A stretch of 64,000 nucleotides of DNA from Halobacterium hubeiense. GTDB taxonomy: Archaea > Halobacteriota > Halobacteria > Halobacteriales > Halobacteriaceae. Below the pieces are notes generated by a model that was given only the letters and a program-made list of their open reading frames with translations, was not told where the DNA came from and made no database searches. The DNA lies in NCBI RefSeq assembly GCF_001488575.1, contig NZ_LN831302.1, positions 1,612,001-1,676,000 on the forward strand, given 5' to 3'. The position numbers were made by a program, and so were the translations under genes. Numbering within the stretch: position 1 is the first letter of the stretch; each line of letters begins with the position of its first letter. This document shows positions 1 to 64,000 of the stretch, in pieces.

Positions 1-134
1 TCACGGTCGACGGGAGCCGCGTCACGGAGCCCTCCTACACGGTCGAGGTGTCCGAGGAGGACGCCATCGCGTTCGACGAACGAAGCGACCTCACAGACGA
101 ACTGCACCCGGCTCGCGCCGGTGCACAGGAGTAA
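1..134 (+). CDS. rps4: 30S ribosomal protein S4 (C-terminal end, partial)
   Basis: Only the last 43 codons are inside the window; the reading frame ends at TAA 132-134. The tail has the acidic, proline-containing character of a haloarchaeal S4 C-terminus (it ends ARAGAQE). S4 is a primary 16S rRNA-binding protein of the small subunit. The identification rests mainly on gene order: in Archaea S13-S4-S11-rpoD is a conserved block, and S11 starts 6 bases after this stop. The start and the S4 RNA-binding domain lie upstream of base 1. Confidence 0.85.
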   Translation, partial: TVDGSRVTEPSYTVEVSEEDAIAFDERSDLTDELHPARAGAQE

Positions 135-140
135 CACAAT

Positions 141-524
141 ATGGCTGACGACACCAAATGGGGCATCGCGCACATCCACGCCTCGTTCAACAACACCATC
201 ATGACGGTCACCGACGAGACGGGCGCCGAGACGCTCGCAAAGTCGAGTGGCGGGACGGTGGTCAAGCAGAACCGTGACGAGGCGTCGCCGTACGCCGCGA
301 TGCAGATGGCCGAACAGCTCGCCGAAGACGTCTTAGACCAGGGCATCGACAAGGTGCACGTTCGCGTGCGCGGCCCCGGTGGCAACCTCCAGCGCAGCCC
401 GGGTCCGGGCGCGCAGGCCGCCATCCGAGCGCTCGCTCGCGCCGGTCTCGAAATCGGCCGCATCGAGGACGTGACGCCCGTCCCCCACGACGGGACGCGT
501 CCCCCGAAGAACAGCGGGTACTAA
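141..524 (+). CDS. rps11: 30S ribosomal protein S11
   Basis: A 127-residue protein with the S11 signature: [19 protein letters not shown] near the N-terminus, and a glycine/arginine-rich VRGPGG stretch and [14 protein letters not shown]-like tail at the C-terminus (seen here as [17 protein letters not shown]). S11 sits on the platform of the small subunit near the mRNA exit. It starts with ATG 6 bases after rps4 and is followed by rpoD after 3 bases, so it is co-transcribed with both. Length and gene order are typical for Archaea. Confidence 0.97.
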
Positions 525-527
525 GCA

Positions 528-1271
528 ATGAGCACGGACTTCGACGTCGAATTCATCGACCGCGACGACCGGGAAGCCCGGTTCGTCGTTCGCAACATCA
601 CGCCGGCGTTCGCGAACGGCATTCGGCGAGCGATCATCGCCGACGTTCCGACGCTGTCCATCGACACCGTCCGGTTCGTCGAGAACTCCAGCGTGATGTT
701 CGACGAACAGCTCGCGCTGCGTCTCGGCCTCGTGCCGTTGACGACGCCCGAGGACTTCGCCGAGGGTGACACGGTCACGCTCGCGCTCGACGTCGAGGGC
801 CCGGGGACGGCGTACTCCGGGGACCTGGTCTGTCAGGACCCCGAAGTGGAGGCCGCCGACGAGAACATCCCCATCATCGAGCTCAAAGACGACCAGCGCC
901 TCGAGTTGGAGGCCGACGCGGAACTCGGCTACGGCCGCGACCACGCCAAACACCAGGGCGGCGTCGCTGTCGGCTACCGACACCTCCAGCGCGTGAACGT
1001 CGTCGGCGAACGCGACGAGTACGCCGACGAGGAGCCCCAGATGCTCCGCGGCGTCATCGAGGAGGACGGCGAACTCGTGCCGACCGACGACTTCGACAAC
1101 GACCTCACGAACCGGTACCCCGGCAAGGAGCTCGAAGTCGAGGACGTTCCCGGCGCGTTCGTCTTCCACGTCGAATCCGACGGCTCGATGCCCGTGACAG
1201 AGCTGGTTCTCCGAGCAGTCGACTCCCTGGTCGACCGCGCGGACGAACTCGAACAGGCAGTCCAACTATAA
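528..1271 (+). CDS. rpoD: DNA-directed RNA polymerase subunit D
   Basis: 247 residues. Subunit D is the archaeal equivalent of bacterial alpha / eukaryotic Rpb3 and pairs with subunit L to start polymerase assembly. The N-terminal dimerisation half is clear ([18 protein letters not shown]), and the alpha-like C-terminal part follows. Many archaeal D subunits carry an Fe-S ferredoxin-like insert; here the insert region (about residues 95-150) is present but the whole protein has a single cysteine, so no cluster can form. The gene closes the S13-S4-S11 block; a new promoter and a tRNA follow. Confidence 0.97.
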
Positions 1272-1349
1272 CAATGAGTGCTCCGACCCACACTACCGCG
1301 CCGACGCCCACTCCTGCCCCGGGAGCCTCGGGCCCGGCAATCGAAATCG

Positions 1350-1357
1350 GTAAAAAG
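1350..1357 (+). promoter_or_regulatory. TATA-like box before tRNA-Leu(CAG) and the S9 operon
   Basis: The AT-rich octamer GTAAAAAG stands out in a GC-rich spacer between rpoD and the tRNA. It lies about 45 bases before the mature tRNA end, which would give a transcript start near 1377 and a 20-base tRNA leader. It probably drives the tRNA together with rpl18e-rpl13-rps9-rpoN-rpoK-eno-rps2. Confidence 0.5.
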
Positions 1358-1397
1358 GGTCGGGAGCTACGGAGAAGCGAAGCGCCATCGCGGCCGT

Positions 1398-1482
1398 GCA
1401 GGGATAGCCAAGTTAGGTCAAAGGCGCAGCGTTCAGGGCGCTGTCCTGTAGGGGTTCGCAGGTTCAAATCCTGCTCCCTGCA
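1398..1482 (+). tRNA. tRNA-Leu (anticodon CAG)
   Basis: An 85-base class II tRNA. The acceptor stem GCAGGGA (1398-1404) pairs with TCCCTGC (1475-1481), with discriminator A at 1482. The anticodon stem CAGCG/CGCTG closes a TTCAGGG loop, giving anticodon CAG, which reads CUG. A long variable arm and the T arm GCAGG-TTCAAAT-CCTGC (1458-1474) follow. There is no intron and the CCA is not encoded. It sits 33 bases before rpl18e, so it is probably processed out of the ribosomal-protein transcript; the same arrangement is known from the Haloarcula marismortui S9 operon. Confidence 0.97.
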
Positions 1483-1515
1483 CTCGACTTCTCACAACTT
1501 TCCAGGAGTACGAGC

Positions 1516-1869
1516 ATGAGTAAGACAAGTCCGAGACTCAGCAGTCTCATCGCCGAACTGAAGTCCGTCGCCCGAGATTCGGGCACGGACGTCTGGCACG
1601 ACGTCGCTGGCCGGCTGGAGAAGCCGCGCCGCACGCACGCCGAGGTGAACCTGAGTCGCATCGAACGTTACGCGAACGAGGACGAGACCGTCGTCGTCCC
1701 CGGCAAGGTGCTGGGGTCCGGCGCGCTTCGAAAGTCCGTCACCGTCGCTGCCGTGGATTTCTCCGGCAGCGCGAAGACGAAAATCGAGCACGCCGACGGC
1801 GAGGCCGTCCATCTGGAACAGGCAGTCGAACAGAACCCCGAAGGATCCGACGTGCGGGTGATTCGATGA
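1516..1869 (+). CDS. rpl18e: 50S ribosomal protein L18e
   Basis: 117 residues, the archaeal/eukaryotic L18e family (called HL29 in Haloarcula). Recognisable features are the [22 protein letters not shown] opening (first part seen at residues 10-30) and the centre [13 protein letters not shown]. It is a large-subunit protein absent from bacteria. It is the first protein gene after tRNA-Leu and overlaps rpl13 by 4 bases (ATGA), which indicates coupled translation. Confidence 0.96.
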
Positions 1870-2303
1870 GTCTCGCGGAGTTCGACGCCGACGTGGTCGT
1901 CGACGCGCGGGACTGCATCATGGGCCGCGTGGCGAGCAACGTCGCCGAGCGCGCCCTCGACGGCGAGTCGGTCGCCGTCGTCAACGCCGAGCAGGCAGTC
2001 ATCACCGGCACCAAGGAGGACATCTTCGAGACGTACAACACGCGAGCGGAGCTGGGCTCCGACAGCGGTCCGTACTACCCGAAGCGCCCGGACGGCGTGT
2101 TCAAGCGCGCCATCCGCGGCATGCTGCCGTACAAGCAGCAGGACGGCCGCGAGGCGTTCGAGAACGTCCGCGTGTACGTCGGTAACCCGTTCGACGAGGA
2201 CGGCGAAATCATCGAGGGAACGTCGCTGGACCGACTCTCGACGATTCGCTTCGTCACCGTCGGCGAGGTCTCCAAGGAACTAGGTGCTAACGTCACATGG
2301 TAA
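1866..2303 (+). CDS. rpl13: 50S ribosomal protein L13
   Basis: 145 residues of the L13 family. The conserved [21 protein letters not shown] block lies near the N-terminus (first 18 residues quoted in part: [16 protein letters not shown]), and [19 protein letters not shown] marks the centre. L13 binds 23S rRNA early in large-subunit assembly. It overlaps rpl18e by 4 bases and rps9 by 7 bases, so the three are translationally linked. Confidence 0.97.
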
Positions 2304-2695
2304 CCAACACGTCCGGTAAGAAGAAGACGGCCGTCGCTCGCGCGACGGTCAGCGACGGAGAGGGTCGCGTCCGAATCAACTCCACGCCCGTCGAGCTCGT
2401 CGACCCGGAGATGGCGCGCCTGAAGATGCTGGAGCCGTTCCGCATCGCGGGCGACGACCTCCGAGACGACGTGGACGTCGACATCGACGTCTCCGGTGGC
2501 GGCTTCGCGGGCCAGGCTGACGCCGTCCGCACCGCCATCGCGCGCGGGCTGGTCGAGCATTACAGCGACGCCGAACTCCGGGACGCGTACCGGGAGTTCG
2601 ACCGCAGTCTGCTGGTCAACGACGTCCGGCAGTCCGAGTCCAAGAAGTGGGGCGGTCCGGGCGCTCGCGCCCGCTACCAGAAGTCCTACCGCTGA
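2297..2695 (+). CDS. rps9: 30S ribosomal protein S9
   Basis: 132 residues. Diagnostic features are [14 protein letters not shown] at the N-terminus and the C-terminal tail ARYQKSYR, the basic extension that reaches the P-site tRNA in the decoding centre. The start overlaps the end of rpl13. L13-S9 adjacency is conserved in all domains of life; in Archaea the RNA polymerase genes rpoN and rpoK follow, as here. Confidence 0.97.
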
Positions 2696-2707
2696 GGTGA
2701 CCAAATC

Positions 2708-2908
2708 ATGATGGTACCAGTCCGGTGTTTCACGTGCGGTAACGTCGTCGGTGAATACTGGGAGGAGTTCAAGGCACGCGCCGAGACCCACGACGGCGAC
2801 GAGGACCCAGCTGACGTGCTGGACGACCTCGGCGTGGACCGGCACTGCTGTCGACGCATGATGGTCTCCCACCAGGACCTCGTGGACGTCGTCTCGCCCT
2901 ACCAGTAA
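2708..2908 (+). CDS. rpoN: DNA-directed RNA polymerase subunit N
   Basis: 66 residues, the Rpb10 homologue. The unusual zinc site is fully visible: CFTCGN near the N-terminus and CCRRMM near the C-terminus. It joins the D/L assembly platform of the polymerase. Two consecutive ATGs (2708 and 2711) are possible starts; MVPVRCF is the usual archaeal N-terminus, so 2711 is equally likely. The stop codon overlaps the start of rpoK (TAATG). Confidence 0.96.
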
Positions 2909-3087
2909 TGAGCGACACACAACACTTCAATCGGTACGAGAAGGCCCGCATCATCGGCGCGCGAGCGCTGCAGGTGTCGTACGGGGCGCCCGTGCTGGTC
3001 GATACCGACCAGACGGAGCCCATCCTCATCGCGGCCGAGGAGTACGACGCGGACGCGCTCCCGTTCACTGTCCGGAGGGACAACTGA
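2908..3087 (+). CDS. rpoK: DNA-directed RNA polymerase subunit K
   Basis: 59 residues, easily missed because of its size. The sequence begins [20 protein letters not shown] and continues with [11 protein letters not shown] and the acidic [14 protein letters not shown] end, the conserved core of RpoK/Rpb6 (omega homologue). The family clamps the largest polymerase subunit. The ATG uses the A of the rpoN stop codon, and eno begins 1 base after its stop. The order S9-rpoN-rpoK-eno-S2 is the standard archaeal one. Confidence 0.96.
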
Positions 3088-3088
3088 G

Positions 3089-4285
3089 ATGACGCGCATC
3101 GAGTCCGTCCGATTCCGGCCGATTCTGGACTCCCGAGGCAACAAGACCGTGGAAGCCGAGGTCGTGACCGAGGACGGCGGGTTCGGCCGTGCGGCGGCGC
3201 CATCCGGCGCCAGCACGGGCGAACACGAAGCCGTCGAACTCCCCGTCGAGGAGGCGATTGCGGCAGCGCGCGAACACGTCGCGCCGCGCCTCGAAGGCCG
3301 GGAGTTCGCCGGCGACCAGCGCGGCGTCGACGCCGCGCTGCACGCCGCCGACGGCACGGAGGACTTCTCCGACGTCGGGGCGAACAGCGCCGTCGCCACG
3401 AGCATGGCGGCCGCGAAGGCCGCCGCGGACGTGCTCGGTGCGCCGCTGTACCAGCATCTCGGCGGCGCCTTCCGCGGTCGGAACTTCCCCGTGCCGCTGG
3501 GGAACGTCGTCGGCGGCGGCGAACACGCCGCCGACGCGACCGCGATTCAGGAGTTCCTCGCCGCCCCCGTCGGCGCGCCGAGCGTCCGACAGGCGGTGTT
3601 CGCGAACGCCGCCGTCCACGAGCGCGTGGGCGAACTCTTAGAGGAGCGCGGCGAGGCCGCCGCGAAGGGCGACGAGGGCGCGTGGGCGCCGTCCATCGAC
3701 GACGCCACCGCGTTCGAAATCGTCGACGAGGCCACCAGCGACGTCGCCGAGGAGTTCGGCTTCGACGTCCAGTTCGGCCTCGACATGGCGGCCGCCGAGC
3801 GCTACGAGGACGAGGCGTACGTCTACGGCGACGAGGTTCGCTCCACGGAGGAGCAAATCGAGTACGTCGTCGACCTCGTCGAGGAGTACGACCTCGCGTA
3901 CGTCGAGGACCCCCTCGACGAGAACGACTTCGCGGCGTTCGCGGCGCTGACCGAGCGCGTCGGCGACGACACGCTCGTCTGCGGGGACGACCTGTTCGTG
4001 ACGAACGTCGAGCGACTCCGCGACGGCATCGAGGTCGGCGCGGCAAACAGCATCCTCGTGAAGCCCAACCAGATCGGGACGCTCTCTGATGCGTTCGACG
4101 CCATCGAGCTGGCGACCCGGAACGGCTACGAGGCCGTGGTCTCCCACCGCAGCGGCGAGACCGAGGACACGACCATCGCACACCTCGCCGTGGCGGCCGA
4201 CGCCCCGTTCATCAAGACGGGGACGGTCGGCGGCGAGCGAACCGCCAAGCTGAACGAACTCATCCGCATCGCGGACGAAGCATGA
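3089..4285 (+). CDS. eno: Enolase (phosphopyruvate hydratase)
   Basis: 398 residues, normal for archaeal enolase. It interconverts 2-phosphoglycerate and phosphoenolpyruvate in the lower Embden-Meyerhof path. The opening [19 protein letters not shown], the mobile loop region ([12 protein letters not shown]), the catalytic lysine in VKPNQIG (about residue 323) and the signature [10 protein letters not shown] (about 352) are all present. The gene sits inside the ribosomal/RNA polymerase operon and overlaps rps2 by 4 bases, so a glycolytic enzyme is expressed together with the translation machinery, as in other haloarchaea. Confidence 0.97.
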
Positions 4286-5025
4286 GCGAGAACGAATCCG
4301 ACACAGAGGCCGACCTCGAGGACGCCGCGGAGCAGGCAGCCGAGCCTGCCGCCGAGGCCGCCGAGAGCGACGCCCAGACAGACGAACAGCCCACCGAAGA
4401 GGAGCCGGGAGCGGCGGCCACCGAGGACGTCATGTCCGACGAGGAGGCCGACCTGCTCATCCCCGTCGAGGACTACCTCGGCGCCGGTGTCCACATCGGT
4501 ACCCAGCAGAAGACCAACGACATGGACCGGTTCATCCACCGCGTCCGCACGGACGGCCTCTACGTGCTCGACGTCTCGAAGACGGACGAGCGCATCCGGA
4601 CGGCCGCCGACTTCCTGGCGAACTACGACCCGGAGCAGATTCTGGTCACGTCGTCGCGCCAGTACGGTCGCTTCCCCGCGGAGAAGTTCGCGGAAGCGGT
4701 CGGCGCGCGCGCCCGGACGGGGCGGTTCATCCCGGGCACGCTGACGAACCCGCAGTACGACGGCTACATCGAGCCGGACGTCCTCGTCGTCACCGACCCC
4801 ATCGGTGACGCGCAGGCCGTCAAGGAAGCCATCACGGTCGGCATCCCCGTGATTGCGATGTGCGACTCCAACAACCAGACGAGCAACGTCGACCTCGTCG
4901 TCCCGACGAACAACAAGGGGCGGCGCGCGCTGTCGGTGGTCTACTGGCTGCTCGCCAACGAGACGCTCGACCGCCGCGGCGCCGAGCCGACGTACGCCCT
5001 CGAAGACTTCGAGGACGGCCTGTAA
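4282..5025 (+). CDS. rps2: 30S ribosomal protein S2
   Basis: 247 residues. The S2 core starts near residue 55 ([16 protein letters not shown]) and includes [17 protein letters not shown] and [12 protein letters not shown]. The first 50 residues are a low-complexity Glu/Ala/Asp extension, a common haloarchaeal addition; an internal methionine at about residue 50 (MSDEEADLL) is a possible alternative start. It is the last gene of the S9 operon; a 54-base spacer separates it from a convergent gene. Confidence 0.95.
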
Positions 5026-5079
5026 CCGGGCTCCCGCTTTCGTACCTGTACTTTTCAGAACGCGAGCGAGTAGCGACGG

Positions 5080-5892
5080 CTACAGCGAGACGACGCCGAG
5101 GTGGCCGTCGAGGCCGTCGACGAAGCGCACGCGCCGCCCGAACCACTCGCGGCCGCCGTCGAGGGGGTGGCGGTGGCGCGCGTCGTCGATGTCCGCGCTC
5201 AGGAGGACGGAGACGGGCCCGGGACCGAGCTGGTCGAGGCGGTCGCGGACGCGCCCGCCGGCGGGCTCGCAGAGGACGATGTCTTGGCCGGGGAAGTGTG
5301 CGAGGTCGCCGTAGGTGTCGTCGTAGTCACGTTCCGGTTCGGGGAGCCGGTAGAGCCGCTGGAAGCGCTCGACCGCGCCGGCGAGGTCGTCGGTCGCGAG
5401 GACGACCCACGAGATGCCCGAGACCGGCGACCCGTAGAGGTTGCTGTCGGGGACGCGGTACTCGCGGGGCGTGCGGTCGCTGACGACGAACGGGAGGAGA
5501 GTGTCGTCGCCGCCGAGGAACGCCTGGTCCCACTCCACGAGCGTGCCGTCCGGGCGCTCGCGGCGGCCGTGAATCGGGCCGTGGACCGTGACGTCGTGGT
5601 CGATGACGCGCTGGCACTCGGCGTGGACGCTGCCGGTCTCCACGCACCAGTCGCAGGGGCCGGCGACGGGGTCGGCGGCGTCGAAGTACGCGGGCCAGCG
5701 GTCGGGGTCCCCGCGCGTGGGCGCGACGAGTTCGAGGTAGGAGCCGTCCGGGAGCACGAGCGCCGCCATCTCCGTGCCCGCGTCGGGGTGGGCGCCGCCG
5801 TACGTGGGGTCGAAGCCGGCGGCTTCGAATCGCTCGACGAGGGCGTCGAGGTCGCTGGCGGCGAACGGCACGTGGTCGATGACGGGGCGCAT
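5080..5892 (-). CDS. Glyoxalase-like (VOC superfamily) protein
   Basis: 270 residues from the ATG at 5892 (MRPVIDHVPFAASDLDALVE); codons further upstream in this frame look non-coding. The N-terminal part is a beta-alpha-beta-beta-beta VOC-type module with a putative metal His (DHVPF) and a late acidic residue in GSYLELVAPTRGD. A second module follows near residue 160 (ISWVVLATDDLAGAVERFQ), so the protein is a two-module VOC fold. This resembles the glyoxalase-like domain family found widely in haloarchaea; the substrate is unknown. It is divergent from mevalonate kinase, with 85 bases between the starts. Confidence 0.8.
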   Translation of the reverse strand: MRPVIDHVPFAASDLDALVERFEAAGFDPTYGGAHPDAGTEMAALVLPDGSYLELVAPTRGDPDRWPAYFDAADPVAGPCDWCVETGSVHAECQRVIDHDVTVHGPIHGRRERPDGTLVEWDQAFLGGDDTLLPFVVSDRTPREYRVPDSNLYGSPVSGISWVVLATDDLAGAVERFQRLYRLPEPERDYDDTYGDLAHFPGQDIVLCEPAGGRVRDRLDQLGPGPVSVLLSADIDDARHRHPLDGGREWFGRRVRFVDGLDGHLGVVSL

Positions 5893-5977
5893 GGCCGCTC
5901 GTTCGGGGGCCGCACGCAAAAGCCTGCGGCGGGGGCGTTCCGGAACTTCTGTAACGGCGTGGTTCCGACCGGGTGAT

Positions 5978-6964
5978 ATGACCACGACTTCGAGTGCCCC
6001 CGGGAAGGTCTACCTGTTCGGGGAGCACGCCGTCGTCTACGGCGAGCCCGCGGTGCCCTGCGCCATCGAGCGACGGGCGCGGGTGACCGTGACGGCCCGC
6101 GACGACGACCGCGTGCGGGTGTCCGCCGACGACCTCTCGCTGGACGGGTTCACGGTGGAGTACGGCTCCGGGAGCGACGAGCAGCCGGACGTGGACGTGC
6201 CGACGCCGCTCATCGAGGCGGCGATGGGGTACGTCGAGGAGTCGCTGGAGCAGGCCCGCGACGCCGCCGACCGGCCCGAAGCGGGCTTCGACGTGGAGAT
6301 AGAGAGCGAGATTCCGCTCGGCGCGGGGCTGGGGTCGAGCGCGGCGGTCGTCGTCGCGGGCATCGACGCCGCGACGCGCGAACTCGGCGTCGAACTGACG
6401 CCGGAGGACGTCGCGGAGCGCGCGTACCGCGTCGAGCACGAAGTGCAGGACGGGCAGGCCTCGCGCGCGGACACGTTCTGTTCGGCGATGGGCGGCGCGG
6501 TCCGCGTGGAGGGCGACGACTGCCGGGCCATCGACGCGCCCGACCTGCCGTTCGTCGTCGGCTACGACGGCGCGAGCCACGACACCGGCGAACTCGTGGC
6601 GGGCGTGCGGGACCTCCGCGACGAGTACGACTTCGCCGCGGACACCGTCGAGGCAGTCGGCGACCTCGTTCGGGAGGGCGAGCGGGCGCTCGCGGACGGC
6701 GACCTCGACACGCTCGGCGAACTGATGGACTTCAACCACGGGCTGCTGTCGGCGCTGGGCGTCTCAGCGCGCTCGCTCGACAACCTCGTGTGGGCGGCCC
6801 GGGAAGGCGGCGCGCTCGGCGCGAAACTCACGGGCGCGGGCGGCGGCGGTTGCATCGTCGCGCTCGACGAGGGCGACGGCGTGGAGACCGCACTGTCGCT
6901 GGCGCCGGAGTGCGAGCAGTCGTTCCGCGCCGAACTCGCAACGGAGGGCGTGCGCGTCGAATGA
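5978..6964 (+). CDS. mvk: Mevalonate kinase
   Basis: 328 residues, GHMP kinase family. It phosphorylates mevalonate with ATP at the entry to archaeal isoprenoid (membrane lipid) synthesis. Visible motifs: SAPGKVYLFGEHAVVYGEPA at the start (motif 1, partly quoted), the phosphate-binding PLGAGLGSSAAV loop near residue 115, and GALGAKLTGAGGGGC near the C-terminus (motif 3). The ATG at 5978 fits the family N-terminus MTTTSSAPGK. It overlaps the next kinase gene by 4 bases. Confidence 0.95.
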   Translation: MTTTSSAPGKVYLFGEHAVVYGEPAVPCAIERRARVTVTARDDDRVRVSADDLSLDGFTVEYGSGSDEQPDVDVPTPLIEAAMGYVEESLEQARDAADRPEAGFDVEIESEIPLGAGLGSSAAVVVAGIDAATRELGVELTPEDVAERAYRVEHEVQDGQASRADTFCSAMGGAVRVEGDDCRAIDAPDLPFVVGYDGASHDTGELVAGVRDLRDEYDFAADTVEAVGDLVREGERALADGDLDTLGELMDFNHGLLSALGVSARSLDNLVWAAREGGALGAKLTGAGGGGCIVALDEGDGVETALSLAPECEQSFRAELATEGVRVE

Positions 6965-7698
6965 CGGTCGTCGTCAAACTCGGCGGCAGCGTCGTCACCG
7001 AGAAGGACCAGCCCGAGACCGTCGCCGCCGACCGCCTCGCGGACCTCGCGGGCGCGCTCGGGGACGCGAACCTCGACGACCTCGTCGTCGTCCACGGCGG
7101 CGGGAGCTTCGGCCACCCGCACGCCGCCGAACACGGCATCTCCAGCAGCGAGGGGAAGCGGGACGCGGCGGCCGTCCGGGACGTCGCGGGCGCGATGGCG
7201 GAGCTGAACACGGCGGTCGTCGGCGCGCTCGCGGACGCGGGCGTCCCCGCGGTCCCCGTGCATCCGTTCTCCGTCGGCTACCGGACCGCCGACGGCGACC
7301 TCCGGTTCCCGACCGACCAGCTGGCGGCGATGCTCGACGAGGGGTTCGTCCCAGTGCTGCACGGCGACGTGCTCACGCAGGTCGGGGCGGGAGCGACAAT
7401 CGTCAGCGGCGACGAACTCGTCACGCACGTCGCCAGCGAACTGAATGCCGACCGCGTCGGCCTCTGCTCGACGGTGCCGGGCGTCCTCGACGAGTCCGGG
7501 GACGTCGTCCGGGAGATTACGGACTACGAGGACGTCGCGGCGGCGCTCGGCGGCAGCGACGCGACCGACGTCACCGGCGGAATGGCCGCGAAAGTCCGCG
7601 CGCTGCTGGCGCTGGGCGCGCCCGCGTTCGTGTTCGGGCCGGACGCGCTCTCGGCGTTCCTCGCGGGCGAGGACGCCGGGACGCGCATCGAGGGATAA
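6961..7698 (+). CDS. ipk: Isopentenyl phosphate kinase
   Basis: 245 residues of the amino-acid-kinase fold. It converts isopentenyl phosphate to isopentenyl diphosphate, the final step of the modified archaeal mevalonate route (decarboxylation before the last phosphorylation). The N-terminal VVKLGGSVVTEK, VHGGGSFGHPHA (with the conserved IPK histidine, about residue 50), LHGDVL and VTGGMAAKV are all present. The start overlaps mvk by 4 bases, so the two are one transcription unit. Confidence 0.95.
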   Translation: MTVVVKLGGSVVTEKDQPETVAADRLADLAGALGDANLDDLVVVHGGGSFGHPHAAEHGISSSEGKRDAAAVRDVAGAMAELNTAVVGALADAGVPAVPVHPFSVGYRTADGDLRFPTDQLAAMLDEGFVPVLHGDVLTQVGAGATIVSGDELVTHVASELNADRVGLCSTVPGVLDESGDVVREITDYEDVAAALGGSDATDVTGGMAAKVRALLALGAPAFVFGPDALSAFLAGEDAGTRIEG

Positions 7699-7700
7699 GG

Positions 7701-7889
7701 CTACTCGTCGACTTCCTCGACGTCGGCGTCCGGCGCGTTCTCCTTGACGCTGTCCAGCCCCTGTCGGGCCTTCTGTTTCGAGGCGTACCCCTCCCCGGAG
7801 TCCGCGATGATGTTGCCGTTGTCGTGGACGAGCCGCCAGCGGTACTGTCCGACCTCGTCCTCGTAAATCTCGAACGTGGCGTCAGCCAT
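7701..7889 (-). CDS. Small YegP/DUF1508-like protein (HVO_2922 type)
   Basis: 62 residues from the ATG at 7889: ADATFEIYEDEVGQYRWRL is followed by DNGNIIADSGEGY and SKQKARQGLDSVKENA. This is one copy of the approximately 50-residue beta-beta-alpha module of the YegP/DUF1508 family, whose haloarchaeal member HVO_2922 has a solved structure as I recall. Function unknown. An in-frame ATG 7 codons upstream is an alternative start. It runs against the isoprenoid cluster and ends 2 bases from the ipk stop. Confidence 0.85.
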   Translation of the reverse strand: MADATFEIYEDEVGQYRWRLVHDNGNIIADSGEGYASKQKARQGLDSVKENAPDADVEEVDE

Positions 7890-8113
7890 GTCGCCGACCA
7901 CAGCACGCATCGACAAGGAGATTGTGGCCGACGGCACGACGCCGCGGCAATCCCCGCTGTTTTTAACACCGCGGGACGTAGGGCTGCCAAGAGCAGCGTC
8001 GCGCGCGTTGACGCGACGGCGGCCGATGGCTGTAAGACGCCGCGGCCGCCGCCGCCAGCGCGCGGCTGTTTCAGACACGACTCCCCACACCGGGGTTTCA
8101 GTGCTTCAAAACC

Positions 8114-9460
8114 ATGGAAATCGAAATCGCAACAATCGGCGGATACGAAGAAGTCGGTCGGCAGATGACTGCCGTCCGAGCCGGTGACGACATTGTCATT
8201 TTCGACATGGGCCTCAACCTCTCGCAGGTCCTGATTCACGACAACGTCGAGACCGAGAAGATGCACAGCCTCGACCTCATCGACATGGGCGCCATCCCGG
8301 ACGACCGCGTCATGTCCGACCTCGAGGGCGACGTGCAGGCAATCGTGCCGACGCACGGCCACCTCGACCACATCGGCGCAATCAGCAAGCTCGCACACCG
8401 ATACGACGCGCCCATCGTCGCGTCGCCGTTCACGCTCGAACTCGTGAAAGGCCAGATCGAGGGCGAGCAGAAGTTCGGCGTGGACAACGACCTCGTGGAG
8501 ATGGAGTCCGGCGAGACGATGCAGATCGGCGAGGAGTGCGAACTCGAGTTCGTCCACGTCACCCACTCCATCATCGACGCTATCAACCCCGTCCTCCACA
8601 CGCCGGAGGGCTCGGTCGTCTACGGGCTCGACAAGCGCATCGACCACGACCCGGTTCTGGAAGACCCCATCGACATGGAGCGGTTCCGGGAAATCGGGCG
8701 CGAGGGCGAGGGCGTCCTCTGTTACATCGAGGACTGCACGAACGCCGGCCGGAAGGGCCGCACGCCCTCCGAGAGCGTGGCGCGGCGCCACCTCAAGGAC
8801 GCGATGCAGAGCATGGAGGACTACGACGGCGGCATCGTCGCCACGACGTTCTCCAGCCACGTCTCCCGGGTGTCCTCGCTGGTGGAGTTCGCGAAGGACA
8901 TCGGCCGGGAGCCGATTCTGCTCGGCCGCTCGATGGAGCAGTACTCGGGCACCGCCGAGCGCATGGGCCGCGTGAACTTCCCGGACGACCTCGGGATGTT
9001 CGGCCACCGCAAGAGCGTCGACCGCGCGTTCAAGCGCGTGATGAACGAGGGCAAGGAGAACTTCCTGCCCATCGTCACGGGCCACCAGGGCGAGCCGCGC
9101 GCGATGCTCACCCGCATGGGCCGCGGCGAGACGCCGTACGACATCGAGAACGGTGACAAGGTCATCTTCTCGGCGCGCGTCATCCCGGAACCGACCAACG
9201 AGGGCCAGCGCTACCAGAGCGAACAGCTCCTCCGCATGCAGGGCGCGCGCATCTACGACGACATCCACGTCTCCGGCCACCTCCGCGAGGAGGGCCACTA
9301 CGAGATGATGCAGGCGCTCCAGCCCCAGCACATCATCCCCGCCCACCAGGACATGAAGGGCTTCGCACCGTACGTCAGCCTCGCGGAGAGTCAGGGGTAC
9401 AAGGTCGGTCGCGACCTCCACGTGACCTCGAACGGCAACACCATCCAGCTCGTCGAGTAG
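8114..9460 (+). CDS. rnj: Ribonuclease J (beta-CASP metallo-beta-lactamase RNase)
   Basis: 448 residues, the archaeal RNase J family, a 5'-3' exoribonuclease in RNA turnover. Metallo-beta-lactamase motifs: the HGHLDHIG signature at about residues 80-87, the later His in FVHVTHSI, and the metal Asp in [10 protein letters not shown]. The beta-CASP part follows ([26 protein letters not shown]), and the C-terminal [25 protein letters not shown] region closes the site. It begins with [18 protein letters not shown], typical of the family. The next gene starts at the base after its stop. RNase J beside isoprenoid genes is a common archaeal arrangement. Confidence 0.93.
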
Positions 9461-10507
9461 ATGTCCAAGAACGCCCGCGAACAAGCGGTGCTCGGCGCGG
9501 TCCGCGAGCGCCGCGAGAAGGTCAACGCCGCTATCGACGAGGACCTCCCGGCGCAGCGCCCCGAGCGCCTCTACGAGGCGGCGCGCTACCTCCTGGAAGC
9601 CGGCGGCAAGCGGCTCCGGCCGGCGGTCCTGCTGTTGACCGCGGAGGCGCTGGCGGACGTCGAACCCGGGAGCACGGACTACCGGGAGTTCCCCGACCTG
9701 ACGGGCGGCGACGTGGACGTGATGTCGGCGGCGGTCTCCATCGAGGTCATCCAGTCGTTCACGCTCATCCACGACGACATCATGGACGACGACGACCTCC
9801 GGCGCGGCGTGCCCGCGGTCCACCGCGAGTACGACACGGAGACGGCGATTCTCGCGGGCGACACGCTCTACTCGAAGGCGTTCGAAATCATGCTCCAGAC
9901 GGGCGCGCCGCCCGAGCGCGGCATGGGCGCGATGCAGACGCTCGCGGAGACCTGCACCCACATCTGCGAGGGACAGGCCCTCGACGTCGACTTCGAGACG
10001 CGAACCGACGTCCTCCCCGACGAGTACATGGAGATGGTCGAACTGAAGACCGCGGTGCTGTACGCCGCGGCGGCGTCGATTCCCGCGGTCCTGCTGGGCG
10101 CCGACGACGACACCGTCGAGGCGCTGTACGACTACGGCGTCAAGGCCGGGCAGGCGTTCCAGATTCACGACGACGTCCTCGACCTCACGGTCCCCTCCGA
10201 ACAGCTGGGCAAGCAACGCGGCTCGGACCTCGTCGAGGGCAAGAAGACCGTTATCAGCCTGCACGCGGCCGAACACGGCGTCGACGTCGAGGACCTGCTG
10301 GACGCCGACGACCCCGACGAGGTCACCGACGCCGACGTCGAGGCCGCCGTCGAACAGCTTCGGGAGGTCGGCAGCATCGAGTACGCCCGCGAGTGCGCGG
10401 ACGAACTCGTCGCCGAGGCCAAGGCGCACCTTGACGTGCTCCCGGACAACGAGGCACACCACCGCCTCGAACAGGTCGCGGACTACCTCGTCGAGCGCGG
10501 CTACTGA
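9461..10507 (+). CDS. idsA: Polyprenyl diphosphate synthase (geranylgeranyl/farnesyl diphosphate synthase)
   Basis: 348 residues, trans-isoprenyl diphosphate synthase. It condenses isopentenyl diphosphate with allylic diphosphates to make the C15-C20 chains of archaeal lipids. First Asp-rich motif: IHDDIMDDDDLRRG near residues 103-116; second: IHDDVLDLT near 235; substrate-binding GGKRLRPAVLLLTAEAL near residue 48. The product chain length cannot be told by eye. It completes the order mvk-ipk-RNase J-idsA. A perfect long hairpin starts 6 bases after its stop. Confidence 0.95.
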   Translation: MSKNAREQAVLGAVRERREKVNAAIDEDLPAQRPERLYEAARYLLEAGGKRLRPAVLLLTAEALADVEPGSTDYREFPDLTGGDVDVMSAAVSIEVIQSFTLIHDDIMDDDDLRRGVPAVHREYDTETAILAGDTLYSKAFEIMLQTGAPPERGMGAMQTLAETCTHICEGQALDVDFETRTDVLPDEYMEMVELKTAVLYAAAASIPAVLLGADDDTVEALYDYGVKAGQAFQIHDDVLDLTVPSEQLGKQRGSDLVEGKKTVISLHAAEHGVDVEDLLDADDPDEVTDADVEAAVEQLREVGSIEYARECADELVAEAKAHLDVLPDNEAHHRLEQVADYLVERGY

Positions 10508-10508
10508 C

Positions 10509-10680
10509 GTACCTTTTTTGCGCGAGCGGTTCGCCGAAGGCGAACCGCTCGCGCAAAAAATCTACGCTAAAAAAGACCGCTCGCCGTCGGCGAGCGGTGG
10601 TCACGCGAGCGTCAGCAAGCGTGGCGTCGTCAGCGCGCAGGGTTGACGGAAAACCGCGCGGCTTCGCCGCGCGTATGCTC
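10509..10680. repeat. Composite intergenic hairpin element, copy A
   Basis: Three perfect hairpins in series after idsA: 22-bp stem 10514-10535/10539-10560 (loop GAA; arms end in T6 and A6), 10-bp stem 10576-10585/10589-10598 (loop GTC), and 8-bp stem 10655-10662/10666-10673 (loop TTC). Copy B at 43559-43683 shares the GTACC-poly-T head, the 12-base CTACGCTAAAAA joint and the last 26 bases apart from one base. Copy A is longer by about 47 bases in the middle. Confidence 0.85.
10514..10560. terminator. Perfect 22-bp hairpin with T6/A6 ends, likely terminator
   Basis: The left arm 10514-10535 and the right arm 10539-10560 are exactly complementary with a 3-base loop. The T run is met after the idsA stop, fitting archaeal U-rich termination; the symmetrical A run would serve the opposite strand too. 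Confidence 0.6.
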
Positions 10681-10749
10681 GTATTTTTCGACCAGTGTCT
10701 GGGCAGGCCCGCAACAACTGTTATCCCGCGCGCTGTCGCAGTCGTGAAC

Positions 10750-11118
10750 ATGAGCGCCGACGATTCGAGCGAGACGGCCGAGGAGACGCCGGGCATCGAC
10801 GAGGTCTACTGCCGGAACTGCGGCGAAATCATCGACGCGCAGGCGGAAATCTGTCCGGAGTGTGGCGTGCGCCAGCGCTCGCCGGACACCGGCGCCGGAA
10901 ACGACGCCGGCATCGCGGCGGTGGCGTCGCTGCTGATTCCGGGCGCGGGCCAAATCTATCTCGGGCACCTCGGGCGCGGCCTCGGCTTCATCGTGGGGTC
11001 GTTCGTCGCCGGCCTGCTGTCCATCTTCCTCATCGGCATCCCGCTGCTGCTGGGCATCTGGGTGTACGCCATCTACGACGCCTACCACCTCGCCGAGGAC
11101 CCCGAGCGCGGCGCGTAG
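10750..11118 (+). CDS. Zinc-ribbon membrane protein (TM2-like)
   Basis: 122 residues. The N-terminal tail carries a zinc ribbon, YCRNCGEIID followed by CPECGVRQR (two CxxC pairs), then two hydrophobic segments (about residues 55-75, AAVASLLIPGAGQIYLGHL, and 80-105, GFIVGSFVAGLLSIFLIGI). The GAGQIYLGHLGRG turn resembles small TM2/DUF5683-type membrane proteins. Role unknown. ATG 10750 is chosen because the zinc ribbon begins shortly after it; upstream codons overlap repeat copy A. No operon partner is evident. Confidence 0.8.
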   Translation: MSADDSSETAEETPGIDEVYCRNCGEIIDAQAEICPECGVRQRSPDTGAGNDAGIAAVASLLIPGAGQIYLGHLGRGLGFIVGSFVAGLLSIFLIGIPLLLGIWVYAIYDAYHLAEDPERGA

Positions 11119-11167
11119 TCGGCGCGAATCCCAACGGATTTGCCGCCCTCGGAGTAACACACGGACA

Positions 11168-12925
11168 ATGGACGACGAACTCCGCGAGCGCGTGCGCCGC
11201 GAGGCCGAGACCGCGGCGCTGTTCAACGCGCTCAAGCACGGCAGCGACGCCCAGGTCGGCGCCATTATGGGGCCGCTGATGGGCGAGAACCCGGACTTCC
11301 GACCGCACGGCGACGAGATTCCCGGCGTGGTCGCGCCCGTCATCGAGGACGTGAACGCGATGGACCGCGAGGAGAAGCGCGAGCGCCTCGCCGAGCTCGC
11401 GCCCGAGCGCGTCGAGGAACTCGACGCCGAGGACGACGAAGACGACCAGGTGCTGCCCGACCTCCCGCACGCCGACGACTACGACGAGATTCGGATGCGC
11501 TGTGCGCCGAACCCGAACGGCCCGTGGCACATCGGCCACGCGCGGATGCCCGCGGTCATCGGGACGTACGCCGAGGAGTACGACGGCGAGTTCATCGTGC
11601 GCTTCGACGACACCGACCCCGAGACCAAGCGCCCGCTGCTGTGGGCGTACGACGAGATTCTCGAGGAAATCGAGTACCTGGGCTTCGAGCCCGCGGAGGT
11701 CTACCGCGCGAGCGACCGACTGGAGACGTACTACGAGCACGCCCGCGAGCTCATCGAGCTGGGCGGCGCGTACACGTGTAGCTGTCCGGCCGGCGAGTTC
11801 TCCGAACTGAAGAACAGCGGGGAGGCGTGCCCGCACCGCGAGAAGGACATCGAGACGGTCCGCGAGGAGTTCGCGGCGATGGTCGACGGCAAGTACGACT
11901 CCGGGGAGATGGTGCTGCGCGTGAAGACCGACATCGAGCACAAGAACCCCGCGCTCCGCGACTGGGTGGCGTTCCGCATCATCGACACCCCCCACCCGCG
12001 CGAGGAGGCCGAGCAGTACCGCTGCTGGCCGATGCTGGACTTCCAGTCCGGCGTCGACGACCACCTCACCGGCGTCACGCACATCATCCGCGGCATCGAC
12101 CTGCAGGATTCCGCGAAGCGCCAGCAGTTCGTCTACGACTACTTCGACTGGGACTACCCCGAGGTCATCCACTGGGGCCACGTGCAGGTCGACGCCTACG
12201 ACGTCTCGATGTCCACGTCGACCATCCGCGAACTCATCGACGCGGGCGACCTCGACGGCTGGGACGACCCGCGCGCGCCGACGCTCCCGAGCGTCCAGCG
12301 CCGCGGCATCCGCGGGGAGGCCATCGTGGACGCGATGGTCGAACTCGGCACGTCCACAAGCAACGTCGACCTCGCGATGTCCTCGGTCTACTCGAACAAC
12401 CGCGACCTCGTGGACGACGAGGCGCCCCGGCAGTTCTTCGTCCGGGACGGCTTCGACGACCGCGGCAGCGGCGCCGACGATGCGTACGCCGCCATCGAGG
12501 TGCCGGTGGAGGGCGGCCCGGACAGCGCGAGTCCGCCCGTTCACCCCGAGCACGAGGACCGCGGCGAGCGCGACATCCCCGTCGCGGACGGCGTCCTCAT
12601 CGAGGAGGAGGACCTGCCGGCGGTCGGCGAGCGCGTCTGGCTGAAGGGGTACGGCCCCGTGCGCTACGACGGCGAGCGATTGGCGTTCCTCGACGCGGAC
12701 ATCGACGTCGTCCGCGAGGAGGGCGTCGACGTCGTCCACTGGGTGCCCGCCGACGACAACGTCGAAGTCCGCCTGCGGACGATGGACGGCGACGTCACGG
12801 GCTACGCCGAACCCGGGTTCGCGGACGTCGACGCGGACGAGGTCGTGCAGTTCGTGCGCGTCGGGTTCGCGCGCTGTGACCGCCACGACGCCGACGAGTC
12901 GGTCGCGTACTACGCACACCCCTAG
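11168..12925 (+). CDS. gltX: Glutamyl-tRNA synthetase (archaeal type)
   Basis: 585 residues, class I synthetase of the GlnRS-like archaeal/eukaryotic GluRS branch. It charges tRNA-Glu and, in Archaea, also tRNA-Gln for later amidation by GatDE. HIGH motif: NPNGPWHIGHARM at about residues 115-127; the KMSKS counterpart is MSTSTIREL near 350. The N-terminal 100 residues are the family's helical extension, and the C-terminal beta-barrel anticodon domain begins near residue 430. The stop overlaps by 3 bases the stop of the convergent gene. Confidence 0.95.
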   Translation: MDDELRERVRREAETAALFNALKHGSDAQVGAIMGPLMGENPDFRPHGDEIPGVVAPVIEDVNAMDREEKRERLAELAPERVEELDAEDDEDDQVLPDLPHADDYDEIRMRCAPNPNGPWHIGHARMPAVIGTYAEEYDGEFIVRFDDTDPETKRPLLWAYDEILEEIEYLGFEPAEVYRASDRLETYYEHARELIELGGAYTCSCPAGEFSELKNSGEACPHREKDIETVREEFAAMVDGKYDSGEMVLRVKTDIEHKNPALRDWVAFRIIDTPHPREEAEQYRCWPMLDFQSGVDDHLTGVTHIIRGIDLQDSAKRQQFVYDYFDWDYPEVIHWGHVQVDAYDVSMSTSTIRELIDAGDLDGWDDPRAPTLPSVQRRGIRGEAIVDAMVELGTSTSNVDLAMSSVYSNNRDLVDDEAPRQFFVRDGFDDRGSGADDAYAAIEVPVEGGPDSASPPVHPEHEDRGERDIPVADGVLIEEEDLPAVGERVWLKGYGPVRYDGERLAFLDADIDVVREEGVDVVHWVPADDNVEVRLRTMDGDVTGYAEPGFADVDADEVVQFVRVGFARCDRHDADESVAYYAHP

Positions 12926-13395
12926 GCGAACTGGAGCCACGCGACGACCGCGAACACGGCCGTCGTCAACACGACCTGCATTCCTGCGGACGCGAGTACC
13001 CCGACAGTCGCGTAGCCGGCGCGCCGCGCGCTCCCGGGAAGGTCGTTACTCGCGCGAAATTCGATAACGAAGACGGTCGCTGCGACGCCGAGCAGGAGTC
13101 CGAGCGGGCCGCCGGGGAGCATGAGGGCGAAGCCGACGACGCCCGCCAGCGCCGCGGTCCGCGTGTCCGTCCCACCGGCGCGAGCGCCGACGAAGCCGGC
13201 GAGCCAGTCGACGAGCGCGGCGACGACTGCGAGACCGACCAGCACCGCGAGCAGGAGGAGTCCGGGCTCGCCGGTCGTCCACCAGTAGGCGAGGACGCCG
13301 GCCAGCGAGAGCAGGCCGCTCGGCAGGAGGGGAAGGACGCTCCCCACGACGCCGGCGGCGAGGAGCACGAACGCGACAGCGACCAGCGGGTCCAT
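12922..13395 (-). CDS. DUF456 family membrane protein
   Basis: 157 residues, almost wholly hydrophobic with five or six membrane segments. It opens with MDPLVAVAFVLLAAGVVGSV, followed by LPSGLLSLAGVLAYWW and a GFVGARAGG loop and ALMLPGGPLGLLLGV, the glycine/proline-rich pattern of the DUF456 family. Function unknown. It ends 3 bases into the gltX stop on the other strand and starts 23 bases from the end of tmcA, so it may be transcribed with tmcA. Confidence 0.85.
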   Translation of the reverse strand: MDPLVAVAFVLLAAGVVGSVLPLLPSGLLSLAGVLAYWWTTGEPGLLLLAVLVGLAVVAALVDWLAGFVGARAGGTDTRTAALAGVVGFALMLPGGPLGLLLGVAATVFVIEFRASNDLPGSARRAGYATVGVLASAGMQVVLTTAVFAVVAWLQFA

Positions 13396-13418
13396 AGCGG
13401 CAGTACGCGAGGGCGTCG

Positions 13419-15653
13419 TTAGTCTTCGTCGGTGAACCGCGCGAGTTCCGCCTGCGCGGCGTCGGTGCCGTAGGCCTCCACGAGCGGGCGGAGCGCGTCG
13501 CCGAGCGCGCGCATCGCCTGACTCGTGGAGTGGAAGCCGAGTTCGTCCGCTACGTCGTCCCACGGCCGCGCCTGCAGGAGTTTCGCGACGAGCAGGCGCT
13601 GTTCGCGGGCGTCGAGCAGGTCGGCGTCGCCGGCGACGAGGTGGTGGCGGGCGAGTCGGCGGAACGGCGCGGGGTCGACGCTGTACATCCCGGGGCCGTG
13701 GGCCGCGCCGGCGACGACGCGCCACGACGACGCCGAGAGGTCGAGCGTCTGGTCCGCATTGCAGGCGCGGAGCGCGGCGCGCGCGACGTCCGGGTCGAGG
13801 TCGTCCAGCGCGTCCGCGAGGACGTCCGGGATGCGGGCCGAGAACCAGTCGGCGTGGCGGTCGTGGAGTCGCTCGCCGAGGTGCGAGAGCGGGTCGAGCA
13901 TCACCGCGGAGTACTCGCCGCTGGTGTCGTTGCGGGTGGTCGAGAGGTGGACCGTCGCGTAGCCGTTCGCGCACCAGAACGACAGCAGTTCGGGCGTCGC
14001 GCCGTAGCCGACGCCGAGCCAGTCGGCGTCGCGCTCGAACTCGCGGCGGAGCTCGCCGAGCAGGAGGGAGCCCAGTCCGCGGGAGCGGGCGGCGTGGTGG
14101 GTGGCGATTCGCATCACGCGGTAGCCCACGGGAATCGCGGCGTCCTCGTCGCGGAGCTGGCTGGTCAGGACGTCCGGTATCATGTTCCCCTTCACGCGCT
14201 CGCCCTCGTACATCGCCGCGCGGAGGTCCGCGTCGAGGCCGCCCTCGCGCGCGAGCAGCGCGACCGAGACGACGTGGCCGTCGTGGAGGAGCGCACGCAC
14301 CGCGAGGTTCGGGGCGTCGAGCAGGCGCGCGAGGTCGTTCGGTTCGGTGCGGTAGTGGGCGTACACGAGCAGGCCGAACGTCTCCCGGAGCAGATTCTCG
14401 TCCGCGAGGAGGTCCTCGGGAGTGAGCGCCTCGTAGGTGACGCGCTCCGTCGTCGCGTCCGCGACGAGCGGGTTGACGGCGGGCCGGGCGTCGAGGCCGA
14501 GCGCACGGAACGCCCACACCTCCACGGGGTCGCCGGCGGCGTACCGAATCGGCTGTGCGAGCGTCGCGTCGGTGACCTCGTGGTCGGTGTCGGCGAGCCG
14601 GTCCCGGAAGCGCACGTCGAACCCGCGGCCCGCGCCCTCGTAGCCGTGGACGGTCGTGGTGAACGCGAGGCGCTCGCAGTCCAGCAGCGATTCGAGCAAC
14701 CGCACCGGAATCGCCGCGGCCTCGTCGGCGAAGACGGCGTCGGGGTCGTCCGGGAGGGTTGCGGCCTCCGGCGGTTTCGCGAACCGAATCCGTCCGCCCC
14801 CGTCCGTCTCGATTGGCTCGTCGTCGGCGGCGAGCGCGTCGAGGTCCGCGAGTAGTTCGCGTGCCCTCGCGAACAGTTCGCTGGCGCTGCGGCGGCCCGG
14901 CGCGGTGACGAGCACGTCGAGGCCCTCGCGTGCGAGGCACGCGGCTGCGAGGCCGGCCGCACTGGACTTCCCGCGGCCGCGGTCGGCCTCCGCGACCACG
15001 GCGGCCGGTGGGTCGCGCAGTTCTTCGAACGCCGCGAGCGCGTCCATCTGGTCGCCCGTGAGACACGCCGCGTACGCCTCGCGGGGGAACGCGCAGTCGT
15101 CGGGCGGCTCCGGGAGCGGTTCGGCGAGACGGGGCGCGGGCTCGGTCAGGCCGTCCCGTTCGAGTTCGTCGGCGTCCGCGTCGTAGATTGCGATGCCGGG
15201 ATGAGCGCGCAGCGTCGCGACGAGCCGGCGGCGGAAGCGCCCGGCGACGTCCGCGACGTCGAACGGCGGCACCGCCAGCCCCTCGTCGAAGCCGTCGCGG
15301 CGCGCGGGCCACTCGGCCAGCGGCGGCGCGAGCACGAGCAGGAGGCCGCCGCCGTCCACGGCGCCGACGACGCGCCCGAGCGCGTTCGGTCGGCAGTCCT
15401 CGTGGGCGTCGAAGACGACGGCATCCCGCGTGGTGCCGAGGAGTTCGTCGGCGTTCCGCGGGCCGACCTGCTCGCAGGCGAGCGCGTCGCGCGCGGAGAC
15501 GAGCGTCGTCCCCGTCAGCGGAATCGGGAGCGCGTCGAGGACGCGGTCGGCCGCCGACAGGCACGCCTCGTGGTCGCCCGCGAGGACGAGCACGCGGCGC
15601 TCGTTGACGGAGCGAGCCTCTTCGTGGAGTCTTCGCGCGGCCTCGACGACCAT
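13419..15653 (-). CDS. tmcA: tRNA(Met) cytidine acetyltransferase
   Basis: 744 residues. TmcA makes N4-acetylcytidine in RNA (the elongator tRNA-Met wobble base in bacteria; tRNA and rRNA through Nat10/Kre33 relatives elsewhere) using ATP and acetyl-CoA. Domains in order: N-terminal DUF1726-like part, helicase-like ATPase with Walker A DRGRGKSSAAG (about residue 227) and Walker B FADEAAAIP (about 308), and GNAT acetyltransferase with THHAARSRGLGSLLLGEL (about 520). The ATG at 15653 (MVVEAARRLHEEA) is chosen; in-frame codons further upstream run into the rpl7ae promoter region and look non-coding. Confidence 0.93.
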   Translation of the reverse strand: MVVEAARRLHEEARSVNERRVLVLAGDHEACLSAADRVLDALPIPLTGTTLVSARDALACEQVGPRNADELLGTTRDAVVFDAHEDCRPNALGRVVGAVDGGGLLLVLAPPLAEWPARRDGFDEGLAVPPFDVADVAGRFRRRLVATLRAHPGIAIYDADADELERDGLTEPAPRLAEPLPEPPDDCAFPREAYAACLTGDQMDALAAFEELRDPPAAVVAEADRGRGKSSAAGLAAACLAREGLDVLVTAPGRRSASELFARARELLADLDALAADDEPIETDGGGRIRFAKPPEAATLPDDPDAVFADEAAAIPVRLLESLLDCERLAFTTTVHGYEGAGRGFDVRFRDRLADTDHEVTDATLAQPIRYAAGDPVEVWAFRALGLDARPAVNPLVADATTERVTYEALTPEDLLADENLLRETFGLLVYAHYRTEPNDLARLLDAPNLAVRALLHDGHVVSVALLAREGGLDADLRAAMYEGERVKGNMIPDVLTSQLRDEDAAIPVGYRVMRIATHHAARSRGLGSLLLGELRREFERDADWLGVGYGATPELLSFWCANGYATVHLSTTRNDTSGEYSAVMLDPLSHLGERLHDRHADWFSARIPDVLADALDDLDPDVARAALRACNADQTLDLSASSWRVVAGAAHGPGMYSVDPAPFRRLARHHLVAGDADLLDAREQRLLVAKLLQARPWDDVADELGFHSTSQAMRALGDALRPLVEAYGTDAAQAELARFTDED

Positions 15654-15744
15654 CGGTCGTGTTTCGGCGACCCGCGGGAAGGGCGTTTCGTCCCGCGGCA
15701 CCCGGCGTCGGCCCTGCGCCGGCGTCGCACGGCGGCACACATTG

Positions 15745-15757
15745 AAAGCGCTTTTAA
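15745..15757 (+). promoter_or_regulatory. TATA-like box of the rpl7ae operon
   Basis: CTTTTAA at 15751-15757 is preceded by and partly overlaps the perfect palindrome AAAGCGCTTT (15745-15754). Expected transcription start is near 15780, leaving a leader of about 95 bases before the rpl7ae ATG, unusually long for this organism's promoters. Confidence 0.55.
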
Positions 15758-15784
15758 CTGAGGGACCCCCAGATGTAGGATACA

Positions 15785-15860
15785 GTCCACGGGGGTCGAT
15801 GATGCTCCTAGCCGTCAGGGATTCCGCACCGGCAGGGGAGCGCAAGCCCGTCCGTGGAAC
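15785..15860 (+). promoter_or_regulatory. Structured leader of rpl7ae (possible autoregulatory RNA)
   Basis: The leader can fold into a closing helix 15786-15792/15852-15858 (TCCACGG with CCGTGGA), extended by GGG 15793-15795 with CCC 15847-15849, and an inner helix GCTCC 15804-15808 with GGAGC 15837-15841. An asymmetric internal loop separates the helices. L7Ae proteins bind kink-turns and are known to regulate their own mRNA in some Archaea; whether this loop is a kink-turn is not clear. Confidence 0.35.
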
Positions 15861-15874
15861 TAGGTGAACAATAC

Positions 15875-16237
15875 ATGCCAGTGTACGTAGACTACGACGT
15901 TCCAGCAGACCTCCAGGAACGAGCCCTCGAATCGCTCGAAGTGGCTCGTGACACGGGTACAGTCAAGAAGGGTACCAACGAGACGACCAAAGCCGTCGAG
16001 CGCGGCAACGCGGACCTCGTGTTCGTCGCGGAGGACGTCTCCCCCGAGGAGATCGTGATGCACCTCCCCGAGCTCGCCGAGGAGAAGGGCATCCAGGTCG
16101 TCTTCGTCGAGACGCAGGACGAACTCGGCAACGCCGCCGGCCTCGAAGTCGGCAGCGCCGCCGCGGCCGTCACGGACGCCGGTGACGCCGAGGGCGACGT
16201 CGAGGACATCTCGACCAAGATCGAGGACCTCCAGTAA
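15875..16237 (+). CDS. rpl7ae: 50S ribosomal protein L7Ae
   Basis: 120 residues. L7Ae binds kink-turn RNA and serves in the ribosome, box C/D and H/ACA RNPs and archaeal RNase P. The conserved [19 protein letters not shown] (RNA contact), [17 protein letters not shown] and the later [18 protein letters not shown] are present. ATG 15875 gives [10 protein letters not shown], the family N-terminus. First gene of the operon rpl7ae-rps28e-rpl24e-ndk. Confidence 0.96.
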
Positions 16238-16243
16238 CCACCC

Positions 16244-16471
16244 ATGAGTGCAGAGGAAACTGAAGAAGAGGGCTCCACGCCCGCCGAAGTCATCGAGGTC
16301 GTCGGCAAGACCGGGATGCACGGCGAGGCGATGCAGGTGAAGTGCCGCATTCAAGAGGGCTCCAACCAGGGACGCATCATCACGCGAAACGTCCTCGGTC
16401 CCGTCCGCGTGGGCGACGTCCTCCAGCTCAAGGAGACGGCCCGCGAGGCGGACTCCATCGGTGGTCAGTAA
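16244..16471 (+). CDS. rps28e: 30S ribosomal protein S28e
   Basis: 75 residues, an archaeal/eukaryotic small-subunit protein with an S1-like barrel. Characteristic text: [19 protein letters not shown]-like N-terminal half (here [17 protein letters not shown]), [22 protein letters not shown] and the C-terminal ADSIGG. It starts 6 bases after rpl7ae, and its TAA shares its last A with the rpl24e ATG. Confidence 0.96.
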
Positions 16472-16656
16472 TGGTCCAGACACGCACCTGTGACTACTGC
16501 GGCGACGACATCGAACCCGGTACGGGGACGATGTTCGTCCACAACGACGGCAGCACAACCCACTTCTGCTCCGCGAAGTGCGAGAAGAACGCGGACCTCG
16601 GTCGCGAACCGCGCGACGTCGAGTGGACCGAGGAAGAGGCAGAGGTCGAAGAATGA
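16471..16656 (+). CDS. rpl24e: 50S ribosomal protein L24e
   Basis: 61 residues with a treble-clef zinc site: [13 protein letters not shown] at the N-terminus and [10 protein letters not shown] later, i.e. two CxxC/CxxxC pairs. It is an archaeal/eukaryotic large-subunit protein. The C-terminal tail is acidic (EEEAEVEE). The ATG overlaps the rps28e stop by one base, and ndk overlaps its end by 4 bases. Confidence 0.96.
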
Positions 16657-17135
16657 GCCACCACGACGAGCGCACGTTCGTGATGGTCAAGCCCGACGGC
16701 GTCCAGCGCGGCCTCATCGGCGACGTCGTCTCGCGGCTCGAGGACAAGGGCCTGAAGATGGTGGGCGGGAAGTTCATGCAGATTAGCGAGGAGCTCGCCC
16801 ACGAGCACTACGGCGAACACGAGGGCAAGCCGTTCTTCGACGGCCTCGTGGAGTTCATCACGTCCGGCCCCGTCTTCGCGATGGTCTGGGAGGGCGCGGA
16901 CGCCACCCGTCAGGTTCGCCGGATGATGGGCGCGACGGACCCGCAGGAGGCGGCTCCGGGCACCATCCGCGGCGACTACGGCAACGACCTCGGTCAGAAC
17001 ATCATCCACGGCAGCGACCACGAGGACCCCGGCGCGAACGAGCGCGAAATCGAGCTGTTCTTCGACGAGGACGAACTCGTCGACTACGAGCTCGACGCGG
17101 CGACGTGGGTCTACGAGGACGCCGGCGACCACTAA
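16653..17135 (+). CDS. ndk: Nucleoside diphosphate kinase
   Basis: 160 residues. It equalises NDP/NTP pools by a phosphohistidine relay. [20 protein letters not shown] near the N-terminus (ATP/phosphate site, partly quoted) and the active-site histidine in [10 protein letters not shown] (about residue 124) are intact. The ATG overlaps the rpl24e stop. L7Ae-S28e-L24e-Ndk is a widespread archaeal gene order. Confidence 0.97.
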
Positions 17136-17199
17136 CTCCGGCCGTCTCTCTGCCTCTGCGGTCTTTTCCGCGACGCACCGTCCGTAGCCGTAGCGCTCG

Positions 17200-18636
17200 C
17201 TACTCCGTTCCGTCCGTCGTCACGCCGAGTTGCTGGAGCACGACGCCGACGGCGACCGCGAGCACGCCGAGCGCGAGGCTCTCGACACGCACGTTCACGA
17301 GGAGCGCGAGCGTGCTGAGCGCGCCGATAGCGGGGAGCCACGGCACCAGCGGCACCTCGAAGCGCCGCTGGGCGTCCGGGCGCTTGCGCCGCGAGTAGAC
17401 GACGGCGACGTTGACGCCGACGAGCCCGGCCAGCAGCATGAAGTCCGCGAAGTGGGTGAGCGCTTCGACCCCGAGCGCGCCGACCAGCGGAACGCCGGCG
17501 GGCAGCGGGGACGACTGAGCGAACAGGACGCCGAACGCGAGGAAGAGACCGGCGCCGAGCGCGCCCGTGAGCAGGACCGCGCGGTACGGCGTGTCGAAGC
17601 GGCGGTGGCGGTCCGCGAGGTCGCTCGGGAGTTGGTCGCGGCGCGCCATCGCTTGCTTCACCCGGGACCCCGCCATGACGGTGGCGTTGGTCGCGGACAC
17701 CATCGAGAACAGCGCGCCCGCGACGACGACGTAGAACCCGACGCGGCCGAGGAAGTACCACGCCGCCTGCCCCATGACGAGTTCGCCGTTGGCGGCGAGG
17801 AACGACCGGACGTTCGCCGCGCTCGCCAACCCGGTGTGCTCGACGAGGAACGCCACGAACGCCGGGTCGTTGACCGCGAAGACGACCGACAGGACGACGA
17901 GCACGTACAGCGCGACGACGACGCCGATGCTGAGGAAGATGGCCTTGGGGACGGTGCGCTCGGGGTCGCGGATTTCGCCGGCGTTGGTCGCGATAGCTTC
18001 GAACCCGAAGAACGTGATGAACACGAGCGCGGCCGTTGACAGCGTCTCCCCGAACGCGGTGGCGTGGTCGGCGAACGAGGCGACGACCACGTCCGTCTGC
18101 CACGCCCGCAGGCCGCCGTAGACGAACACGACGACGAGCGCGACCTTCAGGACCGTGACGACAATCTGGAAGACGCCGGTCTCCTTCGTCCCGAGGACGT
18201 TCAGTGCGACGATGCCGGCGAACACCGCGAGCCCGAGCGCCCAGCCGGGCAGCCACGCGGGCACGCCGAAGATGCCGTAGAGGAACCGCTCGGTCCACCG
18301 GGAGAAGCTCACCATGTAGAAGGCGGCGCTGGCGGGGTAGCCGAGGCTCATCGCCCAGCCGACGAGGTACGTCCACTCGCCGTCGAGGGCGTGGTAGACG
18401 TACGTGTACGCGCCGCCGTTCTCGGGGTAGACGGTGGCGAACTCGGCGTACGCCAGCGCGGTGACCGAGCCGACCAGCGCCGCGAGCACGAACGAGACGA
18501 CCGCGACCGCGCCGACGTTCGCGACCGCCAGCCCGGAGAGCACGAACACGCCCGCGGCAATCATCGTGCCGACGCCGATGGCGGTCGCCGCGAGCAGTCC
18601 GAGTTCGCCGGTCTGGTCAGCGTGCTCGGTGCTCAT
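17200..18636 (-). CDS. APC-superfamily amino acid permease
   Basis: 478 residues with about 12 membrane segments, the amino acid-polyamine-organocation fold. The first helix has the conserved GVGTMIAAGVFVLSGLA (unwound GxG substrate region), and the family's GFEAIATNAGEIRDPERTVP loop follows helix 6 (about residue 200). The substrate cannot be deduced. The ATG at 18636 (MSTEHADQTGELGLL) is chosen because it leads straight into helix 1. It is convergent with ndk and divergent from the small zinc protein; no TATA-like box is obvious. Confidence 0.88.
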   Translation of the reverse strand: MSTEHADQTGELGLLAATAIGVGTMIAAGVFVLSGLAVANVGAVAVVSFVLAALVGSVTALAYAEFATVYPENGGAYTYVYHALDGEWTYLVGWAMSLGYPASAAFYMVSFSRWTERFLYGIFGVPAWLPGWALGLAVFAGIVALNVLGTKETGVFQIVVTVLKVALVVVFVYGGLRAWQTDVVVASFADHATAFGETLSTAALVFITFFGFEAIATNAGEIRDPERTVPKAIFLSIGVVVALYVLVVLSVVFAVNDPAFVAFLVEHTGLASAANVRSFLAANGELVMGQAAWYFLGRVGFYVVVAGALFSMVSATNATVMAGSRVKQAMARRDQLPSDLADRHRRFDTPYRAVLLTGALGAGLFLAFGVLFAQSSPLPAGVPLVGALGVEALTHFADFMLLAGLVGVNVAVVYSRRKRPDAQRRFEVPLVPWLPAIGALSTLALLVNVRVESLALGVLAVAVGVVLQQLGVTTDGTE

Positions 18637-18844
18637 CTGCCCTTCCGGGCGGGCGGCAGTCGGCCCGGCGGCGCCGCGGGCGTCATCGAGTCGGTTCGGG
18701 AGAGCGCGCGCGGTTCGTGGACGGTGCCGGAGTCGGCGGCGCGACGACTCGACATTCACTCGCGGGTTCGACGCATGCGGGCATCAAAGTTGTCGCCGAA
18801 CCCGACATCCGTGGGTTCTCCCGTGGCGAGCCACAGGGGAGCAC

Positions 18845-19117
18845 ATGGACTGCGTCGTCTGTAACAGAACCGGCACGGCGTACCGGCTCGTGGACGAGCC
18901 CACGGAACCGCTGGCCGTCTGCGAGCAGTGCGTCGCCGAGCACCTCACGGACGCGGCCGACGGCGCGTGCGTCTACTGCGGGACAGCGGGCGGCTACGAC
19001 CTCGTGGAGGACACGAGCGCGGTCGTGGCGTCCGAGTCGCAGGCCGAGCGCGTCGTCGTGACGCCGGGCGTCGTCTGCCACGACCACGTCGGCACCCTCC
19101 GCCACGAGAACACGTGA
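18845..19117 (+). CDS. Small zinc-finger protein
   Basis: 90 residues with three Cys pairs: CVVC at residue 3, CEQC near 29 and CVYC near 44, and a last CHDH near 79. The pairs look like two zinc knuckles. Nothing else identifies the role. A hairpin (18818-18841, stem CTCCC-GTGG with a bulge) lies directly before the ATG. It stands alone between the divergent permease and convergent metE, and is not obviously part of an operon. Confidence 0.7.
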   Translation: MDCVVCNRTGTAYRLVDEPTEPLAVCEQCVAEHLTDAADGACVYCGTAGGYDLVEDTSAVVASESQAERVVVTPGVVCHDHVGTLRHENT

Positions 19118-19126
19118 GCGCCGGCG

Positions 19127-20188
19127 TCAGTCGTCGGCGGGCGCGGCGGGGACGTCGATGGAGCCGTCGTCGAGGTCGGCTTCGACGTTGCGCGCGGCCT
19201 CCACGAGGTTCGCCATCTTCCCGTAGGCGACCTCCCGCGGGAGCAGTTTCACGCCGCAGTCCGGACTGACCGTGAGCCGCTCCGGCGGGACGACCTCCAG
19301 CCCTTTCCGGATGTTCCGTTCGATTTCCTCGACGGACTCGACTTCGGCGACGTGGGCGTCGACGACGCCGAGCGCGAGGTCCTTCGAGAACTCGGGGTCC
19401 GTGAAGACGTCCAGTTGCTCGTAGTCGCCGTTCGCGAGTTCGAGGTCGAACTCGTCCACGGGGAACTCCAGAATCTCGGGGTAGATGCGGGAGTAGTCGC
19501 CGTAACAGACGTGCAGGCCGATGCGGACGTCGTCGGGGATGCCGGCGGCGATGCGTTCGAGGCACTCGCCGACGATGGCGTGGTCGTCGGGCGTCGTCGC
19601 GAGCGCGGGCTCGTCGATCTGGATGTAGCGGGCGCCCGCGTCCACGAGCTTCTCTATCTCCTCGTTGACGAGGTCCGCGAGGTCGTACGCGAGTTCGTCG
19701 TCGCCGTCGTAGGCCTCGTTGAAGCTCCACGACGCGAGCGTGTACGGCCCCGTGATGGGGACCTTCACGGGGCTGTCCGCGACGCCGGCGGTGAACTCGT
19801 ACTCGTCGACGAGCCACGACTCGTCGTAGGAGACGTCGCTGACGACGCTGGGCTTGTCGAAGTAGTTGTGCCCCCAGACCTTGACGGGGCCGTTGAACTC
19901 GTAGCCCTCGATGCGGTCGGCGAAGAACTCCACCATCTCGTTGCGCCGCATCTCGCCGTCCACGACCACGTCGAGGCCGGCGCGCTCGTGCTCCTCGGTG
20001 ATGAGTCGGGCGGCGTCGTCCTCGGCCTCGGCGAGTTCCTCGTCCCCGAAGTCCGCGTCGGGGTCCTCGTGGAGGTCGTTCGCGCGGTCGAGCCACTTCG
20101 GCTTCGGGTACGAGCCGACGACGGTCGTCAGCAGGAAGTGGTCGTTGTCGTGGCCGTCGGGGCGGAACTGCTCGCGGTTCGAACTCAT
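19127..20188 (-). CDS. metE: Methionine synthase, MetE C-terminal (catalytic) half
   Basis: 353 residues, the zinc-containing (beta-alpha)8 barrel of cobalamin-independent methionine synthase, which methylates homocysteine. Zinc ligands are present: His and Cys in IGLHVCYGDYS, Glu in the following DLELANGDYE, and Cys in VSPDCGVKLLPREVAYGK. The MSSNREQFRPDG start (20188) gives a 4-base overlap with the upstream gene. The methyl donor (folate or another one-carbon carrier) is uncertain in haloarchaea. The two genes correspond to a MetE split in two. Confidence 0.85.
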   Translation of the reverse strand: MSSNREQFRPDGHDNDHFLLTTVVGSYPKPKWLDRANDLHEDPDADFGDEELAEAEDDAARLITEEHERAGLDVVVDGEMRRNEMVEFFADRIEGYEFNGPVKVWGHNYFDKPSVVSDVSYDESWLVDEYEFTAGVADSPVKVPITGPYTLASWSFNEAYDGDDELAYDLADLVNEEIEKLVDAGARYIQIDEPALATTPDDHAIVGECLERIAAGIPDDVRIGLHVCYGDYSRIYPEILEFPVDEFDLELANGDYEQLDVFTDPEFSKDLALGVVDAHVAEVESVEEIERNIRKGLEVVPPERLTVSPDCGVKLLPREVAYGKMANLVEAARNVEADLDDGSIDVPAAPADD

Positions 20189-21174
20189 GCTGTCACCTCG
20201 CGGGTGGCGTCGGCCAGCGCCTGTAGTTTCTGCTCGAAGCGGTTCACGGGCAGGTAGAACAGCCCCGTGTTCGCGGTGACGTACGCGTCGTCGAACTCGA
20301 TGGCCTCGGGGACGGACTCCCGGAACCAATCAACGCGCTCGCGGATGGTCTCTGGGGACTCGACGAGCGTGTTCTGGCCGTCGACGACGCCCAGCGCCAC
20401 GGAGTCCTTGGTGCCGTACTCGGTGACGTTGTAGAGGTTGTCCTCGTGGTTCGTGACGAAGTCGTAGCCGATGGCGTCCACGCCCGCGTCGAGGAGGTGC
20501 GCGTGGACCTTCTCTTCGAGCGCGCCCCAGTAGGTGTGCGCGACGACGTCGGCGTCGGCGGCCTGCGCGACGGTGTCGATGGCGTCGCTGGCGCGCTCGT
20601 CCTCGCCCTCGGCGGGCGGGTCCGTGACCAGCGACGGTTCGAGGACGAAGACGGTCTCGACGTCCGGGAACGCCTCGACTTCGCCCGCGAGGAACTCCGC
20701 GACGGCGGCGAGGAACTGCTCGTCGTCGCCGTAGTGCTCGTCGGTGGCGAGCTCCGACAGCGAGTACGGGCCGGGGACGACCGCCTGCAGGTCGTTGGTG
20801 AGTTCGCTCGCCGCTTCGAGGTCCGCGGCGAGGTCGCCGGAGAACGTCAGTTCGCCCTCCACGATGGGGTCGCGGTAGAAGTTGTTGTTGTCGTAGTAGC
20901 GGACGATACCACCAGTTTCGACGTTCTCGTGGACGGTCAGGGGGTGGGCGAGCATGTCGTCCCAGCGGCCCTGTCCTTCGACCACGCGGTCGAGGCCGGC
21001 GTCGCGCTGGAGGCCGACGAGTTCCTCGCGGACGTCGTCGTAGGCGGCTTCGATTTCGGGGCCCTCGTCGCCGCTGACGAGGTCGTGTTTCTGGTGGCCC
21101 TTCAGGTCCGACAACGTCTCCTTGGCGTCGTCGGGGAGGGGGTACAGGCCGGGGGTCGTCGAGATTCGGTTCAT
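20185..21174 (-). CDS. MetE N-terminal-like protein (non-zinc half)
   Basis: 329 residues, homologous in fold to the downstream MetE protein (TTPGLYPLPDDAKETLSDLKG; later VVAHTYWGALEEKVHAHL and ANTGLFYLPVNRFEQKLQAL). The zinc positions are lost: the His-x-Cys site reads HTYW and the last cysteine site reads ANTG. This matches the N-terminal barrel of full-length MetE, which arose by duplication and lacks zinc. It is first in the pair and is translated with the catalytic half (ATGA overlap). Confidence 0.82.
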   Translation of the reverse strand: MNRISTTPGLYPLPDDAKETLSDLKGHQKHDLVSGDEGPEIEAAYDDVREELVGLQRDAGLDRVVEGQGRWDDMLAHPLTVHENVETGGIVRYYDNNNFYRDPIVEGELTFSGDLAADLEAASELTNDLQAVVPGPYSLSELATDEHYGDDEQFLAAVAEFLAGEVEAFPDVETVFVLEPSLVTDPPAEGEDERASDAIDTVAQAADADVVAHTYWGALEEKVHAHLLDAGVDAIGYDFVTNHEDNLYNVTEYGTKDSVALGVVDGQNTLVESPETIRERVDWFRESVPEAIEFDDAYVTANTGLFYLPVNRFEQKLQALADATREVTA

Positions 21175-21197
21175 GCCCGACGCTACGCAATGCCCCT

Positions 21198-21225
21198 GTT
21201 TAATATTTGCTGTCGAATAATATTC
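21198..21225 (-). promoter_or_regulatory. Promoter of the metE pair
   Basis: The TATA-like sequence AATATTAAAC (21198-21207, minus strand) lies about 28 bases before the ATG at 21174. Just upstream is the 11-base perfect palindrome GAATAATATTC (21215-21225), which could be an operator or simply an AT-rich BRE region. Confidence 0.5.
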
Positions 21226-21228
21226 CCT

Positions 21229-21810
21229 TCAGTTATTCCAGAGCTTGAGGACCGTCAGCGTCTCGAAGGAGTGAGACTCCTCGCGGACCGCCGCCGCGGA
21301 GAATCCGCGGTCGCCGGCGTACTCCACGACCTCCTCGACGCCCGTCAGCGTGCTCACGAGCAGGAGGGCGAAGCCCTCGGGCGCGAGCACGCGGCCCACG
21401 TCGTCGAGGAACGGCTCCACGACCTCGCGGCCCGTCTCCCCGCCGGAGAGCGCGACCTCCATCCAGTCGTCGCGGGCGGCGTCCTCGTCCCGCGGCAGGT
21501 ACGGCGGATTGAACAACACCGCGTCGAAGGCGTCCTCGCGGAACGGCGAGACGAGGTCCGCCCGCACCACCGGCACGCCGCGGTCCCGTGCCTGCGCGCA
21601 CGCGTACGGATTCAAGTCCGAGCCGACCACGCTCGCGCCGACCTCGTCGGCGACCGTCGCCGCCACGTACCCCGACCCGGTGCCGACCTCCAGCACGCGC
21701 GCCCGCGAGCCGACCTCCTCGACGGCCGCCTCCGCGAGCAGTAGCGAGTCCTCCGCCGGCTGGTAGACCGTCGTCTCCGTGCCGCGGCGGTCCGCGAGGT
21801 CGTCACTCAT
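21229..21810 (-). CDS. HemK2/PrmC-type protein methyltransferase
   Basis: 193 residues, class I SAM methyltransferase. SAM-binding motif I is VLEVGTGSGYVAATVADE, motif II-like VVGSDLNPYAC, and the catalytic NPPYLP is intact (about residue 110), the hallmark of glutamine N5-methyltransferases acting on release factors (HemK2/Mtq2 type). YQPAEDSLLLAEA at the N-terminus is diagnostic of the archaeal/eukaryotic subgroup. The likely substrate is aRF1 by family knowledge. It overlaps the upstream mscS gene by 8 bases. Confidence 0.88.
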   Translation of the reverse strand: MSDDLADRRGTETTVYQPAEDSLLLAEAAVEEVGSRARVLEVGTGSGYVAATVADEVGASVVGSDLNPYACAQARDRGVPVVRADLVSPFREDAFDAVLFNPPYLPRDEDAARDDWMEVALSGGETGREVVEPFLDDVGRVLAPEGFALLLVSTLTGVEEVVEYAGDRGFSAAAVREESHSFETLTVLKLWNN

Positions 21811-22993
21811 CCGTCTCGTCCTCCTCGTCGGCGTCGTCCGCGTCTCCCTCGTGTTTGCTGTCCTTGCGGACGGCCGACCCCGGCTGGTCGGCGTCCTCCG
21901 GCTCGGTCGCCTCCACTGTCGGCTGTTCACTGACGCGGAACCCGCCGGTCTCGGCGCGCCCGGAGACCTCCCGCTGCGGGAACGGAATCTTCACGCCCGC
22001 CTCGTCGAACGCCGACTTCACCGCGGAGATGACCGCGGTCTGGGCGCGCCACTTCCGGCGCGCGCTCGGCTTGTCTATCCAGAACCGCAGGTCGAGGACG
22101 ACCGCCGAGTCCCCGAACTCCTTCAACACGACCTGCGGCCGCGGCACCGTCAGGATGTCGTCGACGTCGCCCATCGCGTCTTTCGCCAGCGACATCGCCT
22201 CATCGACGTCGGCGGTGTAGTCGATGCCGACCTCCACGTGGATGCGCAGCCGGCCCTTCCGCGACCGATTCACGACCTCGTCCGAGCCCACGAGGTCGTT
22301 GGGCAACATCACGTACTCGCCGTCGAACGTCTGCAGGCGCGTGTTCACGATGGTGATGTCCGTGACGATGCCGTCCTTGTCGCCGATTTTCACCCAGTCG
22401 CCGATTTCGAACGGCCGCGAGAACATCAACACCAGCCCCGCGATGACCGCGCCCAGCGTCTGCCGGGCGGCCATCCCGAGCACGATGCCGGCGAACCCCG
22501 CGCCGATGAGCAGGCCGCCGAGCTTGATACCCCAGAGGTTGAGGACGATGACCAACGCGATGACGTACACCGAAATCTGGATGATGCGGTACGTGATTTC
22601 GGCCTGGTGCTCGCTGATGCCCTCCGTGCGCTTGACGAACCGGCTGACCGCGCGGTGGATGACGCCGGTGCCGACGTAGACGCCGACGAGGAACATCACG
22701 GAGAGGAACGCGCGGACGAGCATCGTCGCCTGCACCTGGAAGCTCGCGACGGCCGCCCACGCGATCGTCTCCGCGTCCCACGCGACGACCACGACGACGG
22801 TCGTCACGACGACGACGGCGAACGCACCGACGGCCGCGGCGACCGTCGACAGCCGCGACTCCCGGCGCGCCGATTCGCGCCGCGAGAACAGGACGGCGGC
22901 GACGAGCGCTGCCAGCGAGACGACGGTCACCGCGACGCGCTCGACCGTCGAGAGGTCGTTTATCGCGACGTCCACGAACTCCGGCGCGCTCAC
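21803..22993 (-). CDS. MscS-family mechanosensitive channel
   Basis: 396 residues. Four to five N-terminal membrane segments (residues 15-200) lead to the pore-lining helix and beta domain: KLGGLLIGAGFAGIVLGMAARQTL is the TM3 glycine/alanine zipper (partly quoted), followed by FSRPFEIGDWVKIGDKDGIVTDI and MLPNDLVGSDEVVNRS. Such channels release solutes on hypo-osmotic shock, relevant for a halophile. The C-terminal 60 residues are acidic and disordered. It overlaps ksgA and the methyltransferase gene (4 and 8 bases). Confidence 0.9.
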   Translation of the reverse strand: MSAPEFVDVAINDLSTVERVAVTVVSLAALVAAVLFSRRESARRESRLSTVAAAVGAFAVVVVTTVVVVVAWDAETIAWAAVASFQVQATMLVRAFLSVMFLVGVYVGTGVIHRAVSRFVKRTEGISEHQAEITYRIIQISVYVIALVIVLNLWGIKLGGLLIGAGFAGIVLGMAARQTLGAVIAGLVLMFSRPFEIGDWVKIGDKDGIVTDITIVNTRLQTFDGEYVMLPNDLVGSDEVVNRSRKGRLRIHVEVGIDYTADVDEAMSLAKDAMGDVDDILTVPRPQVVLKEFGDSAVVLDLRFWIDKPSARRKWRAQTAVISAVKSAFDEAGVKIPFPQREVSGRAETGGFRVSEQPTVEATEPEDADQPGSAVRKDSKHEGDADDADEEDETDE

Positions 22994-23829
22994 GGCTCCC
23001 GTCCCTCCTGAACGCCGAGCGCGACGTTCGCCAGTGCCGCGAACGTCTCGGGTGCGAGGTCGCCGGGCCGCTTTGAGAGCACGTCCTCCTCGACGGCGTC
23101 CACGACCGCGTCGCCGTCCTCGAGCCCCGAGATGTGGACCGTGTTCCGGATGGCGTTGCGGACGGTCTTGCGGCGCTGCGTGAACAGCGCCTTCACGAAG
23201 TCGAAGAAGAACTGCTCGTCGGCGACCTCGTAGTCGGGCTCGCGGGGCGTCAACCGCACCACCGCGCTCTCCACGCGGGGCTGTGGGTCGAACGCCTCCG
23301 GCGGGACGGTCTCGACGACCTCGACGTTCGCGTAGTGCTGGGCCGCCACCGAGAGCCGACCGTAGTCGCTCGTCCCGGGGTCTGCGGCCATCCGCTCGGC
23401 GAACTCCAGCTGGTACATCAGTACGGCGGGCTCGCGGTCGGGCAGCAGCCGGAACGTGACCTCACTGGAGACGCCGTAGGGAAGGTTCGAGACACAGCAG
23501 GTGTAGTCGGGGAACTCGACGTCGAGGGCGTCGCCCTGCACGACGGCGAGGCGGTCCGCGGCGATTTCCTCGCTGAACTCCTCGCGGAGGAACTGCGCGT
23601 ACCCGCGGTCGCGCTCGACGGTCGTCACGCGGTCGGCGTGCGCCAGCAGCCGGTCGGTGAGCGCGCCCGTCCCGGCGCCGATTTCGAGGACGTGCGAGCG
23701 GTCGAAGTCCTCCGCGTACGTCGGAATCCGGTCGAGGACGCGGTCGTCGACGAGGAAGTGCTGGTCGCGGTCTGGGTCGGGGCGGCCAGCGCGACGAATC
23801 AGCGCGTCCGGGTCCCGAGAGTCAGTCAT
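22990..23829 (-). CDS. ksgA: 16S rRNA adenine dimethyltransferase (RsmA/KsgA)
   Basis: 279 residues. It dimethylates the two adjacent adenines near the 3' end of 16S rRNA late in small-subunit assembly. QHFLVDDRVLDRI, the SAM motif VLEIGAGTGALTDRLL and the catalytic SNLPYGVSSEVTF (about residue 110) are complete. A TATA-like CTTTAGG precedes the ATG by about 25 bases. The downstream MscS and PrmC-like genes overlap in series; ksgA next to a DUF655 gene is a conserved archaeal neighbourhood. Confidence 0.94.
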   Translation of the reverse strand: MTDSRDPDALIRRAGRPDPDRDQHFLVDDRVLDRIPTYAEDFDRSHVLEIGAGTGALTDRLLAHADRVTTVERDRGYAQFLREEFSEEIAADRLAVVQGDALDVEFPDYTCCVSNLPYGVSSEVTFRLLPDREPAVLMYQLEFAERMAADPGTSDYGRLSVAAQHYANVEVVETVPPEAFDPQPRVESAVVRLTPREPDYEVADEQFFFDFVKALFTQRRKTVRNAIRNTVHISGLEDGDAVVDAVEEDVLSKRPGDLAPETFAALANVALGVQEGREP

Positions 23830-23878
23830 TGGCAGGTCTATCCCCCGCCGTTCCCTAAAGGCTACCTTCTGGTGTTGG

Positions 23879-24442
23879 CTACGCCTGCACGAAGTTCTGG
23901 TACTTCAGGTCGTCCTCGCGCATCTCGTCGAGGATGCGCTCGACGATGATCTCCTCGGGGTTGTGGAGGCCGTCGACGCGCTCCTCGACGTCCGCGAAGC
24001 TCTCGAAGGGGCCGTTGCGCTTGCGCTCGTCGAGGATGTTGTCCCGGAGCTTGTCGCCGATGCCCGGCAGGAGGTTCAGCTGGTGGAGCCGCAGCGAGAT
24101 GGGCTGGGCGTCGTTGTAGAAGTCCACGAAGCGCTGCTCGTTGGCCTCCACGACGTCCTCGACGACGTAGTCCAGCTCCGACCGCGCGCCGTCCGAGAGG
24201 TCGTCGTAGTCGACGACGTGCCCGCGCTGGATGCCCGCCTCGAAGTCGGGACGGATGCGCACGCGGTCCAGAATCGAGATGTCCGCGTCCGGCTCGAGGC
24301 TCAGCTCGTAGAGGACGAACCGGTCAGTGGAGACGGCGTACGCGAGCGGGCCGTCGCCGTAGCCGCCGTTCGAGCGGCCGTGCGCGAGGAAGTCGAGGAC
24401 GACAGCGTACTCTTCGTCCTCGGTCGAAGACGAATCACTCAT
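23879..24442 (-). CDS. DUF655 family nucleic-acid-binding-like protein
   Basis: 187 residues. A beta-barrel-like N-terminal half (EEYAVVLDFLAHGRSN; FVLYELSLEPDADISILDRVRI) is followed by a helix-hairpin-helix region with LHQLNLLPGIGDKLRDNILDERKR near residue 125 (partly quoted). DUF655 proteins are conserved in Archaea between rpl21e-rpoF and ksgA, exactly as here, suggesting a role in ribosome or RNA metabolism; none is proven. A GCCGAC/GTCGGC inverted repeat (24460-24480) brackets its TATA-like box. Confidence 0.85.
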   Translation of the reverse strand: MSDSSSTEDEEYAVVLDFLAHGRSNGGYGDGPLAYAVSTDRFVLYELSLEPDADISILDRVRIRPDFEAGIQRGHVVDYDDLSDGARSELDYVVEDVVEANEQRFVDFYNDAQPISLRLHQLNLLPGIGDKLRDNILDERKRNGPFESFADVEERVDGLHNPEEIIVERILDEMREDDLKYQNFVQA

Positions 24443-24493
24443 ACGAACCGGTACGCCCAGCCGACACTTAAACGGTCGGCCACTCGACCCGAG

Positions 24494-24853
24494 TCAGGCG
24501 TACTTCGCGACGACGTCGAGAATGTCGTCGAGCTCGTCGCCGGAGAGCGCGTACCGCTCCTGGGCGAACACCGCGCGCAGCTCCGTGCGGGTCCGCGGGA
24601 GCAGGTCGGCGATCTTGTACGCGACGGCCTCGTCGCTGACGTGTTCGAGCGCGAGCAGGTCCTCGACGAGTTCGCGGGACTCCTCGGGCTCGAGGACGGC
24701 GAACCGATTGACGTGCTCGACCGCGCGCGCCAGCTCGAAGCGGAGTTCGCGGTCCTCCTCGGCGGCGCGCTCGGCCTCGACGTCCGTCAGCAGCTCCTTC
24801 GCCTCGGAGACGGTGAGGAACTCCTCGTCGAGCGTTTCCTTGAAGATGGTCAT
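24494..24853 (-). CDS. rpoF: RNA polymerase subunit F (Rpb4 family)
   Basis: 119 residues, mostly helical, with the Rpb4 pattern LTVSEAKELLTDVEAER and a C-terminal HRDC-like half (LLALEHVSDEAVAYKIADLLP, partly quoted; LSGDELDDILDVVAKY). Subunit F pairs with subunit E to form the stalk that binds nascent RNA. It lies directly after rpl21e (1 base between them), a conserved archaeal pair. Confidence 0.9.
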   Translation of the reverse strand: MTIFKETLDEEFLTVSEAKELLTDVEAERAAEEDRELRFELARAVEHVNRFAVLEPEESRELVEDLLALEHVSDEAVAYKIADLLPRTRTELRAVFAQERYALSGDELDDILDVVAKYA

Positions 24854-24854
24854 G

Positions 24855-25157
24855 CTAGTCCTGCTCGTCCGGCTGTGCGCGGAGGTGCGCTGCCGCCGCG
24901 ATGACGACCTTGTCCTTGCCGTTGTCGTTGATTTCGACCTTGAACGCGTCGCCCTGCTTGCCGACGACTTCGCCGGTGAGGCCGTCGAATCGAGCGTGGA
25001 AGCGGCCGTTGGCCGTGGACGGGTCCGTCTTCAGGTGGACCTTCTGTCCTTCGTCGAACTCGGCGATGGCGCGCTGGGGCGGGGACGTACCGCGGTCGCG
25101 GGGGTCGTTCGAGAGCTTCTCGCGAGTGCTGTTGAGGGGTCCGTTGGAGCTCGGCAT
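24855..25157 (-). CDS. rpl21e: 50S ribosomal protein L21e
   Basis: 100 residues, the archaeal/eukaryotic L21e family, SH3-like barrel. It shows [18 protein letters not shown], then [14 protein letters not shown] and [21 protein letters not shown] 25157 is chosen; its TATA-like box lies about 30 bases upstream. It leads the rpl21e-rpoF operon, with DUF655 and ksgA further downstream on the same strand under a separate TATA-like box. Confidence 0.95.
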
Positions 25158-25184
25158 AGTCGTACGCCCGATTACTCCCGTCGC

Positions 25185-25209
25185 GGTTATAAAACGCACG
25201 TTACGTGCG
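25185..25209 (-). promoter_or_regulatory. rpl21e promoter with adjoining palindrome
   Basis: A strong TATA-like GTTTTATAACC occupies 25185-25195 on the minus strand. Directly upstream is the perfect palindrome CGCACG-TAA-CGTGCG (25195-25209). The purF upstream region has a near-identical GCACG-TT-CGTGC followed by a TATA-like box. Confidence 0.55.
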
Positions 25210-25382
25210 CGGGTGAGCGGAGCGAACCCGCGTAGTTGCGAGCGCGGAGCGCAAGCGATGCGCGAGCCGCGTGGGTGAGCTGGACCACGTTTCAGCGACC
25301 GAAGGGAGCCGCACGGCCATCGAAACTGCGAGCGCGGCCGCCGCCGACGCACTCAAGTCGGCCTGCGCGTTAGTCGCGGGTG

Positions 25383-25931
25383 ATGCGAGTACGGGACTGG
25401 GAGGACATCGTTTCGGACGTCGTGGAGTCGAACGCCGACCCCGAGGGGTGGCGCGCGCTCGCCGGCGACCGGCCGTCGGGCGTCGGCGAGGACTTCTACC
25501 TCGGCCATCCCTCGCAGGGCGTCTACCACTTGAAGACGTACGCGAAGAACCCCTTCGAGGTGCGCGGCGTGGGGACGCAGGTCGCGCGGAAGGTCGACGA
25601 CGGGCTGGCGGACCTCCTCCCGGACGGCGACAGCGGCCGGTTCGCCGTCCAGCAGCCCGTCGAGGACGAGGACGAGGCCGAGGAGCGCGCGAGCAAGCTC
25701 GAACAGGTCGTGCAGGCGCACGCGGACGCGCCGACGACGCCCGAGGACTTCTTCGACGACGTGATGGACGCCCTGGAGAGTCCGGCGTTCGGACCGATGG
25801 AGTACGACCCGTACGGCCGGCCGGACGCGATGGACGACCTCCGGGAGGAGTTCGCGGACGCCGAGGAGCTCCTGGACGCGGAGCTGGACGACCTCGTCGA
25901 AGAGGACGACGTCGGCCGCGGCTTCCACTAG
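25383..25931 (+). CDS. Uncharacterised haloarchaeal protein
   Basis: 182 residues, soluble and strongly acidic. The N-terminal 90 residues look folded (RVRDWEDIVSDVVESNADPEGWRALAGDR, of which the first part is quoted; FYLGHPSQGVYHLKTYAKNPFE). The rest is helical and Glu/Asp-rich with FFDDVMDALESPAFGPMEYDPYG near residue 125. I do not recognise the family with confidence. ATG 25383 follows a GTG codon; both are possible. Its TAG overlaps by 3 bases the stop of the small zinc gene on the other strand. Confidence 0.7.
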   Translation: MRVRDWEDIVSDVVESNADPEGWRALAGDRPSGVGEDFYLGHPSQGVYHLKTYAKNPFEVRGVGTQVARKVDDGLADLLPDGDSGRFAVQQPVEDEDEAEERASKLEQVVQAHADAPTTPEDFFDDVMDALESPAFGPMEYDPYGRPDAMDDLREEFADAEELLDAELDDLVEEDDVGRGFH

Positions 25932-26080
25932 TTCTCGAACAGCGGCGCGAGTTCGTCCTCGTAGCACGGCTGGCAGACGTAGTAGTCGACCACGCCCGCG
26001 TCGGTCTTGGTGTGGATGGTGGCGTGGACGGCGTGCCCGAGCGGCACGTCGTCCGCACAGATGCCGCAGGTGGCCGGCAA
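25928..26080 (-). CDS. Small CxxC zinc protein, TTG start
   Basis: A 50-residue frame that translates as MPATCGICADDVPLGHAVH, then ATIHTKTDAGVVDYYVCQPC and YEDELAPLFEN. The CGIC and CQPC pairs with two intervening histidines make a plausible single zinc site. The only start that keeps the first pair is TTG at 26080; an in-frame stop lies 3 codons upstream. A TATA-like CTATAAG (26117-26123, minus strand) is well placed for a start about 12 bases before the TTG. Small CPxCG-type zinc proteins are common in haloarchaea; the function is unknown. Confidence 0.65.
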   Translation of the reverse strand: MPATCGICADDVPLGHAVHATIHTKTDAGVVDYYVCQPCYEDELAPLFEN

Positions 26081-26139
26081 TTCGCCTCACCAAGAGAATA
26101 AATTATCGCGTCTACACTTATAGCCGGTGGCGGGGAGCG

Positions 26140-26370
26140 TCAGTCGTCGGAGCGCGAGACGACGTCCGCGTCGGGCTTCCGGTTCTTGACGTCGTCGACC
26201 ACCGAGCTGACGTCGACGCGCTTCTCGCCGACGGTCGCGCCGACGAGCGCGCCGACGCCGGCACCGGTGCTCGCGGCGTTCCGGCTGACGATTCCGCCGA
26301 GCGCGCCGCCGACGGCGGCACCGATAGCTGCGTACTTCGCACGACTGAACACTCGCTTGAGTCGGCTCAT
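26140..26370 (-). CDS. Small glycine-zipper protein
   Basis: 76 residues from ATG 26370 (MSRLKRVFSRAKYAAIGAAV). A stretch of Gly/Ala every few residues (GGALGGIVSRNAASTGAGVGALVGATVG, residues 20-45, partly quoted) resembles glycine-zipper proteins that insert in or associate with membranes. The C-terminus is charged. Its TATA-like box (26395-26402) overlaps the stop of the next upstream gene. Function unknown. Confidence 0.75.
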   Translation of the reverse strand: MSRLKRVFSRAKYAAIGAAVGGALGGIVSRNAASTGAGVGALVGATVGEKRVDVSSVVDDVKNRKPDADVVSRSDD

Positions 26371-26401
26371 ACCCGACAGTTGGGCGCGGAGACGGATAAA
26401 G

Positions 26402-27373
26402 CTACTCGGCAGTCTCACCGGCGGAGTCGGTGACGCGCGCGAGCCACGCGCGAGGCGCGTCCAGTTCCGCGTCGGTCGGGAGGTACTCGGGGTCGTCCCA
26501 GACGCGGCTGGCGCCGGCGAGCCCGCGCTCGGCGGCGACTGTCTCGAAGAACGCGCGGCCGCGCTCGTACTGCTCGCGCTTCAATTGGAGGCCGAGCGCG
26601 CGCTTGACGAGGTTCGTCAGCGGGCTGCCGCCCCGCCGGCGCGCGTCGAGTTTCGCGCGGAGGTCGGCGTACTCGCCGTCGAACGCCTCGTCCATCAGTA
26701 GTTCCGCGTACCCCTCGACGGCGGTCATCGCGACGTGCAACTCCCGAAACGCCTCGCGTCGAACCTCGCCGTCGGCGAGCGCGGCGACGCCGGCTTCGAG
26801 TTGGTCTTCGAGGTGGTCCGCGAGCCACGGCGCGGCGCCGAACTCCGCGGCGTGGGTGACCTCGTGGAACGCAATCCAACGGCGGAACCGCGGGAACGCG
26901 ACGTCGAGGCTGTCGGCGGCGCCGACGACGTTCGGGTGGACGAAGTAGAGCGCGTGGTCGGAGGTGTCCGCGAGCAGGAGCGGGTCGTACTGCCCGAGGA
27001 CGTGCCGGGAGACGAACGCGAGCGCGCCCGCGGTGGTCGCCGTGTTCAGCGAGCGCGCGACGCCGGGGAGGTAGCTGGCGCGCTCGTTCAGCGGCTCGAA
27101 CACGCGCCGGAACGTCGCGACGTTGGCGTCCACCCAGTGGTGGCGGTTCTGAATCTCGACGGTCTCGGGGACGTCGAACTCCAGCCCGGAGACGTCGCGG
27201 AGTTGCGCGCGGGCGTCCCGCACGTCGGCGGCGTACGCTTCTGCCTCGGCCTCGGAGAGGTCGAGGTCGCCGGGGTCGGTGGCGGCCTTCGCGGCCTCGG
27301 AGACGGCGTCCCAGTCGATGGCGCCGTCGCCGCCGGCGTTCGCGACGGCGCGCGCACTCTCGAAGAGCGTCAT
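26402..27373 (-). CDS. Zinc-dependent metalloprotease-like protein (DUF2342/F420-associated family)
   Basis: 323 residues. The HExxH zinc motif is present in WIAFHEVTHAAEFG (about residues 170-175), followed by a helical C-terminal half with AVEGYAELLMDEAF, which supplies the third ligand in this family. It resembles the family often annotated 'coenzyme F420 biosynthesis-associated' (DUF2342) in actinobacteria and haloarchaea; a true link to F420 is unproven. No signal peptide, so cytoplasmic. It stands alone with a weak promoter. Confidence 0.8.
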   Translation of the reverse strand: MTLFESARAVANAGGDGAIDWDAVSEAAKAATDPGDLDLSEAEAEAYAADVRDARAQLRDVSGLEFDVPETVEIQNRHHWVDANVATFRRVFEPLNERASYLPGVARSLNTATTAGALAFVSRHVLGQYDPLLLADTSDHALYFVHPNVVGAADSLDVAFPRFRRWIAFHEVTHAAEFGAAPWLADHLEDQLEAGVAALADGEVRREAFRELHVAMTAVEGYAELLMDEAFDGEYADLRAKLDARRRGGSPLTNLVKRALGLQLKREQYERGRAFFETVAAERGLAGASRVWDDPEYLPTDAELDAPRAWLARVTDSAGETAE

Positions 27374-27420
27374 ACGTGGAGTCGGCGGCGAACAGCCAAA
27401 GCCCTTCTGCCGGTCGCGGC

Positions 27421-27696
27421 CTACGCTTCGAGTTCGACGTCCTCGTCGTCGCCGCCGCGGCGCTTCAGGCCGACGAGCGCGGCGAACACCACCAGCACGA
27501 CGAGCGCGACGAGCGCGCCGACCCCCGCCGAGCTACTCGACTCGCTTCCCTCGTCCTTCCAGCCGGCGCTCTCGATGTCCTCGTCGTCGCCCTCGCTGTC
27601 GGCGGCTTCCGGCGCCAGTTCCTCGTCGGCGCCCGTGGTCACGGACGGCGAGAAGTCGAACTTCGACTCGTGGAAGTGTAACTCGATGAGTCCCAT
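27421..27696 (-). CDS. Small single-span membrane protein
   Basis: 91 residues. The order is a short folded N-terminus (MGLIELHFHESKFDFSPS), an acidic disordered stretch, one hydrophobic segment (VGALVALVVLVVFAALVGL, residues 58-77) and a KRRGGDDED tail. The charge pattern puts the tail in the cytoplasm. A clear TATA-like CCATATATCC (27718-27727) sits about 25 bases before the ATG. No recognised family. Confidence 0.72.
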   Translation of the reverse strand: MGLIELHFHESKFDFSPSVTTGADEELAPEAADSEGDDEDIESAGWKDEGSESSSSAGVGALVALVVLVVFAALVGLKRRGGDDEDVELEA

Positions 27697-27787
27697 ACTC
27701 GTCAGTTCGCCGAGAGGCCATATATCCGTTGTGGGGTGGCCGCCGCGCTCTCGGAGGATTCTTGTCCGCGGCTTCGACAGGTGGCGT

Positions 27788-28846
27788 ATGGACGAGCCAC
27801 GAGAGTCGTTCCTGCGCCGCCTGCTCGACGCGCCCAGCCCCTCCGGCTTCGAGACGGCGGGCCAGCGCGTGTGGGTCGATTACGTCGAGGCGTTCGCCGA
27901 CGAGGTTCGCACGGACGCGTACGGGAACGCGGTCGCCGTCTACGACGGCGGCGACACCGAGGTCGCGTTCACGGGCCACGCCGACGAACTCGGCTTCGTC
28001 GTGACCGCAATCACCGACGACGGCTTCTTGCGCGTGCGGCCGCTGGGCGGCGTCGACCGCTCGGTCACCGAGGGCACCCAGATTACCGTCCACACCGACG
28101 ACGGCCCCGTCAACGGCGTCGTCGGTCAGACCGCGGTCCACCTCCGAGATGCGGGGGAAGACGACCCGGCGAACGTCACCGAGCAGCACCTTGACGTCGG
28201 TGCCGACGACGGCGAGCACGCCCGCGAACTCGTGGATGTCGGCGACCCGGCGACACTCGCGGCGGGCGTCCACGACCTCGCGGGGACGCGCATCGCGGGC
28301 CGCGGCCTCGACAACCGCACGGGGTCGTGGGTCGCCGCGGAAGCGCTCCGGCGCGCCGCCGAGCAGGACGCAGACTGCACGGTGTACGCCGTCAACACCG
28401 TCCAGGAGGAACTCGGGACGCGGGGCGCGAGCATGGTGGCGTTCGACATCGACCCGGACGTGGCGCTCGTCGTGGACGTCACGCACGCCGCGGACAACCC
28501 CTCGTACCCCAGCGACCACGCCAGCGAGGTCGAACTGGGCGGCGGGCCGACTGTGACTCGCGGCGGGTCCAGCCACCCCGAGGTGGCGCGCGCAGTGCGG
28601 GACGCGGGCGACGCGGCGGACATCGACGTGCAGGTGGAGGCGATGTCCACGACGACGGGGACGGACGCCGACGCGTTCTTCGAGGCGCGCGGCGGCATCC
28701 CCACCGCGCTCGTCGGCATCCCGAACCGGTACATGCACACGCCCGCGGAGGTCGTGGACCTCGCCGACGTCGAGGACGCCGCGGACCTGCTGGCGGCGTT
28801 CGCGGTGCGGGAGGCCGACCGGGAGTCGTTCGCCGTGGACGTCTGA
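27788..28846 (+). CDS. M42 family aminopeptidase
   Basis: 352 residues, the tetrahedral (TET) aminopeptidase/deblocking aminopeptidase family with two metal ions. Ligands and catalytic residues are in place: GHADELGF (about residue 61), [10 protein letters not shown] (about 173), catalytic Glu pair in [10 protein letters not shown] (about 207), DVTHAADNP (about 231) and the final His in [10 protein letters not shown] (about 316). It trims peptides left by the proteasome. ATG 27788 gives [20 protein letters not shown], matching the family start. The next gene on this strand has its own TATA-like box. Confidence 0.92.
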
Positions 28847-28901
28847 GCGCGCGACCGGCGCCAGCGGCCGCGTCCTCGGGTCGCGACCGCGGTCCGGTAC
28901 G

Positions 28902-28908
28902 CTTATAG
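28902..28908 (+). promoter_or_regulatory. TATA-like box of lsm-rpl37e
   Basis: CTTATAG lies 24-30 bases before the lsm ATG (28932), the spacing expected for a leaderless haloarchaeal transcript. Confidence 0.6.
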
Positions 28909-28931
28909 ACGCGACACGTCCCCGTTGGTGT

Positions 28932-29114
28932 ATGAGCGGCCGACCACTCGACGTACTCGAGGAGTCTCTTGAGGAGACCGTCACGGTCCGACTCAAGGAC
29001 GGCGAAGAGTTCACTGGCGTCCTCACGGGCTACGACCAGCACATGAACATCGTGCTGGAGGGCGAAGACACAACGATTATCCGTGGCGACAACGTCGTAA
29101 CCATCAAACCATGA
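28932..29114 (+). CDS. lsm: Sm-like RNA-binding protein (LSm)
   Basis: 60 residues, a complete Sm fold in minimal form: Sm1 region [27 protein letters not shown] and Sm2 region [12 protein letters not shown] (first part partly quoted, ending at the protein C-terminus). Archaeal LSm proteins form heptameric rings that bind U-rich RNA and sRNAs. The ATG of rpl37e overlaps its stop (ATGA), the same pairing as in Haloferax, so the two proteins are co-translated. Confidence 0.95.
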
Positions 29115-29287
29115 CGGGAGCTGGGACCCCGAGCCAAGGGAAGAAGAACACGACGACGCACACGAAGTGCCGCCGCTGCGGCGAGAAGTCCTACCACACG
29201 AAGAAGAAGGTCTGTTCGAGCTGTGGCTTCGGCAAGTCCGCGAAGCGCCGGAGCTACAACTGGCAGGGCAAGACCGGCGACAACTAA
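29111..29287 (+). CDS. rpl37e: 50S ribosomal protein L37e
   Basis: 58 residues, easily missed for its size. The zinc ribbon is [20 protein letters not shown], followed by [15 protein letters not shown], the classic L37e end. The N-terminus [13 protein letters not shown] is also typical. It overlaps lsm by 4 bases. Confidence 0.96.
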
Positions 29288-29415
29288 CTCCGTTTCTCCT
29301 GCGTTTCTCGCGATTCCGTAGCGACGCGACTATTCTGCGTTCCGAGCACTCGTAACTCGGAGCGTGCGCTCTCGGAATGACCGTGCAGTCTGCCACCAGC
29401 TTTGGCTCGTGGTAG

Positions 29416-29497
29416 CACACAACCCCCACGGTTGGCACGTTCGTGCATATAACGGTGGTGTGTTTCGGCGAGTTCGACACGGTTGCGGAAGTTTTAC
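29416..29497 (+). promoter_or_regulatory. purF upstream region: palindrome and two TATA-like boxes
   Basis: The perfect palindrome GCACG-TT-CGTGC (29435-29446) is followed at once by the TATA-like ATATAAC (29447-29453), flanked by an imperfect outer dyad (CACACAACC... and ...GGTGGTGTG). A second TATA-like GTTTTAC (29491-29497) lies 26-32 bases before the ATG. Both could drive purF. Confidence 0.5.
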
Positions 29498-29522
29498 CCT
29501 GCGTGGCGGGGTAGGAGCGTCC

Positions 29523-30992
29523 ATGTCACCCGGGCGCGAGGACGGCCCCGAGTTCGACCACCCCACGGAGAAGTGCGGCGTCGTCGGCGTCTCCCTCGCC
29601 GAGCGCGACGCCGCCTTCCCGACGTACTACGCGCTGTACGCGCTCCAGCACCGCGGGCAGGAGTCCGCCGGCATCGTCACCCACGACGGCTTCCAGCAAC
29701 ACCAGCACGTCGAGATGGGACTGGTCGGCGACGCCTTCGACGAGTCCGACATCGAGGAGCTCGTCGGGAGCGCCGGCATCGGCCACGTGCGCTACCCGAC
29801 CGCGGGCAGCGTGGACAAGTCCTGCGCGCAGCCGTTCTCCGTCTCGTTCAAGGGCGGCGCGCTCGGGCTCAGCCACAACGGCAACCTCGTCAACGCCGAC
29901 GAGATTCGCGACGACCTCGCCAGCAGCGGGCACGCGTTCACCAGCGACGGCGACACCGAGGTCATCGCCCACGACCTCGCGCGCAACCTCCTCGACGAGG
30001 ACCTCGTCGCCGCCGTCGAGACGACGATGCACCGCGTCCACGGGTCGTACTCGCTGACTATCATGCACGACGACACCGTGCTGGGCGTGCGCGACCCGCT
30101 CGGGAACCGCCCGCTCGTCCTCGGGGAGCTCGACGACGGCTACGTGCTCGCCAGCGAGTCCGCGGCCATCGACACGCTCGGCGGCGAACTCGTCCGGGAC
30201 GTCCGCCCCGGTGAGCTCGTCGTCCTCCACGAGGACGGCGAGGGCTACGACTCCCACCAGCTCGTCGAAGCCGAGAACACGGCGAACTGCTTCTTCGAGT
30301 ACGTCTACTTCGCGCGCCCGGACTCCGTCATCGACGACGAGCTCGTCTACGAGGTGCGACGCGAGCTCGGCCGCCAGCTCTGGGCGGAGAACGGCGTGGA
30401 CACGGACGTCGTGATGCCCGTCCCCGACTCCGGGCGCGCGTTCGCGTCCGGGTACGCCGAGGCCGGACAGAACGACGGCGCGACCGTCGAGTTCGCGGAG
30501 GGCCTGATGAAGAACCGCTACGTCGGCCGCACGTTCATCATGCCGACCCAAGAGGCCCGCGAGCAGGCGGTCCGCCTCAAGCTCAACCCCATCAAGTCCA
30601 CCGTCGAGGGCCGCACGGTCACCGTCATCGACGACTCCATCGTCCGCGGCACCACGAGCAGCCAGCTCGTGGACCTCCTCTACGAGGCCGGCGCCGAGGA
30701 GGTCCACGTGCGCATCGGCGCGCCGCCCATCAGCGCGCCCTGCTACATGGGCATCGACATGGCGACCCGCGACGAGCTCATCGCCGCCGACAAGACCGCC
30801 AGCGAAATCGCCGACGAGATCGGCGCGGACAGCCTCTCGTACCTCTCGCTGGACGCCGTCACGACCGCCATCGGGCGCTCGCAGGCGGACCTCTGCGCGG
30901 GCTGCGTGACCGGCGAGTACCCCTACGACATCCCCGGCGAGGCCACCGACCGCGAAATCGAGCGCCCGGCCGAAGCGCCCGCCGACGACTGA
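29523..30992 (+). CDS. purF: Amidophosphoribosyltransferase
   Basis: 489 residues. It makes phosphoribosylamine from PRPP and glutamine, the first step of purine synthesis. The glutaminase nucleophile is Cys18 in TEKCGVVGVSL, implying removal of a 17-residue propeptide; the PRPP-binding VTVIDDSIVRGTTSSQLV is near residue 370. The first glutaminase loop contains YALQHRGQESAGI, and a C-terminal CAGCVTGEYPYDIP is present. ATG 29523 starts MSPGREDGPEFDHP. Upstream 235 bases carry dyads and two TATA-like boxes. Confidence 0.95.
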   Translation: MSPGREDGPEFDHPTEKCGVVGVSLAERDAAFPTYYALYALQHRGQESAGIVTHDGFQQHQHVEMGLVGDAFDESDIEELVGSAGIGHVRYPTAGSVDKSCAQPFSVSFKGGALGLSHNGNLVNADEIRDDLASSGHAFTSDGDTEVIAHDLARNLLDEDLVAAVETTMHRVHGSYSLTIMHDDTVLGVRDPLGNRPLVLGELDDGYVLASESAAIDTLGGELVRDVRPGELVVLHEDGEGYDSHQLVEAENTANCFFEYVYFARPDSVIDDELVYEVRRELGRQLWAENGVDTDVVMPVPDSGRAFASGYAEAGQNDGATVEFAEGLMKNRYVGRTFIMPTQEAREQAVRLKLNPIKSTVEGRTVTVIDDSIVRGTTSSQLVDLLYEAGAEEVHVRIGAPPISAPCYMGIDMATRDELIAADKTASEIADEIGADSLSYLSLDAVTTAIGRSQADLCAGCVTGEYPYDIPGEATDREIERPAEAPADD

Positions 30993-31002
30993 GCCCAAGC
31001 GA

Positions 31003-31009
31003 CTTTTAC
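31003..31009 (+). promoter_or_regulatory. TATA-like box of the lipoprotein gene
   Basis: CTTTTAC lies 23-29 bases before the ATG at 31032, just after the purF stop, consistent with a separate leaderless transcript. Confidence 0.5.
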
Positions 31010-31031
31010 CGGCCCGAGCGACGCGACGAGT

Positions 31032-31784
31032 ATGCGACCCGCCCTCCACGTCGCCGCAGTCGCCCTGCTACTGGTCGCCGGCTGTATGGGACAGGGGCCG
31101 GCGCCAGCCCCGGACTCGACCGAGACGACGCCGTACCCGCCCGGCGTGAGCGCGGACGGCGTCGCGAACGCGTCCGCGCTCGTGGGCGCCCACAGCGACC
31201 ACGTCACCACGCACGGCGCCGTCGTCACGTCGAACGGCACGACGACGGTGCGAATCGGCGGCGAGCCGCGGACCGTCGAGACGAACGCGACGGCTCGCGC
31301 GACACCGAATCTGACTCGCATCCACGTCGTCTCGTGGGGCGTCCGCGTCAGCGGGAACGAGACCGCGCCGGAGCGCTACGAGGTGTACGCCAACGAGACG
31401 ACGGTGCTGGAGCGAATCGCGCACGAGAACGAGACCTCGGTCCGTAGCGAGCGCCGCGGGGACGCGCCGATTGTCGTCGAGCGCGTCGTCCGCACACAGC
31501 CGCTCCGCGCGGTGCTCGGCGCGCTCGACTTCGAAGTCGCCGGGACCGAGCGGCGGAACGGCCGGACCGTGACCACGCTCACCGCCGACGAGACGGCGCT
31601 GGGCGACGACACGCCCTCGCGGCACGCCGCGACGCTGGAAGTCGCGGCCAGCGGGCGCGTGCTCTCGCTTTCCACCGTGCGCGACCGGAACACGACGGCC
31701 GTCGGCCAGCGGACGCTCGACGTGACGTGGGCGAACGCGACGACCGTCGAGCCGCCCGCGTGGGTCCGAGAGCGGCGTCAGTAG
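31032..31784 (+). CDS. Secreted lipoprotein of unknown function
   Basis: 250 residues. The N-terminus is a hydrophobic signal (RPALHVAAVALLLVAGCMG) ending in a lipobox with Cys17, followed by a Pro/Thr/Asp-rich spacer. The mature part is beta-rich with repeated NGT/NET/NAT sequons (potential N-glycosylation), e.g. TSNGTTTVRI and VYANETTVLERIAHENET. It resembles large haloarchaeal lipoprotein families that may act like the LolA/LppX-type fold, but I cannot assign one. It is convergent with the DUF420 gene (7-base overlap). Confidence 0.8.
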   Translation: MRPALHVAAVALLLVAGCMGQGPAPAPDSTETTPYPPGVSADGVANASALVGAHSDHVTTHGAVVTSNGTTTVRIGGEPRTVETNATARATPNLTRIHVVSWGVRVSGNETAPERYEVYANETTVLERIAHENETSVRSERRGDAPIVVERVVRTQPLRAVLGALDFEVAGTERRNGRTVTTLTADETALGDDTPSRHAATLEVAASGRVLSLSTVRDRNTTAVGQRTLDVTWANATTVEPPAWVRERRQ

Positions 31785-32341
31785 AGCACGTACAGCAGGA
31801 GGTAGACGACGATGCCGAGCGCGAACGACACCAGCCACAGCGACGCCGCGACGCGGCCGACCTTCGCGTGGTTGGTCGCGGGAATCTCCGAAATCTCGCG
31901 GGTGCCCGCGAGCAACAGCGCGTAGTAGACCAGCGGAATCGACACCATCGCCAGCCCCATGTGGATAATCAGAATCGGGAGGTAGACGTACGTGTAGACG
32001 GCCTCGGGGCCGCCGAAGCCCGTGGTTCCCTCGACGACGATGCGATAGAGGTAGAACGCGAGGAACAGCACGAACAGCAGCGTCGATGCCAGCATCGCGG
32101 CCTTGTGCCGCCTGACGTTCCCGTTGCGAATCGCGCGCCAGCCGACGGCGATGGTGCCGATGGCGGCCGCGCTGAGCGCGGCGTTCACGGTCGGGAGCGC
32201 GTGCAGGACCGCGTCCGGTGCGTGCGGCACCGCGGACGCGGGGACGAACCCGCGGACCGCGGCGATTACGAGCGCCAGCGACGCCACCGAGAGCACCGCG
32301 GTCAGCGAGCGAACGTGCCGCCGCGCGAACCCGTCTGTCAT
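31778..32341 (-). CDS. DUF420 family membrane protein
   Basis: 187 residues with five membrane segments. Conserved histidines of the family are seen in NVRRHKAAMLAS and LPILIIHMGLAMVSIPLVY (partly quoted) and ATNHAKVGRVA, as expected for DUF420, a family often found beside haem-copper oxidase genes (CtaM-like). No oxidase gene lies nearby here. ATG 32341 (MTDGFARRH) is used; an ATG nine codons upstream (MGGAAEPPP) is possible. It shares the upstream region with the tRNA-Leu promoter on the other strand. Confidence 0.85.
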   Translation of the reverse strand: MTDGFARRHVRSLTAVLSVASLALVIAAVRGFVPASAVPHAPDAVLHALPTVNAALSAAAIGTIAVGWRAIRNGNVRRHKAAMLASTLLFVLFLAFYLYRIVVEGTTGFGGPEAVYTYVYLPILIIHMGLAMVSIPLVYYALLLAGTREISEIPATNHAKVGRVAASLWLVSFALGIVVYLLLYVLY

Positions 32342-32415
32342 GGGCGGCGGTTCGGCCGCGCCCCCCATAGCGGTTTCCGTGTCGGCGACTCGCAGGGGAC
32401 GGCCAAATCGTAGGG

Positions 32416-32424
32416 GTTTTAATT
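32416..32424 (+). promoter_or_regulatory. TATA-like box of tRNA-Leu(GAG)
   Basis: GTTTTAATT in a GC-rich context, about 40-47 bases before the mature tRNA end, giving an expected transcript start near 32445 and a short 5' leader for RNase P. Confidence 0.55.
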
Positions 32425-32462
32425 GGGCGGCGGGTACGGTGGATTGCAAACGCACGTAGCGA

Positions 32463-32547
<85 letters not shown>

Positions 32548-32553
32548 TCGCTC

Positions 32554-32644
32554 GGGCGGCGCTACGCGCCGCCGAACGCCGAGACGGCTTCGCCGTCGAG
32601 GCAAAACGGCGATGCACGGTGATTCCCTCCCAAGGGACATCACC
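32554..32644 (+). terminator. Three hairpins after tRNA-Leu(GAG)
   Basis: Stems in series: 8 bp 32555-32562/32566-32573 (loop TAC), 6 bp 32583-32588/32592-32597 (loop TTC) and a longer one 32618-32628/32633-32644 (GGTGAT and ATCACC outer arms, one bulge). The GC arms with 3-base loops resemble those of the composite element elsewhere. Termination or tRNA 3' processing are possible roles. The rest of 32548-32771 shows no gene. Confidence 0.45.
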
Positions 32645-32771
32645 CACGCACAATCCTTTCCGTTCCAACATCCGACAGCGACGCGTCTGTCGTCGCACTC
32701 GTCACTGAATCCGTCAGCTACGGCGCTGTCGCTGGCGCTCGGGGCGACTGGTGACTATGTCGAGAAGAGCG

Positions 32772-32972
32772 TCAGTTGTCGGTCTCGGGGTCGTCGATGG
32801 CGTCGTCGAGGCCGGTCTGCTGGGAGGCGTCGGCGACGTAGTCGGCGACGTCGCGTTCGTCGGCGGCTTCGACGCGCCGGGAGTCGGCGTCGCGCTGGGA
32901 TTCCGTTATCGTGTCCGTGCCGGTGACGTCGACGAACAGCGACGCGAAGTTCCGGTCAGTCGTCTGCGACAT
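32772..32972 (-). CDS. Small acidic protein following a wHTH regulator
   Basis: 66 residues, hydrophilic: MSQTTDRNFASLFVDVTGTD, then ITESQRDADSRRVEAADERD and VADYVADASQQTGLDDAIDD. No cysteine and no membrane segment; likely helical. The ATG lies 17 bases inside the end of the upstream regulator gene, in another frame, so the two are translated from one mRNA. No recognised family; it might be a partner of the regulator. Confidence 0.65.
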   Translation of the reverse strand: MSQTTDRNFASLFVDVTGTDTITESQRDADSRRVEAADERDVADYVADASQQTGLDDAIDDPETDN

Positions 32973-33378
32973 TCGTCTGGGTGGACAGGGAGTTGGCGAA
33001 CGTGGCGGACGGTTCGGTGTCGGCGTGGTCGACGGTGAGGGAGACGCCGTCGGCGCCGACCGAGAGCGTGACGTCGTCGATGGCGCAGTCGTACTCGCTG
33101 ACGTGCTTGCCGGAGCGGCGCACGCGCAGCGATTCGTCGAGGAGGCCGGCGTCCGCGAGGATGTCGACCTTGCGGTAGGCCGTGGACTGCGGGAGGTCGC
33201 AGGTCTCGGAGATTTCGCCGACGGTGAGCGTGGCGTCGCGGGTGGCTTCCAGAATCGTCCGGCAGTCGGCGTCGTCGAGTGCGTCGAGGACGTTCTGGAC
33301 GTCGTCGGCGTCGGTGTGCGTGGTGGGGCCGTCGTCGCGGTCGGTGCGGATGCCGGCGGGCAGCTGACTCTGACTCAT
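32956..33378 (-). CDS. Winged helix-turn-helix transcriptional regulator
   Basis: 140 residues. The DNA-binding part is DDVQNVLDALDDADCRTIL followed by LTVGEISETCDLPQSTAYRKVDILADAGLL (residues 55-85, partly quoted), an ArsR-like winged helix. The C-terminal third (ISVGADGVSLTVDH-like beta strands) may sense a ligand or mediate dimers. Its promoter region carries two inverted repeats, one of which covers the expected transcript start. It is co-translated with the 66-residue protein. Confidence 0.82.
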   Translation of the reverse strand: MSQSQLPAGIRTDRDDGPTTHTDADDVQNVLDALDDADCRTILEATRDATLTVGEISETCDLPQSTAYRKVDILADAGLLDESLRVRRSGKHVSEYDCAIDDVTLSVGADGVSLTVDHADTEPSATFANSLSTQTNVADD

Positions 33379-33391
33379 ATCTCATGGAATG

Positions 33392-33440
33392 CACTCCGGG
33401 GGGAGGAGTGTGAGACCCCTCTATCGAGGGTGGTTTAAGT
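33392..33440 (-). promoter_or_regulatory. Promoter and candidate operators of the wHTH gene
   Basis: TATA-like ACTTAAACC (33432-33440, minus strand). Between it and the ATG lie the dyads CCCTC-TATC-GAGGG (33417-33430) and CACTCC-7-GGAGTG (33392-33410); the second falls at the expected transcript start, a position suited to repression. Confidence 0.45.
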
Positions 33441-33480
33441 AGGGGTGGGAAGGAGTGGAGTCGTTTCGGGGCGGTGAGCG

Positions 33481-34128
33481 TCAGGACCCCTCTTCGAGGA
33501 CGTCTGCGAAGAGCTTGCGCTGGGCGGCGGTGAGGTGCTCCGTGAGCGTCGACGCCGTGATGTCGAGTTCGTCGGCGACGTCGGTGGCGTTGGCCTCGCG
33601 GGGCTGAGCGAAGTACCCCATCTCGTAGGCGGTCTGGAGGACCTCTAGCTGGCGCTCGGTGAGCTTCCCGCGGTCGACGAACACCGTGTCGCGGGAGGTG
33701 CCGCCCGTGGGCGCGCGGACGAGCCGCTGGATGTCGACCTCGGGGTAGCGGTCGCGGAACTCCCCGACGATGGTCTGGAGCTGGTCGAAGCTCTCGGCGT
33801 GGAAGACGACTTCGAGGTCGCCCGAGTGCGCGAAGAAGCGGTCCACGGGCGTCTCGAACTCGCCGAGGCAGACGCAGGGGCAGTCGGCGTCCGCGTCGTG
33901 GGTGACGCGGTAGAGGTGGCGGTCGGCGTACTCGAACACCGGGTCGTCGTAGTCCTCGGGGACGGCGTCCGCGTCCACGAGGAACTCCGTGACGCAGTCG
34001 GCGGCGTCGGTGGCCGCGACGCTCGTGGAGACGTCGCTGATGGTGGTGTTCGCGCGCTCGGAGAGGTCGGCGACGGGGCAGACCGCCGGCGCGGGGAACT
34101 CGACGGTGACGCGAATCCCGCCAGACAT
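33481..34128 (-). CDS. Bat-type helix-turn-helix (HTH-10) regulator
   Basis: 215 residues. The C-terminal 55 residues are the haloarchaeal bacterio-opsin-activator-type HTH: GKLTERQLEVLQTAYEMGYF, then NATDVADELDITASTLTEHL. The N-terminal 155 residues are the linked sensor-like region, with cysteines at AVCPVADL, DCVTEF and a close cluster CPCVCLGEF (about residue 90), which could bind metal or sense redox. Such regulators control many stress and metabolic genes. The target is unknown. Confidence 0.85.
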   Translation of the reverse strand: MSGGIRVTVEFPAPAVCPVADLSERANTTISDVSTSVAATDAADCVTEFLVDADAVPEDYDDPVFEYADRHLYRVTHDADADCPCVCLGEFETPVDRFFAHSGDLEVVFHAESFDQLQTIVGEFRDRYPEVDIQRLVRAPTGGTSRDTVFVDRGKLTERQLEVLQTAYEMGYFAQPREANATDVADELDITASTLTEHLTAAQRKLFADVLEEGS

Positions 34129-34207
34129 TACCGGTCCGTTGGCTGGCTCCGCACTTGAGGGTGGGGGTCTACCGCAGCGAGGACGGCCCGGGAGAGAAGC
34201 AGCGTGC

Positions 34208-34672
34208 TCAGTCGTGGCGCTCGGAGAGCTCGATGTGGCGGCCGCTGATGGTGTCCGCGCGGAGCTCGTACAGCTTGATGTCGAGGTCGGGCTTGGATTC
34301 GCCCCAGATTTCGAACAGCGGGCGCTTCGCGTCGCCGTACTGTTCGACGTGCTCGACGGTCATCTCCTCGCGGGGAATCTCGGTGAGCGTGCCGGTGACG
34401 ACGACGCTCTGGTAGGTGGGTTCGTCCTCCTCGTAGACGACGAGGCGGGCGTCGGGGTTCGAGGAGAGGAACTCGCGTTTCTCGCTGTCCGGGGTCGAGA
34501 CGAGCCGGAGGTAGAACGTCCGGTCGTCGGCGTCGTACCCGTAGGAGATGGGAATCGCGTACGGGTCGTCGTCGCGGGCGAGCGAGAGCACGCCGGTTTC
34601 GTGGCGGCCGAGGAGCGCGTCGGTGTCCGACTGCGTCATCTCGGTCTGCTTCTCCAGGGCCATCGTAGACAT
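34208..34672 (-). CDS. Pyridoxamine 5'-phosphate oxidase-like FMN-binding protein
   Basis: 154 residues, a split-barrel flavin protein. RHETGVLSLARDDDPYAIPISYGYD is the N-terminal strand pair (partly quoted), NPDARLVVYEEDEPTYQSVVVTGTLTEIP the central barrel, and the C-terminal YELRADTISGRH is typical of the family. Members bind FMN or F420 and act on varied substrates; which is not clear here. Its promoter contains an imperfect dyad over the TATA-like AGTATAAAG (34686-34706). Confidence 0.85.
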   Translation of the reverse strand: MSTMALEKQTEMTQSDTDALLGRHETGVLSLARDDDPYAIPISYGYDADDRTFYLRLVSTPDSEKREFLSSNPDARLVVYEEDEPTYQSVVVTGTLTEIPREEMTVEHVEQYGDAKRPLFEIWGESKPDLDIKLYELRADTISGRHIELSERHD

Positions 34673-34685
34673 GTCGTGCTTGTTC

Positions 34686-34706
34686 GGCAGTATCTTTATA
34701 CTTGCC
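34686..34706 (-). promoter_or_regulatory. Promoter dyad of the PPOX-like gene
   Basis: GGCAGTAT (34686-34693) and ATAC-T-TGCC (34698-34706) form an eight-pair inverted repeat with one extra base, covering the TATA-like box about 14-34 bases before the ATG. It could be an operator. Confidence 0.4.
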
Positions 34707-34783
34707 TATCTGGAGCGCGGAAAACCAGGAGACGCGTCACGGGCGCGCGCGATGCCAGCGAGGAGCGGCGGCGAGCGGCAGGA

Positions 34784-34942
34784 CTATTCGGGCGCGTCGA
34801 CGGGGGAGAACGCCCCGGTGGTGACCGAGGTCCCGCAGACGACGCACCCGTTCTCCACGAGGGCGTCCCGCATCGCGGGGTTGACCTCCATGGACTCCCC
34901 GCAACTCGGGCAGACGAAGGTGAACTCCTCACTGGCGGTCAT
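34784..34942 (-). CDS. Small zinc-ribbon protein
   Basis: 52 residues from ATG 34942: MTASEEFTFVCPSCGESMEV then NPAMRDALVENGCVVCGTSV. The CPSC and CVVC pairs form one zinc ribbon, followed by a short TTGAFSPVDAPE tail. Such rubredoxin-like 'rubrerythrin-type' zinc ribbons are frequent in haloarchaea and mostly uncharacterised. An upstream in-frame ATG (34993) would add 17 residues with no family support. Confidence 0.8.
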   Translation of the reverse strand: MTASEEFTFVCPSCGESMEVNPAMRDALVENGCVVCGTSVTTGAFSPVDAPE

Positions 34943-35027
34943 CGCTACCTGAGCGTATGCTCGCTCCGGGTAAATGAACCCCCCTGTTTCCAAACGTCTG
35001 AGAACAACTTTCGCGCGAACCTACCTG

Positions 35028-36290
35028 TCAGCGGAACCGGCCGGCGAGCCCGGAGACGCGGCGTTTCAGGGCGTCCAGCCGCTGGCCGACTGCGACCGTC
35101 GGAATCGACGCGACGCCACTCGGGGCGTCCGTCGGGCGCTCTGGGAGCGCGGCGCGGACGTGGTGGCGGGCGACGACGAGCGTCGCCGCCACGACGAGCA
35201 CCGGGAAGCCGGCGAGCGCGACGCCCGAGAGCGGCTCGACGGACGGCGAAATCTGGGTGCCGAGGCCGTACGCGACGTAGACGCACCCGACGAGCACGGC
35301 GACGGTGGCGGCGGCGACGGCGAACCCGAGCCGCCGGGTGCGGGTCGCGAGGTGTGTGCAGAACGCCTCGACTTTCCCCGCGAGGTGCGTGGCGGCGTCG
35401 CCGGGGCGCTCGGTCTCGCCGGCGCGCCTGACTGCGGCGGCCTGTTCGCGCGTGAACGCCGCGAGTCCGGGGCGCGGCGCGACGGCGGCGTGGACGGCGA
35501 CCCCGGCCGCGATTGCCGTGCCGACGGTGACCGCGGCGACGCCGGCGCTGACCGGGGTCGTGAGCACGATGCGGGAGCCGTCCGGCGGGCGGAAGACAGC
35601 GACGACCGCGAGCGTCGCGGCCAGCAGGAACGACGCGAGGCCGAGTACGCGCCACGCGACCGCGCGCACGCCGTCGAGCGCGTCGAGGTGGGCGTCGAGG
35701 ACGGTCTCGGTCCCGGTGACGGCGGGCGCGCTCGCGTCGAACGATTCGGGGTCGGGCCGACGGTCGCCGGGCGTGCCGCCGGGCGGCACGTCGAACGCCA
35801 GCGGGTTCGCGACGGCGTCCTCGACGAGCCGGGCGGGCGTCGTGTACTCCGCGCGGAGGTCCGCGGCGACGGCCTCGGGGAGCCGGTACAGCGAGTCGTC
35901 GCGGCGCGCGTCGTCCATCCCCAGCGAGAGCAACGAGACGTGGTCGAGGGCTGGCTGGACGTTCGTGAGCGTGACGACGCCCCACTCGCCGTCGGGCTCC
36001 TCGATGTCCGTGTAGCGGGCGACCTCGCTGCTGTCGGCGGTCGTCGACCACACTTGGCCGACGGCGCGCAGGCCGAACTCGCGGTGGAAGCAGACGTAGT
36101 CGCCGCGGTCGAGGGCCGCGAGCACGTCGGTGTCGCGGGTCGCCCACGCGTGCGTGTCGGCGAGGCTGCGGAGGAGGTCGGAGACCGCGGGCGGCTCCGC
36201 GGCCGTCGCGTACCCCTCTCCGAAGGCGTCGGTGAGGTCCTCGCTAGTCAGCGAGGCGAGGTAGACGCTGTCGGCGAAGTCGGCGGGCAT
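35028..36290 (-). CDS. Haloarchaeal membrane protein with soluble N-terminal domain
   Basis: 420 residues. Residues 1-200 are soluble (MPADFADSVYLASLTSEDLT; YVCFHREFGLRAVGQVWSTT; DVQPALDHVSLLSLG-like stretch). The C-terminal half has two pairs of membrane segments (VLGLASFLLAATLAVVAVF and AGVAAVTVGTAIAAGVAVHA; then GFAVAAATVAVLVGCVYVAY and ALAGFPVLVVAATLVVA). The tail is arginine-rich and cytoplasmic. No recognised family. ATG 36290 is chosen since upstream codons look non-coding. Confidence 0.7.
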   Translation of the reverse strand: MPADFADSVYLASLTSEDLTDAFGEGYATAAEPPAVSDLLRSLADTHAWATRDTDVLAALDRGDYVCFHREFGLRAVGQVWSTTADSSEVARYTDIEEPDGEWGVVTLTNVQPALDHVSLLSLGMDDARRDDSLYRLPEAVAADLRAEYTTPARLVEDAVANPLAFDVPPGGTPGDRRPDPESFDASAPAVTGTETVLDAHLDALDGVRAVAWRVLGLASFLLAATLAVVAVFRPPDGSRIVLTTPVSAGVAAVTVGTAIAAGVAVHAAVAPRPGLAAFTREQAAAVRRAGETERPGDAATHLAGKVEAFCTHLATRTRRLGFAVAAATVAVLVGCVYVAYGLGTQISPSVEPLSGVALAGFPVLVVAATLVVARHHVRAALPERPTDAPSGVASIPTVAVGQRLDALKRRVSGLAGRFR

Positions 36291-36396
36291 ACGGGAGCGC
36301 TGACGCCGCGGGTACTTAACTGTCGCCCGCGAGATTTCCCGCGTTTCCGGCCGGCAAGCGGGGTATTGAAATGGTGGCACCTCCATACGGCAGGGT

Positions 36397-36891
36397 ATGC
36401 CGAAGTATTCGACCGGCGGCGCCAGCGGCGGCGGGGGCGGACAGACCTGCGAGCTCTGCGGGTCGACGTCCGACTCCCTCCGTTCGGCGGACGTCGCTGG
36501 GGCGGAGCTGACGGTCTGCCCCGACTGCGCGAGCAGCCACGACGAGAGCCCCGACCGGACGCCCGACGAGGACCAACAGCGCAAGCAGGAGGCCGCGCAG
36601 AACACGGCCCGCGCGCTCGACCAGGCGACCGGCGACTCCAGCCACTGGGAGGAGAACGGGACCGACTACGAGCGCGACCAGCTCCCGTACCTCGTCACGG
36701 ACTACGGCGAGCGCGTCGTCCGCGCCCGACAGGAGGCGGGGCTCCAGCGCGAGGAGCTCGCGGAGGAGCTCGGCGTCGACGAGTCGGACCTGCTGGCGGT
36801 CGAGCAGGGCCGCGCGACGCAGGCCAGCGTCGGCGGGTCGGTCGTCGCGGCGCTCGAAGACCGCCTCGACGTGGAGCTCAGCGACGAGTAG
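36397..36891 (+). CDS. mbf1: Multiprotein bridging factor 1-like HTH protein
   Basis: 164 residues. An N-terminal zinc ribbon (CELCGSTSDSL and VCPDCASSHDE) is followed by a hydrophilic linker and a Cro/C1-type helix-turn-helix: VRARQEAGLQREELAEELGV and DLLAVEQGRATQ. This layout is the archaeal MBF1 family, which links transcription factors to TBP and also associates with ribosomes in some Archaea. The poly-Gly/Ser after PKYSTGG is typical. Confidence 0.92.
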   Translation: MPKYSTGGASGGGGGQTCELCGSTSDSLRSADVAGAELTVCPDCASSHDESPDRTPDEDQQRKQEAAQNTARALDQATGDSSHWEENGTDYERDQLPYLVTDYGERVVRARQEAGLQREELAEELGVDESDLLAVEQGRATQASVGGSVVAALEDRLDVELSDE

Positions 36892-36960
36892 CGCCGGCGG
36901 CCCCGGTCGCGGCCGGCCGGGAATCAATCATCTTTTTTCAGGCGGGAGCGAAGGCCGGGT

Positions 36961-38085
36961 ATGGACCTCTCCGCCGAGCAGCGCCAGATTCGGGACGCCG
37001 TCCGGGAGTTCGCAGCCGAGGAGATTCGCCCGACGGCGGCCGACGCCGACCGCGAGCAGGAGTTCCCCGAGGGCGTCTGGGACGGCCTCGCGGAGATGGG
37101 GATGACCGCGATGACCGTCCCGGAGGCGTACGGCGGCCTCGACGTGGACAGCCTGACGTACAGCGTCGTCAACGAGGAGGTCGCGTACGGCGCGCTGTCG
37201 GTGGCGACCGCGCTCTCCGTACACTGCCTCGCGACGTCCTGTATCGCGGAGTTCGGCAGCGACGACCTCAAATCCGAGTGGCTGCCGGAGATGGCCGACG
37301 GCCGGCCGGTGGGCGCGTTCGCGCTCTCGGAGCCCGACGCCGGCTCGAACCCCGCACAGATGACCACCGAGGCCGTCCGCGACGGCGACGAGTACGTGCT
37401 GAACGGGAAGAAGCAGTGGATTACGAACGGGAAGCGCTCGGGGGTCGCCATCGTGTTCGCGAAGGTGGACGGCGACGACGACAAGATAACGCAGTTCCTC
37501 GTGCCCAAGGACACGGAGGACATCGAGGTCGGGAAGAAGGAGGACAAGCTCGGACTGCGCGCCAGCGACACCACGAGCCTGCTGTTCGACGACTGCCGGA
37601 TTCCCGCCGAGTACCGGCTCACCAAGGAGGGCAAGGGGATGTCGGCGGCGCTGCACATCCTCACCGGCGGCCGCATCGGCATCGCGTCGCAGGCGGTCGG
37701 GCTCGCGCAAGCCGGCCTCGACGCCGCACTCGAATACGCCGACGAGCGCGAGCAGTTCGACCGGACGCTCTCCGAGATTCAGACGATTCGGCACAAGCTC
37801 GCGGACATGGAGACGCAGACGCAGGCCGCGCGACTGCTCGCGCGGGACGCCGCCCGTCGGGCCGACGCGGGCGAGGACCACCGCGACGCCGCGGCGAAGG
37901 CGAAGTACTTCGCCAGCGAGGCCGCCGTCGACGTCACCAACGAGGCCGTCCAGATTCACGGCGGCTACGGCTACACGACGGAGTTCGACGTCGAGCGGCT
38001 CTACCGGGACTCCAAGATCACGACCATCTACGAGGGCACCTCCGAGATTCAGAAGGAGGTCATCGCGCGCGGCCTGCTGGACTGA
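36961..38085 (+). CDS. Acyl-CoA dehydrogenase
   Basis: 374 residues, FAD-dependent, soluble. Beta-oxidation-type alpha,beta-dehydrogenation. N-terminal helical domain (LSAEQRQIRDAVREFAAEEI), beta domain with ALSEPDAGSNPAQMTTEAV, and C-terminal domain with QIHGGYGYTTEFDVERLYRD. The catalytic glutamate is in TIYEGTSEIQ (about residue 357). Chain-length preference is not visible. A TATA-like TCTTTTTTC precedes the ATG by about 25 bases. Confidence 0.94.
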   Translation: MDLSAEQRQIRDAVREFAAEEIRPTAADADREQEFPEGVWDGLAEMGMTAMTVPEAYGGLDVDSLTYSVVNEEVAYGALSVATALSVHCLATSCIAEFGSDDLKSEWLPEMADGRPVGAFALSEPDAGSNPAQMTTEAVRDGDEYVLNGKKQWITNGKRSGVAIVFAKVDGDDDKITQFLVPKDTEDIEVGKKEDKLGLRASDTTSLLFDDCRIPAEYRLTKEGKGMSAALHILTGGRIGIASQAVGLAQAGLDAALEYADEREQFDRTLSEIQTIRHKLADMETQTQAARLLARDAARRADAGEDHRDAAAKAKYFASEAAVDVTNEAVQIHGGYGYTTEFDVERLYRDSKITTIYEGTSEIQKEVIARGLLD

Positions 38086-38127
38086 ACGGCCCCACGACCT
38101 TTGGGCGAGCGCGCCGACGCCCCGGAT

Positions 38128-38412
38128 ATGACTGACTCCGAGGACTGGGACCGCGACGTCGTCGAACCCGTGTTGCGCGTGCTCCACCAGGCGGGCGTCG
38201 CCGTCACCGCGGACGTGGTCGCGACGAACCTCGACGCCGTGCTGGACGACGCGCCGACCGCCGTCGAGGTGGACGCCGCGCTCGCGGAGCTGGACGAGGA
38301 CAACTTCGTGCGGCCGTTCGCGGACACCGACGACTACTACGTGATTACGGACCGCGGCAGCGGCCACGTCAGCAACGAGCTCGACGAGGAGGGGTTCGGG
38401 TTCGTCGACTGA
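38128..38412 (+). CDS. Small winged-helix-like protein
   Basis: 94 residues from ATG 38128 (MTDSEDWDRDVVEPVLRVLH). Helices with AGVAVTADVVATNLDAVL then VDAALAELDEDNFVRPFADT and a YYVITDRGSGHV beta hairpin look like a small winged helix. No cysteine. It may be a DNA- or protein-binding adaptor; no family recognised. It follows the acyl-CoA dehydrogenase by 42 bases and precedes a HAD gene by 41 bases. Confidence 0.68.
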   Translation: MTDSEDWDRDVVEPVLRVLHQAGVAVTADVVATNLDAVLDDAPTAVEVDAALAELDEDNFVRPFADTDDYYVITDRGSGHVSNELDEEGFGFVD

Positions 38413-38453
38413 CCCACCGAAGGTTCTAACCTCCAGACGACCTACAAGAAGTC

Positions 38454-38972
38454 GTGACCGACTACGAAGCAGTCGTCTACGACCTCGACGGGACGCTCGT
38501 CCGGCTCGCGGTCGACTGGGAGACCGTCGAGCGCGAGGTCGCCGCGCGGCTCCGCGAGGCTGGCGTCGAGCCCAGCACGTACGACATGTGGGAGATGCTG
38601 GACGCCGCCGAGGACGCGGGCGTCGGCGCGGAGGTCCACGAGCTCATCGCGGGCCACGAGCGCGACGGCGCGACCCGCGCGGAGCGGCTGCCGGGCGCGG
38701 ACGAGCTCGCGAGCCTCGACGTGCCAGCGGCGGTCTGCTCGCTGAACGCGGAGGACGCGTGTCGCAGCGCGCTCCGCCGCCACGACTTGCTGGATTCGTT
38801 CCGCGTGGTCGCGGGCCGCGACACGGTGCCCGCGCGCAAGCCCGACCCGCAAGCGTTGACGTGGGTGCTGGACGAACTCGGCGTCGCGCCCGAGAACGCG
38901 CTGTTCGTCGGCGACTCGGCCTCGGACGAAGTCACCGCCGAGCGCGCGGGCGCGGCGTTCCGCTGGGCGTAG
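38454..38972 (+). CDS. HAD-superfamily hydrolase
   Basis: 172 residues, GTG start (MTDYEAVVYDLDGTLVRLAV). HAD motifs: DLDGT (motif I, nucleophile Asp11), VCSLNAEDA (motif II Ser), KPDPQAL (motif III Lys) and FVGDSASDEV (motif IV). It has a small helical cap, as in phosphoglycolate phosphatase-like enzymes. The substrate is unknown. Stop and the convergent membrane-protein stop adjoin. Confidence 0.88.
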   Translation: MTDYEAVVYDLDGTLVRLAVDWETVEREVAARLREAGVEPSTYDMWEMLDAAEDAGVGAEVHELIAGHERDGATRAERLPGADELASLDVPAAVCSLNAEDACRSALRRHDLLDSFRVVAGRDTVPARKPDPQALTWVLDELGVAPENALFVGDSASDEVTAERAGAAFRWA

Positions 38973-39236
38973 CTACTCCTCGACGTTCCGGCGCGCGTAC
39001 CAGTACGTCGCGAGCGCCGTCACCAGCCAGACGACCGCGCCGACGCGCACCGCGAACGACACTCGGGACGGCCACGTCGGCAGCGTGTAGAACAGCGAGA
39101 GGACGACCACCGCGGGCGCGCCGACGACGATGGTGAGCACGAACGTCGTCTGCATCACCCAGCCGTAGTCGACGCCCTCCGGGTCGGTCTCCTCCTGTAG
39201 CTCCGGCACACGCGAGAGCACGGCGGCCCCCGGCAT
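38973..39236 (-). CDS. Small two-span membrane protein
   Basis: 87 residues from ATG 39236 (MPGAAVLSRVPELQEETDPE). Two hydrophobic segments: WVMQTTFVLTIVVGAPAVVV (about residues 26-46) and VGAVVWLVTALATYWYA (about 64-80), joined by a SLFYTLPTWPSR loop. It resembles short conserved haloarchaeal membrane proteins of unknown function. It is divergent from panB, 64 bases between starts. Confidence 0.75.
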   Translation of the reverse strand: MPGAAVLSRVPELQEETDPEGVDYGWVMQTTFVLTIVVGAPAVVVLSLFYTLPTWPSRVSFAVRVGAVVWLVTALATYWYARRNVEE

Positions 39237-39269
39237 AACTTCCCCGTTGTGCGGCGCCGGTTCGCGTAC

Positions 39270-39277
39270 GTTTATCA
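39270..39277 (+). promoter_or_regulatory. TATA-like box of panB
   Basis: CGTTTATC ends 23 bases before the panB ATG, consistent with a leaderless transcript. Confidence 0.5.
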
Positions 39278-39300
39278 GGCCGCCCGCGCGACCACGGAGT

Positions 39301-40113
39301 ATGCCGACCGTCCGAGACGTCCGCGGGAACGCGGGCGACGAGCCGATAACGATGCTGACCGCGTACGACGCGCCGACCGCCAGCGTCGTTGACGACGCGG
39401 GCGTCGACGTGATTCTCGTCGGCGACAGCGTGGGCAACGCGAAGCTCGGCTACGACACCACGCTCCCGGTGACCGTCGACGAGATAGCGAGCGCGACCGC
39501 CGCGGTGTCCCGGGCGACCGAGGACGCCGTCGTCGTCGCGGACATGCCGTTCCTGAGCTTCGGGGTCGAAGAAGGCGAGAGCATCGAGCACTGCGGGCGG
39601 ATGCTCAAGGAGGCGGACGCCGACGCCGTGAAACTGGAGTCCGGCCCGCACACGGTCGAGCTCACCGAGCGGCTGACGGACCTCGGGATTCCCGTGATGG
39701 CCCACCTCGGGCTGACCCCCCAGCACGTCAACCAACTCGGCGGCTACTTCCGGCAGGGCACCGACCAGAGCGCCGCCGAACGGATGCTCGACCTCGCGCG
39801 CGAGCACGAGGACGCGGGCGCGTTCTCACTCGTGCTCGAACACGTCCCCGCGAACGTCGCCAGCGACGTCACGGACGCTCTCGACATCCCAACCATCGGT
39901 ATCGGCGCCGGCCCCGACACGGACGGGCAGGTGCTCGTCGTGGACGACGCAATCGGGCTCTCCGAGCGCAGTCCGCCGTTCGCCGAGCAGTTCGGGGACG
40001 TCAGAGCCGAGATGGAGAACGCCGTCGAGGGCTACGTGGACGCCGTCGAGTCCGGGGAGTTCCCCGCCGAGGAGCACAGCCACGTCGAGGAAGACGTGGA
40101 TTCACTGTACTAG
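39301..40113 (+). CDS. panB: 3-methyl-2-oxobutanoate hydroxymethyltransferase
   Basis: 270 residues. It adds a hydroxymethyl group from methylene-tetrahydrofolate (or archaeal pterin) to 2-oxoisovalerate, on the route to pantoate and CoA. MLTAYDAPTASVVDDAGVDV, the metal motif ILVGDSVGN, MPFLSFGVEEGESIE, KLESGPHTVEL and the IPTIGIGAGPDTDGQVLVV end are all diagnostic. ATG 39301 gives MPTVRDVRGNAG. Convergent with an alpha/beta hydrolase gene; stops overlap by 4 bases. Confidence 0.95.
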   Translation: MPTVRDVRGNAGDEPITMLTAYDAPTASVVDDAGVDVILVGDSVGNAKLGYDTTLPVTVDEIASATAAVSRATEDAVVVADMPFLSFGVEEGESIEHCGRMLKEADADAVKLESGPHTVELTERLTDLGIPVMAHLGLTPQHVNQLGGYFRQGTDQSAAERMLDLAREHEDAGAFSLVLEHVPANVASDVTDALDIPTIGIGAGPDTDGQVLVVDDAIGLSERSPPFAEQFGDVRAEMENAVEGYVDAVESGEFPAEEHSHVEEDVDSLY

Positions 40114-40898
40114 AGGCCGCGTTCGTCGAGAAACGACGAGAGTTCGTCGTTGAACGCTTCGGGCGCTTCCAGCATCGAGAGGTGCGCGGCGTCCTCGACG
40201 GTCGCCCACGCCCCGTCTTGCACGTGTTCTGCGACGTACTCGTGGTACTGCGGGGGCGTGAGGCGGTCGTACTCGCCCGTGAGCGCGAACACGGGCGTCT
40301 CGACTTGGTCGAGGCGGTCGCGGACGTCGAAGGTGTGACAGGACAGGAAGTCGCGCTCGACGACCTCGCGGCCGGCTTCGCGCATCGCTTCCTTCGAGAC
40401 GGCGAGTTCGCGCTCGCTGGGGTCGTGGAAGAGGAAGTCCTCGCGGTGGAGGAACTCGACGGCACGGGAGAAGCCGTCGCCCTCGCCGGCCAGCCAGTCC
40501 CGGAGTTCGTCGAGCACGGAGAGCTTCGCGCCGGAGCCCGCCAGCACGACGGCGTCGGCGTCGAAACCGCCGTCGAGGACTGCCGTGAGGGCGACGGCGC
40601 CGCCGAGGCTGTTCCCGACGAGCACGCCGGCGTCCACCTCGCTGGCGACCGCGCGCACGTCCTCGACGTACGCGGCGAGCGTCTCCGGACCGGGCTCGGT
40701 GTCGACGTCGTCGCTCTCGCCGTGGCCGCTGAGGTCGAGGGCGGCGACCGGCCGCGTGCCGGAGAGCCGCGCGAGCTGGGCCTTCCAGACGCCGTGAGTG
40801 CCGCCGCTGCCGTGGACGCAGAGCAGCGGCGTGGCGCTGCCGTCGCGGTCCTCGGCCCGGTAGGCGGTGGTGCGGCCGTCGTGGGTGACCGTCTGCAT
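40110..40898 (-). CDS. Alpha/beta hydrolase
   Basis: 262 residues. Oxyanion LLCVHGSGGTHGVW, nucleophile elbow VGNSLGGAVAL (Ser about residue 92), acidic residue likely in VFALTGEYDRLTPP and His in DAAHLSMLEAPE make the triad. It is in the same fold group as haloalkane/epoxide hydrolases and esterases; the substrate is unknown. ATG 40898 (MQTVTHDGRTTAYRA) is used; an ATG nine codons upstream is possible. Confidence 0.87.
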   Translation of the reverse strand: MQTVTHDGRTTAYRAEDRDGSATPLLCVHGSGGTHGVWKAQLARLSGTRPVAALDLSGHGESDDVDTEPGPETLAAYVEDVRAVASEVDAGVLVGNSLGGAVALTAVLDGGFDADAVVLAGSGAKLSVLDELRDWLAGEGDGFSRAVEFLHREDFLFHDPSERELAVSKEAMREAGREVVERDFLSCHTFDVRDRLDQVETPVFALTGEYDRLTPPQYHEYVAEHVQDGAWATVEDAAHLSMLEAPEAFNDELSSFLDERGL

Positions 40899-41000
40899 GT
40901 TCGCGGCGAGGACGACCAGCGCCAAAACACCTACGGCGGTGTGAACCGCAATTCTACCTGTCTCGTCGTCGCCGCACCGTCCCCCACCAGTCGCCGATAA

Positions 41001-41008
41001 GCTTATAA
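41001..41008 (+). promoter_or_regulatory. TATA-like box of the Hsp20-like/cdc48 operon
   Basis: GCTTATAA followed by GGGTGCG lies 30-37 bases before the first ATG (41038), so the transcript probably starts within about 10 bases of the ATG. One promoter serves the small protein and Cdc48. Confidence 0.6.
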
Positions 41009-41037
41009 GGGTGCGATGGTAACTTTACGTTAGTCAA

Positions 41038-41289
41038 ATGAATCCGAAATCCTTCACCGAGCAACTCGACGCGCCGGCGCGGCGCTTCGACTACGGCGAC
41101 GAAACCGTCCTCGTCGCGGACCTCGGGGTCAGCGACGACGCGGTCACCATCGACGTCGTCGACGAGACGGTCATCCTCGTCGTCGAGGCCGACGACGAGA
41201 CCCGCCAGCACGAGTTCGACGTGCCCGCGGGCACGGTCGCGAAAGCGCTTATCAACAACGGCGTCGTCACCGTCGAGGTGGAACGATGA
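41038..41289 (+). CDS. Hsp20-like mini-protein
   Basis: 83 residues. After [20 protein letters not shown] the pattern [20 protein letters not shown] then [20 protein letters not shown] and TVEVER copies the second half of an alpha-crystallin domain (strand pair, buried aromatic/Phe turn, NGVxTV end). The usual full domain is about 90-100 residues with further strands, so this is either minimal or divergent. It overlaps cdc48 by 4 bases (ATGA), suggesting a co-chaperone or substrate-feeding partner. The functional link is inference. Confidence 0.7.
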
Positions 41290-43559
41290 AACTCACGGTC
41301 AAGCCGCTCAAGCAGAAGGACGCGGGCCGTGGACTGGCCGCCATCGACCGCGCGGCGATGGACGAACTCGACCTCGAGAACGGCGACTACGTCGTCCTCA
41401 GCAGCGATCAGGGTCGCGCCGTCGCCCGCGTCTGGCCGGGCTACCCCGAGGACGAGGGCGAGGGCATCGTCCGCATCGACGGCCGCCTCCGTCAGGAGGC
41501 CGAAGTCGGCATCGACGACAACGTCGCCGTCGAACCCGCCGACATCAAGCCCGCGACCGCCGTCACGGTCGCGCTCCCGCAGAACCTCCGCGTTCGCGGC
41601 GACATCACGCCGATGGTGCGCGACCGCCTGAGCGGCCGCCCCGTCACCACCGGGCAGACCATCCCCATCTCCTTCGGTTTCGGCGGGATGAGCACGGTCT
41701 CCGGCCAGCAGATTCCCGTCAAAATCGCGGACACGGACCCCGACGGCACGGTCGTCGTGAGCAACGACACCGAGATTCAGGTCTCCGAGCAGCCCGCCGA
41801 GGAAATCGCCGCGGGCGCGCCCGCCGGCGAAGCCGGCGACAGCACGCCGAACGTCGCCTACGAGGACATCGGCGGCCTCGACCGCGAACTCGAACAGGTC
41901 CGGGAGATGATCGAACTCCCGATGCGCCACCCCGAGCTGTTCCAGCAGCTCGGCATCGAACCGCCGAAGGGCGTGCTCCTCCACGGCCCGCCCGGAACGG
42001 GGAAGACGCTCATCGCGAAGGCCGTCGCCAACGAGATCGACGCGCACTTCCAGACGATTTCGGGCCCCGAGATCATGTCGAAGTACTACGGGGAGAGCGA
42101 GGAGAAGCTCCGCGAGGTCTTCGACGAGGCCGAGGAGAACGCTCCCGCCATCGTCTTCATCGACGAGATCGACTCCATCGCGCCCAAGCGCGGCGAGACG
42201 CAGGGTGACGTCGAGCGCCGCGTCGTCGCCCAGCTCCTCTCGCTGATGGACGGGCTCGAAGAGCGCGGCGACGTCACGGTCATCGCGGCGACCAACCGCG
42301 TGGACGCCATCGACCCCGCGCTCCGCCGCGGCGGCCGCTTCGACCGCGAAATCGAAATCGGCGTCCCCGACAAGGACGGCCGCAAGGAGATTCTCCAGGT
42401 CCACACGCGCGGCATGCCCCTCGCCGAGGAAATCGACATCGACGCGTTCGCCGAATCCACGCACGGCTTCGTCGGCGCGGACATCGAGAGCCTCGCGAAG
42501 GAAGCCGCGATGAACGCGCTCCGGCGCGTCCGCCCGGACATCGACCTCGAAGCCGACGAGATCGACGCCGAACTCCTCGAATCCATCCAGGTCACCGAGG
42601 ACGACTTCAAGGCCGCGCTGAAGGGCATCGAGCCCTCGGCGCTCCGCGAAGTGTTCGTCGAAGTCCCGGACGTCACCTGGGACCAGGTCGGCGGCCTCGA
42701 AGACACCAAAGAGCGCCTCCGCGAGACCATCCAGTGGCCGCTGGACTACCCCGAGGTCTTCGAGTCCATGGACCTCCAGTCCGCGAAGGGCGTGTTGCTG
42801 TACGGTCCGCCGGGCACGGGGAAGACGCTGCTCGCGAAGGCCGTCGCCAACGAGGCCAACTCGAACTTCATCTCCGTGAAGGGCCCCGAACTCCTCAACA
42901 AGTACGTCGGGGAGTCCGAGAAGGGCGTCCGCGAGGTCTTCGAGAAGGCGCGCGCGAACGCCCCCACGGTGGTGTTCTTCGACGAGATCGACTCCATCGC
43001 CGGCGAACGCGGCTCCAACATGGGCGACTCCGGCGTCGGCGAACGCGTCGTCAGCCAGCTCCTCACGGAACTGGACGGCATCGAGGAACTGGAGGACGTG
43101 GTGGTCGTCGCGACGACGAACCGCCCCGACCTCATCGACAGCGCCTTGCTCCGTCCGGGCCGCCTGGACCGCCACGTCCACGTCCCCGTCCCGGACGAGG
43201 ACGCACGCCGCGCCATCCTCGACGTCCACACGCGCAACAAGCCGCTGGCCGACGACGTCGACCTCGACTACCTCGCCAGCGAGACCGCGAACTTCGTCGG
43301 CGCGGACATCGAAGCGCTCGTCCGCGAAGCCACGATGAACGCCACCCGCGAGTTCATCAACTCCGTGGACCCCGAGGAAGCCATCGAATCCGTCGGCAAC
43401 GTCCGCATCACCGCCGAACACTTCGACGAAGCGCTCACGGACATCACGCCCAGCGTCGACGAAGACGTCCGCGAGCAGTACGAGGAACTCGAAGAGAAAT
43501 TCGAGAAGGCAGCCACCCCCGAGGAAGAAGAACGCACCACCCCCGGGGCGTTCCAATAG
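41286..43559 (+). CDS. cdc48: Cdc48/p97-type AAA+ ATPase (VAT family)
   Basis: 757 residues. It unfolds proteins for the archaeal proteasome. N-terminal double-psi barrel ([20 protein letters not shown]), D1 with Walker A GPPGTGKT near residue 233 and Walker B FIDEID near 290, D2 with GPPGTGKT near 507 and FFDEID near 564, arginine-finger regions intact. C-terminus ends in acidic [12 protein letters not shown]. It overlaps an Hsp20-like gene and is followed by repeat copy B after 2 bases. Confidence 0.96.
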
Positions 43560-43683
43560 TACCTTTTTGCTGCGGAGGGTCGCCTGCGGCGACCCCCGCT
43601 TGCAAAAAGCTACGCTAAAAACTCCCCGCTCGCTCACTTCGTTCGCTCGCGGTGAAACGCGCGGCTCCGCCGCGCGTATGCTC
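43559..43683. repeat. Composite intergenic hairpin element, copy B
   Basis: Starts right after the cdc48 stop with GTACC and T5. Hairpin 1: arms 43563-43584/43588-43609 with small internal loop and bulge. Joint CTACGCTAAAAA at 43610-43621. The middle has a direct repeat CGCTCGC in place of copy A's second hairpin. Hairpin 3: 43658-43665/43669-43676 (loop TCC). The last 26 bases match copy A apart from one base. A T run after the cdc48 stop suits termination. Confidence 0.85.
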
Positions 43684-43772
43684 TCACGCTCCTAATTTAT
43701 CTCGCTCCCTACGCTACTCACGAGCGACCGCACTGCTACCCTCGGTAAAACACAGTTTCGACGCTGGGACCG

Positions 43773-44627
43773 TCAGTCCAGTTTCTCGGCGGCGTCCTTC
43801 TCCACGAGCGGTTTCGCGTTCTCTTCGGGCAGCGTCACGATGTCCTCGGCTTCGAGCGTGTACGGGCGCTCGTCCACGCCGAAAATCTCGCCGACGTCGT
43901 CCGTGACGCGCACTTTCGTCCGGGCCATGTCCTCGTCGGACTCCGTGTCCTCGGCTGCGTCTTCGTCGTCAGTGACGCGTTCGAGGTCCTCCGCGATGGC
44001 CTCGGGCGGCTCGGGGTCGGCGGGTATCTGGTCGGTCTCAGAATCCGGTTCGCCTGCGTCGGGCTTGGGGGCTGGCTCCGTGTCCGCGTCGTCGAGCCCG
44101 CCGCCCATCGCGGCCGCCGCAGACGAATCCTCGGCGGGCTCGGCGTCCGGTTCGGGGGTCGGGTCCGTCGGCGTCCGGTCGGCGGTGTCGCCGAGCGGTC
44201 CCGCGTCGGAATCCTCCGATTCGGCGCTCGACGGTTCGGCGTCACCGGCGATGACGTCGAGGACGTGGTTCTTGTTCGCCTCGATGCGCTCGACGAGGTC
44301 GCCGTAGAGCGCGCGCTCCTCCTCGGTGAGGCCGCCGACGTCGTCGGGCATCCCCGCGGCCGCGAGGCTCGCCTGCTTGACGAGCTTGCCCATGCGGCGC
44401 TCGTAGATGGCTTCCGCGACCTGCTCGGCGGTCTCGATCTTGTCCGTGAGCTCCTGGACCTCGGGGTCGCCGAACGGGTCGTCGGCCGCGCTCGCGGCGG
44501 CCTCCCGCTGGTCCTTGAGGTCCGCGATGTACGCCGCGACGTCGCCGTAGAACGAGTCCCGAAGCTCCTGGAGGCCGTCGGTCGCGCGCTCGCGGGTCTG
44601 GGCCGCCCGTAGGTCTTCGAGGTTCAT
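43773..44627 (-). CDS. gins: GINS complex subunit (archaeal Gins51/15)
   Basis: 284 residues, larger than a plain GINS subunit. The folded part is residues 1-120 (MNLEDLRAAQTRERATDGLQ; YERRMGKLVKQASLAAAGMP; ALYGDLVERIEANKNHVLDV) and the C-terminal 50 residues form the small beta domain (RTKVRVTDDVGEIFGVDERP; DIVTLPEENAKPLVEK). Between them is a long Pro/Glu/Asp linker, a haloarchaeal trait. GINS joins MCM and Cdc45/GAN in the replisome. Overlaps priS by 4 bases. Confidence 0.9.
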   Translation of the reverse strand: MNLEDLRAAQTRERATDGLQELRDSFYGDVAAYIADLKDQREAAASAADDPFGDPEVQELTDKIETAEQVAEAIYERRMGKLVKQASLAAAGMPDDVGGLTEEERALYGDLVERIEANKNHVLDVIAGDAEPSSAESEDSDAGPLGDTADRTPTDPTPEPDAEPAEDSSAAAAMGGGLDDADTEPAPKPDAGEPDSETDQIPADPEPPEAIAEDLERVTDDEDAAEDTESDEDMARTKVRVTDDVGEIFGVDERPYTLEAEDIVTLPEENAKPLVEKDAAEKLD

Positions 44628-45799
44628 TGTTTGGCTTTCTCCGCGGTGCCGCGGGCCATCAGGAAGACGCCCGCGTACTCTGGGACCGATACGACGCCCG
44701 GTTCCACCGTAAGCGTTTCCCCGAGCAGTTCCAGCGTGCGCGCCTCCTTCACGTCGACGGTGATGTCGTGGCCGACGAACGTCTCCGGGACGGCGTCCAC
44801 CAGCGGGTCGAAGTCGTCCAGCTCCTCGCGGGTGAGCCGCTGGACGTGCAGGCCGCTCCCGCCGTGCAGCGTCCCGGGAAGCCGAATTAGGCGGTTCGTG
44901 TCCGTCGTCACGGGCTCGTCGATGGGCGCGTTCTCGGCTTCGATGGTCTCCGCGACGTACTTCCGCGCGACCTTCAGGAACGCCGGGTGGACGTCCACGT
45001 TCCCGCGCTTGACGGCGTCGGTGTTGTTCGCGACGGCGTTGTAGATGGCGCGCGCGGACTTCTCGCCGACGCCCTCCATCCCGGAGAGGTACTCGACGGC
45101 GTCGTCCTCGCCGCGCTCCAGGAGGTCGTCGGCGAACTCGCCGAGGCGCTCGGTGACTCGCCGCCCCCAGCCGCCGTCGGCGGGCAGCACGCGCTTGTTC
45201 GTCGGGTTCTTCAACCCGAGTCCCTCGACGGTCTCCTCGCGCACGAGCGAGTCCAAATCGAGTTCGTTCCCGCGCACGTAGTCGACGATTTCTCGGCGCT
45301 GCTCGCGTTCGAGGTCGTGGACGCCCTCGTCGCGGACGTGCACGTGGTAGCCGCGGCCGCCGGAGAACGTCACCGTCAGGTCCTCGAACCCGAAGTCGCG
45401 TTCGAGGAAGTCCAACAGCCGGTAGAGGGCGTCCTTGCACTTCGCGAGCATCTGCGCGTACGTGTCCTCGCCGAGCGTCACGCTCGGCAGGTGGTCGGCG
45501 TCGAGGTCGAAGACGAGGTCGGAGCCCAGCCAGTTCTTCTGCTCCATCGTGGACGCGCCCGGCGTCTCGTAGAACCCCGCCGAGAAGTAGACGTGGCGGG
45601 GGCGCTGTCGTTCGAGGAACGCCGACGTGTTCCCCAAGTCGAGCGTGGACTTGTGCCGGACCATCGTCGTGTCCGGCCCCGACGTCCACGGGATGTACCC
45701 CCACTCGCGGTCGTCGGCGCGCGGCGGGAGCTGTACCTCCGAGCGGCGGTAGAAGTCGCCGAAGCGCCCCCGGAGATACGCGCGGGTCCGTTCCTCCAT
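44624..45799 (-). CDS. priS: DNA primase small (catalytic) subunit PriS
   Basis: 391 residues. PriS synthesises RNA primers with PriL. The catalytic aspartate pair is in LVFDLDADHLPS (about residue 101) with the nearby GGRGYHVHVRDEG loop; the zinc-knuckle region and ARTLELLGETLTV tail follow. ATG 45799 (MEERTRAYLRGRFGDFYRRS) matches the family start; upstream codons look non-coding. PriS-GINS pairing is conserved in Archaea; PriL is not in the window. Confidence 0.93.
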   Translation of the reverse strand: MEERTRAYLRGRFGDFYRRSEVQLPPRADDREWGYIPWTSGPDTTMVRHKSTLDLGNTSAFLERQRPRHVYFSAGFYETPGASTMEQKNWLGSDLVFDLDADHLPSVTLGEDTYAQMLAKCKDALYRLLDFLERDFGFEDLTVTFSGGRGYHVHVRDEGVHDLEREQRREIVDYVRGNELDLDSLVREETVEGLGLKNPTNKRVLPADGGWGRRVTERLGEFADDLLERGEDDAVEYLSGMEGVGEKSARAIYNAVANNTDAVKRGNVDVHPAFLKVARKYVAETIEAENAPIDEPVTTDTNRLIRLPGTLHGGSGLHVQRLTREELDDFDPLVDAVPETFVGHDITVDVKEARTLELLGETLTVEPGVVSVPEYAGVFLMARGTAEKAKQ

Positions 45800-45916
45800 A
45801 GCGGGAAACGCGTACGCCGACCGCCGGTAAATGCGTGTCGTCTCTCCGGTCACCTGCGCTCCGCCGGCCCGCGAGAGAATGTGTCCTCGTCGAATAGTAG
45901 CGCCGTCAGGACGGCC

Positions 45917-46807
45917 CTATACGTCGAATATCGTGTCCTTGCTATTGATGAGAACTTCACCGTTCCCGCTGGTATCACCCTCCAACCGCTGGGCGGGACT
46001 GAAGTCCTGCGCCGTGCTGAAACACGTGTTCGTCCCGGGGATGCAGACGTTGATGCCGCTGTTGTGGAAGTCCGCTTCGAAGTCTGCGGTGTAGGTCTCT
46101 TCCTCCAGTTCACGAATCTCGTTGGCGTCCGTACCTTGGTGGTCGATAGCGTAGTTCGTGTAGGTGACGAGGTCGTTGAACGTTCCCTCGACGACTTCCG
46201 TGGAGTCGTACTCCCAGTTGATCTCGCACTGCCACCGCCACGCGGTGTAGTCGACTGACGCCGCGACTTGGTCCTGCGTGTGTGTGAACACCTCGGTGCT
46301 CGTTCCGCCGCCGCCACCACCAGGGAGCGTGACAGCATCGGTGGTGGCAGTGCTGTCGGTCTCGGGGACCTTCGTCAGGTAATCGGGTCGCTCCCAGTTC
46401 CACTCCTCGAAGGGGTTCTCGGCGTCCTCGTCGAGGTGGACACGAACCGTCGGTTCGGTATCACCGGCGCTCTGGGTGCTAAGCGACGGCGACGACCGAG
46501 AGACAGTCCGCGTCAGCTTCGGGGCGAGCGCTTCTTCGAGTGCGGACATTTGCGCGTCGTTCAGGTCATCATCGTTCTTGAACGAGTCTCGGAATCGAAC
46601 GTCGTCGATGCCGGGCGCGTCAGCGTCCGTGCGCTCTGCGACTAGTTCCTGTTCGACGAAGTCGTTGATCTCCGTGAGTGATTCGGGGTCGAAGTCGTAG
46701 ACATCGTCGCCCTCACCGCTGACCGAGCCGACGATGCCCGTGAGCAGTGCGACGCCAGCGCCAGTCGCCTTGACGAATCCTCGACGATGGAATGTATCGT
46801 CTGCCAT
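45917..46807 (-). CDS. Tat-exported protein of unknown function
   Basis: 296 residues from ATG 46807. The N-terminus DDTFHRRGFVKATGAGVALL has the twin-arginine motif and hydrophobic core, so it is exported folded. The middle is acidic, then a glycine run (LPGGGGGGTS) leads to a C-terminal domain with WRWQCEINWEYDSTE and NVCIPGTNTCFS (three Cys). The DNA is less GC-rich than the neighbours. No family recognised; halocin-like or enzyme are both unproven. TATA-like box 46831-46843 supports this start over the one at 46822. Confidence 0.75.
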   Translation of the reverse strand: MADDTFHRRGFVKATGAGVALLTGIVGSVSGEGDDVYDFDPESLTEINDFVEQELVAERTDADAPGIDDVRFRDSFKNDDDLNDAQMSALEEALAPKLTRTVSRSSPSLSTQSAGDTEPTVRVHLDEDAENPFEEWNWERPDYLTKVPETDSTATTDAVTLPGGGGGGTSTEVFTHTQDQVAASVDYTAWRWQCEINWEYDSTEVVEGTFNDLVTYTNYAIDHQGTDANEIRELEEETYTADFEADFHNSGINVCIPGTNTCFSTAQDFSPAQRLEGDTSGNGEVLINSKDTIFDV

Positions 46808-46830
46808 CGACGAAGGTAACACCGCACCTC

Positions 46831-46843
46831 GTAATTAATTTTT
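46831..46843 (-). promoter_or_regulatory. TATA-like box of the Tat-protein gene
   Basis: AAAATTAATTAC on the minus strand lies about 24-36 bases before ATG 46807, in the most AT-rich spacer of the window. The 46808-46999 spacer holds no gene that I can support. Confidence 0.55.
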
Positions 46844-46999
46844 CTAGCGTTCTCAAAGAATTAACTGAATTTCAATGGTGCGAATTAGCGAAGCCGGAGG
46901 TGTCCAGACGCGGGCGGCGGGAAGAGAGTCGGAGAACAGTGCCACGACGGGGGAGAAGCGCAGGCGGCGGACGGTTTCGAGAGGATTTCGTCTCGGAGG

Positions 47000-47251
47000 T
47001 CAGCGAATCGCCGACCGGAGGCGCTCCCTGATGCTGGGGTTCCCATAGAGGCCCACCGCGACGACAAGTACACAGACGCCGAACGCGACGGCGGAGCCAG
47101 TATAGTTCGTCGGGGCGGTTGTTCCAGCGAGTCGGAGGAGGGTCGCGGCAGCACCAAGCGTGCCCAGTAACACGAGCACCCAGCCGAGCGCGCCGGCGAG
47201 GACTCGGCCGCCGACTTCAGCGGCCGCGATACCAGTTGATTTCTCTCCCAT
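47000..47251 (-). CDS. Small two-span membrane protein near the Tat-protein gene
   Basis: 83 residues (MGEKSTGIAAAEVGGRVLAG). Two hydrophobic segments: ALGWVLVLLGTLGAAATLL and AVAFGVCVLVVAVGLYG, with a basic tail RERLRSAIR predicted inside. It is transcribed in the same direction as the Tat-protein gene but lies upstream of it by 192 bases. No family. Could be an accessory or immunity partner; nothing proves this. Confidence 0.68.
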   Translation of the reverse strand: MGEKSTGIAAAEVGGRVLAGALGWVLVLLGTLGAAATLLRLAGTTAPTNYTGSAVAFGVCVLVVAVGLYGNPSIRERLRSAIR

Positions 47252-47322
47252 GCTCGCTGTTACCAACGGCGCCGGCATATATTTTCTGGTGAGTTCGGTC
47301 CGAAACCTTCCGGGACAGTCAG

Positions 47323-47805
47323 CTACCGGCTGCCGCGCAGCAGTTCGGAGATGCGGTCGCGGATGCGGGCGCGGTCGCCCAGCCGGAGGTAGTAGGCGCC
47401 CTCGCCGTCCTCGTAGTAGTTGTCGATTTCGCGCTCGACGCTGAACCCGAGGTGCTCGTAGAAGGACACCGCGCTCTCGTTGCTCTGCCGGGCGTGACAC
47501 GACGCCTTCCCGGCGTCCTCGGTGACGCGCGCGACGAGCCGCTCGCCGTAGCCCTCGCCGCGGTACTCGGGGGCGACCGCGAGAAACAGGATGTAGCCGT
47601 CCGAGCGCGCCGCCGCGAAGCCGACCATCTCGTCGCCGTCGAGGAAGCAGTAGACCGTCGAGCGCCGGTAGGCGTTCGCGAAGAAGCCGCGTCGCTGCTT
47701 GAGGAGGGCTTCGTCCTCCCGGATGCGCTCTTTGAGGTCCCACGCTTCGTCGAGGTGTTCGTCGCTCCCCGGCGGGACCACGCGCTCGTCGACTGTGACG
47801 CTCAC
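47323..47805 (-). CDS. GNAT-family N-acetyltransferase
   Basis: 160 residues with a GTG start at 47805 (MSVTVDERVVPPGSDEHLDE). Acetyl-CoA loop VAPEYRGEGYGERLVARV is clear; ARQSNESAVSFYEHLGFSVE is the conserved last motif. Substrate unknown. The TATA-like GAATATAATTCC (47828-47839) is about 29 bases before the GTG; it would lie inside an ORF begun at the upstream ATG 47868, which argues for the GTG. Confidence 0.85.
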   Translation of the reverse strand: MSVTVDERVVPPGSDEHLDEAWDLKERIREDEALLKQRRGFFANAYRRSTVYCFLDGDEMVGFAAARSDGYILFLAVAPEYRGEGYGERLVARVTEDAGKASCHARQSNESAVSFYEHLGFSVEREIDNYYEDGEGAYYLRLGDRARIRDRISELLRGSR

Positions 47806-47892
47806 TGAGCGGGTGTAGCAGGCCGGCGAATATAATTCCACCGTCGCCGGACGCCGTAACGCTTTCACGCGTCGTCGGCGTCTCGGTGAACG

Positions 47893-48657
47893 ATGCTAGG
47901 CGGCAGCCGCCCCGACGGCGAGCGGATGCAGCGCGCCGGCGAGTCCGCGTACGACCGCGTCCGCGAGGCCGCGCTCACCGGCGTCACGGTGGTCGTCCCG
48001 CTGCTCGTGACGCTGTACGTGCTCTCCATCGCCGTCGGGGTCGTCGACGACCTCCTCGAACCGCTCGCGCGAGTGCTGGCGAGCACGAACGTCGCGCCGA
48101 ACGCCTCCGAAACCATCGTCGACCTCGTCGGCGTGCTCGTGGTGGTCGCACTCACGCTCCTCGTCGGGTTCGCGGCGTCGTTCCGGTCCGGGGAGCGCGT
48201 GCTGGCGTACTTCGACGCCGTGCTCGAACGCGTCCCCGGCGTGGGCGCAGTCTACAAGAGCTTCCGGCAGATGAGCGACGTGATGGTCGAGAGCGACGCG
48301 GACAACTTCCAGTCCGTGAAGCTCGTGGAGTTCCCGCATCAGGACGCGTACACGCTCGGGTTCCTGACGACGGAGACGCCGAGCGCGGTCGCGGACGCCG
48401 CCGGCCACGATGAGATGCTGACGCTGTTCCTGCCGCTCGCGCCGAACCCCGTGATGGGCGGCCACCTCACGCACGTGCCCGCCGAGCGCGTGATGGACGT
48501 GGACATGACCGTCGAGGAGGGGATGCGCGCGGTCGTGACGATGGGGGTCGCGGTGTCCTCCGAGGACGGCGCGACCGACGGGCTCTCGCGGGAGCGCCTC
48601 GAACGGCTGACCGGCGAGGAAATCGCGCAGACGCAGGTCTCGGAGGGCGACGAATGA
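47893..48657 (+). CDS. DUF502 family membrane protein
   Basis: 254 residues. Two membrane segments (LTGVTVVVPLLVTLYVLSIA, about residues 29-48; IVDLVGVLVVVALTLLVGFA, about 77-96) and a soluble C-terminal domain with VPGVGAVYKSFRQMSDVMVE and HPAERVMDVDMTVEEG-like stretch. DUF502 is widespread and uncharacterised. The TGA overlaps the archease ATG (ATGA), so the two are translationally coupled. Confidence 0.88.
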   Translation: MLGGSRPDGERMQRAGESAYDRVREAALTGVTVVVPLLVTLYVLSIAVGVVDDLLEPLARVLASTNVAPNASETIVDLVGVLVVVALTLLVGFAASFRSGERVLAYFDAVLERVPGVGAVYKSFRQMSDVMVESDADNFQSVKLVEFPHQDAYTLGFLTTETPSAVADAAGHDEMLTLFLPLAPNPVMGGHLTHVPAERVMDVDMTVEEGMRAVVTMGVAVSSEDGATDGLSRERLERLTGEEIAQTQVSEGDE

Positions 48658-49070
48658 GCTACGAACTCAGGGAGCACACCGCCGACGTCGCCGTGGAAGC
48701 GACCGCCGACAGCCTCGGCGCCGTGTTCGCGGCGGTCGCCGACGGCATGGCCGCCGCGATGACCGCGGAGACCCCCGACGCCGGCAGCAGGTTCACGTTC
48801 GAGGAGCGCGCGGAGAGCCGGGAGGCGCTGCTGTTCGACTACCTCGACCGGCTCATCTACGAGCGCGACGTGCGCAACGTCCTCCCGGTCGACCACGACG
48901 CCGCGGTCCGCGAGGCGGACGGCGAGTGGGTCGTCGAGGGGAGCGCGCGCGGCGTCCCGCTGAACGAGGTCCACGCCCGCGACCTGAAGGCGGTCACGTA
49001 CTCCGAGATGGACCTCTCGGAGCGCGAGGCCGACGGCGGCTGGCACGCGTACGTCGTCTTCGACGTCTGA
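48654..49070 (+). CDS. Archease
   Basis: 138 residues. Archease activates RtcB turnover. The hallmark N-terminus YELREHTADVAVEATADSLG and the metal-site acidic residues (DVAV, YLDRLIYERD) plus AVTYSEMDLSEREADGGW are present. RtcB lies about 1.1 kb downstream. It overlaps DUF502, and a 9-bp inverted repeat follows its stop. Confidence 0.92.
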   Translation: MSYELREHTADVAVEATADSLGAVFAAVADGMAAAMTAETPDAGSRFTFEERAESREALLFDYLDRLIYERDVRNVLPVDHDAAVREADGEWVVEGSARGVPLNEVHARDLKAVTYSEMDLSEREADGGWHAYVVFDV

Positions 49071-49076
49071 CGGGGA

Positions 49077-49113
49077 CTGGCCGACCTTTTTGCGTTCGCA
49101 GCACGTCGGCCAG
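49077..49113 (+). promoter_or_regulatory. Promoter with 9-bp inverted repeat before the DoxX-like gene
   Basis: CTGGCCGAC (49077-49085) and GTCGGCCAG (49105-49113) are perfect arms around a TATA-like CTTTTTGCG region (49086-49094). The right arm ends 3 bases before the ATG, so it covers the expected transcript start. It could be an operator or, as RNA, a stem hiding the start. Confidence 0.5.
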
Positions 49114-49116
49114 CGT

Positions 49117-50136
49117 ATGGTGACAGGCACAGCTCCCAGTCACGTCGACTACGTCGTCGACGGGGCGCCGACGGTTCGCGCGGTGGAGTTCCTCGCGGAG
49201 GTACTCTCGAACCCACTGAACGCCGTACTGTTGCTCGGCGGCGGGCTCTCGGTGGTCGCGGCGGCGGTAGTGTACCTCAAGTACCAGCCGGCGGCCGCGG
49301 ACGTGCGCGCGCTCCGCGGCACGCTCGAAGAGTACCACGCGTTCCTGCCGTGGATGCTCCGGCTGGCGGTCGGGCTGCCGCTGGTCGGCGCGGGGTTCGC
49401 GGGCTACTTCTTCTCGCCGTCGGTCGCGGCGCCGACACGGGTCTTCCAGGTCCTGCTGGGGTTCTTCCTGCTGTTCGGGCTGGCGACCCGCGCGGTCGCA
49501 CTCGTCGGCCTGCTGGCGTACCTCGGCGGGCTCGTGCTCCGCCCCGAGCTCGTGATTGCCAGCGAGTACGTCGGCGGGTTCCTCGGCGTCCTCCTGCTCG
49601 GCGCGGGCCGCCCCAGCGCCGACCACTTGCTCCAGCAGGTCGCCGAGGCCGAGGGGTCGGTGTACGGCCGCTTCGACCCGCTGCACCCGCTGGTCACGAA
49701 GTTCAACGACGTGGTCGGCCCCTACGAGCAGTACGCGCCGACGGTCATCCGACTCGGCGTCGGGTTCAACTTCGCGCTGCTGGGGTTCTGGGAGAAGCTC
49801 GCGAACCCCGGGATGGCGCTGGCGGTCGTCGAGAGGTACGACCTCACGGCGGTCGTCCCCGTGGACCCCGGGATGTGGGTCGTCGGCGCCGGCCTCACGG
49901 AACTGGCGGTCGGCGTCCTCCTGTTCGTCGGGCTGTTCACGCGCGCGACCGCCGCGGTCGCGTTCGTCGTGTTGACGACGACGCTGTTCGGCCTGCCGGA
50001 CGACCCCGTGCTCGCGCACATCACGCTGTTCGGGCTCTCCTCGGCGCTGTTCGTGACGGGCGCCGGTCCGCTGTCGCTGGACGAGCGGCTCGCCGCCGTC
50101 AAGGAGTACTCGCCGCTGGCGACCGCCACGGAGTAG
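49117..50136 (+). CDS. DoxX-like membrane protein
   Basis: 339 residues, eight or so membrane segments in two DoxX-like repeats: FLPWMLRLAVGLPLVGAGFA and RLGVGFNFALLGFWEKLANP each open a four-helix unit. DoxX-type proteins are linked to oxidative stress and quinone chemistry in some bacteria, but most are unassigned. It sits between archease and rtcB on the same strand; whether the three share a function is unknown. Own promoter candidate at 49077-49113. Confidence 0.82.
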   Translation: MVTGTAPSHVDYVVDGAPTVRAVEFLAEVLSNPLNAVLLLGGGLSVVAAAVVYLKYQPAAADVRALRGTLEEYHAFLPWMLRLAVGLPLVGAGFAGYFFSPSVAAPTRVFQVLLGFFLLFGLATRAVALVGLLAYLGGLVLRPELVIASEYVGGFLGVLLLGAGRPSADHLLQQVAEAEGSVYGRFDPLHPLVTKFNDVVGPYEQYAPTVIRLGVGFNFALLGFWEKLANPGMALAVVERYDLTAVVPVDPGMWVVGAGLTELAVGVLLFVGLFTRATAAVAFVVLTTTLFGLPDDPVLAHITLFGLSSALFVTGAGPLSLDERLAAVKEYSPLATATE

Positions 50137-50181
50137 CGCCCAGACGAAACGTATTCACGGGCTCCGCGCCCACCGCAGAGT

Positions 50182-51681
50182 ATGAACACGTTCGACGCCG
50201 ACGGCGTCACGCTCCGAGAGGTCGAGGACGACGTCTGGGAGCTCGAACGCGACGACGAGATGCGGGTGCCCGCCCGCGTGTTCGCCAACGAGACGCTCCT
50301 TGAGGACATCCAGAACGACAAGACGCTCGAACAGCTCCGGAACGTCGCGTGCATGCCGGGCGTGGTCGCGCCCGCGCTCTGCATGCCCGACGGCCACCAG
50401 GGGTACGGCTTCCCGGTCGGCGGCGTCGCCGCCTTCGACGCCGAGGACGGCTACATCTCGCCCGGAGCAGTCGGGTTCGACATCAACTGCGGCGTCCGGA
50501 TGGTGAAGACGAACCTCACGTACGAGGACGTGCGCGGTCGCGAGGAGGAACTCGTTGACGCGCTGTTCGACGCCGTGCCCTGCGGACTCGGGGGCGGCGG
50601 CGTCCACGACGTCAGCCACACGGACCTCGAAGCCGCGCTCGAACGCGGCGTGGACTGGTGCGTCGAGGAGGGGTACGCGGTGCGCGAGGACCGCCTGCAC
50701 TGCGAGGACGAGGGCCGGCGCCCGGACGCCGACCCGTCCGCGGTCTCGAAGAAGGCCAAGGACCGCGGCGCCAACCAGATGGGGTCGCTGGGCTCCGGGA
50801 ACCACTTCCTCGAAATCCAGCGCGTCACCGACGTCTACGACGACGAGACCGCCGACGCGTTCGGCCTCGACGAGGACCAGGTCGTCGTCCTGATTCACTG
50901 CGGCTCGCGCGGGCTCGGCCACCAGGTCTGCTCGGACTACCTCCGGCGCATCGAGCAGGAGTACCCGGACCTCACCGAGGACCTCCCGGACAAGGACCTC
51001 GCGGCGGCGCCCGCGGGCTCGGAACTGGCCGACGACTACTACGGCGCGATGTGCGCGGCCATCAACTTCGCGTGGGTGAACCGCCAGCTCATCACGCACG
51101 CCGTCCGCGAGACGTTCGCGGACGTCTTCGATACGTCCTGGCAGGCCCTGGAGATGGACCTGCTGTACGACGTCGCGCACAACATCGCGAAGAAAGAGGC
51201 TCACGACGTCTACGTCACCGACGACGGCTACAGCCTCGACGGCGACGGCGGCCGCGTCCAGCGCGACCTCTACGTCCACCGGAAGGGCGCGACGCGCGCG
51301 TTCCCCGCCGGCCACCCCGACGTGCCGACAGCGTACCGCGAGGTCGGCCAGCCCATCATCATCCCCGGGAGCATGGGCGCCGGCAGCTACATCCTGAAGG
51401 GCGGGTCGCAGTCGCTGGCGCGCTCGTTCGGCTCGACCGCCCACGGCGCCGGCCGCCTGATGAGCCGCACGCAGGCGAAACGCGAGTACGGCGGCGGCGA
51501 GGTGCAGACCGACCTCCGCGAACAGAACGAGATCTACGTGAAAGCCGCCTCCGGCGAGACCATCGCCGAGGAAGCCCCCGGCGTCTACAAGGACGTCGAC
51601 GAGGTAGTCGGCGTCTCCGACGCCCTCGACATCGGCGACCTCGTCGTCCGCACGTTCCCCATCGCGAACATCAAGGGGTAG
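50182..51681 (+). CDS. rtcB: RNA-splicing ligase RtcB
   Basis: 499 residues. RtcB joins tRNA halves after intron removal using GTP and Mn. GFDINCGVRMVKTNL (about residue 98), LGSGNHFLEIQ, HCGSRGLGHQ (about 239) and the guanylated histidine in STAHGAGRLMSR (about 420) are intact. No intein interrupts it although RtcB is a frequent intein host. Begins MNTFDADGVTLREVEDDVWE, slightly longer than some archaeal members. Archease and a DoxX-like gene lie upstream on the same strand. Confidence 0.95.
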   Translation: MNTFDADGVTLREVEDDVWELERDDEMRVPARVFANETLLEDIQNDKTLEQLRNVACMPGVVAPALCMPDGHQGYGFPVGGVAAFDAEDGYISPGAVGFDINCGVRMVKTNLTYEDVRGREEELVDALFDAVPCGLGGGGVHDVSHTDLEAALERGVDWCVEEGYAVREDRLHCEDEGRRPDADPSAVSKKAKDRGANQMGSLGSGNHFLEIQRVTDVYDDETADAFGLDEDQVVVLIHCGSRGLGHQVCSDYLRRIEQEYPDLTEDLPDKDLAAAPAGSELADDYYGAMCAAINFAWVNRQLITHAVRETFADVFDTSWQALEMDLLYDVAHNIAKKEAHDVYVTDDGYSLDGDGGRVQRDLYVHRKGATRAFPAGHPDVPTAYREVGQPIIIPGSMGAGSYILKGGSQSLARSFGSTAHGAGRLMSRTQAKREYGGGEVQTDLREQNEIYVKAASGETIAEEAPGVYKDVDEVVGVSDALDIGDLVVRTFPIANIKG

Positions 51682-52059
51682 CTACCGGGAGAACCCCGGG
51701 CCGTTCGGCCCCTGCGGGCCGCTCGGGGCCATCCCCTCGGCCAACTGCACGTACTCGGATTCGGGCTGCCCGCTGACTTCCTCGCCGTTCTCGTAGCGCA
51801 CGAAGTTCAGGTAGAACGGCTCCCCGCAGCCCGGCTCGCCGTCCGCGTCTGACTCGGGCGGGTGCGACCACTCGGCGGCGTCCGCGCCGCAGACGAACTT
51901 CACGCCGTCCGCAGCCTCACTTTCGTAATCGTCCGCTGGCGAGACGTACATCCACCCCTCCAGCGGGAACGGCGTCACGGACTTGTCCGCGAGGTAGGGG
52001 TCGCGGTCCAGCTCGGCGACGGCGCCACAGCGCGGACAGTAGTACGACACGTCGACCAT
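51682..52059 (-). CDS. Uncharacterised zinc-binding-like protein
   Basis: 125 residues. CPRCGAVAELDRDPYLADK at the N-terminus holds the first Cys pair; a Cys in FVCGADAAEW and one in GEPGCGEPFYL may complete a site. The middle (VTPFPLEGWMYVSPADDYES) looks beta-rich. The tail is Gly/Pro-rich. Conserved small haloarchaeal-type protein, function unknown. Its stop abuts the rtcB stop. Confidence 0.72.
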   Translation of the reverse strand: MVDVSYYCPRCGAVAELDRDPYLADKSVTPFPLEGWMYVSPADDYESEAADGVKFVCGADAAEWSHPPESDADGEPGCGEPFYLNFVRYENGEEVSGQPESEYVQLAEGMAPSGPQGPNGPGFSR

Positions 52060-52113
52060 ACCGCGAGTTAGGCGCCGACCCGCAAAACGCTCCCGGCGCC
52101 GGAACCGACACGA

Positions 52114-52124
52114 CTAATATATTT
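52114..52124 (+). promoter_or_regulatory. TATA-like box of the frameshifted gene
   Basis: CTAATATATTT lies 20-30 bases before the ATG at 52144, so transcription of the damaged gene would still be expected. Confidence 0.55.
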
Positions 52125-52143
52125 CCTGTCACGTTCGTCGAGT

Positions 52144-52576
52144 ATGCGACTGTCCCTCCGCGTTGCAGCCGCCCTCCTCGTCGGCACCGCACTGTTCGCG
52201 TTCCCGCTCGTCAGCCCGGTTCCCACGCCGAGCGAACAGCTCGAACTGGAAGTCGACGTGGCCCCCGACGACCGGAACTACCGCGCCGACCGCGATTACC
52301 AGTCGCTGTCGGCCGAAGCGAAGGCTCTGTTCGACGAAGCCGCGTCCGACGGCATAGTGACCGTGCCGCTGTCGGAAGCGCCCGAGCCGTGGGCGACGCA
52401 AGCCAACGAGAGCGAGCGCCGACGTCGTGGCGCGCGACGGCGACCTGTACCTCGCGTTCCCGATGCGCACCCTCCCGTCGCCGTCGCCGGTCTACCTGCT
52501 CGCGCGCATCGGGTCGCTGGCGGCGGGCGTCGCCGCGCTCGCGTACGGCGGCTACCGCGCCGTGAACGCGACGTAG
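52144..52576 (+). pseudogene. Frameshifted small membrane-protein gene
   Basis: Frame 1 starts at ATG 52144 with a signal/membrane segment (RLSLRVAAALLVGTALFAFP) and reads well to about 52410. Frame 2 then reads well from about 52418 (ADVVARDGDLYLAFPMRTLP, SPSPVYLLARIGSLAAGVAA) to TAG 52574-52576, ending in a second membrane segment. Frame 1 beyond this point is arginine-rich nonsense. A single extra base in a GAGAGCGAGCG-type stretch near 52405-52420 explains it. The restored protein would have about 144 residues. Sequencing error or natural mutation cannot be told apart. Confidence 0.75.
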
Positions 52577-52636
52577 GTCGCCGCCGGTACGGCCCACTCC
52601 GGAAAGCCTTTGCTTGGACCTCTGGATGCACCAGAC

Positions 52637-53488
52637 ATGATAGACGAGACTGCCGAGGAGATTCGCGAGATGCGGACCCACTCCTCCTCGGTCGTCGCCG
52701 TGAAAGCCGCTCGCGCGCTCGCGGACCTCATCGACAACGACTACCCGACCGTCGAGGAGTACGTGCGGGCGCTGGAGCGCAACAGCAACGCGCTCCGGCG
52801 CGCGAACCCCTCGCACGCGTCGCTGGTGACCACGCAGCGGGAGGTCGTCGAGCGCGTGCGGGGCGCGGAGCCGGCGTCGGTCGCGGAAGCCAAGGAGGTG
52901 ACTGCGGCGGCCATCGACGACGTCGTAGAGTCCGTCGAGAGCGCGAAACACGAGGCCGCGGCGACGCTGGCCGACCGCATCGAGGACGGTCAGACCGTGC
53001 TCACTCACGACTACTCCTCGACGGTGCTGGAGGCGCTGGAGACCGCCGCGCAGGGCGGCAAGCACCTCGACGTGTACGTGACGGAGGCCCGGCCGCGCCA
53101 CCTCGGCCGGAAGACCGCGCGCACGCTGGCGGCCATCGACCGCATCGAGCCGACGCTCATCGTGGACGGCGCCTCGGGGTACTACCTCCCGGAGTGCGAC
53201 CGCGTGCTACTGGGGATGGACTGCATCGTCGACGACACGTACTACAACCGCGTGGGCACGTACCCGCTTGCCGCGGCGGCCAACGACGCGGGGACGCCCG
53301 TGACGGTCGCGGGGTCGAGCGCGAAGCTCGTCGACGAGGGGTTCCGCTTCGAGAACGACTTCCGGGACCCGAGCGAGGTCATCCGCGAGCCGCCGGAGGG
53401 CTTCGACGTGAAGAACCCCGCCTACGACGCGACGCCCACTCGCCTGCTGGACTCGGTGGTGACCGACGAGGGCGTCCGCGAGTACTGA
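52637..53488 (+). CDS. eIF2B alpha/ribose-1,5-bisphosphate isomerase-like protein
   Basis: 283 residues. The eIF2B/MtnA/R15P-isomerase fold: N-terminal helices (MIDETAEEIREMRTHSSSVV), then VYVTEARPRHLGRKTARTLA, LIVDGASGYYLPECDRVLLGMDCI and NPAYDATPTRLLDSVVTDEG. In R15P isomerase a Cys (THC) and an Asp (GAD) are catalytic. Here the first reads LTHDYSSTV and the second GMDCI, so the Cys is Asp and the Asp is kept. A true isomerase activity is therefore doubtful; a sugar-phosphate-binding relative is more likely. Confidence 0.78.
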   Translation: MIDETAEEIREMRTHSSSVVAVKAARALADLIDNDYPTVEEYVRALERNSNALRRANPSHASLVTTQREVVERVRGAEPASVAEAKEVTAAAIDDVVESVESAKHEAAATLADRIEDGQTVLTHDYSSTVLEALETAAQGGKHLDVYVTEARPRHLGRKTARTLAAIDRIEPTLIVDGASGYYLPECDRVLLGMDCIVDDTYYNRVGTYPLAAAANDAGTPVTVAGSSAKLVDEGFRFENDFRDPSEVIREPPEGFDVKNPAYDATPTRLLDSVVTDEGVREY

Positions 53489-53559
53489 GCGAGACGCCCC
53501 GGTACCGCTCGCGTCCCGTCCGCCGGAACGACTAACGCCGTGGCAGCGAACGAACAGGT

Positions 53560-54042
53560 ATGCACATCGACGCGGCCCGAATCCGGCGCCTCCTCGTCGG
53601 TGCGCGTCGGCCCCGGCAACTCGTCGTTCTCTGTGCCGTCAGCCTCGTCGGCGCCGCGTCCGTCGCGTTCCTGCTCGGGCTGAACGTCAGGCTCTACGAC
53701 TTCACGGGCTGGCTCGTAATCGTCCCCGGAATCGCCGTCGCCGGCGGGATTCTCAGCGCTGGCCTCGTGCCGACCGTCGGCTCGCTGTGGCTCGTCGGCT
53801 TCTGGGGGTACGTCTTCCCGCCGCTGGTCGGCTACGTCATCGGCGAGTGGACGAGCGCCGGCCGGTACACCCACCCGAGAATGCTGGGGTTCGCGTACGG
53901 GTCCGCTCGCGCCGAACTCCTCGGCGGCGTCGAGACGAGCCTCAACTTCGGGCTGGCGTTCGCGGTCCTCGTCGGCGTCCTCGGCTACGCGGCGGGCTCC
54001 GCCGTCAGTCGGGTGGCGGCGCGCAGACGCTCGTCTCAGTAA
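53560..54042 (+). CDS. Polytopic membrane protein of unknown function
   Basis: 160 residues with four membrane segments: LVVLCAVSLVGAASVAFLLG, GWLVIVPGIAVAGGILSAGL, VGSLWLVGFWGYVFPPLVGY and GLAFAVLVGVLGYAAGSAVS. The N-terminus (MHIDAARIRRLLVGARRPRQ) and the C-terminus (RVAARRRSSQ) are basic, thus cytoplasmic. No recognised family. It is convergent with the next small membrane-protein gene, 27 bases between the stops. Confidence 0.72.
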   Translation: MHIDAARIRRLLVGARRPRQLVVLCAVSLVGAASVAFLLGLNVRLYDFTGWLVIVPGIAVAGGILSAGLVPTVGSLWLVGFWGYVFPPLVGYVIGEWTSAGRYTHPRMLGFAYGSARAELLGGVETSLNFGLAFAVLVGVLGYAAGSAVSRVAARRRSSQ

Positions 54043-54069
54043 CGGGGCGTGTCTCCAAACGGCGCGGAT

Positions 54070-54267
54070 TCAGCGGCCGTACAGGAGGTACGAGAGCGCG
54101 AGGAAGCAGGCGACAGCGCCGCCGACCAGTCCCACGAACGCGCCGTAGGGGACGTCGGCGTTCCCGAGAACTGCTGCGAGAATCCCGCCCGCGAGCGCCG
54201 ACGCCAGCAGGAGCGCGGCGCCGGTCTGCCAGCGCTCGACGAACGCGACGGTGGTCTCCTCAGCCAT
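54070..54267 (-). CDS. Small two-span membrane protein
   Basis: 65 residues (MAEETTVAFVERWQTGAALL). Two hydrophobic segments, GAALLLASALAGGILAAVLG and GAFVGLVGGAVACFLALSYL, with a very short ending LLYGR. No family assigned. It shares a 60-base spacer with the TrmB-type regulator gene upstream on the same strand. Confidence 0.72.
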   Translation of the reverse strand: MAEETTVAFVERWQTGAALLLASALAGGILAAVLGNADVPYGAFVGLVGGAVACFLALSYLLYGR

Positions 54268-54327
54268 AGGCGAGCGTCCCGGCGCCAGTCGAGTAAGTGT
54301 ACCGGCGAGTCCGCGCGGGCGAGAACG

Positions 54328-55386
54328 CTACTTCCGCGGCGGGCTGTCGCGGGCGAGCGTGAGCTCGTGGGCTTCGACGTCCTCGTAGGCGGCAACGCGG
54401 CCGCCGACCTCGACGCGGCCCGAGTCGGTCTCGAGGACGAGCGTCGCGACCTCCTCGGTCTCCTCGAACTTCGTCTCGACGACGCGCCCGCGGTCGGTGC
54501 GCGCGTCCCCGGTGAGCACGTCCCGGCCGCGGACGGTCGCGTACACGTCGCCGTCGAACGTCCGGATGTCTTTCACGCAGCGCCGGATGGAGGCGTACGT
54601 CCGCGGGAGGTCGATGTCGGCGGCGTCGCTCGTGTGGAGGACGTCGTTGGCCGTCGACCAGATGACGGTGCCGAAAAAGCCGGAGACGAGGAAGCCCAGC
54701 GCCGAGCGGTTGAAGATGACGCCGTACTTCTCGGGGTCGTCGCGGACCGCGCCCTGCGTCGCGTACACGGAGTACTGGCCGTCGGCGACCGCGACGACGG
54801 GCGTGGTGACGCCGCGGCGGCCGCGCGCGGTGGTGGCGACCTTGCCGTAGTCGAACTCCACGGGGTCGGGAGCGTCGCGGACCGGCGTCACCACGAGGTC
54901 GACGCTGACGCCGCGGTCGCGGGCGGCCGCGAGGTCGTCGGCGAACCGCTCCAGCAGGCCGGGCGTCAGCGAGCAGACCAGCTCGAACTCCGCGCTGTCG
55001 ATGACGTCGCCGAAGTAGCGCAGAATCGTCGAGCGCGACTTGACCAGCGAGACGGCCTCCGTCTCGCGGGCGGGCGTGGTGTAGGCGTCTTCGAGGGCGG
55101 CGACCATCTCGGCGAAGCTCGTCTGGAGGTCCGCGAACGCCTCCTCGGGGTCGATGGCGACGACCTTCATCGGCCGGGACTCGCGGAGTTCCACGAGCCC
55201 GCGGTCGCCGAGGCTCCGCACCGTGTCGTACACCCGCGGCTGGGGGATGTCGGTGCGGTCGGCGATTTCGCTGGCCGTGAGTTCGCCGTGCTGCAGCACC
55301 GTGAGGTACGCCTCGATCTCGTACTCGCCGAGGTCGAACCCCGCGCCGACTCGTTCGACCGTCTCGCGGAGGTTCTCGTCGCTCAT
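54328..55386 (-). CDS. TrmB-family transcriptional regulator
   Basis: 352 residues. N-terminal winged helix: [20 protein letters not shown], then [20 protein letters not shown], followed by a helical linker and a C-terminal sugar-binding-like half ([40 protein letters not shown]). TrmB proteins sense sugars and in Halobacterium salinarum control central carbon genes. Targets are unknown here. ATG 55386 ([14 protein letters not shown]) is used; a TATA-like AGGCTAAAAG lies at 55411-55420. Confidence 0.9.
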
Positions 55387-55410
55387 ACCGCCACCCACGA
55401 CGACCCTGCT

Positions 55411-55420
55411 CTTTTAGCCT
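55411..55420 (-). promoter_or_regulatory. TATA-like box of the trmB-type gene
   Basis: AGGCTAAAAG on the minus strand, 25-34 bases before ATG 55386; the best-formed promoter in the spacer between this gene and the PAC2 gene. Confidence 0.5.
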
Positions 55421-55462
55421 GCGGTCGGCGGTCGGCTCTCCGACAGGTCCCGGCGTTGCTGC

Positions 55463-56221
55463 CTACATGTACATGCGGTCGTCGGGGCGCTCGTCTTCGG
55501 CGCGCTGGACGCGCTCGCTCAGCGCCTCGTAGTGCTGGGCGACCTCCGCGGCGAACGCTTCGAGGGGGCCGGTGTCCACGTCGAGGTCGTAGACGTCGCT
55601 GACGGTGTCCACGAGGCGAATCGCGGCTTCGACGTCCGGCGCCTGCGCGTGGACCGGCGTCGTGTAGACGCACGCGCGGCGGTCGCTGTCGATGCCCTGC
55701 GCGAGCAGTTCCGCCTTTAAGCCGTCGAGGAAGCCGTTGCCCATCGGCGGCACGTCCGCGCCGTCGAGGCGGGCCTCGCGGTAGTCGTCGGTCGCGACGT
55801 AGAACGTGCGGTGGCCGTCCGGCCCGTGCGCGACCGGGACGCCCGACAACACGGCGGTCTCCTCGACGTCGTTGTCGTCCAGCCACGCCGCGAGCGCGTC
55901 GCTGAACCCGGCGGAGACGCCGACCGGCACGAACAGTTCGCCGACGAGCACGGTGACGTCGACGCCGGGCTTCGAGAAGAACCGCGTGTGGTGTCGGGGC
56001 GTCCCGTTCTCGAACGGCGTAATCGCGGGCAGGCCGTCGACGGCGACGTGGCCGGTCTGTTCGAGTTCGAGGTGGTCCACGAGGAAGTCCGCGGCCGTCA
56101 GGCCGGCGAGCCCGAACTCCGAGAACCCGCAGAGGAGCGCGTCGCTGGGCTGGGTGTCGTGCGTGAACTCGAACTCGGGGTCGCGGCGGTCCCCGGCGCG
56201 TCGCGGCGTGTCGGCTACCAT
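55463..56221 (-). CDS. PAC2 family protein (proteasome assembly chaperone-like)
   Basis: 252 residues. The PAC2 fold is seen in ALLCGFSEFGLAGLTAADFL, VLVGELFVPVGVSAGFSDAL, VEETAVLSGVPVAHGPDGHR and PPMGNGFLDGLKAELLAQGI. Archaeal PAC2 proteins are thought to help proteasome assembly, but direct proof is limited. It ends in a helical MYM tail. ATG 56221. It is preceded on the same strand by the nucleotidase-like gene, 39 bases away. Confidence 0.88.
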   Translation of the reverse strand: MVADTPRRAGDRRDPEFEFTHDTQPSDALLCGFSEFGLAGLTAADFLVDHLELEQTGHVAVDGLPAITPFENGTPRHHTRFFSKPGVDVTVLVGELFVPVGVSAGFSDALAAWLDDNDVEETAVLSGVPVAHGPDGHRTFYVATDDYREARLDGADVPPMGNGFLDGLKAELLAQGIDSDRRACVYTTPVHAQAPDVEAAIRLVDTVSDVYDLDVDTGPLEAFAAEVAQHYEALSERVQRAEDERPDDRMYM

Positions 56222-56260
56222 ACCGGACGGACGGCGACCAGCCCCTTAGCGGTTGCCCGG

Positions 56261-57607
56261 TCAGTCGTCGGCGTGCATCGTGACGCGGCCCTCGATTTCG
56301 GGGTCGATGCCGCGCTCGCGGGCGTAGTCGGCGAGCACCTCGTGCTGGACGTCGAGGCGCTCGACGCGGTGTGCTTCGTCGAGCGCCGGGAACTCGTCGT
56401 CCGTGTAGAAGAGGTAGTCCGTGGTCGCGAGCGTGTACGTCGCGCCGGGGTCCACGGGCTCGCCGGCGACCCGGACTTCCAGCAGTTCGTCGGTGGTCTC
56501 GTCCCACGTGAGTTGTGCGCCGGAGACGTGGGCGTGCCACCAGTCCGGCTCGGCGAAGCCCAGCGACCCGCCCTTCGCGCCGCGGAACACGTCCAGCAGT
56601 TCCGCTCCCGTGAGTTCGGCGACGGAGACCGGCTCCTCGAAGGGGACGACGCTGACGAGGTCCGCGACCGTCACGTCGCCGTCGAGGGCGGGGCCGTCGC
56701 GGACGCCGCCGGAGTTCTGGAGCGCGACGTCCGTGTCGGCGGCCCACCGGTAGGCGTCCGCGACGAAGTTCCCGATTCGGGACTCCCCGCGGAACAGCGT
56801 GGACTCGGTGCGCTCCATCGGCTCGGCGACGTGCCCCACAGTATCGTTCAGGCCGGTCGCGGCCATGCGCTCGCGGAGGCGCTCGGCGAGCGGCTCGTAG
56901 ACGGGCGCGTCCGCGACGACGTGGCGCGTGACCTCGCCGGCGCTGAGGTCCACTTCCAGCACGACTTCGCCGCCGGATCCGGGACGGGTGAGCAGGGTGT
57001 CGTCGAGGCGTTCGACGCGCTCGGCGGGGATGTGGCCGCCCAGCACCGCGTCCACGTCCGTCGCGGCCGCGAGTTCCTCGTCGCCGCGCCCGAGGTGCGA
57101 GAGCGCGACCACGTAGTCGGCGCCCGCCTCGCGGAGCTGTTCGCTGGCCTCCCGCGTCGCCTCGATGGGGTCGGTGACGGTGAGGTCGCTGGCCATCGGG
57201 TTCAGCGACGGCGTGGCGTCGTCGAGCACGCCGAGGAAGCCGACGCGCGCGCCCTCGACCTCGACGATTGTCCACGGGGCGACACCGGCGACTCGGTCGC
57301 CGTCCCGGTAGACGTTCGCGGACACCCACGTCTGCGGGGAGTCGGCGACGATTTCGCCGGTGACGTCGGCGCCGTAGTCGAAGTCGTGGTTGCCGAACGT
57401 CTCCACGTCGGGCTCGACGGCGTCGTAGAAGTCCAGCGCTTGCCGGCCCTCCGTCACCAGCGAGAGCACGCCCGGCGCCGTGTTGTCGCCCGAGCCCGCC
57501 GCGAGCGCGCTGTCGCGGTCCCGCAGCACGGACGCGAGCCGGCCGGCCTGCTCGGGGGAGTCGTAGACGTTCTCCAGGTCAGAGTAGTGGAAAATCCGGA
57601 CCGCCAT
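56261..57607 (-). CDS. 5'-nucleotidase/UshA-like metallophosphatase
   Basis: 448 residues, no signal peptide, thus cytoplasmic. Metallophosphatase domain: RIFHYSDLENVYD (normally DxH, here DLE), GSGDNTAPGV, FGNHDFDYGAD, YVVALSHLGRGDEEL and AVLGGHIPAERV (normally GHxH, here GHIP). C-terminal nucleotidase domain: IGNFVADAYRWAADTDVALQ, NSGGVRDG, VVPFEEPVSVAELTGAELL. Two usual metal ligands look replaced. Substrate unknown; nucleotide monophosphates are the family guess. Confidence 0.85.
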   Translation of the reverse strand: MAVRIFHYSDLENVYDSPEQAGRLASVLRDRDSALAAGSGDNTAPGVLSLVTEGRQALDFYDAVEPDVETFGNHDFDYGADVTGEIVADSPQTWVSANVYRDGDRVAGVAPWTIVEVEGARVGFLGVLDDATPSLNPMASDLTVTDPIEATREASEQLREAGADYVVALSHLGRGDEELAAATDVDAVLGGHIPAERVERLDDTLLTRPGSGGEVVLEVDLSAGEVTRHVVADAPVYEPLAERLRERMAATGLNDTVGHVAEPMERTESTLFRGESRIGNFVADAYRWAADTDVALQNSGGVRDGPALDGDVTVADLVSVVPFEEPVSVAELTGAELLDVFRGAKGGSLGFAEPDWWHAHVSGAQLTWDETTDELLEVRVAGEPVDPGATYTLATTDYLFYTDDEFPALDEAHRVERLDVQHEVLADYARERGIDPEIEGRVTMHADD

Positions 57608-57683
57608 TACCGGAATCGAGGCCGGCAGCGGGGAAGAGCGCTTCGGTGAGCCGCGTCCTCGCCGCGACTGCGGGGACGGACAG

Positions 57684-57691
57684 GGCTAAAT
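57684..57691 (+). promoter_or_regulatory. TATA-like box of the 78-residue protein gene
   Basis: GGCTAAAT lies 24-31 bases before ATG 57715. Confidence 0.45.
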
Positions 57692-57714
57692 GCCACAGCG
57701 GGCTACGGGGCTGT

Positions 57715-57951
57715 ATGTTCACGGTGACGACCGACGACGGCACGCTGCACGTCGCCGACGACGAGGGCGAACGCGGCCAAGATGCCCCGTTCTACGTGGT
57801 CTACCGGACGGCGGACCGCCAGCGGCGGTACGGCTACTACTGTTCGAACTGCGAGTCGATAGACGTCGCGATGGACTCGATGCGCCGCATCAAGTGCAAC
57901 GACTGCGGGAACTTCACGAAGCCCGACGAGTGGGACTCTGCCCACGAATAG
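57715..57951 (+). CDS. Small zinc-ribbon protein
   Basis: 78 residues (MFTVTTDDGTLHVADDEGER). After a short beta part, YYCSNCESIDVAMDSM and IKCNDCGNFTKPDEWDSAHE give two CxxC pairs, a complete zinc ribbon. It is a small conserved haloarchaeal type of protein (it resembles DUF5816); the role is unknown. Divergent from the nucleotidase-like gene, 107 bases between the starts. Confidence 0.8.
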   Translation: MFTVTTDDGTLHVADDEGERGQDAPFYVVYRTADRQRRYGYYCSNCESIDVAMDSMRRIKCNDCGNFTKPDEWDSAHE

Positions 57952-58037
57952 GTAGGTTTGCGAAACGTTCGGCCGCGTTATTCTGAAATTCCCGAACGCT
58001 CGTTTAGATTCTGCCCGGGAACGAGAACGGCAAGAAA

Positions 58038-58046
58038 GCTTATTAC
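58038..58046 (+). promoter_or_regulatory. TATA-like box of the gene at 58071
   Basis: GCTTATTAC is 25-33 bases before the ATG, consistent with leaderless transcription. The spacer upstream also has CTCGTT/AACGAG arms, which may be chance. Confidence 0.5.
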
Positions 58047-58070
58047 CTAGGCCCCCGACGGAGTAATTGC

Positions 58071-58379
58071 ATGGGGACTGTTACCACCCCTCCCGACGAG
58101 CAGGCCCGGTCGATATTCGACGACCTCGGGTACAGCCTCGCAGGAGACGGCGCGGAGTTCTCCGCCACGCGCGACTGGAAAGAGATACGCGTGACAGCCG
58201 TCACAGACCGAGTCGAGGCCGACCACGACAGCGGCTATCGCTGTTTCGTGACGTGGGCCGAGAACACCGACGCGCTCGAACGGCAGCTGCGTCGGCTCGA
58301 CCCGCCCTACGAGTGGGCGGTGATGGGCGTCGAGGAGGACGGTGACTACGAAGTAGCGCGCGCCCCGCCGGTCAGCTAG
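58071..58379 (+). CDS. Conserved haloarchaeal-type protein
   Basis: 102 residues (MGTVTTPPDEQARSIFDDLG). Soluble: YSLAGDGAEFSATRDWKEIR and VTAVTDRVEADHDSGYRCFV strands, then WAENTDALERQLRRLDPPYE. One Cys and no membrane segment. It looks like a single small alpha-beta domain. No recognised family name that I can confirm. It stands alone. Confidence 0.75.
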   Translation: MGTVTTPPDEQARSIFDDLGYSLAGDGAEFSATRDWKEIRVTAVTDRVEADHDSGYRCFVTWAENTDALERQLRRLDPPYEWAVMGVEEDGDYEVARAPPVS

Positions 58380-58459
58380 GGGCGCGGCGGGTTTTTATCG
58401 AGCGTCGCCAGCACAACGCCGGTGCTCAGACGAATCTCCGAAGCTGGAACGAGTCGCGG

Positions 58460-58867
58460 TTACCGGAAAATCCTCAACTGGGCTCTGTAGACGAGGACGT
58501 AGGCGGTCAGGTGCGCAACAGCCACGAGCGCCGCCTGTGGAGCGCGATTCCCGCCGGCGAACGACACGCCCGACGCGAGGACGGCTAGCATTCCGACGAC
58601 CCCCCACCCGATTGCGGACATGTGAAAGACGAAGATGTACTCGCCCAGCCGACCGAGCGACCAGTCGCCCGCGACGACCGGGTACGAGCCGCCGAACGCG
58701 AGCACGCCGACGAGGAGGTTGCACGTGGACGCCGAGAGCGGGGAGCCGAGCGCCGCGTTGGCGAGCGAGACCGTCGGGTACCAGACGACGACGAACCCGA
58801 AGACGGCGAGGAGGAGGTCGAGGGTCGCGGACAGCCACGAGTCCAGTCCCCGTTCGGCGGTGGCCAT
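58460..58867 (-). CDS. Small polytopic membrane protein
   Basis: 135 residues with four membrane segments (LDLLLAVFGFVVVWYPTVSL; STCNLLVGVLAFGGSYPVVA; GEYIFVFHMSAIGWGVVGML; APQAALVAVAHLTAYVLVYR). It resembles the haloarchaeal TIGR04206-type proteins. Function unknown. It ends in RIFR, with a 73-base spacer to a neighbouring convergent gene. Confidence 0.75.
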   Translation of the reverse strand: MATAERGLDSWLSATLDLLLAVFGFVVVWYPTVSLANAALGSPLSASTCNLLVGVLAFGGSYPVVAGDWSLGRLGEYIFVFHMSAIGWGVVGMLAVLASGVSFAGGNRAPQAALVAVAHLTAYVLVYRAQLRIFR

Positions 58868-58928
58868 ACCAGCCGTTCGTGTCTCCCGTACGAAACGTTT
58901 GTGGTGAGTAACGAAGTCGTACCGACCG

Positions 58929-60119
58929 CTACTGCTCGCGGAGCGCTTCCCGCGTCGCCGCGAGGCCGGCGGCCGCGTCCACGTCTGCGCCGAGCGCGTC
59001 GAATGCGTCCGCGAGCGCGGCGACGACGAGCGTGACGTTCTCCGGGCGTGCGCCGTGGCCCATGCAGCCGATGCGGAACACGTCGCCCTCCAGCGCGCCG
59101 AGGCCGGACGCGATTTCGAGGTCGTAGTGGTCGAGCACGTAGTCGATGACGTCGCCGTCCTCGACGCCCGCCGGGACGCGGACGGCGTTCAGGCTCGGCA
59201 GCCAGTAGTCGTCCTCGGGGTTGAGGCCCAGTCCCATCGCCTCGACGCCGGCCTTCAGCGCGCCCGCGACGCGCTCGTGGCGCTCCCAGCGGGCCTCGAT
59301 GCCCTCCTCGGCGACCAGCCGGAGCGCCTCGCGGAGCGCGTACACGTTCGAGACGGGCGCCGTGTGGTGGTACGCGCGCTCGTCGCCCCAGTAGCCCTCC
59401 AAGAGCGAGAGGTCCAGATACCACGACCGCGGGTCCTCCTCGCGGGAGAGCACCTTGTCCATCGCGTCGTCGTTCAGCGTCAGCGGGCTCGCGCCCGGCG
59501 GACAGGACAGGCACTTCTGCGGGCCGGAGTACGCCGCGTCGATGCCCCACTCGTCGACGCGCAGTTCGACGCCGCCGAGGCTCGTCACGGTGTCCGCAAT
59601 CACGAGCGCGTCGTGCTCGTGGGCGATGTCGGTCAGTTCGGGGACGTTCGTCTGCTTGGCGCCCGTGGACGTCTCGGCGTGCACGAACCCGAAGACGTCG
59701 GGCTGGTGCTCGGCGAACGCGTCCGCGACGTCCGCGGGGTCGAGCGGCTCGCCCCACGGGGCGTCCACGCGCACGACCTCGCCGCCCGCGCGCCGCGCCA
59801 TCTCCGCCATCCGGTCGCCGAAGTAGCCGTTCGTCGGCGCGAGGAACGTGTCCCCGGGCTCGGTGAGGTTACCGATGGCGGCCTCCATCGCCGCGGACCC
59901 GGTGCCGGAGACGGGAATCGTCCACTCGTTGTCCGTGCGGAACGCGTACCGCAGCAGCTCCTGCGTCTCGTCCATGATGTCCACGAACGACGGGTCGAGG
60001 TGGCCTACCAGCGGCGTGCTCATCGCCTTCAGCACGCGCGGGTGGACGGGGCTCGGCCCCGGCCCCATGAGGGTTCGCTGCGGTGGACTCAACTCACCGA
60101 CGTCTGGCGCGTCCGTCAT
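58929..60119 (-). CDS. Class V aminotransferase (alanine-glyoxylate/serine-pyruvate type)
   Basis: 396 residues, PLP enzyme. GPGPSPVHPRVLKAMSTPLV is the family N-terminus; the Schiff-base lysine is in YSGPQKCLSCPPGASPLTLN (about residue 203). VSGTGSAAMEAAIGNL binds PLP phosphate, and DTVTSLGGVELRVDEWGIDA carries the PLP-ring aspartate. Likely role: transamination of glyoxylate or pyruvate with alanine or serine. ATG 60119 (MTDAPDVGELSPPQRT) is used. Divergent from the small MscS-like gene. Confidence 0.93.
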   Translation of the reverse strand: MTDAPDVGELSPPQRTLMGPGPSPVHPRVLKAMSTPLVGHLDPSFVDIMDETQELLRYAFRTDNEWTIPVSGTGSAAMEAAIGNLTEPGDTFLAPTNGYFGDRMAEMARRAGGEVVRVDAPWGEPLDPADVADAFAEHQPDVFGFVHAETSTGAKQTNVPELTDIAHEHDALVIADTVTSLGGVELRVDEWGIDAAYSGPQKCLSCPPGASPLTLNDDAMDKVLSREEDPRSWYLDLSLLEGYWGDERAYHHTAPVSNVYALREALRLVAEEGIEARWERHERVAGALKAGVEAMGLGLNPEDDYWLPSLNAVRVPAGVEDGDVIDYVLDHYDLEIASGLGALEGDVFRIGCMGHGARPENVTLVVAALADAFDALGADVDAAAGLAATREALREQ

Positions 60120-60206
60120 GTGGGATTCGGAGACGGGCGACCGCAAGAAGGTTCGGAAATCGGCACCGGCGACAGGAGTTACGTACCCGGCCCACGACTG
60201 GCCGGT

Positions 60207-60758
60207 ATGCAGTCAGAGTCGCCGTCGTCGCTGACCGACCTCCTGAACAGCACCGTCGACGAGTTCGTCGGCAACGTCGCCGGCGCGCTCCCGCGCGTCC
60301 TCACGGGGCTCGTCTTCCTCGTGCTCGCGGCGGTGCTCATCCGCGTCGTCGCGACCGCCGTCCGCGTCGTCTTGAAGCAGGTCTACCCGGACCAGCCCAT
60401 CTACGTCCAGCTCGGCGGCACGCTCGCGTCGGTCGTGCTGTGGTTCGGCGCGCTACTCGGATTCCTGTCGGCGGTCGGCCTCCCGGAAATCGCCGCGGCG
60501 CTGGGCACCGCCTCCGGCTTCCTCGCGCTCGGCGTCTCGTACGCGCTCTCGGGGATGCTCGCGGACGCCGTCGCCGGCATCTACCTCCTCCGCGACCCCG
60601 ACTTCAACCCCGGCGACACGGTCGTCGCCGGCGACGTGACCGGGGTCGTCACCGCCATCGAACTGCGGAAGACCCGCTTCCGGGTCGGCGACGACACGGT
60701 CGTGCGCGCGAACGCCGACGTCGAGAAGAAGTGGACGAAGAAGGCCGAGAGCGAGTGA
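60207..60758 (+). CDS. Short MscS-like membrane protein
   Basis: 183 residues. Three membrane segments (LPRVLTGLVFLVLAAVLIRV; LGGTLASVVLWFGALLGFLS; IAAALGTASGFLALGVSYAL) then the small beta-domain DFNPGDTVVAGDVTGVVTAI and RTRFRVGDDTVVRANADVEK-like end. It is much shorter than the MscS at 21803, lacking the C-terminal cage. It may be a minimal channel. ATG 60207. Confidence 0.82.
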   Translation: MQSESPSSLTDLLNSTVDEFVGNVAGALPRVLTGLVFLVLAAVLIRVVATAVRVVLKQVYPDQPIYVQLGGTLASVVLWFGALLGFLSAVGLPEIAAALGTASGFLALGVSYALSGMLADAVAGIYLLRDPDFNPGDTVVAGDVTGVVTAIELRKTRFRVGDDTVVRANADVEKKWTKKAESE

Positions 60759-60782
60759 CCCGCTAGCTCGCGCCACCCGCGA

Positions 60783-60789
60783 GTTTATC
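60783..60789 (+). promoter_or_regulatory. TATA-like box of the gene at 60813
   Basis: GTTTATC, 24-30 bases before ATG 60813. A 6-bp inverted repeat CCGCGA/TCGCGG (60777-60800) brackets it but may be chance in GC-rich DNA. Confidence 0.45.
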
Positions 60790-60812
60790 CCGCTTCGCGG
60801 AGTAACTGACGT

Positions 60813-61742
60813 ATGTTCGTAGGGCACGCGACGTTCGCGTTCGGCGTCGTCGCGCTCGCTGCCGCCGGCCTGGGGGCGTCCAGAGAGCGCGCGCTCGCGC
60901 TCGGCGTCGCCGCCGGCCTGTTCGCGGCCGTCCCCGACGTGGACATGGCGTACGCCCTCGTCGGCCTCGTCGCCGTCGACCCCACCAGCCCGATGGCCGT
61001 CGCGCAGTCGTTCTGGGGCGCCTCCACGGTCGTCCACCGCGCGGTCACGCACTCGCTGGTCGTCGCCGTGCCCGCGGCCGCCGCGTTCGCGCTCGCGCCC
61101 ACGCACCGCCGGCTCGCCGCCGCCGCGCTCGCCGCGCTCGTCGGCGTCGTCGTCGCGGCGTCCGGCCCGCTCCCCGCCGTCATCGTCGGCCTGTTCGCGG
61201 CGGGCGGCTGGCTGGTCGCGCGCGCCGCCCACGCCTACCGCGTCCGCGGCGCCAGCCTGTTCGCGGTCGCGCTGTTCGGCCTCCTGAGCCACCCGTTCGG
61301 CGACCTGTTCACGGGCGAGCCCCCGGAGCTGTTCTACCCGCTGGGCGCCAACGCCTTCGACGGCCGCGTCGCGCTCTCGGCGGACCCGACGGTCCACCTG
61401 CTGGGCGCGTTCGGCGTCGAGCTGTTCGCCATCTGGCTGGGCGTCGCCGCCGCACTCTGGCTCACCGGCCACCGCTTGACGGAGCACGTGAACTCGCGGG
61501 CGGCGTTCGGCGCCGCGTACGCGCTCGCCGTGCTCGTGTTGCCGCCGCCGACGATCGACGCGTCCTACCAGTTCGTGTTCAGCGTCGTCGCGGTCGGCTT
61601 CGTCGGCGTCGTCCCGAACCCGCGCTTCGACGGCCGGCCGCTGTCTATGCCGTCGCTGCCCACCGCGCTCGTCACCGGGCTGGCGGCGGTCACGCTCGCC
61701 GGGCTCGCGTACGGCGTCGCGTACACCACCGGCCTCGCGTAA
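60813..61742 (+). CDS. YdjM-like metal-dependent membrane hydrolase
   Basis: 309 residues, about eight membrane segments. MFVGHATFAFGVVALAAAGL opens with the conserved His; HRAVTHSLVVAVPAA and LLSHPFGDLFTGE carry further His/Asp residues expected for the YdjM/DUF457 family. Function unknown, putative membrane-bound phosphohydrolase-like. Transcription of the next two genes may follow. Confidence 0.85.
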   Translation: MFVGHATFAFGVVALAAAGLGASRERALALGVAAGLFAAVPDVDMAYALVGLVAVDPTSPMAVAQSFWGASTVVHRAVTHSLVVAVPAAAAFALAPTHRRLAAAALAALVGVVVAASGPLPAVIVGLFAAGGWLVARAAHAYRVRGASLFAVALFGLLSHPFGDLFTGEPPELFYPLGANAFDGRVALSADPTVHLLGAFGVELFAIWLGVAAALWLTGHRLTEHVNSRAAFGAAYALAVLVLPPPTIDASYQFVFSVVAVGFVGVVPNPRFDGRPLSMPSLPTALVTGLAAVTLAGLAYGVAYTTGLA

Positions 61743-61794
61743 CTGTTCTGCCGCGGCCTCAGCACTTGTTAGGCGGGCGCCACGACGGACGAAC

Positions 61795-62439
61795 GTGGCC
61801 CGGAGTACACGCCTCGCCGCGCTCGTCCGAGCAGAGCGCGCGAACGCCGCGCTGTCGTGGGTTCTCGTCGCAGTCGTCGCCGCGTCAGTCGCCGCGAGCG
61901 CGCCCGACGACCCCGTCTGGGTCGTGTTCGCGCTCGTCACCGCCGCGGTCGCCGTCCTCCCGCCGCTGGCGTTCGGCGACGCGCGCGCCATGCTCCCGTG
62001 GGAGGTGCTCGGACTCGCCGCGCTCCCCACCGTCGGCCGCGCGCTCGCGGCCCCCGGACTGACCAACGACCTCTCGACCTACCTCGGCGTCGCGGCGCTC
62101 GCGCTCGTCGTCGCCGTCGAACTCGACGTGTTCACGCGCGTCCGGCTCACGAACTGGTTCTCGGTCGCCTTCGTCGTCGTCGCGACGATGGCGACCGCGG
62201 GCTTCCTCGCCGTGCTCGGCTGGCTCTCGGACCTGCTCGCGGGGACGGCGTTCGTCCTCCCCGCGGAGCCGCCGCTGACCGCCGCACAGGAGCGCGTCGC
62301 CGTGACCGCGCTCGTGCAGGACTTCGTCGCGGCGACCGTCGCGGGCGTGCTCGCCGCGGCGGTGTTCGTCTGGTACTTCCGACGGCACGCAGACGCCCGC
62401 CTCCGGCTCCCCGCGGAACTGGAGGTGGTCGTCGAGTGA
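61795..62439 (+). CDS. Polytopic membrane protein
   Basis: 214 residues, GTG start (MARSTRLAALVRAERANAAL). Six membrane segments, among them WVLVAVVAASVAASAP, PVWVVFALVTAAVAVLPPLA and FVAATVAGVLAAAVFVWYF. C-terminus acidic. No family assigned. TGA overlaps the next GTG start (GTGA), so the two are co-translated and may form one complex. Confidence 0.75.
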   Translation: MARSTRLAALVRAERANAALSWVLVAVVAASVAASAPDDPVWVVFALVTAAVAVLPPLAFGDARAMLPWEVLGLAALPTVGRALAAPGLTNDLSTYLGVAALALVVAVELDVFTRVRLTNWFSVAFVVVATMATAGFLAVLGWLSDLLAGTAFVLPAEPPLTAAQERVAVTALVQDFVAATVAGVLAAAVFVWYFRRHADARLRLPAELEVVVE

Positions 62440-63101
62440 AGCTCCGCGACCGCCTCGGCGTCTCCGAGCGCCGCCAGCGGCAGGCCACGCGCGGGATGCA
62501 ACTCGCGCTCGTGGCGTTCACGGCCGTCGGCGTCCTCACGTGGAACGTCGCCGTCGCCGTCAACGCCGCCGCCGCACTCGCGGTCACGCACCTCCCCGCG
62601 GTGCTGGAACGCGACTACAGCATTCCGATGGACGCCGGGCTCACGCTGTGGATTACGACCGCGGTGTTCCTACACGTGCTCGGCACGCTCGGCGTCCCCG
62701 GCGTCACGCAGAAGTTCTACGGCCCGAACCCGCCAATCTGGTGGGACCACCTCACGCACTTCCTCTCCTCGACGGTGGTCGCCGCAGCCGGCTACGCCAC
62801 CGTGCGCGCGCTCGACGAACACCACGACGACGTCGCGTTCCCGCCGAAGTTCACGTTCGTGTTCGTCGTCCTGTTCGTGATGGCGCTGGGGGTGCTCTGG
62901 GAGATACTGGAGTACGCCGCGTGGACGCTCGGCGACGCCGTCGGCGCGACCGTGCTCACCATCTACGGTGTCGACGACGTGGCGCTTGACCTCGTGTTCA
63001 ACACCGTCGGTGCGGTCGTCGTCGGCGTCTGGGGGACCGCGTACCTCGGCGACGTCACCGACGCCGTCCGCGCCAACATCGAGGCCGCCGCCGACGAGTG
63101 A
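62436..63101 (+). CDS. DUF2238/YjdF-like membrane protein
   Basis: 221 residues, GTG start at 62436 ([20 protein letters not shown]). Membrane segments with [20 protein letters not shown] and [20 protein letters not shown] match the DUF2238/YjdF family (conserved DHLTHF and WEILEYAAW). Its overlap with the previous gene indicates a pair. Function unknown. Confidence 0.82.
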
Positions 63102-63107
63102 CCTGTA

Positions 63108-63138
63108 GCCGGCGAGTAACTTTATCCGGGTCGCCGGC
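63108..63138 (+). promoter_or_regulatory. Dodecin promoter inside an 8-bp inverted repeat
   Basis: GCCGGCGA (63108-63115) and TCGCCGGC (63131-63138) are perfect arms about a TATA-like ACTTTATC (63119-63126). The ATG is 63152. An operator for a flavin- or stress-responsive factor is possible. Confidence 0.45.
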
Positions 63139-63151
63139 GAACTGTCAGGCG

Positions 63152-63352
63152 ATGGTATTCAAGAAGATTCGACTCATCGGGACCAGCGAGGAGAGCTTCG
63201 ACGCCGCCGCCGACGACGCAATCGACCGCGCGGAGGACACCCTGGACAACGTGAAGTGGGCGGAAGTACTCGAACAGGGCGTCGAAATCGCGGGCGTCGA
63301 GGGGCGACAGTATCAGGTCGAGGTCGAGGTCGCCTTCGAGCTGGAGAACTAG
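63152..63352 (+). CDS. dod: Dodecin
   Basis: 66 residues. [20 protein letters not shown], then [20 protein letters not shown] and [11 protein letters not shown] are the three strands and helix of dodecin, a 12-mer that stores riboflavin or FMN-type flavins in haloarchaea (Trp in KWAEV stacks the flavin). The TAG overlaps by 4 bases the stop of the convergent IscA-type gene. Confidence 0.95.
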
Positions 63353-63714
63353 GTCCGGAAGGACTCGCCGCAGCCGCACTCGCTCTCGACGTTCGGGTTC
63401 TGGACGTGGAAGCCGGCGCCCTGCAGCCCGCCCTCGAAGGCGAGCTGGCTGCCGCCGACGTAGTTCAGGCTGGACTGGTCGACGAACAGTCGGATGCCGT
63501 TGCTCTCGAAAATCTGGTCCTCGGGCTCGGGCTCGGGTTCGAAGCGCATCCCGTAGGAGAGGCCCGCGCAGCCGCCCTGCTGGACGTACAGCCGCAGGCC
63601 CGCCTCCGAGACGTCCATGTCTTCGCCCTCCATGAGGTCGCGGGCCTGCTCGGCCGCGGCCTCCGTGGCGGTGACCACCGTGTCTCCGTCCCCGTTCTCG
63701 ACGGTCGCGCTCAT
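63349..63714 (-). CDS. IscA/HesB-type iron-sulfur assembly protein
   Basis: 121 residues. The three conserved cysteines are present: [10 protein letters not shown] (about residue 50) and SECGCGESF near the C-terminus. [17 protein letters not shown] and [20 protein letters not shown] surround them. It transfers or carries Fe-S clusters (ErpA/IscA type). Start [14 protein letters not shown]. Convergent with dodecin. Confidence 0.93.
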
Positions 63715-63778
63715 GTCGAATACGTTCGGGTCCCGCAGTCATAAGCGTGGTGCCACCCGACAGGGCCGCCGCGACCGG

Positions 63779-64000
63779 CTACGAGTCGTCCTCGAAGCGC
63801 GCGTCCACGCTGGCCGCGTGGGCGTCCAGCCCCTCGGCGTCAGCGAGCGTCGTCACTGTCTCCCGGAGGTCGCCGAGCGCGTCCTCGTCGAGGCGCTGGA
63901 CGGTCGTCGAGCGCAGGAACGTGTCCACGGAGAGCCCGCCAGCGACCTTCGCCTTGCCGTTCGTCGGGAGCACGTGGTTCGTGCCGGTGGCGTAGTCGCC
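63779..64000 (-). CDS. hisD: Histidinol dehydrogenase (C-terminal end, partial)
   Basis: The last 73 codons, running off the window at 64000. GDYATGTNHVLPTNGKAKVA then GGLSVDTFLRSTTVQRLDED is the C-terminal signature of HisD, which oxidises histidinol to histidine in two NAD steps. It ends VDARFEDDS. The start and the catalytic His/Glu pair are outside the window. Confidence 0.92.
   Translation of the reverse strand, partial: GDYATGTNHVLPTNGKAKVAGGLSVDTFLRSTTVQRLDEDALGDLRETVTTLADAEGLDAHAASVDARFEDDS

Follow-up and report, generated by a model that had tools for sequence, protein, structure and literature searches.

A haloarchaeal family of palindromic, structure-conserved repeats at gene 3' ends, seen from two copies in Halobacterium hubeiense

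REP/BIME repeats are extragenic palindromes with a conserved short flank and an imperfect stem that are moved, with RAYT, as folded single-stranded DNA. The repeat family described here resembles them, but the presence of Y1_Tnp, the superfamily to which their transposases belong, is no guide to where its copies occur. Within haloarchaea, the PATEs of Haloquadratum walsbyi are, like the present element, short, non-coding and heterogeneous, have palindromes near their ends and serve as targets of nested repeats; PATEs are reported to make no target duplication and to have termini related to IS605 (PMC3119063). What sets the present element apart from PATEs is the duplication of gene ends in its flanks, the pairing of its end triplets, its equal runs of T and A and its adjacency to stop codons. 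The SMRs of the same organism are also similar, being about 110 bp long and transposase-free with a mobilization that the source paper leaves unexplained, but they are described as bounded by terminal inverted repeats and as lacking target duplication, and SMR-A are found inserted in other elements (PMC3119063). SPRITE of Streptococcus pneumoniae is likewise an interspersed repeat with a terminator-like sequence; it is bacterial, and the comparison is one of description (PMC10969869). PATEs, SMRs and SPRITE are the closest described kinds. A survey of the open-access literature found no description of the motif or of such a palindromic haloarchaeal repeat family, an absence that does not amount to proof of novelty.

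The window is a stretch of 64,000 nt of Halobacterium hubeiense DNA in which copy A occupies positions 10509-10680 and copy B positions 43559-43683. Their parts are given below. The stop codons were placed from the open reading frames and the sequence, with gene names taken from the sequence-only reading; the other parts were read from the sequence, together with an inverted-repeat scan for hairpin 1 of copy A.

10505-10507, plus strand: TGA stop codon of an idsA-type polyprenyl synthase open reading frame (9461-10507)
10509-10519, plus strand: head of copy A, with N1N2N3 = GTA followed by CC (GTACC, 10509-10513) and a T6 tract (10514-10519)
10520-10554, plus strand: hairpin 1 of copy A, with perfect 16-bp arms and a GAA triloop
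10555-10574, plus strand: A6 (10555-10560), linker TCTACGCT (10561-10568) and A6 (10569-10574) of copy A
10575-10680, plus strand: downstream part of copy A, with hairpin 2 (10576-10598), a variable middle, hairpin 3 (10655-10673) and TATGCTC (10674-10680)
43557-43559, plus strand: TAG stop codon of a cdc48-type AAA ATPase open reading frame (41286-43559)
43559-43568, plus strand: head of copy B, GTACC (43559-43563) and a T5 tract (43564-43568)
43569-43603, plus strand: hairpin 1 of copy B, whose arms have mismatches or an internal loop, with a TGC loop
43604-43621, plus strand: A5 (43604-43608), linker GCTACGCT (43609-43616) and A5 (43617-43621) of copy B
43622-43683, plus strand: downstream part of copy B, with hairpin 2 (approximately 43624-43652), hairpin 3 (43658-43676) and TATGCTC (43677-43683)

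Copy A begins 1 nt past the idsA-type TGA stop codon, and GTACC of copy B opens with the G of the overlapping cdc48-type TAG stop codon. No short-range inverted repeat found in the window is longer than hairpin 1 of copy A. Both A-runs of copy A have the length of its T6 tract, and the head triplet GTA is paired with the linker bases TAC within the helix that characterizes the family. The joint CTACGCTAAAAA is identical in the two copies and their last 26 nt differ at one position, in the loop (TTC/TCC). With one mismatch allowed, the window gave 2 matches against 0.13 expected. Direct reading thus bears out the layout first noted for the pair, namely a GTACC head, a T-run, a hairpin, an A-run, an exact joint and a 26-nt end, and the judgment that the copies are more than two separate terminators, with their order conserved and their length not. 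As a small correction, the head, T-run, A-run and linker are joined in one extended helix and are not separate modules. No family in Rfam (Rfam 15) matched at the gathering score; matches were found only far below it.

The two copies belong to a large family. In the H. hubeiense genome, CTACGCTAAAA occurs 17 times as compared with once for a reversed control, and there are at least 17 exact-core copies, A and B among them. Of the 13 genomes of the genus, 12 contain AAAKCTACGCTAAAA, as do 5 of the 7 genera of the family; the control had 0 matches. When the linker was relaxed to any eight bases, the general architecture gave 18 matches in the same genome (control, 0) and was found in 182 of 242 haloarchaeal genomes, spread over 67 of the 74 genera, with next to no matches for the control; the genomes and copies are related by phylogeny, and such counts are not counts of independent events. 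A scan of named genomes recovered Halobacterium, Haloarcula, Halococcus, Natrialba, Natronococcus, Natrinema, Halorientalis, Haladaptatus and others, with scattered matches in unrelated bacteria treated as chance and left out. One large genus (g10) is almost without copies while its relatives are copy-rich, a contrast that may help in finding an associated gene. The sequence-only reading had named a lack of further copies in the genome as the outcome that would overturn it; copies are abundant and that objection fails. Two terminators that are similar by chance are ruled out by the copy number and the controls.

The repeating unit may be written as N1N2N3-CC-Tn-hairpin 1-An-X8-An; two additional hairpins and ATGCT often come after it. 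Main-family copies have GTA as N1N2N3 and KCTACGCT as the linker X8. The lengths of the runs agree with each other (T4/A4/A4, T5/A5/A5, T6/A6/A6): the T-run equals the first A-run in 150 of 157 copies, the two A-runs are equal in 92% and the T-run equals the second A-run in 90%. The observation of CGA with GCTCGGCC and GGA with GCTCCGCC led to the prediction of reverse complementarity between N1N2N3 and X3X4X5. A first count over loci already collected found this rule obeyed in 83% of copies outside the main family (shuffle mean 28%, maximum 44%). All 27 newly fetched copies were fully paired; these had been chosen by their linker or as tandem arrays with the left ends unseen, and tandem neighbors are not independent. 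A cleaned count of 209 distinct copies, in which the same 27 are included, had 52 of 58 non-main copies fully paired, where 2000 shuffles gave a mean of 17 and a maximum of 28. The rule spans 28 variant linkers and applies to 25 of 30 distinct triplet-linker pairs. Base X2, which lies opposite C4, is C in 194 of 209 copies and forms a conserved C.C mismatch. A G.A mismatch at N2-X4 in 20 copies means that the pairing of the triplets is not absolute. Judged from the sequences, the core is under structural constraint, as reflected in the paired ends, the matched run lengths and the C.C mismatch. The downstream "post" module lies near a core in 58 of 64 cases, a sample biased toward loci chosen for having a core; it therefore seems to be part of the element, and its existence as an independent unit is disfavored to the extent that this sampling allows.

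At ten orthologous sites the mean identity of hairpin 1 is 0.65, compared with 0.89 for 150 nt of left flank and 0.58 between unrelated sites; at the EF-2 site it is 0.47 against 0.94 for the flank. The EF-2 and TFS-type hairpins fall below the identity of unrelated sites, the thermosome-type hairpin is nearly unchanged, and recurrent classes of hairpin swap between species at one site. By these comparisons, hairpin 1 turns over faster than the flanking genes yet stays self-complementary. The hairpins are near-perfect Watson-Crick helices with few internal mismatches and no excess of G-T over A-C, as found with a detector that favors perfect arms. Triloops of the GNA/TNC type close 106 of 175 hairpins near cores as compared with 71 of 633 elsewhere. 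Folding is predicted to be more stable for the minus strand in 306 of 323 distinct hairpins with RNA parameters and in 303 of 323 with DNA parameters, and this advantage holds on average in every common hairpin class; the hairpin, triloop and fold counts are all drawn from related sequences. An RNA structure acting in the 3'-UTR on the mRNA strand is unsupported, since the minus strand folds better.

Some copies contain further repeats. Hairpin 1 at eight loci (L003, L007, L016, L061, L067, L075, L084 and L117) has a second double-hairpin module (TGCTCACGG-hairpin-CGTTCGCACGGCCAGCG-hairpin) nested within it, and this module distinguishes the copies L063 and L075, which come from one gene in two species of Haloarcula. 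At L177, which follows the cdc48 stop codon, and L368, which lies upstream of a gene end, another double-hairpin module splits the linker after CTACGC, apparently with ACGC repeated (two genomes). The nested modules may be closer to SMRs. Some Natrialbaceae copies (L068, L072 and L107), inspected by eye, seem to be enclosed by longer, imperfect inverted repeats, as though they were part of a larger element.

In 92 of 148 main copies and 15 of 45 others, a stop codon falls in the interval from -1 to +5 nt relative to N1, where random positions give 1.9% and 1.3%, respectively; these values were scored on open frames of at least 100 aa and not on curated genes. The T-tract thus lies just 3' of a stop codon in approximately 60% of main-family copies. 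In Haloferax volcanii, T stretches terminate efficiently (95%) (PMC7237163), and together with this placement a terminator role for the T-tracts is likely but unproven. A core occurs at the EF-2 stop codon in G000, G013 and G018 and also in G036, a genome from another family, and the EF-2 position is common to Halobacterium, Halorientalis (L117) and Haloarcula (L140). Outside the genus, orthologous positions are only partly conserved, and no core was present at the cdc48 stop codon in 20 genomes read outside the family. Among other copies that follow a cdc48 stop codon, L187 and L398 have a similar architecture with linkers CGTTCATG and CTTTCATG-like and may represent a more remote branch of the family, and in L170 and L171 (two species) the head and an A-run remain but hairpin 1 is gone, making them possible decay products.

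Comparison of related genomes reveals gain or loss of cores. At the L003 site, the 3' end of a minus-strand gene, a core is found in five species (G000, G010, G014, G016 and G008) with about 30 nt of the gene end on both sides of it, and the site is empty in four species (G015, G013, G009 and G012), which have one uninterrupted gene end. A second, variant core (GCACC with TCTGCACC) is present there in G016 and is the only one in G018, in both cases with a 44-nt duplication. The L222 site has two tandem cores in G014 and core remnants in G009 and G015; the corresponding flank in G000, G010, G017, G016, G007, G008 and G011 had no core. Direct repeats with a score of at least 20 flank 11 of 134 main copies and 22 of 62 others, the latter a set whose share is raised by tandem arrays fetched on purpose (33 of 196 overall, control 1 of 782). 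The duplicated sequence is the 3' end of the neighboring gene, 21-139 nt in length, and its left copy usually ends 0-9 nt before N1. Most copies have no detectable flanking duplication. MITEs have terminal inverted repeats matching an autonomous transposon and a target duplication of fixed length; the element has short inverted ends (N1-3/X3-5 and the T/A runs) and duplications of variable length, and the search for a parent transposon in this comparison covered PF01797. The gain of cores with duplicated flanks makes copying or insertion of the element likely. At L338, L352 and L354 the left repeat copy is itself preceded by a full or degenerate core, which makes tandem duplication an alternative to target duplication. 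At L010, L015 and L255, tRNA 3' ends are repeated around or beside cores in direct and partly inverted orientation.

Several explanations may be weighed against these data. A non-mobile terminator or 3'-UTR structure inherited vertically, with apparent movement due to differential loss and stems altered by gene conversion among copies, would fit the adjacency to stop codons, the positions shared across Halobacterium species and in some cases, such as EF-2, across families, and the activity of T-stretch terminators in Haloferax. It does not account well for flanking duplications that are absent from empty sites, for tandem copies and patchy occupancy, or for better folding of the minus strand when the plus strand is the mRNA strand in the stop-adjacent copies that were scored; it is rather unlikely. 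A PATE-type, transposase-free derivative of IS200/IS605, in which Y1 (TnpA) would move single-stranded DNA and the linker-triplet pairing would be guide-target recognition, is improbable. The near-end palindromes without coding capacity, the heterogeneous copies and the nested repeats do resemble Haloquadratum PATEs and SMRs (PMC3119063), short end sequences covary, folding is strand-biased and the H. hubeiense genome has 4 Y1_Tnp genes. PATEs and IS605 make no target duplication, unlike the flanks described here, and Y1_Tnp shows no positive association with the element: by a hand count in which every genome absent from the match list was taken as negative, it is present in 46 of the 60 genomes that lack the element and in 119 of the 182 that have it, and three genomes without a match (G016, G011 and G008) have 19, 16 and 13 core matches. 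Mobilization by IS200/605 was rejected since the presence of the transposase does not follow the element.

Stable hairpins may also promote template switching or slippage, such that perfected palindromes, matched runs and duplicated flanks would be mutational by-products with no selected function. Near-perfect Watson-Crick stems with no G-T excess, the triloop preference near cores and the repeats of tRNA ends, direct and inverted, beside L010 and L015 would agree with such a process, but the conserved head and linker and the adjacency to stop codons would not, and the C.C mismatch is retained in nearly all copies even though correction of this kind would remove it. This origin is quite improbable. 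Least probable of all is a site like attC, recombined by a tyrosine recombinase as a folded bottom strand with paired end triplets, an unpaired spacer and a variable stem. The general architecture, conservation of structure over sequence, bottom-strand preference and location after stop codons are all alike. Nevertheless, attC sites keep their core triplets, whereas the end triplets here vary freely and the attC triplets are not kept. Neither cassette arrays nor an integrase were noticed in the loci that were read, and the text of a survey of 6718 archaeal genomes has no words beginning with "Halobact" or "euryarch" (PMC9668308).

The explanation preferred here, to which a probability of about one half may be assigned, is that copies A and B belong to a haloarchaea-wide, non-coding, structure-conserved palindromic and non-autonomous element that provides T-tract terminators and is copied by a putative activity acting in trans. 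With one Tn tract on the plus strand and two on the minus strand, the element may terminate transcription in both directions, and this would account for the persistence of copies directly at stop codons. Copies would spread or replace one another through a putative trans-acting recombination or copying activity, one that may recognize the folded structure, more likely that of the bottom strand, and not the sequence of the stem. Two points temper this explanation: the repeated flanks could instead reflect a tandem duplication that included both the element and a gene end, with later loss of one core, and patchy occupancy can also arise by loss, with G015 and G009 keeping remnants at L222. The sequence-only reading had offered a mobile element, a family of 3'-end signals, and a recombination or structural site. 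Both the association with 3' ends and the gain or loss with flanking duplication are supported, so a mobile element and a 3'-end signal are compatible readings; a mobilizing enzyme and terminator action are unproven. A more specific and rather unlikely proposal is an undescribed class of mobile element whose ends are read through the pairing of end triplet and linker triplet, and which inserts at gene 3' ends with a long, variable target duplication and brings a terminator with it.

The family sits at the stop codons of housekeeping genes, including idsA, cdc48 and EF-2 as well as thermosome and TFS genes, the last two recognized by their C-terminal sequences. Such placement, in most haloarchaeal genera, would bear on the mapping and annotation of transcript ends in these archaea. 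With the rule that links the end triplet to the linker, there is a simple way to find all copies and to seek the protein that reads it. As a whole, the family offers a testable case of an element that keeps its structure as its sequence turns over, and of the ways in which terminators may be gained.
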